From a virus, in the IMG/VR virus record IMGVR_UViG_3300023174_000730, positions 1-21,022 of that record: a stretch of 21,022 nucleotides of DNA; one strand, 5' to 3'. The notes under the pieces are model-generated. The model worked only from the letters and a program-made list of their open reading frames with translations, was not told the DNA's origin and did no database searches. The position numbers and the translations under genes are program-made. Below are positions 1-21,022 of this stretch, piece by piece (position 1 is the first letter of the stretch; every line of letters starts with the position of its first letter).

Positions 1-711
1 CAAAAAGTTGGTCGGCACATAAGGCGCTTCTGATGTTCTGCCAGTCATAGCCTCCCAGCGTTGGCGCTTAAATTCGTAATCCTTCTCGGCAAACGACTTT
101 TGACCAGTAGATTTTCCCTCAATCCAATCTGCCTTAAATCCTGACCAGCCCCTCATGCAACACATCTCCAAGGCAGCTTGCAAGGAAATGTTAGCTTTCT
201 TTGCCTCTCTGACAATGCCGTCCAATGCGCTTTGAGTGACTGCGGCTTTTTTCGTCTTGCGTAAAGTTAGCCAATCCTGCCAAACAGATTCCGTCACACC
301 GTCAGGTGGGGCGACTGTATTCTTCTTTGGTTTATGGTTATTGGTTATTGGTTGTTGGTTATTGGTTGGTTGAACGTCCGTTGAACGTCCGTTTAACCGC
401 CGTTCAGCAGATGCCTTACCAGCCTTAGAAGCCTGCTCAATTTTCCCTCTGAAATGGGCAATTTCTTTGTCGGCTCGAGCGTTTACCCAGCCATCTTCTG
501 TCAGACTAAAAAACGATTCAAGAACAAATTTAACTTCTGCCTCTTGGTCGCGCATACCGATCTGCCGTGCAACGGACGTTAAACCGCTGTTCAACGGGCG
601 TTCGTGCAAATAGTATTCGTCTAGGAGTCTGCGATAGGCCAAATCTTCAAGCAAAGATAGGCGCTGCGTGTGACTGGCGTAGTCACCGATATTGAACTGG
701 TAGTAGTACAT
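1..711 (-). CDS. DUF1376 (YdaU-type) phage replication protein, partial
   Basis: Reading leftward from the ATG at 711-709, the frame stays open for 237 codons to the window edge, so the C-terminus is missing. The N-terminus starts MYYYQFNIGDYASHTQRLS and continues with LLEDLAYRRLLDEYYL, the typical opening of the DUF1376 domain (about residues 1-70) of phage replication-initiation-type proteins. A basic stretch (KAGKASAERR) leads to an Asn/Gln-rich linker (NNQQPITNN, about residues 115-125), then a second domain with a conserved-looking WQDWLTLRKTKKA segment. The minus-strand AAGG 6 nt before the ATG is a plausible ribosome site. It lies downstream of the YdaS/Cro-like gene on the same strand, matching the cro-to-replication order of lambdoid phages. 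The gene carries two clusters of 11-bp repeats that may be the origin. Family assignment is by recognition of the N-terminal pattern; the replication role is inferred. Confidence 0.85.
   Translation of the reverse strand, partial: MYYYQFNIGDYASHTQRLSLLEDLAYRRLLDEYYLHERPLNSGLTSVARQIGMRDQEAEVKFVLESFFSLTEDGWVNARADKEIAHFRGKIEQASKAGKASAERRLNGRSTDVQPTNNQQPITNNHKPKKNTVAPPDGVTESVWQDWLTLRKTKKAAVTQSALDGIVREAKKANISLQAALEMCCMRGWSGFKADWIEGKSTGQKSFAEKDYEFKRQRWEAMTGRTSEAPYVPTNFL
336..404. repeat. Heptamer run plus three 11-bp iteron-like repeats (putative origin, part A)
   Basis: Positions 336-370 are five head-to-tail heptamers related to GGTTATT (copies at 336, 343 and 357 exact, those at 350 and 364 degenerate). 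Positions 372-382 and 383-393 are both GAACGTCCGTT, and 394-404 is TAACCGCCGTT. The 11-bp unit is near-palindromic (AAC..nn..GTT) and its period is not a multiple of three, so it is not explained by a repeated peptide. Iterons beside an A/T-rich unwinding element inside a replication gene is the lambda ori arrangement. That function is inferred. Confidence 0.5.
570..602. repeat. Second cluster of three 11-bp iteron-like repeats (putative origin, part B)
   Basis: Three abutting 11-mers, CAACGGACGTT (570-580), AAACCGCTGTT (581-591) and CAACGGGCGTT (592-602), share the pattern nAAC..n..GTT with the cluster at 372-404. AACGGACGTT is the exact reverse complement of the AACGTCCGTT core there. The 11-bp spacing places each copy on nearly the same face of the helix, as expected for protein-binding iterons. 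Confidence 0.5.
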
Positions 712-813
712 TGACAACCTTACGTTCTAGGTTAAGCGTTACTTGAAAGGAACAATTGGCAGGGTGGTAACGAATCACCTTTTCAGCCGCTAAGCCTAGC
801 CATTGCCCCAACT

Positions 814-993
814 CTAACTCAATTTCTGCGCTTCTGCAATCTGTTTCTTGAACTTGTAAACAAGCACCTGTTGCCAGCTTTTGGGTACTCCTCGCTGCCG
901 CCAGTTGCTGATGACGTTCTGTTTAACGTCAAGCATATAGGCCAATCTGCCCACGCCGCCAGCCGCTTTGATTGCAATTTCCAGTAAGTCCAT
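814..993 (-). CDS. YdaS/Cro-like HTH transcriptional regulator
   Basis: This 59-residue protein has the pattern of YdaS/Cro-like antitoxin-repressors: an AIKAAGGVGRLAYMLDV first half, then VKQNVISNWRQRGVPKSW, a helix-turn-helix with the recognition helix around QNVISNWRQRG. The frame extends to a TTG at 999, but the ATG at 993 fits better because a TATAAT box lies at 999-1004 and would put the transcript start at or next to this ATG, giving a leaderless message. It is the first gene leftward from the control region and precedes the replication gene, the position of cro in lambda. It probably binds one or both palindromes at 1005-1016 and 1093-1104. The fold is well supported; the operator assignment is inferred. 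Confidence 0.85.
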   Translation of the reverse strand: MDLLEIAIKAAGGVGRLAYMLDVKQNVISNWRQRGVPKSWQQVLVYKFKKQIAEAQKLS

Positions 994-998
994 GCCCA

Positions 999-1007
999 AT
1001 TATATCA
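999..1007 (-). promoter_or_regulatory. Leftward extended -10 promoter
   Basis: Read on the minus strand this is TGATATAAT, a perfect extended -10 (TGnTATAAT). No good -35 is present at the usual distance (CTTTTC or GCTTTT), as is tolerated with an extended -10. The predicted start falls at about 992-993, on the ATG of the YdaS-like gene. The element overlaps the operator at 1005-1016, so a bound repressor would occlude it. Confidence 0.65.
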
Positions 1008-1016
1008 CATTTGTGA
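1005..1016. promoter_or_regulatory. Operator palindrome, copy 1 (TCACATTTGTGA)
   Basis: TCACA-TT-TGTGA is a 5+5 inverted repeat with a 2-bp centre. An identical 12-mer lies at 1093-1104. It overlaps the upstream edge of the leftward extended -10, so it is placed as a repressor operator for that promoter. Confidence 0.6.
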
Positions 1017-1082
1017 GCATGAAAAGCCATTAAAAAAACCTATGACAACGCCAAACCGATAAAAATAATTGTTAAAAAAGAC

Positions 1083-1110
1083 TTGTCAGGCATCACATTT
1101 GTGATATAGT
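1083..1110 (+). promoter_or_regulatory. Rightward sigma70-type promoter of the early operon
   Basis: TTGTCA at 1083-1088 (one mismatch to TTGACA), a 16-bp spacer and TATAGT at 1105-1110 preceded by TGA make a strong sigma70 promoter with an extended -10 (TGATATAGT). An A/T-rich tract at about 1059-1082 could act as an UP element. The predicted start is near 1117. The operator at 1093-1104 lies in the spacer and touches the -10, so repression here is expected. Confidence 0.65.
1093..1104. promoter_or_regulatory. Operator palindrome, copy 2 (TCACATTTGTGA)
   Basis: This is an exact second copy of the 12-bp palindrome at 1005-1016, 88 bp away. It sits between the -35 and -10 of the rightward promoter. 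In each promoter the palindrome directly precedes TATArT, so the two promoters are built to the same plan in opposite directions. Confidence 0.6.
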
Positions 1111-1119
1111 TCACCCATG

Positions 1120-1143
1120 CCCTGAACTTCTCGGGGTCTTTTT
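1120..1143 (+). terminator. Leader hairpin with U-tract (attenuator-like)
   Basis: CCCTGA (1120-1125) can pair with TCGGGG (1131-1136), with one G-U pair and a 5-nt loop, followed by TCTTTTT to 1143. This has the form of a small intrinsic terminator between the rightward promoter and the first gene. It begins only a few nucleotides after the predicted start, which is unusually close for a terminator, so a 5' stabilising hairpin is an alternative. Confidence 0.45.
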
Positions 1144-1155
1144 AGGAGTAAGTAA

Positions 1156-1368
1156 ATGCACAATATATATAGCTTGTTAGCTGAATTCCGCGAGGCACTA
1201 TCTAGCGGACTAATCCCCCCACTTGAGATGGCAAAGTTGCTAAACGACATGAACTGGTCGCTTACCAAAAACTGGCCTGACATCCATACCGGCTTGTCCG
1301 ACAACCTTGATGATGTTAGCGACAACCTTTGGACATCCATTCAAAACTTTGGAGCAAATGATGAATAA
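1156..1368 (+). CDS. Small early phage protein, function unknown
   Basis: This 70-residue acidic protein starts at an ATG with AGGAG at 1144-1148, 7 nt upstream, so the start is firm. It is the first gene of the rightward early operon, directly after the promoter and leader hairpin. The sequence is largely helical in character (LLAEFREALSSG, PLEMAKLLNDMNW) with an Asp/Asn-rich C-terminal half (SDNLDDVSDNLW). There is no recognisable motif, signal peptide or membrane segment. Its first-gene position in the early operon would suit a regulatory or host-takeover role, but nothing in the sequence identifies one. Confidence 0.7.
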   Translation: MHNIYSLLAEFREALSSGLIPPLEMAKLLNDMNWSLTKNWPDIHTGLSDNLDDVSDNLWTSIQNFGANDE

Positions 1369-1444
1369 AGCAAAAGACATCACGCTTGCCGTGTTTATCG
1401 GCGTATCGCTAGCCTGGGTGCTTGTGTATGGGTGGGCCGCATGA
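1361..1444 (+). CDS. Tiny single-TM membrane protein
   Basis: This reading frame encodes 27 residues from the ATG at 1361 (28 from the adjacent ATG at 1358). GGAG at 1351-1354 is 6 nt before 1361. After a short polar N-terminus (MNKAKD) it is almost entirely hydrophobic, with VFIGVSLAWVLVYGW forming one transmembrane helix. It overlaps the end of the preceding gene, and its TGA stop overlaps the next gene's ATG (ATGA at 1441-1444). That coupled placement and the good ribosome site argue that it is translated despite its length. Function is unknown; small phage membrane peptides of this type can be holin-like, exclusion or host-inhibitory proteins. Confidence 0.55.
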   Translation: MNKAKDITLAVFIGVSLAWVLVYGWAA

Positions 1445-1599
1445 TTACCAGCAACGACCCAAAGGAAATTATTGAAGAATGCAAATCCAAGTTAGACCCA
1501 ATCGGCTTTTTTGAGATTTATGTGTGGCATCTATGTGGACAACTGGAGGTACAAAATGAACGAATCAAATGGCTTAAAGAACAACTCAACAGATCGTGA
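1441..1599 (+). CDS. Small helical early protein, unknown function
   Basis: This is a 52-residue protein starting at the ATG of the ATGA overlap with the small membrane protein. It is mostly charged and probably helical: DPKEIIEECKSKLD at the N-terminus and QLEVQNERIKWLKEQLNR at the C-terminus, the latter a plausible short coiled coil. It overlaps the following zinc-ribbon gene by 44 nt. No Shine-Dalgarno better than the G-rich GGTGGGC is present, so translation probably depends on coupling. No family is recognised. Confidence 0.55.
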   Translation: MITSNDPKEIIEECKSKLDPIGFFEIYVWHLCGQLEVQNERIKWLKEQLNRS

Positions 1600-1726
1600 G
1601 GACTACGAATGCCCCGAATGCGGGGAAGATTGCGGCGACATGGCTCGGCATACAGTCGATGACATTCACATTTTGTATTACTTTACCTGCGAAAAATGCG
1701 GGATAGATTTTGGAGGTGATTTATGA
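1556..1726 (+). CDS. Small zinc-ribbon protein
   Basis: The protein has 56 residues and two Cys pairs: CPECGEDC in the first half and CEKCG near the C-terminus, spaced as a zinc ribbon. GGAGG at 1545-1549, 6 nt before the ATG at 1556, fixes this start. The open frame reaches a TTG at 1511 but has no ribosome site there. The frame between the Cys pairs carries HTVDDIHILYYF, a likely beta hairpin. It is coupled to the ERF gene by an ATGA overlap at 1723-1726. Small phage zinc ribbons often bind nucleic acid or host polymerase or nuclease partners; which one applies here is unknown. Confidence 0.75.
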   Translation: MNESNGLKNNSTDREDYECPECGEDCGDMARHTVDDIHILYYFTCEKCGIDFGGDL

Positions 1727-2322
1727 AAAACATTGCAACAGCGTTAGTCAAAGCCCAACGTGGTTTTGCACCGGCATTAAAAACGTCTACAAACCCTCAT
1801 TTCCGCAGCAAGTATGTTGACTTGGCTGGCTGCGTGGAGGCTGTTGTAGATAGCTTAAACGCCGCAGGAATAGCGCTTATTCAGCGTACATCAGAAGATG
1901 CTACTGGCGTGACTGTGGAAACAGTTTTTGTCCACGAATCAGGCGAAATGATGGAATGCGGCAAGTTGCACGTTCCCGCTGCCAAGCAAGACCCGCAGGG
2001 TTACGGCTCGGCATTGACGTATGCACGCCGTTATTCCCTGATGGCGGCTTGCGGTATTGCTCCCGAAGATGACGATGGCAACGCAGCCAGCAAAGTAAAA
2101 GTATCGGCAACAAAAACTGATCTAGTTCCACAAAACAGACTATCAATAATTGCCGATGTTGCCGCAGCCATTAATGAGCGCATGAGCGCAAATGACGTAA
2201 TTGGCGCGGTTGAGGAGTACGCAGGAATCGTGGACATTGAGGAAAAAACGGCTTTGTGGGCAATGCTTGACAGCAAAACCCGCAGCAGCATTAAGAAACA
2301 AGCAGAACTAATGAAAGGTTAA
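1723..2322 (+). CDS. erf: ERF-family single-strand annealing recombinase
   Basis: This 199-residue protein belongs to the ERF superfamily, which anneals complementary single strands during phage recombination and genome circularisation (P22 Erf role). The hallmark segment DPQGYGSALTYARRYSL followed by MAACGIAPEDDDGN lies at about residues 87-120. The N-terminus contains the usual TNPHFRSKYVDLAG motif. The domain covers about residues 1-125 and the rest is a helical tail. Its start overlaps the previous stop (ATGA), and the next gene, SSB-like, begins 2 nt after its stop. The combination of annealing protein and ssDNA-binding protein is a typical phage recombination pair. Confidence 0.93.
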   Translation: MKNIATALVKAQRGFAPALKTSTNPHFRSKYVDLAGCVEAVVDSLNAAGIALIQRTSEDATGVTVETVFVHESGEMMECGKLHVPAAKQDPQGYGSALTYARRYSLMAACGIAPEDDDGNAASKVKVSATKTDLVPQNRLSIIADVAAAINERMSANDVIGAVEEYAGIVDIEEKTALWAMLDSKTRSSIKKQAELMKG

Positions 2323-2324
2323 TC

Positions 2325-2558
2325 ATGGCAGTCACTAAAGAAATTTCCTGCGTAGTTGGGATATACACCAACAAGGACGGACAACAGAAAAACCGTTACC
2401 AGCGTATTGGGTCAATCATCAACACCAAGAATGGGGAAATGCTGAAGCTTGACGTTATTCCTTTGGTTGAAGGCGGCTGGTCAGGCTGGGCATATCTCAA
2501 CGAACCCAAAGAAAAATTTAAAGGATTGCCAAATGATGACTTTGACACCCCATTTTGA
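2325..2558 (+). CDS. Small SSB-like protein with acidic C-terminal tip
   Basis: The protein has 77 residues. The body (VVGIYTNKDGQQKNRYQRIG, then NGEMLKLDVIPL and WSGWAYLNEP) reads as a compact beta-strand domain consistent with an OB-type fold. It ends NDDFDTPF, very like the DDDIPF tip by which bacterial SSB recruits replication and repair enzymes. It follows the ERF gene with a 2-nt gap, so it probably coats ssDNA for annealing. It is much shorter than a cellular SSB (about 170 residues). The fold is inferred; the tail resemblance is seen directly. Confidence 0.6.
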   Translation: MAVTKEISCVVGIYTNKDGQQKNRYQRIGSIINTKNGEMLKLDVIPLVEGGWSGWAYLNEPKEKFKGLPNDDFDTPF

Positions 2559-2844
2559 GCATCCACGCGCTCGAAACACCGACCCTCTAACCAGTTGGCA
2601 AGCCGCAGGGTCGGCAAAGGAACTTGCAAAGCATCACGCAAAAATTATTGTGGAATGTTTAAAAACATACGGGCCATTGGGCAAGGATGGAATTGCCCGT
2701 TTTACCAATCTTGAACCGCATCAGATTGGCAAACGACTGCCCGAATTGCAACGTGAAGGGCTTGTTGGGTTAACCGGCAACACCGTTAGATCAAACACTA
2801 ACCGTAACGAAAGGGAATGGTATGCGATTTCTGAAATTCTTTAA
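2533..2844 (+). CDS. Winged-helix DNA-binding protein
   Basis: This protein has 103 residues from the ATG at 2533, chosen because AAGGA at 2521-2525 lies 7 nt upstream; an in-frame ATG at 2449 would run through the SSB-like gene and has no such site. ARNTDPLTSWQAAGSA near the N-terminus is a common opening of small phage HTH proteins. It is followed by helices (AKIIVECLKTYGPLGKDGIARFTN cut by a turn) and EPHQIGKRLPELQREGLV, the recognition helix and wing entry, ending with the wing (NREREWY-like). It overlaps the SSB-like gene by 26 nt and the next gene by 23 nt. It probably regulates transcription or assists replication; the target is unknown. Confidence 0.75.
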   Translation: MMTLTPHFEHPRARNTDPLTSWQAAGSAKELAKHHAKIIVECLKTYGPLGKDGIARFTNLEPHQIGKRLPELQREGLVGLTGNTVRSNTNRNEREWYAISEIL

Positions 2845-3019
2845 AGACTATTGGCGCGACTTAACCCCTTTGGAAGTCATTACGCATTCTTTAGCCCAGG
2901 CGCATCTTGAAAGGCTTGAGTCAGAAAACGCCACCGAATATGCAAAGGCTTGTCTCCAACTTAGTTTAGCCCGTATTGAGCGCCTTAACGAACGCATGAA
3001 GGAGTACAAACGTGACTGA
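2822..3019 (+). CDS. Small helical phage protein, unknown
   Basis: This is a basic protein of 65 residues. The N-terminus (MRFLKFFKDYWRDL) is amphipathic and rich in aromatic and basic residues; the remainder (HSLAQAHLERLESENATEYAKA, cut here) is helical with heptad-like Leu spacing and could form a helical hairpin. AGGGA precedes the ATG. It overlaps both neighbours, the upstream winged-helix gene and the downstream GTG-started membrane protein. I do not recognise a family with a known function. Confidence 0.65.
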   Translation: MRFLKFFKDYWRDLTPLEVITHSLAQAHLERLESENATEYAKACLQLSLARIERLNERMKEYKRD

Positions 3020-3167
3020 TGCAGATAAAAAATACATGGCCTATGAAAAGCAAGAGGAGGAGCATATAGACCCGTATGAATTCCTTTGGCAGCAGATTAA
3101 AGGGTTGATTGTGTGGTTTTTATTTGGGGTTGGGGTAATTTTGCTTGTAGCGGCGGTGCTGAAATGA
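3012..3167 (+). CDS. Small C-terminal-anchored membrane protein (GTG start)
   Basis: This 51-residue protein starts at GTG 3012 with a strong AAGGAG site at 2999-3004, 7 nt upstream, so the start is well supported even though it is not ATG. The first 30 residues are charged (YEKQEEEHIDPYEF). Residues 31-50 (GLIVWFLFGVGVILLVAAVL) form one transmembrane helix, leaving a single Lys at the end, the topology of a tail-anchored protein. It overlaps the previous gene by 8 nt and the next by ATGA at 3164-3167. Function is unknown; a role at the host membrane early in infection is inferred. Confidence 0.65.
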   Translation: MTDADKKYMAYEKQEEEHIDPYEFLWQQIKGLIVWFLFGVGVILLVAAVLK

Positions 3168-3400
3168 CAGGCTACGAATCAAAAAAAGAGATGGCGCAAG
3201 CCAAAATTAATGGAATTAAACCAATGAAAATTGAAGTAATAAAAGACTATGCCCTGCCTTGTATGCTGGCAGAAAAGTGCCTTAAAGACGCGCACCAGTT
3301 CATGCTGTCTAATCAGCCAATCAAAGCAATGGAGGCGGGAGTAATTGCGATTAACCACATTCACGATATGCTGGATGCCATAGAAGAAGCACAAAAATGA
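3164..3400 (+). CDS. Small early protein, unknown function
   Basis: This protein has 78 residues from the ATG at 3164 that overlaps the stop of the membrane protein (ATGA). An in-frame ATG at 3113 would run through that gene's TM helix and is rejected. The sequence is helical, with MKIEVIKDYALPCMLAEKCL in the middle and a C-terminal helix around EAGVIAINHIHDMLDAIEEA. No motif is recognised. It is coupled to the next gene by a further ATGA at 3397-3400. Confidence 0.6.
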   Translation: MTGYESKKEMAQAKINGIKPMKIEVIKDYALPCMLAEKCLKDAHQFMLSNQPIKAMEAGVIAINHIHDMLDAIEEAQK

Positions 3401-3633
3401 GGGCAATGACAGAACGAATCAGGCCCATTCTTACCCAATATGAGGAAGGATTAACCGCACGGCACATAGCGGCATTGCTTGGCGTTCCTGCCGATGCGGT
3501 AAAACGATCTATATGCACTATGGCAGACGTTTACATTGATAGATGGACATCACACACCGAGGGCGGTATGTACGTCCCTGTTTACGTCAAAGTAGATGTA
3601 CCAGAGAATTGTCCTAAACCGGAGGAAAAATGA
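3397..3633 (+). CDS. Small HTH-type protein
   Basis: This is a 78-residue protein. TERIRPILTQYEEGLTARHI followed by AALLGVPADAVKRSICTM reads as a helix-turn-helix (helix, LGVPADAV turn, recognition helix VKRSICTM), with a C-terminal beta wing (GGMYVPVYVKVDV). Start at 3397 is by ATGA coupling; a second ATG at 3406 (MTERIRP) is an equally possible start. It is probably a DNA-binding regulator in the early operon. The family is not identified more precisely. Confidence 0.65.
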   Translation: MRAMTERIRPILTQYEEGLTARHIAALLGVPADAVKRSICTMADVYIDRWTSHTEGGMYVPVYVKVDVPENCPKPEEK

Positions 3634-3815
3634 AAGATACGCCAAACTTCAAAACATGGGATCACGATGAATTAGCAGATTGGGCTGAAACAGCTTATTT
3701 AAGCATTCAAGCTAATCAAGCAGAAATGCAAGAATTGCGGCTAATGATTTCTTCAATTGTAAAAGAAATGCAGCAAGTGCGGAATACGCTTGTAAGTATT
3801 GTTGATCCGCTATAA
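3630..3815 (+). CDS. Small coiled-coil-like protein, last gene of early operon
   Basis: This acidic protein has 61 residues and a GGAGG site at 3621-3625, 5 nt before its ATG, so it is certainly set up for translation. ATGA overlap couples it to the preceding gene. Residues 14-55 are one long helix with heptad-like hydrophobic spacing (LADWAETAYLSIQ, MQELRLMISSIVKEMQQV), probably a short coiled coil. Its TAA stop overlaps the lysozyme stop of the opposite strand. No function is recognised. Confidence 0.65.
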   Translation: MKDTPNFKTWDHDELADWAETAYLSIQANQAEMQELRLMISSIVKEMQQVRNTLVSIVDPL

Positions 3816-4295
3816 CACTAAACCCAAGAACATGGCACGTTCATCAATGCGCCTGTTCTGTAATCCTTTTAGCGGTTTGCCACCGGCCATGCAGTACTTC
3901 AATAATTCGTCTGCCGCGCCTTCAATATCGCCGCGAATAACTTTTTGCCTAAACGTGCTGCGCTGAAGTGTTCCCAAACCAACATTGAAAGCAAAAGAAA
4001 CGCAAGCATCGAATTGGTTTTGGGTAAGTTGGACAGGGATAAATTGTTCCACACCACGCTCAAATCGGGCCAAATCAGATTTAAGTATTGCATCCACTTC
4101 CTCTATGCTGAATTGTCTATCGTCCTCTGACTTTAATGGCATGGAATCGCGCAATTCCAGCTTTATAGCGCCTTGGGAAGGGTAAAGCACATGGCCTACG
4201 CCAATCGTCCATAGACGCGCAGGACATCGATAGGGGCGTTGTTTAACCCCCTCATGATGTTTGATTACTTTGATTGCTTTATCTGAAACTTTCAT
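3810..4295 (-). CDS. Endolysin, GH24 lysozyme (T4/P22 type)
   Basis: This 161-residue muramidase would cut the peptidoglycan glycan chain at lysis. The catalytic signature is near the N-terminus: HHEGVKQRPYRC then PARLWTIGVGHV, giving Glu15, Cys24 and Thr30 in the Glu-8aa-Asp/Cys-5aa-Thr arrangement of the family, with Cys in place of the usual Asp. LTQNQFDACVSFAFNVG (about residues 100-116) is the conserved GH24 C-lobe motif, and RRIDERAMFLG closes the fold. The start is ATG 4295, coupled by ATGA to the upstream 51-aa gene; an in-frame ATG farther upstream (4367) would cover that gene. No signal peptide is visible, so release would need the holin. Confidence 0.92.
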   Translation of the reverse strand: MKVSDKAIKVIKHHEGVKQRPYRCPARLWTIGVGHVLYPSQGAIKLELRDSMPLKSEDDRQFSIEEVDAILKSDLARFERGVEQFIPVQLTQNQFDACVSFAFNVGLGTLQRSTFRQKVIRGDIEGAADELLKYCMAGGKPLKGLQNRRIDERAMFLGLVL

Positions 4296-4447
4296 TTGCG
4301 TCTCACGGTTTGAACACAACCAACTTTGTATCCCAAATCTCGCCATTCTTGAGCCGCTTTCTGACAAGCGGCCTCATACTCAAAGTACCCCACCGTAGTG
4401 ACGTACTGCATATTTATGCCTGATATGAGTACAAGAGTCCAAATCAT
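4292..4447 (-). CDS. Small hydrophobic-N-terminus protein in lysis cassette
   Basis: The protein has 51 residues from ATG 4447, which overlaps the holin stop as ATGA; its own stop overlaps the lysozyme ATG the same way. The first 14 residues (MIWTLVLISGINMQ) are hydrophobic and could be a signal or membrane anchor; the rest (YFEYEAACQKAAQEWRDLGY and a terminal VGCVQTVRRK) is a soluble helix with two Cys that could form a disulfide if exported. This type of short exported protein recurs in phages. Its position between holin and lysozyme suggests a lysis accessory. No lipobox is present, so it is not an Rz1-type lipoprotein. Confidence 0.65.
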   Translation of the reverse strand: MIWTLVLISGINMQYVTTVGYFEYEAACQKAAQEWRDLGYKVGCVQTVRRK

Positions 4448-4959
4448 TTGCCAAAGGCTCTGCCCCCAAAATGAAACGCGATTATTGATGCAAACAAAGC
4501 CTGGGTGTTGGAATCCCACAGTTTTTCAGCTAGCACAGGGAATTGGACACCGTTGTTGTATCCATAGACAAACAAACCTACATCAACAAACACCAACAAA
4601 AAGAAGAATCCAAGAGTAATAAATGAACGAACGCCGGCCCGTAAGTTTTTCATCCATTGGCTTGTGCCTTCATTCAATGATTCATCATGCTGATAAATGG
4701 CGTTCATCTCGGCGACTTGGGCATTGACTAGGTTTTCATTAGCTTTTGCCGTAGTCTCCATCTCAAGTTGTGCGCTATGTATCTGTTCTATGCGTTCCTG
4801 CGCTTCAAACCCTGCTTTACGCAATTCCAGTTCCCGTTCAATCTGCATGGCAGCTAGGGCAAGTTCATGCTTTTTATCGTTCCTGTCTTGGAAAAAATCA
4901 AGCAATTTAGGCAAACCGCCCATCAAGAAAGAAATCAGGGTAGAAAGAATTGTAAGCAT
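4444..4959 (-). CDS. Putative 3TM-type holin
   Basis: The protein has 171 residues starting at ATG 4959, with GGAG 8 nt upstream. A hydrophobic amphipathic N-terminal segment (about 1-21) is followed by a long charged coiled-coil region (about 25-100: RELELRKAGFEAQERIEQ). Two C-terminal membrane segments follow, about 112-134 (SFITLGFFFLLVFVDVGLF) and 152-168 (TQALFASIIAFHFGG). This layout and the LRAGVRSFITLGFFF segment resemble the gene-transfer-agent/phage 3TM holin family. It lies directly upstream of the 51-aa protein and lysozyme with overlapping stop and start codons. Holin identity is from topology and context; exact family membership is uncertain. Confidence 0.7.
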   Translation of the reverse strand: MLTILSTLISFLMGGLPKLLDFFQDRNDKKHELALAAMQIERELELRKAGFEAQERIEQIHSAQLEMETTAKANENLVNAQVAEMNAIYQHDESLNEGTSQWMKNLRAGVRSFITLGFFFLLVFVDVGLFVYGYNNGVQFPVLAEKLWDSNTQALFASIIAFHFGGRAFGK

Positions 4960-5432
4960 TAATGTTTCTCCAAAAGCATTGTCAACCACCAAAAACTAAA
5001 TCCCAGCACTAGTAAGACAATCCCACCACCTAGAAGCCAATTGATCAGATCGTCTATTTCCTCTTTTTTTTTCTTGGCGTGTTTGGCATTTAAAATTTCT
5101 TGGCTTTTGCGGTTTTGAATGATGTTGTTACGCTCAATCATCAACTGCTGCCATAGATCAGCGTTGCCAGACATTACCATGTAATTGTTTAACTCACGCT
5201 CGGCATCCGCAAGTTGCTTGGCTTGCATGACTATCTCAAAGGCGGCAGCGGTATCCGATTTCCCAAATGCTGATTTGGGATTTGATGCCGCTTTCTGTAC
5301 TACATCCTTTGCCTCAAAGAACTTCATCATATCGCCGCTAATGGCGTGAATGTCCTTCCCTAAAGCAATTGCAGCCTTAACCCCCTTTACGGCGGCTTGC
5401 GCTGCTGCAAAGGCGGTTAGAGGATCAATCAT
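4959..5432 (-). CDS. Conserved phage protein with C-terminal TM segment
   Basis: The protein has 157 residues. The N-terminal half is alanine-rich and helical (PLTAFAAAQAAVKGVKAAIA, then MMKFFEAKDVVQKAA). A charged stretch of consecutive Lys and Glu (about 117-126) precedes one transmembrane helix at about 131-153 (NWLLGGGIVLLVLGFSFWW). The pattern is familiar from small proteins encoded next to lysis genes of podoviruses, but no function is established to my knowledge. The start overlaps the previous stop (ATGA at 5432-5429) and the stop touches the holin ATG (TAATG). It could be a structural or injection-channel protein, or a second lysis membrane protein. Confidence 0.7.
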   Translation of the reverse strand: MIDPLTAFAAAQAAVKGVKAAIALGKDIHAISGDMMKFFEAKDVVQKAASNPKSAFGKSDTAAAFEIVMQAKQLADAERELNNYMVMSGNADLWQQLMIERNNIIQNRKSQEILNAKHAKKKKEEIDDLINWLLGGGIVLLVLGFSFWWLTMLLEKH

Positions 5433-5599
5433 TTCACATGACTTACAAAGGTAAAGATTATCCCTGCCATGCCAAGCAACATAGAGCCGGCGGCACTCAT
5501 TATGATTCGTTCTAAACGCTTGAGCCTAGCGTTGATTTGGTTGTAACGTTCAGCACAAACAGCTTCATGCGAATTTAGGCGGGCTTCTGTTTCGGTCAT
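5429..5599 (-). CDS. Small coiled-coil plus TM protein
   Basis: The protein has 56 residues. It starts at ATG 5599 inside the ATGA overlap with the collar-fibre stop, and its TGA overlaps the next ATG. Residues 1-33 are charged and helical (EARLNSHEAVCAERYNQINARL-like, with RLKRLERI), and residues 34-53 are a transmembrane segment (SAAGSMLLGMAGIIFTF). N-terminal coiled coil with C-terminal TM is seen in small phage lysis-cassette proteins (XhlA-like haemolysin or holin partner). The exact role is unknown. Confidence 0.65.
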   Translation of the reverse strand: MTETEARLNSHEAVCAERYNQINARLKRLERIIMSAAGSMLLGMAGIIFTFVSHVK

Positions 5600-6138
5600 G
5601 ATTTTTGGATAAATGCAAGTGCGTAATATGTGGGCAAGTATGTGCCTACATTGCTTGTGGAGGCCGCTGTAAAGCCACCAGTATTTGCAACTGAGTAAGT
5701 GTTACCAGCCCCAACAACAAAAGAGTCTTTTAGATTGGGAGTACCGTTAGAACCATCGCAAAGATAGTAACCAGTTGGAACTGACGCAATAGAACCTGAC
5801 CACATGATGATGCCGCCAGGAGGAACTGCGCTAACCGCTGACGTTGTGCCAATAATTCCATAAAGATTGTCGTACGTTTGGATTACGTTATTGGCAGAAT
5901 CAGCCAGTACAAACTTGTAGTTAGTGCTTGCGGTCAACCATATTTCCTGCGGTGGACGACCATCCGTGCCTAATTGGATGGGATTGGTGTTAGCAATAGT
6001 CCCCGCCAATGATGTGTAAGTTGGATTAGGCGTTGTAGTGCCGGCAAGGTAGGTATAGATATACCCGCCATTTAGCGGAATGCCTGTGGTGGTAAAGAAC
6101 TGAAATCCGTTACCGATGGGGGAAAGATTAACGCTCAT
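5596..6138 (-). CDS. Tail-collar domain fibre protein
   Basis: This 180-residue virion protein has a phage tail-collar domain in the C-terminal half: PPGGIIMWSGSIASVPTGYY (106-125), LCDGSNGTPNLKDSFVVGAG (126-145) and the closing YYALAFIQKS, all typical of collar domains on short tail fibres. The N-terminal half (NGFQFFTTTGIPLNGGYIYT onward, with DGRPPQEIWLTASTNYKFVL) resembles adaptor regions of podovirus fibres that attach the tip to the particle. It follows the largest ejection-type protein with an ATGA overlap and precedes lysis. It probably contributes to host-surface recognition. Confidence 0.8.
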   Translation of the reverse strand: MSVNLSPIGNGFQFFTTTGIPLNGGYIYTYLAGTTTPNPTYTSLAGTIANTNPIQLGTDGRPPQEIWLTASTNYKFVLADSANNVIQTYDNLYGIIGTTSAVSAVPPGGIIMWSGSIASVPTGYYLCDGSNGTPNLKDSFVVGAGNTYSVANTGGFTAASTSNVGTYLPTYYALAFIQKS

Positions 6139-8264
6139 TTGCCAATGTCCTTTAATGATGTTACGCCAGCGGCTGGCTCAAGTGCTTTTTTAGTTTGCTG
6201 GGCAGCTTTTAAATTTTGGAATTGACCACGAACAATTGTTCCTAATGGCAATCCTACTTTGCTGCTTCCAATGTTCCCAAGAGTTTCTAATCCACTAGCT
6301 GCACGTTCAGCCATTGACCCAACCAATGTATTGGAGTTATTTACAAAACTGCCTCTTGGTTGCGCTTGAGTGTATTGCGCCACATTGCCTAATGTTTTCA
6401 ACGTAGACGATGCGTCAGGGTTAAAAACAAGGTTTAATTTTTGCGACTTGTCTAATTGATTAAGTGCTTTGTTAAACGCTGCTTGCGAAAAGTTGCCTTG
6501 ACGATCAATTGATTTCTCACGCAGCCAATTTAATGTTCCTGCGCTCATGTGCTGATGAGCAACAGAATCACGACCCAATTGGTCAATCATTGATTTCACA
6601 TTGTCGCGTGTTCCATTGACAACAAATTTTTCCATAAACTTGTCAGGAGCAACACTATCCTCTACCGCTGCTTTATAAGCAGGGTCTTTTTCAAGCATTT
6701 GGAATCGAGCCTTGGCAGCAGATCGCGCTTCATCAGCCAAAGGCTTGAGTTGTTTTGCGCCCTCTTGCAAAGGAAGATTCTCAAGTTCTTGAATCATCAA
6801 AGATGCTGCGCGGCGTGTTGTTCCATCTGTGCTTGTGCGGGCGATATCACCAAGATTGCGGCGCAGGCTCAAATAGTCCTCAAACGTCATGGATTTTTCT
6901 GCTGCCATGCGGCTAAGTTCAGCCATTTGGCTTGTTGGCGCGTCATTAGACAACAAGTCTTTTTTCAACGCAGCTTTGACGTTATCTAATAAAACAGGTG
7001 CATCAATTGGAAAATCGCCTCCAGCGGCATCACGCAAAGCCTGATACTTTTGATTGATTGCTACATTTCGATCAGCATCTAATTTTTTGTATGTATTAAT
7101 TAACTCATCGCTGTTTTCAATGATTTTTGTTCCATAGGCTTCTGGTGCTGCAATATCTCGGATTTTGTCAAGATTGCTAATTAATTGTCCATTTTGTTCA
7201 TTAAAACGTGCAGCCAAAGCAGGGTCTGCGCCTCTGCGGTTTTGCTCCATAGACAATTGACTAACGTCACCTGTGGCCTGACCATTGGTAAGGCGAACTG
7301 GCTCGGGCAAAGAATCTGCCTCAATGTGACGTTGCAGGACGGGCACGTTGACCTTGTTTACAGGAACGCTACCAACGGCTTGTTGCAGTTCGGGGCTGGC
7401 GCTTGCTAATGCCGCCTTGATTGTCATTTCAGTTGGAACTGCTGCCGCGCCTACGGAACCAGGCGTTACCGTTTCAAACGTGTACTCAGGCAAAGCCGCT
7501 TTGATCTTGGCAATGCCAGCCTTCATGGGCCTAACGCCCGCAGGAAGGGCCATCATTGCAGCATTAACGCCTTGCTCAATGTCGGTGGGGCTAATCCCTG
7601 TGCGCTGGCCGATTGCCTCTGCGCCTTGTGCAAGTGCGCCGCCCGCAGCTTGCAATGCTTGGGTAGGCAATGAACCTTGATAGCCAGGCGTTCCGACCGT
7701 GCCGGTTAGCCGACCAACAGGATTTGCCAAGGCTTGGGCGACAGGCTGAGATGCTGCGGTTGCTTCCTCGGGGCTTAGACCGAATGCACGACCAGCACCA
7801 TATCCAACCGTTCCTGCGATTGCGGACGGGATGTTGCCAGGAATATCAAGTATTGACGCAATTTCGCCTGGTGCGCGTTGTTTGAGTTGCAATGCGCGTT
7901 GGAAGGCTTGGGCCACTACGCCTTGGGGTTTGGGTTGATAAGCCTGTAATTCCGCTGCCGTTGGGCCACCTTGACCGCCTCGACCACTTCCACCTGTTAC
8001 GGCGGGGGTTGGCATATCAAGAAAGTCGGCAAACGTGCCTGTTTGTGGCACTGCCGGCGCAGCCGCTGACGGAGCCAAATTCATGCGGCTAAGTTCGCGG
8101 GTTAGCGAAAGAACGTCAGCCTGTGCCGATGGGTCAGTTGCTGCCCGCGCTTTGGCTTTTGCAAACTCTGCTTGCAATATAGCTGCGCGGTCAACGTCCT
8201 TGGCCCGCTGATCGGAAGGATTTACCGCCGTAGGCGCTTCAAGAAAATCGGCAAATGTAGGCAT
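6135..8264 (-). CDS. Large ejection-type internal virion protein (gp16-like position)
   Basis: The protein has 709 residues. It is Ala- and Gln-rich and mainly helical, with a central stretch (about 330-560) of long charged helices. The N-terminus carries two copies of a short motif, TFADFLEAPTAV (3-14) and TFADFLDMPTPAV (77-89). A Gly/Ala-rich segment (SAIAGTVGYGAGRAF, about 145-160) could interact with membranes. It is the third large protein after gp4-like and gp10-like genes, the place of gp16 in P22's 7-20-16 ejection set, and starts by TAATG overlap with the gp20-like gene. P22 gp16 is injected and helps DNA cross the inner membrane. I do not see clear residue-level homology, so the role rests on gene order and composition. 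Confidence 0.6.
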   Translation of the reverse strand: MPTFADFLEAPTAVNPSDQRAKDVDRAAILQAEFAKAKARAATDPSAQADVLSLTRELSRMNLAPSAAAPAVPQTGTFADFLDMPTPAVTGGSGRGGQGGPTAAELQAYQPKPQGVVAQAFQRALQLKQRAPGEIASILDIPGNIPSAIAGTVGYGAGRAFGLSPEEATAASQPVAQALANPVGRLTGTVGTPGYQGSLPTQALQAAGGALAQGAEAIGQRTGISPTDIEQGVNAAMMALPAGVRPMKAGIAKIKAALPEYTFETVTPGSVGAAAVPTEMTIKAALASASPELQQAVGSVPVNKVNVPVLQRHIEADSLPEPVRLTNGQATGDVSQLSMEQNRRGADPALAARFNEQNGQLISNLDKIRDIAAPEAYGTKIIENSDELINTYKKLDADRNVAINQKYQALRDAAGGDFPIDAPVLLDNVKAALKKDLLSNDAPTSQMAELSRMAAEKSMTFEDYLSLRRNLGDIARTSTDGTTRRAASLMIQELENLPLQEGAKQLKPLADEARSAAKARFQMLEKDPAYKAAVEDSVAPDKFMEKFVVNGTRDNVKSMIDQLGRDSVAHQHMSAGTLNWLREKSIDRQGNFSQAAFNKALNQLDKSQKLNLVFNPDASSTLKTLGNVAQYTQAQPRGSFVNNSNTLVGSMAERAASGLETLGNIGSSKVGLPLGTIVRGQFQNLKAAQQTKKALEPAAGVTSLKDIGK

Positions 8265-9613
8265 TATCGAATAATCCCAAGTTGTTTAGCCAATGCACGT
8301 TTTTGACGCAGCGCAGCAAGTTCCGCAGGGCTCATTGCTTGCATCATCTTTTGCGCGTCTGCTTGCGACATTTCTTGGAAGAAACGTGGGTCGGCAGCGT
8401 TTTGCCATTGTAAGAGTTTGTTTTGATACGCAGCAGGGTCGCCGGTAGCACCTTGCATGAAGTTGGCTTTGGAAGCGTTATATTGCTCTTGACCAATCAA
8501 TTGATTAGTGACGCGCAACATACCCTCTTTGGTCATCTTGGTGTTGGGGCTTGCCAATTCAGCCAGACCACGGGCAGCGTCCGTATTACCGCCAGCAAGT
8601 TGCAGCAGCTTGGTGTTTTTTGCCAATTCGTCCGTGGATGCGCTTTCCAATTCGCTGTAAGGAATTCCAATTGACTGAGCCAAGTTAGCCACAAACTGCT
8701 TTTTATCAGCCAATGCGCCCGTATACGATTCGGGAATGAGTTTCTTAATGTTTTGATAAATCGCAATTTTTTGTGGTGCTTCACTTGCTTTTTGCGATGT
8801 TGCAGTCCAATCTGCGCCCAATGTTGTGCCGAGATTTGCCTGTAAATTTGCCGTAGCAGGGCCGACACCAGCTTGTATTGGGCCTTGAGGACGCTGCGAT
8901 GGTGGGCCAAGATAAGTAGATGCACCAGTTGGGCCGACAACAGGCGTTGTGGGTGGCAATTGCGCCTCTGTCATTGGGCCTGCTTGTTGGCCTGGGGTTT
9001 GTGCGGCAAGCGCTCCTCCTGTGGTCACTGGCATAGTTCCAGCGCCAGTTGAAACCATTTGCGTAGAAGGATATAAACGATCTATGTGAGCAGTTGCCTC
9101 CAATGATTTCAAACCATTGCGACCAACCCACAATTGCAGTTCCGCGGGCGTTCCAGTTTTAGGAATTTGCTGCATTGATTGTTTAATTGCTGCATCACTA
9201 GCGCCGCTGTTTTTCAGCGTTTCTGTCATAGACTTTTCAATATCATCTGGAGACAAGTCTTTTTTGGTCGCAAGGCCAAGCAATTCTTTTGCGGCGTTTG
9301 ATTGAAACTCGCGCATTGCTTTAATTTTTTCTACGTCTGCTTGGCTTGTCGCAGCGCTTATACGAGGTTGGGCAGTACCAGCAGCAACGTTTGCCTCTGT
9401 CTGTGCGCGTTGTGATTCAGCAAGTCTTTTGGCTACGTCAGCGCCGTATGTTTCTTGCGCTTTCTTCAACTCAAGTTGGCGCTGTTGTAACGCCAACGGA
9501 TTCATCTGCTGCGCTTGCTGGTATTGCTGAACACCAGATGCCAGATTCATCATATCCGCAAGGGATGTTTGCGGATTAGCAAGGTTGGTGTAGCCTGTGA
9601 AATAGTCTGCCAT
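8264..9613 (-). CDS. Ejection-type internal virion protein (gp20-like position)
   Basis: The protein has 449 residues and AAGGA upstream of its ATG. The N-terminal third is Gln/Ala-rich helix or coiled coil (GVQQYQQAQQ, LQQRQLELKKAQETYGADVA). A Pro/Gly/Thr-rich linker follows (about 195-255), then a helical C-terminal domain ending LAALRQKRALAKQLGIIR. Composition and size match podovirus internal (ejection) proteins, and it lies between the 604-aa DNA-transfer-like protein and the 709-aa protein, the position of P22 gp20. It has no recognisable enzymatic motif. Function is by position and composition. Confidence 0.6.
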   Translation of the reverse strand: MADYFTGYTNLANPQTSLADMMNLASGVQQYQQAQQMNPLALQQRQLELKKAQETYGADVAKRLAESQRAQTEANVAAGTAQPRISAATSQADVEKIKAMREFQSNAAKELLGLATKKDLSPDDIEKSMTETLKNSGASDAAIKQSMQQIPKTGTPAELQLWVGRNGLKSLEATAHIDRLYPSTQMVSTGAGTMPVTTGGALAAQTPGQQAGPMTEAQLPPTTPVVGPTGASTYLGPPSQRPQGPIQAGVGPATANLQANLGTTLGADWTATSQKASEAPQKIAIYQNIKKLIPESYTGALADKKQFVANLAQSIGIPYSELESASTDELAKNTKLLQLAGGNTDAARGLAELASPNTKMTKEGMLRVTNQLIGQEQYNASKANFMQGATGDPAAYQNKLLQWQNAADPRFFQEMSQADAQKMMQAMSPAELAALRQKRALAKQLGIIR

Positions 9614-9622
9614 TTTTAATCC

Positions 9623-11437
9623 TTATCCTGGCAAATCGCCGGTTGTCGTGGTTTTATTGCCAAACAATGATGAAATCAAATTGCCAGCGCCTCCCGTCAA
9701 TGATGAAAGTACGTTGCCAGCATTTCCTGTTGCTGCTGGCGATGTATTTTGCCCCAACAAAGACGCAAGGAAGGTAGAGTTAGCCAAGCCTGTTGTGCCT
9801 TGTCCAAGAGCCTGTGCCTTACCGATAGAAGCGGCAGCTTGGGCGTTAGCCAATGCAGTTTGCAAATCAGTTGTGCCTTTGCCGTAAGCAGTACCAGCAG
9901 CTTGTGCGCCTGTGTTTGCAGTTTGACCAATGCCAGCCATGCCAGCCAAGTTGTTATAAATGTTTTGACGCTGACCTTGATAATTGTTGAACGCATTTTG
10001 ATATGCGTTTCCTGCATAGTCTTGAGTGTACCTTTGCAAACCTTGCAGGGTATTGCCTGACAACGCACCACCGCCTACGTTTGCAGCACGTTGGTTAGCC
10101 ATTTGCCCTTGTTGGAGCATAAAGTCATAGTTAGGCGCAAGTCCTGCGGCTAAGTCTTGAGCGTTAAATTGGTGAGTCAGATAACCCGTGTCTGCCAATT
10201 TATTGATCTGATTAAGACCGCTTACACCAGTTTGTTGGTAAGGTTGTTGGAAACCTAGCTGCTGGTTGTAAATGTCTTTCAATACGCCTTGGGAGGCCGT
10301 ATTTGCTGCGGTTGTAGCGTCCAAGCCTGTATTGATTGCGCTAGTCAGATTAGCTGCATTGCCTGCGCCAGTAAGTCCTGATAACAAGGCAGCAAGTTGC
10401 GTTCCTGTTAAGCCGGTTAAAGAAGTTAATGAAGTTAACAAATCTGTATTTACTGGCGGCGTTACAACAGGAGTCGTTGTTGTTGTTGGAGGAAGAACTA
10501 CTGGAGGCAGAGGAGTAACTGGCGGCAAAACCAAAGGTGGCGGCACATACGGAGGAGGAATAACAGGAGGAACAACTGGAGGAACTATTGGAGTTAGGGG
10601 CGTAACTGGCGGTAGTTCCAAAGGTGGTGGAACGTATGGAGTTGTTGGTAATGCAGGAGTTGTTACATCTACTGGAGGTAAAGTACTTGGGTCTAATACC
10701 GTAGGAACAACAGGAGGTATTGTTGGCGGCAATGTAGGCGGCCCAACATAAGGCGGGGGAATAGTACCTGGCTCTACCGTAGGAGGTAAAGTAGTAGGCG
10801 GCAAAATTTCAGATAACGGCGTTGTTCCAGGGGTTGGAGTAGTTGCAGTAGGCGCAAGTGTTGCAATATTAGAAAGCAAACTTCCATCTGTTACCACTCC
10901 AGCAGCAGCGGCAAGTTGAGCAGCAGTTAATCCACCCGATGCAGCCAAAGCAGCACCAGCAGAACCAGGTGCAAGTCCAGATGCAATTGCTTGATTAACG
11001 CTTCCCGAAATAGTAGGCGTTACTAATGCATCTGAACCAACACTTCCAATACCAGCAATATCTGCACCAAACAAATCACCAAGAACGGGGCCAAGGAAGT
11101 TAGCGCCAATCATTGCGGTTGCAATAGGGGCAAGCGTTTTAATTGCTTCCCCAAGATTGCCACGGTTTACCAAGTTAGTAGGTGCGCCAGCCAAATCAAG
11201 ATACTGATATTGGCTTTTGCCGTTGTCATAACGGTATCCAATTGGCGCTTTGCTTGTGTCAGGCTCTTGATTACCGCCGTGAACGGTTTTCATTGGGTAC
11301 ACCGGCTCTACGCCAGTACCAATTGTTTGACGAGCGTTCTTTACCCAAGACGGCTCAACAAAATCTGCCGCATTTACGGTTTTTGGTGTTGCTGCCGCTG
11401 TGGTAACAGGTGATATAAAAGCCGCACTATTAGGCAT
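9623..11437 (-). CDS. DNA-transfer (ejection) protein with proline-rich linker
   Basis: The protein has 604 residues with AAGGA 7 nt before its ATG. There are four parts: an N-terminal domain (1-95, with GYRYDNGKSQYQYLDLAG); an Ala/Gly-rich hydrophobic region (about 100-190, LAPIATAMIGANFLGPVLG); a Pro/Thr/Val-rich linker (about 196-330, with YVPPPLELPPVTPL and YVPPPLVLPPVTPL repeats); and a C-terminal domain (about 345-604) with PYQQTGVSGLNQI, GLAPNYDFMLQQGQ and ALSGNTLQGLQRYTQDYAG. The C-terminal domain is typical of proteins annotated as phage DNA transfer proteins. Placed just after the gp10-like block, it occupies the P22 gp7 slot and probably leaves the virion with the DNA. Confidence 0.75.
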   Translation of the reverse strand: MPNSAAFISPVTTAAATPKTVNAADFVEPSWVKNARQTIGTGVEPVYPMKTVHGGNQEPDTSKAPIGYRYDNGKSQYQYLDLAGAPTNLVNRGNLGEAIKTLAPIATAMIGANFLGPVLGDLFGADIAGIGSVGSDALVTPTISGSVNQAIASGLAPGSAGAALAASGGLTAAQLAAAAGVVTDGSLLSNIATLAPTATTPTPGTTPLSEILPPTTLPPTVEPGTIPPPYVGPPTLPPTIPPVVPTVLDPSTLPPVDVTTPALPTTPYVPPPLELPPVTPLTPIVPPVVPPVIPPPYVPPPLVLPPVTPLPPVVLPPTTTTTPVVTPPVNTDLLTSLTSLTGLTGTQLAALLSGLTGAGNAANLTSAINTGLDATTAANTASQGVLKDIYNQQLGFQQPYQQTGVSGLNQINKLADTGYLTHQFNAQDLAAGLAPNYDFMLQQGQMANQRAANVGGGALSGNTLQGLQRYTQDYAGNAYQNAFNNYQGQRQNIYNNLAGMAGIGQTANTGAQAAGTAYGKGTTDLQTALANAQAAASIGKAQALGQGTTGLANSTFLASLLGQNTSPAATGNAGNVLSSLTGGAGNLISSLFGNKTTTTGDLPG

Positions 11438-11447
11438 TTCTTTGTCC

Positions 11448-11678
11448 TTACACGTTGTAGTAGGGTATTTTATAAGCGTTGCCGTTAACGGTCACGTTTA
11501 TAAATCCTACTGGGTTGGCGGGCAAGGTTGCTGAACCTGCGGTTGCCGTGGTTGCGCTTGAAAAATTAAGCAAGTTAAGAAAAAACTGTTGCCACGCCCG
11601 AGTCGGACGTTTTGTGTTTGCGTCCAAAAACTCCGATTGTGGATACGGATTAATCTGTTGGGTGTTAGAAAGTGCCAT
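11448..11678 (-). CDS. Small virion-region protein, unknown
   Basis: The protein has 76 residues. The N-terminus contains PQSEFLDANTKRPTRAWQQF, a pattern seen in short proteins of podovirus tail regions, then an Ala/Thr-rich centre and a beta C-terminus (FINVTVNGNAYKIPYY) that looks like a fibre- or trimer-type strand pair. Its start is coupled to the gp10-like stop by TAATG. It sits where P22 has its tail needle (gp26) and gp14, but is far shorter than a needle (about 230 residues) and has no coiled coil. It may be a minor tail or adaptor protein. Confidence 0.6.
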   Translation of the reverse strand: MALSNTQQINPYPQSEFLDANTKRPTRAWQQFFLNLLNFSSATTATAGSATLPANPVGFINVTVNGNAYKIPYYNV

Positions 11679-13666
11679 TAATTTTCTGCTCCGCTTGATT
11701 TCAGATTTGCCGAAACAATCACGGCGTTCACAGGGTCAGAGATTGACACCTCAAACACTCGATCACGGGCCATGCCCAAACGCCGCCAAATAGCACGATT
11801 CTTATATTTGCCTAGCTGACCAATGCTTGTCCAATGCTCATTAGACCAAGTAGAACCACCGTCATTAGACCAACGCAACATTGCCTTGGGATTGGTGGTA
11901 TTAACTATCGGCGTAAGTGAATTTGCAACACCTAAAACAAACGTTGAAATCGCAGGGATTGTCAATGTTTGGTTACTTATGATTGTGTAATTTACACCAA
12001 GATAGCTTGTGTTTGTTGTCCCAAAAGATAAGCCAGTTGTGCCAACGCCAGGCTGAAACTGAATCTGCAACTCATCAAAATATTGACGCTGCATATCAGT
12101 AATCAGGTGGGGAGCCCTACGCAGTCTGCGGACGTTCGTTCCATTGTCTGTGTAATTTTGTTTGTCCAAGGAATAAATCTTGCCGTTGGAGTAATCACCG
12201 ACAAGAACTTTGCCTTGGAATGAGGCAGAGCAATTGCTCCAATGGCGCATATATGTTCCATCAGAGGCCATGCCAAGCCATTTATGCCACATTCCTGTGG
12301 TCACATCAAACGCCCAAGTTAGATTCAAAGTCGGGAATGTACAGACGTACACTTCGTGGCCTTCTAACTGATATGTGTAGGCAATAGCATCATCAATGTA
12401 TTGATTTGTAAGGGTGTTTTCTACCGCGTGAGTTGATATACGTTGTGGTATATATCCCTGCATTTGCATAATCTGCGCTTGACCACGGTTGTTCCTTGAA
12501 ACGTAAGCAAAGGAATTACCTAGTCGGGAAACCGAGAATTGTGCCGCAATACCGTGCTGGGTAGATGTTCCAGGGATACGTTGGAAAGGGAAAGGAACTG
12601 CGCCCACATCCGTCCAAACCTCAGAGGATGCCTCGCCCATCAAATAAACTTCGCGGTGGTCAACAATTAGGGCCACTAATTTATCAGGCGCACCATCTTT
12701 CAATGCGTAGGATGTGCTTGTTGAAATTGGGCTTAAAAGGTTAGATGAACCCCATTGCTGACTGCCTGGGTTATTGTAAACAAAATAGTTATCAACAATA
12801 TCGACCGATGTGCCGCCGCTAAATGCGCCATCCGAACTAGGCAAAACGCTAAAGTTAAGCGCATACATTGTGATGCCGGTAACAATAGTGTGAGCCGTGC
12901 TGATCGTGTAAGTGCCTATTCCACCAGTGCCTGTGCCCAAAGCCGTAATAATCGTGCCTGCGGTAATGCCGGCCCCTTGTAGGGTTTGCCCTAAGTAAAT
13001 AGTACCAGAAGCTACTGCGGAAACAGTAAGGGTAGTTCCCGCTATTGTTGCTGTAAACCGAGCGCCTACCGCAGCAGAAGTCATGGTTTCGGCTGATACG
13101 GTTTGGGACAAATTGATTGTGTAAGTACCAGTTCCACCAGTACCAGTTCCCAAAGCAGTAATCACAGTCTCTGCCGTGATACCAATCCCTGTCAAAGATT
13201 GATGGGCGGTAATTGTGCCGCTACTAACTTGGGTAACTGTTAGGGTTGTGCCGCTGATAGAACCCGTAAAAACGGCGTTTGCGGGGCTAGAAATGCGCCA
13301 TGTGTAGCGATAGGCTCCGTCAACAATATAGGCGTTAATTCCGTTGTCAGAGATGCCAACACGACCCGATGATGAGTTAAGAATACCGACTACGGTTGCC
13401 GACAGGTTAGACGTAAAGACGTAGACGTAAGGCCCGCAGACCACAACCATTTGACTACCGCCCGACAAAGTACGCATATTGCGAACTTCGGCGTTGTTTA
13501 ACACAGCCGCTAGGGTTAAACCTGGGGTCGGATAAAGCGCAACGATGCCCCGAGTACCAGGCTCTTTAAGAGGATCAATTTCGGGAAAGAAATTAATACA
13601 TTCTTGCGATTCCTGATAAATCGATGGTGCTTCGTACGATGGGCCTACAAATCCGAATTCGGGCAT
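11678..13666 (-). CDS. gp10-like packaged-DNA stabilization protein with two inserted beta modules
   Basis: The protein has 662 residues and AAAGGA upstream of its ATG. The N-terminus ([20 protein letters not shown] followed by [10 protein letters not shown] and LYPTPGL) and later [19 protein letters not shown] and [15 protein letters not shown] segments match the P22 gp10/phage-stabilisation family, which forms the tail ring below gp4 and keeps packaged DNA in the head. Between residues 133-197 and 204-267 it carries two tandem beta-rich repeats ([12 protein letters not shown]... and [12 protein letters not shown]..., both with ALGTGTGG and GTYTI). These are absent from P22 gp10 as far as I recall and look inserted. 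The remainder resembles a beta-propeller-like body. It follows the gp4-like gene with a 9-nt gap. Confidence 0.85.
12866..13270 (-). repeat. Two tandem copies of a beta-repeat module inside the gp10-like gene
   Basis: Copy 1 spans about 13076-13270 (residues 133-197) and copy 2 about 12866-13057 (residues 204-267). Each reads FT(G/A)(S/T)[29 protein letters not shown]. The protein similarity is clear while the DNA has diverged, so the duplication is not recent. A third relative is in the gp4-like gene. Confidence 0.75.
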
Positions 13667-13675
13667 GGCAGTCCT

Positions 13676-14647
13676 TTAACGCAAGAAGCCGCCGGTGAGT
13701 ATCCAGCCGGCATCTTTAGAACGTCCAGTAAGCAACGCATCCTGATAACGCGAAACCATTTGCGGGCGCATATTGGTACGCTTGATAGTTGCTTTGGCTT
13801 CGCCGGCAAACTTCTGAATCATGCCAATTTGCACGGGGCTGGCCTTGCCATACATAGGCATAAGGCGTTCTGCAAGACACCAACGCAGTGCGTTTACATA
13901 GCCTTGCGGGATTCGCATGATGTCATACATCGTGCTAAACCGAGCAAAGATTGTGTCGGTAAAGATGTGCATTTCACCTTGGGATGGATTAGGCCAAACG
14001 CTAAGATTTCCCAATGTATCGCCAGGGTTGTAATACAAAGCCTTAGGCCAAGGGCCATTGAGAGTCTTTAGGCCAATCATTGAGTAATCGTCCAAAGTCA
14101 GCACAGCAACAGGGTAATCTAGTCCACCGCCAAGGATAGGCTGACCATTGGACGTAGTGTTAATCCGCACAAATGAGGAATTAACGCGCAATGGTTTTTG
14201 GTAATAGCCTGTGATTGTGGTGCTAGCGACAGTCTGCGAAATGTCAATTTGATATGTGCCAACTTCTAAAGTATTGCCGCCGGCTCCGCTAATAAACGAA
14301 ACAATCTGAGTGCCAGGCGTAATCCCCGAGCCTGTCAGCGTTTGGTTTAGCGTGATTGCGCCCGAGGCAATAGCGGTAACTGTAAGAATGTTTCCAGCAA
14401 TTGAGCCAGTAAAAGACGATCCAACAGACCCGCCTGGGCCAATGGTGTATTGAGTTTGTCCGCTAACAACAGGAAAAATGATTTCCGTGAAGTTGTAGAC
14501 CATCATATCTTCGTTAGACCATTGATCTAACATATCGTTGAGCATCTCAAACGCATCTAGCGCCGCGTCAGGCGTAGGGGTTTCACCGGCTTCTAATGCG
14601 CCGATGTCTTTTAATGCTCTTGATACTATGTCTATTGGCTGGGCCAT
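13676..14647 (-). CDS. gp4-like tail accessory factor / head-closure protein
   Basis: The protein has 323 residues from ATG 14647 with GGAG 5 nt upstream; an in-frame ATG 33 nt farther upstream lies inside the previous gene and lacks a ribosome site. The N-terminus (DIVSRALKDIGALEAGETPT, then AFEMLNDMLDQWSNEDMMVY) is the helical adaptor pattern of the P22 gp4 family, which docks under the portal. WPNPSQGEMHIFTDT and IPQGYVNALRWCLAERLMP follow in the C-terminal half. At residues 79-147 it contains the same beta-repeat module found twice in the gp10-like protein. In P22, gp4 and gp10 are adjacent and contact each other; here they are adjacent too. Confidence 0.85.
   Translation of the reverse strand: MAQPIDIVSRALKDIGALEAGETPTPDAALDAFEMLNDMLDQWSNEDMMVYNFTEIIFPVVSGQTQYTIGPGGSVGSSFTGSIAGNILTVTAIASGAITLNQTLTGSGITPGTQIVSFISGAGGNTLEVGTYQIDISQTVASTTITGYYQKPLRVNSSFVRINTTSNGQPILGGGLDYPVAVLTLDDYSMIGLKTLNGPWPKALYYNPGDTLGNLSVWPNPSQGEMHIFTDTIFARFSTMYDIMRIPQGYVNALRWCLAERLMPMYGKASPVQIGMIQKFAGEAKATIKRTNMRPQMVSRYQDALLTGRSKDAGWILTGGFLR
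14207..14413 (-). repeat. Beta-repeat module inserted in the gp4-like gene
   Basis: Residues 79-147 (FTGSIAGNILTV, SGAITLNQTLTGSGITPGTQ, GTYQIDISQTVASTTITG) align with the two modules in the neighbouring gp10-like gene. It sits between the TQYTIGPGG strand and the YYQKPLRV segment of the gp4-like fold, which looks like an insertion point in a surface loop. Confidence 0.75.
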
Positions 14648-14961
14648 TGTTGCTCCAAGGTAAACACAGGCGGTTTCCACGGAGGCGCAACAGATTTCGA
14701 CTTGCCAAGAAGCGCCAATTGTTCCTCTAGGCGTGATTCTATTACATTTTGACCGTGTTGAGTAGCGCCATCTTTAATCCATGAAATAACCTGTTTTTCG
14801 GTCACTTCTTCAAAAGGTGTCTCGACTTTGTATTTGTCAAACCACCAATTTCCTTCTGTTTCCACAATATTTACTTCGTCCGTTGCCGAAATAAAGTATT
14901 TGGCGTGTGTAATTGCGCCGTTTTCGGCAAATATTTCTAAGATTTTCCAAACTGTAATCAC
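14632..14961 (-). CDS. Small phage protein, unknown (GTG start)
   Basis: The protein has 109 residues, starting at GTG 14961; a weak GAG lies 7 nt upstream and no ATG start is nearby. The N-terminal half is beta-rich (ITHAKYFISATDEVNIVETEG then WWFDKYKVETPF) and the C-terminal half is helical (EKQVISWIKDGATQHGQNVI followed by ESRLEEQLALL). It ends in a Pro-rich PPWKPPVF tail. The helix-then-Pro tail resembles a family of small phage proteins of unknown function (DUF7936-type), but I am not certain. It overlaps the gp4-like start by 16 nt. Confidence 0.6.
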   Translation of the reverse strand: MITVWKILEIFAENGAITHAKYFISATDEVNIVETEGNWWFDKYKVETPFEEVTEKQVISWIKDGATQHGQNVIESRLEEQLALLGKSKSVAPPWKPPVFTLEQQWPSQ

Positions 14962-14975
14962 GTTAAATCTCAGTT

Positions 14976-15800
14976 TTAAAAAGTAATTGTGCCAGAGCCA
15001 GTAAAAGAATAAATCCTATACCCACCTGCCACAGTGTAAGTATAAGTTCCTGTCACAGAAACTGCCGCAGCATAAGTTGTGGAATATCGAATAATGACAA
15101 TTCCAGAGCCGCCGGTATTTAAACCGCCAAAGCCGCTAAATCTAATACCTCCGCCGCCTCCACCTGTATTGACTGTTCCTGCGGATGGGCTAGTAGATGT
15201 GCCATTGCCACCACCTCCAAGACCACCAGAGCCTGGCGTTCCTGCTCCCGACCCGCCACCACCGCCAGCGTAATACGTTGACGTGCCAGATATGGATGAT
15301 GACAAACCATTTCCACCATTGCCGCCGTTAATGCCAATACCAGTAGCGCCTACTACGCTTGCGCCGCCACCACCGCCAGTATTGTTACCACCAGCATAGC
15401 CTTGGCCCGATGTTCCTGTGCCGCCATTTAAACTGTTAGCGCCACCACCACCAGAACCGCCATTTCCTGCTGCGCTTCCACCACCTCCACCGCCGCCGCC
15501 GCCATTAGCAACAAGCGGCAATGAGCCAGAAATAATGCTGGAATTTTGTCCTGCGCTACCAGAGCCAGTTGCTTGTGCTGCACCTCCAGCACCCACAGTA
15601 ATGGTCAACTTAACATTGTTTGTTATCGTAAACCCTGTGCCGGTCAAAAATCCACCACCGCCGCCGCCTCCAGAATCGCCACTTCCACCGCCGCCACCTC
15701 CAGCAACAACCAAGTAATCAATGGGAAAAGGCACATATTGGGCCGATGTAAGCCCAAATGCCTTTGCCGATATTGCGCCTCTTGTGATTGTGGTTGGCAT
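14976..15800 (-). CDS. Glycine-rich tail-fibre adhesin, copy 1
   Basis: The protein has 274 residues. After a short N-terminal region (PFPIDYLVVAGGGGGG) it is dominated by polyglycine runs separated by small residues (GGGGGGSAAGNGGSGGGG, NNTGGGGGASVV). It ends in a compact beta segment, GGSGIVIIRY and AGGYRIYSFTGSGTITF. Glycine-rich sandwich domains of this sort are receptor-binding tips of phage fibres (as in phage S16 gp38-type adhesins). It is paralogous to the protein at 16700-17647 with the same start and end blocks. A receptor-binding role is inferred from composition and position. Confidence 0.75.
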   Translation of the reverse strand: MPTTITRGAISAKAFGLTSAQYVPFPIDYLVVAGGGGGGSGDSGGGGGGGFLTGTGFTITNNVKLTITVGAGGAAQATGSGSAGQNSSIISGSLPLVANGGGGGGGGGSAAGNGGSGGGGANSLNGGTGTSGQGYAGGNNTGGGGGASVVGATGIGINGGNGGNGLSSSISGTSTYYAGGGGGSGAGTPGSGGLGGGGNGTSTSPSAGTVNTGGGGGGIRFSGFGGLNTGGSGIVIIRYSTTYAAAVSVTGTYTYTVAGGYRIYSFTGSGTITF

Positions 15801-15808
15801 AACAATAC

Positions 15809-16390
15809 TCAGGCAAATTTGGTTTGTGAAGCAAGAACGGTGTACGCTGCCGAGCCAGTTTTGATGATTGTGTAGGTGTAAACGTCAACGCTGTTTTGAT
15901 TTCCCAATGCAGGCGCAGCACCACCCTGCCATTTTGGAGTTACGGATGTTCCGTCAATCGTTACCGCATTGTTGTAATACGCCGTAGACCCTTGGGTAAC
16001 CAAAAACACAACAGTGATGGCTTGTCCTGTTGACATTATGGAATTCATTGTTGTGCCACTAGACCCAGCAAAATTTACTGTCCAGTTAGCCGTTGCATTG
16101 CTTGTGTAATACAAAATTGACTGACTAGTGACGTAGTAATTTATTGTTCCTGTTGCTGCCGTTGCAGAAATTGTTATGACTTCCGCTGCATTGGTAAGAA
16201 TCGCCGCAAGGGTAGAACTTGAGCCAGCAAGTTGGCTAGTAAAAGCAACCGTTCCCGAGCCGTTGGTTTGCAGCATTTGTCCTGCTGTGCCATCAGCGCT
16301 TGGCAATGTCAGACTTAAATTGGACGAAATGTTTGGCCCAACTAAGTTAACTGCGCCGCCAGCCGTTGCTTGAAATGTCAATGTACTCAT
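15809..16390 (-). CDS. Fibre-associated structural protein
   Basis: The protein has 193 residues, rich in Thr, Ser, Ala and Asn. The N-terminus (AVNLVGPNISSNLSLTLPSA with GTAGQMLQTNGSGTVAF) is the standard repeat that leads into phage tail-fibre shafts. The C-terminal half contains WTVNFAGSSGTTMNSI, GQAITVVFLVTQGSTAYY and VDVYTYTIIKTGSAAYTVLA, a beta-rich head domain common in freshwater and marine phage fibre proteins. It lies between the two glycine-rich adhesin genes. Probably a short fibre or fibre head; partner unknown. Confidence 0.7.
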   Translation of the reverse strand: MSTLTFQATAGGAVNLVGPNISSNLSLTLPSADGTAGQMLQTNGSGTVAFTSQLAGSSSTLAAILTNAAEVITISATAATGTINYYVTSQSILYYTSNATANWTVNFAGSSGTTMNSIMSTGQAITVVFLVTQGSTAYYNNAVTIDGTSVTPKWQGGAAPALGNQNSVDVYTYTIIKTGSAAYTVLASQTKFA

Positions 16391-16391
16391 G

Positions 16392-16691
16392 TTATGCCCC
16401 AGTTATTCCTGTTTGAATTACATCATTGTTTTCCCATTGGCAAGTCGTTTCGTTTAACGTCCAATCTCCAGTGGGTTTTGGTGGAATAAACGCATCACGG
16501 GTTGAGTCGTAGGTGTAGCCAATTCCAGCATAATTTTTACGCAAAGGACGACCTTCTGGATGTTGTCCACCATGAGTGTTGTAAGACGTTTGAACCCAAT
16601 TCGTACCAAACAGGCCAGAATCAATAACATCTTGTTCAGCAACAATTACTTGCGAAACAATTCCGTTTTCCACTTTTGCAAAATGGCTCAT
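16392..16691 (-). CDS. Conserved small phage protein (SHFAKVENGIV family)
   Basis: The protein has 99 residues from ATG 16691, chosen because GAGG lies 6 nt upstream; an in-frame ATG 12 nt earlier overlaps that site. The N-terminus (SHFAKVENGIVSQVIVAEQD) and the later RPLRKNYAGIGYTYDSTRDA, then FIPPKPTGDW motif, are a conserved pattern found in many tailed phages, usually beside fibre genes. The function is not known to me. It lies between a fibre protein and the second glycine-rich adhesin, so a fibre-assembly or tip role is the most likely guess. Confidence 0.75.
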   Translation of the reverse strand: MSHFAKVENGIVSQVIVAEQDVIDSGLFGTNWVQTSYNTHGGQHPEGRPLRKNYAGIGYTYDSTRDAFIPPKPTGDWTLNETTCQWENNDVIQTGITGA

Positions 16692-16699
16692 GCTATACC

Positions 16700-17647
16700 T
16701 CAAAATGTAATTGAACCGCTGCCGGTAAATTTGTAAATACGATAACCACCTGTTACTGTAATAGTGGGAGAACCAGTTGTAGATGTTGCTGCTGGATAAG
16801 AATCTGCATAACGAATAATGACAATACCAGAACCTCCGCTACCCGCTATTCCGCCTGTAGCGCCAATACCACCACCTCCACTGCCTGTGTTTGTTGTGCC
16901 TGATGTTGCATTATTACTACCACTATCTGAACCAGCACCGCCAATGCTAGAGCCACCAGCACCACCACTACCAGAATAAGCACCGCCGCCACCTCCACCA
17001 GCGTAGGTTACTGACGATCCAGAAATACTTGAGGCCACACCTATGCCGCCAGAAGTCCCTCCAGACCCACTACCATCAGTACCAACAGAACCAGCACCGC
17101 CGCCACCGCAAGCGCCATAAGTGGCTGGTGTACCTGTTCTGCTGCCTCCAGCATAACCTTGTCCAGATGTTTCGGAGCCTCCCGAATGAACATCTCCACC
17201 ACCGCCACCCCCAGAACCTCCTGATACACCATTAATAAATAATGCAGTTCCTGGGCCACCACCACCCCCACCAATTGCCGTTAAAGTAGAAAAAACAGAA
17301 TTCCCACCTGATGTGCCTGCTGTTGCGCTTTGATTTGGAGCGCCAGAGCCACCAGCACCAACAGTAATTGTGTAATTTGTTCCAGGTGTTACAGAAAAAG
17401 CAGTTCCAGTTAATAAACCACCTGCGCCACCACCGCCACCGCCAGCGTTAAATGCTGATACATTACCACCGCCTCCACCACCGCCAGAAACAACAAGATA
17501 ATCTACATTAGGCGTCACATTTAAAGGCCATACAGACGCTTTTAGTGCTTGCATTACTTCATTAGAACGCCAAATCCCAGACGCAGCAGACGATGTATTT
17601 GTCGCCGCCGTAGACGACATTAATGAACCTTTGTATCGCGTAGACAT
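16700..17647 (-). CDS. Glycine-rich tail-fibre adhesin, copy 2
   Basis: The protein has 315 residues. The N-terminal 50 residues (SGIWRSNEVMQALKASVWPL) differ from copy 1. The rest follows the same plan: DYLVVSGGGGGGG, GGGGGGAGGLLTGTAFSVTP, alternating polyglycine and small-residue loops, and the C-terminal GGSGIVIIRYADSY plus GGYRIYKFTGSGSITF. It is coupled to the upstream gene by TAATG at 17647-17649. It is paralogous to 14976-15800, so this phage carries two related adhesin-type proteins with different variable loops. It is probably receptor-binding. Confidence 0.75.
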   Translation of the reverse strand: MSTRYKGSLMSSTAATNTSSAASGIWRSNEVMQALKASVWPLNVTPNVDYLVVSGGGGGGGNVSAFNAGGGGGGAGGLLTGTAFSVTPGTNYTITVGAGGSGAPNQSATAGTSGGNSVFSTLTAIGGGGGGPGTALFINGVSGGSGGGGGGDVHSGGSETSGQGYAGGSRTGTPATYGACGGGGAGSVGTDGSGSGGTSGGIGVASSISGSSVTYAGGGGGGAYSGSGGAGGSSIGGAGSDSGSNNATSGTTNTGSGGGGIGATGGIAGSGGSGIVIIRYADSYPAATSTTGSPTITVTGGYRIYKFTGSGSITF

Positions 17648-18018
17648 TAGGTAATAGCCTCATACGATGCTGTTAATTCAATTGCAGAGGCAGTTCCAAC
17701 AGTAACAACAACGGATTGCCCCTCGCCTAAGTAAAACGCCGTGCTTTTATCTGCAATAACAATAGCCGCATTAGCTGGAACAGGCACTTGGTAAATCAAT
17801 CTATAAGCCGTTCCATTGCCGCCTGTTGCGCTATTTATTGAAACAGTAACAGTTGCAGTGGCTCCTGTGACATTAGCAGCAACAATGTTGTCTATTTTGT
17901 TTACAGTACCAGATGAAGGAGTTAGCGCAGTCCAAGTTGTTGCAGACGTATTAGATGGAATCAAATATGTTGAATTTCCATAAATGCTTGTAACGTTGAC
18001 TATGTTGGGATTTGCCAT
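17647..18018 (-). CDS. Small beta-rich structural protein of fibre region
   Basis: The protein has 123 residues with AAGGA ahead of its ATG. It is composed of predicted beta strands: TSIYGNSTYLIPSNTSAT, TWTALTPSSGTVNKIDNIVA, ATVTVSINSATGG and STAFYLGEGQSVVVTVGTAS. This fits a small jelly-roll or Ig-like virion protein, as often found beside podovirus and myovirus fibres. It lies directly downstream of the 684-aa fibre gene and upstream of an adhesin. No specific function is recognised. Confidence 0.65.
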   Translation of the reverse strand: MANPNIVNVTSIYGNSTYLIPSNTSATTWTALTPSSGTVNKIDNIVAANVTGATATVTVSINSATGGNGTAYRLIYQVPVPANAAIVIADKSTAFYLGEGQSVVVTVGTASAIELTASYEAIT

Positions 18019-18027
18019 GATTTTTCC

Positions 18028-20082
18028 TTAATACCCAAAGATCATTGCCATTGCAATAGCCTTGCCTGTTGTAATGCCCGTTGATGCAATCGTAATTGCA
18101 CCTGATGTGTTTGTAATTGTTACGTTTGTTCCCGCAGTCAATGTTGTGCGAGTAAATCCCGTGCCATTTCCAATGTCCAAAGCGCCATTTGCAGGGGTTG
18201 AACTTAAACCAGTGCCGCCATTTGCAACATTTAAAGCATTGGTCAAATTAAGGCTTGTGACAAACAAAGTTCCTGTGGATGGCGTATATTGATATTTTGT
18301 TGAACTGGTGTATTCAGTAGTCACAACACCGCTTGTAGCCGTAGAAAACAACGGATAAATTGCAGTTGCTGTTGTTGTATCGTCAACAATCGTAATGCCA
18401 GACGTTGGGCTTGACCATGTAGGCGTTCCCGATCCACTAGACGTTAGAACCTGGCCTGACGAACCAACCGCCGTAAAGCCATAAGCCGTGCCCGTGCCAT
18501 ACGCCACCGCGCCCGCAGTCGGAGTTGTTGTGCCATTTGTACCCCCGTTAGCGATTGGTAAAGTGCCTGTCACACCTGTGGTTAAGGGTAAACCCGTACC
18601 ATAAGTAAGCGTCACCGATGACGGAGTTCCCAAAATCGGGGTCACCAATGTGGGGCTGGTGGACAACACAACATTGCCCGTGCCGGTGCTAGACGTTACC
18701 CCTGTGCCACCCGAGGCGACCGGCAAAGTACCCGTGGTTAATGCGGAAGTTGACGTTGCGTAAACCGCGCCGCCCGATGTAAAGGCGGTTAGTCCTGTGC
18801 CGCCGTTGGTTGTGTTTAATGTGCCGGCAAGGGTAATAGCGCCGTTTGTAGCCGAGGATGGGGTAAACCCTGTCGTTCCTGCGCTAAATGAAGTTACTGT
18901 AACGCCTGATATGGAAGTCCAGGCAGGCAAGCCGGTGACCACAGAAAGAATCTGGCCCGATGTTCCGATGCCAAGCATGGCAGTCGTACTAGATGCGGAT
19001 TGATATGGAACTGAACCCGCTGCACCGCCTGCAAAGTTAGTTGCGGTGGTTGCGGTGGTCGCCGTTGTTGCGGTTGTGGCAGTTGTTGCGGTAGCCGCAT
19101 TGCCTCCAATGGATAAACCGCTTGCAGTGCCCGTTAAACTTGTTCCAGGGCCGCTAAATTGGGTTGATGCGGTGATAGTGCTGCCACCAACAGTAGAGCC
19201 GCTAATTGGCGTTCCTGTGATTGAGCCGCCAGTAATTGAGACATTGTTGGCGTTTTGTGTGGACATTGTGCCCAGCCCCGAAACTTGCGTGTTTGCAATG
19301 GCAATCGTTGTGTTTATTGCGCTAGTGATCTGCCCTTGAGCATTGACCGCTACAACAGGAACAATTGAAGCAGAACCGTAGGTTGCTGCCGTAACTCCAG
19401 TGTTGGTAATGGAAAAAGTGTTTCCAGTAAGGGTTAACCCTGTTCCTGCAGTGTACGAACCAGCGGCATTAAATTGCGTCCACGTTATTGCGGTAACGCC
19501 AATTGTGCCAATTTTTGGGGAAGTGCAAACCCATCCTGTTGTGGCTTGGCTTCCATAAAGAACAAGGGTATAAGCGCCTGGAACTTCTGCCCATATATCC
19601 ATTTGCGGGGAACGTGTCCACGCCGTTGCAGATACAACATAAATACCATTTTCAGCGGCAGCGCCTTGATTTTTTACTAAAACATAGTCGCCAGCAACAA
19701 GGGAAACCGTATCAATTGTCTGAAGTCCAGACAACGTAATGTTTACGGTTGTTCCCGCTTGGCAAGCGTTTTTAGGGTTTAACCCTTGGACAATTGCATC
19801 AGCGTATGCTTTATTGACAATATCGTTTGCGCTTGATGGGGCGGTTGAAATCGTGCCCGTTGTGGTCGCAATATTTGTGAATACGCCGGTTGAAGGGGTT
19901 GTCGCTCCAATTGTTGAACTGTCAATCGTGCTATTTGTAATGTGCAATCCCGACTGATTGGGATTAATTGTTGCGGAAAATGGCTGACCCTGCCCAATAA
20001 ACGTATTGAATGAATTATCCAAATTAAACAGAGCCTGCACTGGCAGGATGTTTTGATCTACTGTTTTGGCAGGGTCAGACAT
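18028..20082 (-). CDS. Long tail fibre protein
   Basis: The protein has 684 residues, very rich in Thr, Ser, Gly and Ala. The N-terminal region (about 85-210) contains NDIVNKAYADAIVQGLNPKN, DTVSLVAGDYVLVKNQ and AAENGIYVV, a module widely found near the base of phage fibres. The shaft follows, with repeated blocks such as LPVASGGTGV, NVVLSTSPTLVTPILGTPSS, LPIANGGTNGTTTP and NVANGGTGL typical of trimeric beta-structured fibres. A short ATT microrepeat lies at about residues 330-348. It ends GKAIAMAMIFGY, a C-terminal block familiar from phage fibres. It is predicted to be the major receptor-binding fibre or its shaft, with the small downstream proteins as companions. Confidence 0.8.
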   Translation of the reverse strand: MSDPAKTVDQNILPVQALFNLDNSFNTFIGQGQPFSATINPNQSGLHITNSTIDSSTIGATTPSTGVFTNIATTTGTISTAPSSANDIVNKAYADAIVQGLNPKNACQAGTTVNITLSGLQTIDTVSLVAGDYVLVKNQGAAAENGIYVVSATAWTRSPQMDIWAEVPGAYTLVLYGSQATTGWVCTSPKIGTIGVTAITWTQFNAAGSYTAGTGLTLTGNTFSITNTGVTAATYGSASIVPVVAVNAQGQITSAINTTIAIANTQVSGLGTMSTQNANNVSITGGSITGTPISGSTVGGSTITASTQFSGPGTSLTGTASGLSIGGNAATATTATTATTATTATTATNFAGGAAGSVPYQSASSTTAMLGIGTSGQILSVVTGLPAWTSISGVTVTSFSAGTTGFTPSSATNGAITLAGTLNTTNGGTGLTAFTSGGAVYATSTSALTTGTLPVASGGTGVTSSTGTGNVVLSTSPTLVTPILGTPSSVTLTYGTGLPLTTGVTGTLPIANGGTNGTTTPTAGAVAYGTGTAYGFTAVGSSGQVLTSSGSGTPTWSSPTSGITIVDDTTTATAIYPLFSTATSGVVTTEYTSSTKYQYTPSTGTLFVTSLNLTNALNVANGGTGLSSTPANGALDIGNGTGFTRTTLTAGTNVTITNTSGAITIASTGITTGKAIAMAMIFGY
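19040..19093 (-). repeat. Six 9-bp tandem units (Ala-Thr-Thr microrepeat) in the tail fibre gene
   Basis: Six consecutive 9-bp units, all close to GTTGCGGTT on the plus strand, encode an uninterrupted Ala-Thr-Thr series in the fibre. Units 1 and 2 are identical (GTTGCGGTG); the rest differ at one to four positions. Copy number could change by slippage without shifting the frame. Confidence 0.7.
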
Positions 20083-20083
20083 A

Positions 20084-20428
20084 TTAACTTTGATCCGCGA
20101 CAGGTGTTACATAAACAAGTGAAGGGCCAGCCGCTGCACCAATCATGCGAACATTAAATGGAACAGTTGGGCAAGCCAGCACAATGGGAAATGTCATTGC
20201 AGCAGGAAGCAAAAAGTCGCCAGGTGTACCAGACACCGGCAACACAGCAGCGCCCACATTGGCATCACCTAATTTGACCGCAACGGCGACTGCGCCGGTG
20301 TTTAGAAACGATGCGTAGTTAACTTGATCGTTTACTTGGTCATCTATAGATGTTGCCGTTGTAGAGGATGCTGTCACAGAAATAGCGGTTGTTTTACCAA
20401 CCACTCGCAGGACAGTCGTATTAGCCAT
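20084..20428 (-). CDS. Small structural protein, unknown
   Basis: The protein has 114 residues. It has beta strands and Ala/Val-rich loops (TVLRVVGKTTAISVTASSTT, VAVAVKLGDANVGAAVLP, FNVRMIGAAAGPSLVYVTP). This resembles small proteins that lie between the capsid-decoration gene and the fibre in phages of this type. It has no signal peptide or membrane helix. The Shine-Dalgarno is weak, so translation may be coupled to the upstream gene, whose stop is 2 nt away. It is probably a minor head or tail-fibre base protein. Confidence 0.6.
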   Translation of the reverse strand: MANTTVLRVVGKTTAISVTASSTTATSIDDQVNDQVNYASFLNTGAVAVAVKLGDANVGAAVLPVSGTPGDFLLPAAMTFPIVLACPTVPFNVRMIGAAAGPSLVYVTPVADQS

Positions 20429-20430
20429 GA

Positions 20431-20871
20431 TTAAAGTTGAGCAACGTGAATGATGCCAAAATTAAGTGTTAAGGCTTCGCTCAAAGAGCCTGTGCTTGCA
20501 TTAGAAATCACAACAGTAAACGAACCATTGGCGACTGCTGCAATCGACAAAAGGTAAGTTCCAGCAGTAGTTGCACCAGATGCCAATGCAATGACGGGGA
20601 TGTCATAAGCACTTACTGCGCTGTTTGTGACTACAAATGCAACTTCAGCCGCCGCTGCAAGTGCCGCATTGTTTGTAACAATTTGACCTGCCGCTGCATT
20701 AATAGTCACGCCGGTAGATTTGCTAGTTGCTTGGGTAACAGAAGTGATTGCGGTTGTAGGGCTTCCAGTGGTGTAACCTATTTGGCCTGTTACCGCATTA
20801 ACCAAAGAATAGTTGGCATCAATGATATCTTGGTCAAGATATGCTGCGCCAATTGCTTGTGAATTTGACAT
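20431..20871 (-). CDS. Probable head-decoration protein
   Basis: The protein has 146 residues from ATG 20871, chosen for AAGGA 7 nt upstream; an in-frame ATG 48 nt earlier overlaps the terminator-proximal leader and lacks a site. The N-terminus is MSNSQAIGAAYLDQDI; the core SVTQATSKSTGVTINAAAGQ, then NNAALAAAAEVAFVVTNS and VSAYDIPVIALASG, is a strongly conserved phage pattern, usually found next to capsid genes. It is beta-rich and probably decorates the capsid surface. It follows the partial gene at the right edge, separated by an intrinsic terminator. Confidence 0.75.
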   Translation of the reverse strand: MSNSQAIGAAYLDQDIIDANYSLVNAVTGQIGYTTGSPTTAITSVTQATSKSTGVTINAAAGQIVTNNAALAAAAEVAFVVTNSAVSAYDIPVIALASGATTAGTYLLSIAAVANGSFTVVISNASTGSLSEALTLNFGIIHVAQL

Positions 20872-20907
20872 TTTGATTTCCTTTGAAAAGGTAGATAAAT
20901 TGTAACG

Positions 20908-20937
20908 AAAAAAGGCCACCCCCTTGCAGAGATGGCC
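20908..20937 (-). terminator. Intrinsic terminator, leftward
   Basis: On the minus strand GGCCA (20937-20933) pairs with TGGCC (20918-20914), extendable inward with C-G and G-U pairs to about 9 bp, followed by six Ts (20913-20908). It lies after the stop of the partial right-edge gene and before the decoration gene, so it would cut transcription between them or set their ratio. Confidence 0.75.
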
Positions 20938-20956
20938 CTCTTTCTTTTACATCAGT

Positions 20957-21022
20957 TTAGAACGGTACGCTAAAGTCGTAGCCGTAAACATATACGTCAA
21001 ACGTAGCGCCAGGAACGACAGT
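20957..21022 (-). CDS. C-terminal end of an upstream gene, probably coat protein
   Basis: Reading leftward from the window edge, the frame encodes TVVPGATFDVYVYGYDFSVPF and then stops (TAA at 20959-20957), 21 residues. Only the C-terminal tail is visible. It is beta-strand-like with alternating aromatic residues. Its position just before a decoration-type gene, with a terminator between, is where the major coat protein lies in phages of this layout. The sequence itself does not prove this. Confidence 0.45.
   Translation of the reverse strand, partial: TVVPGATFDVYVYGYDFSVPF

Follow-up and report, generated by a model that had tools for sequence, protein, structure and literature searches.

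We describe a control region in a viral DNA record of 21,022 bp (the window, i.e., the whole stretch that was analyzed). It is probably a lambdoid early control region without cI or integrase, in which PL and PR stand back to back under the predicted binding and repression by Cro alone, a negative-feedback governor. A single Cro-like protein of 59 residues probably governs both promoters and hence nearly the whole genome. This reading draws on the anatomy of the region, its conservation, the homology of the protein, the absence of the tested repressor and integrase families, and synteny with cI-bearing relatives, all of which were observed. The window is a separate viral record and a 21-kb fragment, and genome-wide absences therefore rest on its relatives. 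A sequence-only reading had called the region a switch; that word is too strong, because nothing makes the region bistable without cI, and the family has single operators and neither a CI-type repressor nor an integrase in the contigs tested.

Operators and promoters

The 12-mer TCACATTTGTGA occurs in two exact copies in the window, at 1005-1016 (near operator, OR-like) and 1093-1104 (far operator, OL-like), 88 bp apart from start to start, against a mean of 0.00 copies in 100 dinucleotide shuffles. It is an imperfect palindrome (TCACA-TT-TGTGA) with the asymmetry confined to the central two bases, and its core is conserved at both sites among relatives. The near copy directly precedes a leftward −10 box (TGA-TATAAT; box at 999-1004, minus strand) and the far copy a rightward one (TGA-TATAGT; box at 1105-1110, plus strand); both boxes are extended because TGA, the end of the operator, stands before each. 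The rightward promoter has a −35 box, TTGTCA (1083-1088, plus strand; 16-nt spacer, 10/12 match), and no −35 was recognizable for the leftward promoter. The interval between the operators is free of genes, the nearest coding starts being at 993 (minus) and 1156 (plus). All of this agrees with the sequence-only reading, which had noted the 12-mer exactly twice, 88 bp apart, each copy directly before one of two mirrored extended −10 boxes, with no repressor gene between them; a search for further copies left the window count at two.

The start sites at both promoters are predictions from sequence. The leftward transcript is predicted to start at, or no more than 1 nt from, the cro ATG, which would give a leaderless cro mRNA; in aligned relatives, the gap between the −10 box and the cro ATG is 5 to 6 nt. 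The rightward transcript is predicted to start at ∼1117, giving a 5′-terminal AUG. An AUG is thus predicted at or beside both divergent starts (991-1004 and 1105-1119).

The Cro-like protein

The cro-like gene (814-993, minus strand; ATG at 993-991) encodes 59 amino acids. Its product matches the Pfam families YdaS_toxin (PF15943; E value, 9.9e-6) and P22_Cro (PF14549; E value, 0.0033), both under the curated cutoffs (25.7 versus 30 and 17.6 versus 30.2 bits, respectively), and for this reason the claim of homology rests on a PDB profile match and on synteny. An 18-member profile matched 3bd1, the Cro of Xfaso 1 from a Xylella prophage (E value, 6.4e-8), which is also the best Foldseek match (TM score, 0.68; E value, 0.09, weak by itself) of an AlphaFold model with five helices (pLDDT, 93). 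By profile and fold together, 3bd1 is the closest solved structure (38% identical over 47 columns), and on profile and model evidence the protein is a Cro homolog with the small helix-turn-helix (HTH) fold of the Cro class. The gene takes the place of a Cro or YdaS gene, just 3′ of an operator-overlapped promoter and 5′ of replication genes. Searches of isolate phages with the protein gave only weak Pseudomonas matches.

YdaS proteins have been argued to be Cro analogs and not toxins (PMC5917428, PMC8630535), which makes the Pfam name misleading, and YdaS of CP-933P was shown to be a Cro analog that gives a footprint on its own promoter region and acts as a repressor of PL (PMC8630535). A toxin reading was rejected on gene context and this literature. 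No adjacent ydaT of a YdaS-YdaT toxin-antitoxin pair was found, the leftward neighbor being a DUF1376/primosomal gene. The label "YdaS-like" given in the sequence-only reading thus stands as a Pfam match, and the name is corrected to Cro homolog on the PDB profile and fold.

Conservation among relatives

A search with the 59-residue protein returned 53 viral loci, and later searches added further loci; after duplicate removal, the scored set comprised 69 distinct close relatives, counting the copy in the window. Two operators were found automatically in 69/69 and by eye in one more (L275), which was kept apart because its protein start reads MKIL. The near operator lies 23 to 25 bp before the cro ATG, and the far operator lies further upstream, facing out. 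The palindromes are of the type CAC[A/G]NN[T/C]GTG (fuller consensus, [T/A]CAC[A/G]NN[T/C]GTG[A/T]), and the CAC/GTG core is invariant among the 69 save for one base in the near site of L263; the far site was located by this core, so that its invariance is partly by construction, and no member lacked a far site. Such conservation makes a chance origin of the operators untenable. Each promoter has one operator in the 69 scored relatives, without the OR/OL multiplicity of a lambda-type bistable switch.

Distant homologs (L287 to L289 and L299) have cro equally far from the near operator and carry related TCACTnnAGTGA-type sites. A DNA search with the motif alone retrieved phages whose Cro-like proteins contain an SNW[RK]xRG-type helix (L060, L097, L106, L109, L121, L136, L146, L150, L158, and L162; some matches were weak). 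Three to five dispersed TCACANNTGTGATATA promoter-operators lie on one strand in L136, L139, and L121, several followed by a leader hairpin, and possibly form an operator regulon; the Cro proteins of L136 and L121 are of the P22 type. The related phage MW202520, which encodes a different Cro-like protein, lacks the motif in its divergent region and was rejected as a second case with its own paired operators, since that region has no paired palindrome.

Origin and lysogeny functions

Three temperate relatives (G018, G019, and G020) encode an integrase, a divergent HTH-S24 CI, and a Cro that is 50 to 60% identical over the aligned part, with the near operator at −24/−25 from the cro ATG and further operators present; G020 also has ERF leftward. 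The order in G018 is ERF (leftward), OL sites (L308:12069 and 12093), higBA-like genes, cI (12873-13571), OR sites, cro, two small open reading frames (ORFs), and a primosomal gene, with identities to the window of 79% over 124 amino acids (ERF), 60% over 48 amino acids (cro), and 53% (primosomal). The OL-cI-OR-cro order recurs in two bacterial contigs, one from Comamonas testosteroni (L322) and one labeled Pantoea sp. 18069; a wider profile scan of bacterial genomes gave only two loci, both cI-bearing prophages. The analogy to lambda PL and PR drawn in the sequence-only reading is borne out by this synteny, with cI lying between OL and OR in the temperate relatives.

Sequence comparison makes the control region best read as an immunity region of the lambda type from which cI has been lost, and PL and PR would therefore stand back to back. 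In the simplest history, which we infer, loss of cI and its neighbors joined PL to PR; recombinational replacement would look alike.

No integrase was found in 26 family contigs with models that find it in the temperate relatives, no S24 repressor in 20 (detected in the temperate relatives), no HTH_19 in 16 (matches in 3/3 temperate controls), no resolvase in 16, and no HTH_3 in the family contigs tested. A CI-like repressor or integrase encoded elsewhere in the genome was thus not found in the circular and near-complete relatives tested. A scan of 84,980 bacterial and archaeal genomes with short exact peptide patterns did not turn up any close-family relative. The phages form an abundant environmental group that is apparently purely lytic, the strictly lytic life style being deduced from these results.

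Genome map and rightward leader

Leftward, cro is followed by a primosomal/O-like replication gene (DUF1376; 1-717, minus strand) that runs off the contig and was identified by family match. Rightward, a Shine-Dalgarno sequence (AGGAG, 1144-1148) precedes a first ORF of 70 amino acids without a family match (1156-1368), and the PL-like operon includes an ERF single-strand annealing protein (1723-2322; Pfam ERF E value, 1.3e-21), all on the plus strand. Toward the end of the right arm (3397-3633, plus strand), a small HTH protein has weak similarity to sigma-70 region 4 and HTH_23, and a similar gene lies at the equivalent position in G001 and G003.

Several family contigs have terminal repeats of 76 to 127 bp and are probably complete circles. 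On circular maps, the two operons that start at the control region span most of the map (∼28 kb in the cro direction and ∼3 to 5 kb in the ERF direction), a coverage based on simple ORF picking, with a few small exceptions remaining. In one contig, G010 (33,392 bp), both the ERF gene and the operator pair occur twice (near 15.5 kb and 22.3 kb), the copies facing opposite ways; either chimeric assembly or an inverted duplication is the probable cause.

The predicted rightward RNA begins with the AUG at ∼1117, followed by a hairpin (GCCCTGA-acttc-TCGGGGT; 1119-1137, plus strand), UCUUUUU (U-tract at 1139-1143), and the Shine-Dalgarno sequence. All distinct leader variants fold (26/26); L217 lacks the element, and L012 has it but escaped the search pattern. 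Both structural classes show compensatory changes, at two pairs each and in small counts, and shifting the pairing by 1 to 3 columns destroys it. The hairpin may act in early attenuation or mRNA protection. An Rfam scan of the window gave no match, and a leaderless mini-ORF (AUG CCC UGA) was rejected as an explanation because its codons vary while the hairpin is conserved. The PL RNA of at least two temperate relatives also has a hairpin near its start. A second complete operator-promoter-hairpin cassette lies 0.9 to 2.3 kb into the right arm in 14 of the 63 members with enough sequence; carriers include L035, L044, L047, L051, L073, L148, L259, L260, L262, and L271.

Operator spacing

The spacer between the operators (1017-1092) has a central conserved block and T-tracts about one helical turn (∼10 bp) apart. 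Among the 69 relatives, the operators are separated only by 56 to 57 (n = 4), 67 to 68 (n = 18), 78 to 79 (n = 6), 87 to 89 (n = 40), or 99 bp (n = 1), distances that are whole helical turns. Measured against a 10.5-bp helix, they share one common phase (R = 0.93), compared with no phase (R = 0.08) for the gap from the cro stop to the next ORF, and 0.055% of random five-center sets fit equally well. The short spacers share a common block, TAGGNNNTTTCCCTAA, with a perfect palindrome, TAGGGATTTCCCTA, in some; this block could be bound by another protein.

The conserved rotational phase of both promoter-operators hints at one joint nucleoprotein complex, and it is suggestive but unproven given two considerations. 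At 10.5 bp per turn, the operators are ∼0.4 turn out of register, which is evidence against a simple same-face loop; at 11 bp per turn, they are nearly in register. The second is that whole-turn spacing may have come from mutation, as T-tract units of ∼10 to 11 bp were gained or lost, together with recombination among a few old modules and without selection for phase, an account that we take seriously while rating it somewhat below an even chance. The T-tract periodicity fits it, and there are only about five independent length classes; these classes are dispersed over the cro tree (at least 23 changes, on a tree that is weak owing to the short cro alignment), from which we conclude that spacers recombine as swapped modules. 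Yet single-base length differences occur within every multimember class while between-class lengths are absent, and long (87 to 89 and 99 bp) and short (57 to 79 bp) spacers align poorly yet have one phase in common. The unphased comparison gap and the rarity of comparably fitting random sets also speak against it. Cro might sit on both operators, with rotational phase held by the curved spacer, forming one looped or bridged complex that would silence the two arms together and with them the entire genome, a loop-based cooperativity by Cro without CI; we consider this rather unlikely.

Proposed control and alternatives

In the proposed scheme, both promoters would be active early after infection. 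PR (leftward in the window) would drive cro, from an apparently leaderless mRNA, and replication, followed on the circular map by nin, packaging, structure, and lysis, and PL (rightward) would drive the ERF recombination operon. Accumulating Cro would turn down both arms in a negative feedback, with no choice between lysis and lysogeny. At each promoter, the TG of the extended −10 box comes from the end of the single operator, and an operator-bound Cro dimer should therefore exclude RNA polymerase directly. If most genes depend on PR, late genes would also be silenced under strong Cro repression; antiterminator Q (PF06530) was not found in a search with a weak control, and no late promoter was identified.

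The sequence-only reading had left two options, a YdaS-like protein acting on both arms or a repressor encoded elsewhere. Cro homology and synteny favor the first, as a predicted control, and the second is disfavored because no S24 or HTH_19 repressor was found in the circular and near-complete relatives. In a version of the second option, the phages would be temperate by another route, with a repressor of an unrecognized family, or one from the host or another prophage, binding the operators and Cro being one of two competitors. In its favor, the operator positions are those expected of a lambda-type CI, family matches are lacking for many of the small early genes examined, and the right arm encodes the small HTH protein at 3397-3633. 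Searches of family contigs, with controls that worked, nonetheless found no tyrosine integrase, resolvase, S24, HTH_3, or HTH_19, the short-peptide scan of the 84,980 cellular genomes found no close-family relative, and we judge this route improbable; these phages may have a nonintegrating prophage state. CRP sites contain TGTGA/TCACA half-sites, as do the operators, and a global regulator of the host, CRP for example, might thus bind the palindromes in place of the phage protein. The half-site order is inverted, however (TCACA-N2-TGTGA in the window versus the TGTGA-N6-TCACA that CRP requires), and a CRP site was rejected on this ground. Sites of this kind also occur beside the homologous cro genes of other phages and prophages, and the inner operator base varies with Cro type (CACA in the window and mostly CACT in G019 and G020). 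A host regulator is accordingly a very remote prospect.

Comparison with known systems and significance

The closest known systems include the lambda-type immunity region, with which this family shares divergent PL-like recombination and PR-like cro-replication operons, operators overlapping both promoters, and Cro followed by replication genes. The family differs in lacking cI (or rex/higBA) and integrase, in having one operator per promoter against two or three, and in an OL-OR distance of 56 to 99 bp, compared with ∼1.2 to 2 kb in temperate relatives. Experiments on CP-933P YdaS, a Cro analog named for Pfam YdaS_toxin, showed binding to its own promoter region and repression of its PR and PL, but CP-933P has a CI-like PaaR2 and a CII-like YdaT, and its four 18-bp inverted repeats differ in sequence (PMC8630535). 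The telomere phage PY54 is similar in that its Cro has a single operator, of 16 bp in PY54, and its cro mRNA is leaderless, whereas its Cro is reported to repress cI and not itself, and a prophage repressor is present (PMC4488713). A naturally cI-less, Cro-only lambdoid region had no match in the open-license literature, which is weak evidence of novelty. What is new is Cro without CI and PL and PR back to back; the component parts are already known.

The family represents a widespread, naturally CI-free lambdoid lineage, known from no fewer than 69 distinct control regions, that would allow the solo action of Cro to be studied. Its spacers form a natural length series of 5 to 9 helical turns that could serve to test the need for in-phase Cro operators, and its cI-bearing relatives provide a concrete comparison for how temperate phages may turn lytic.
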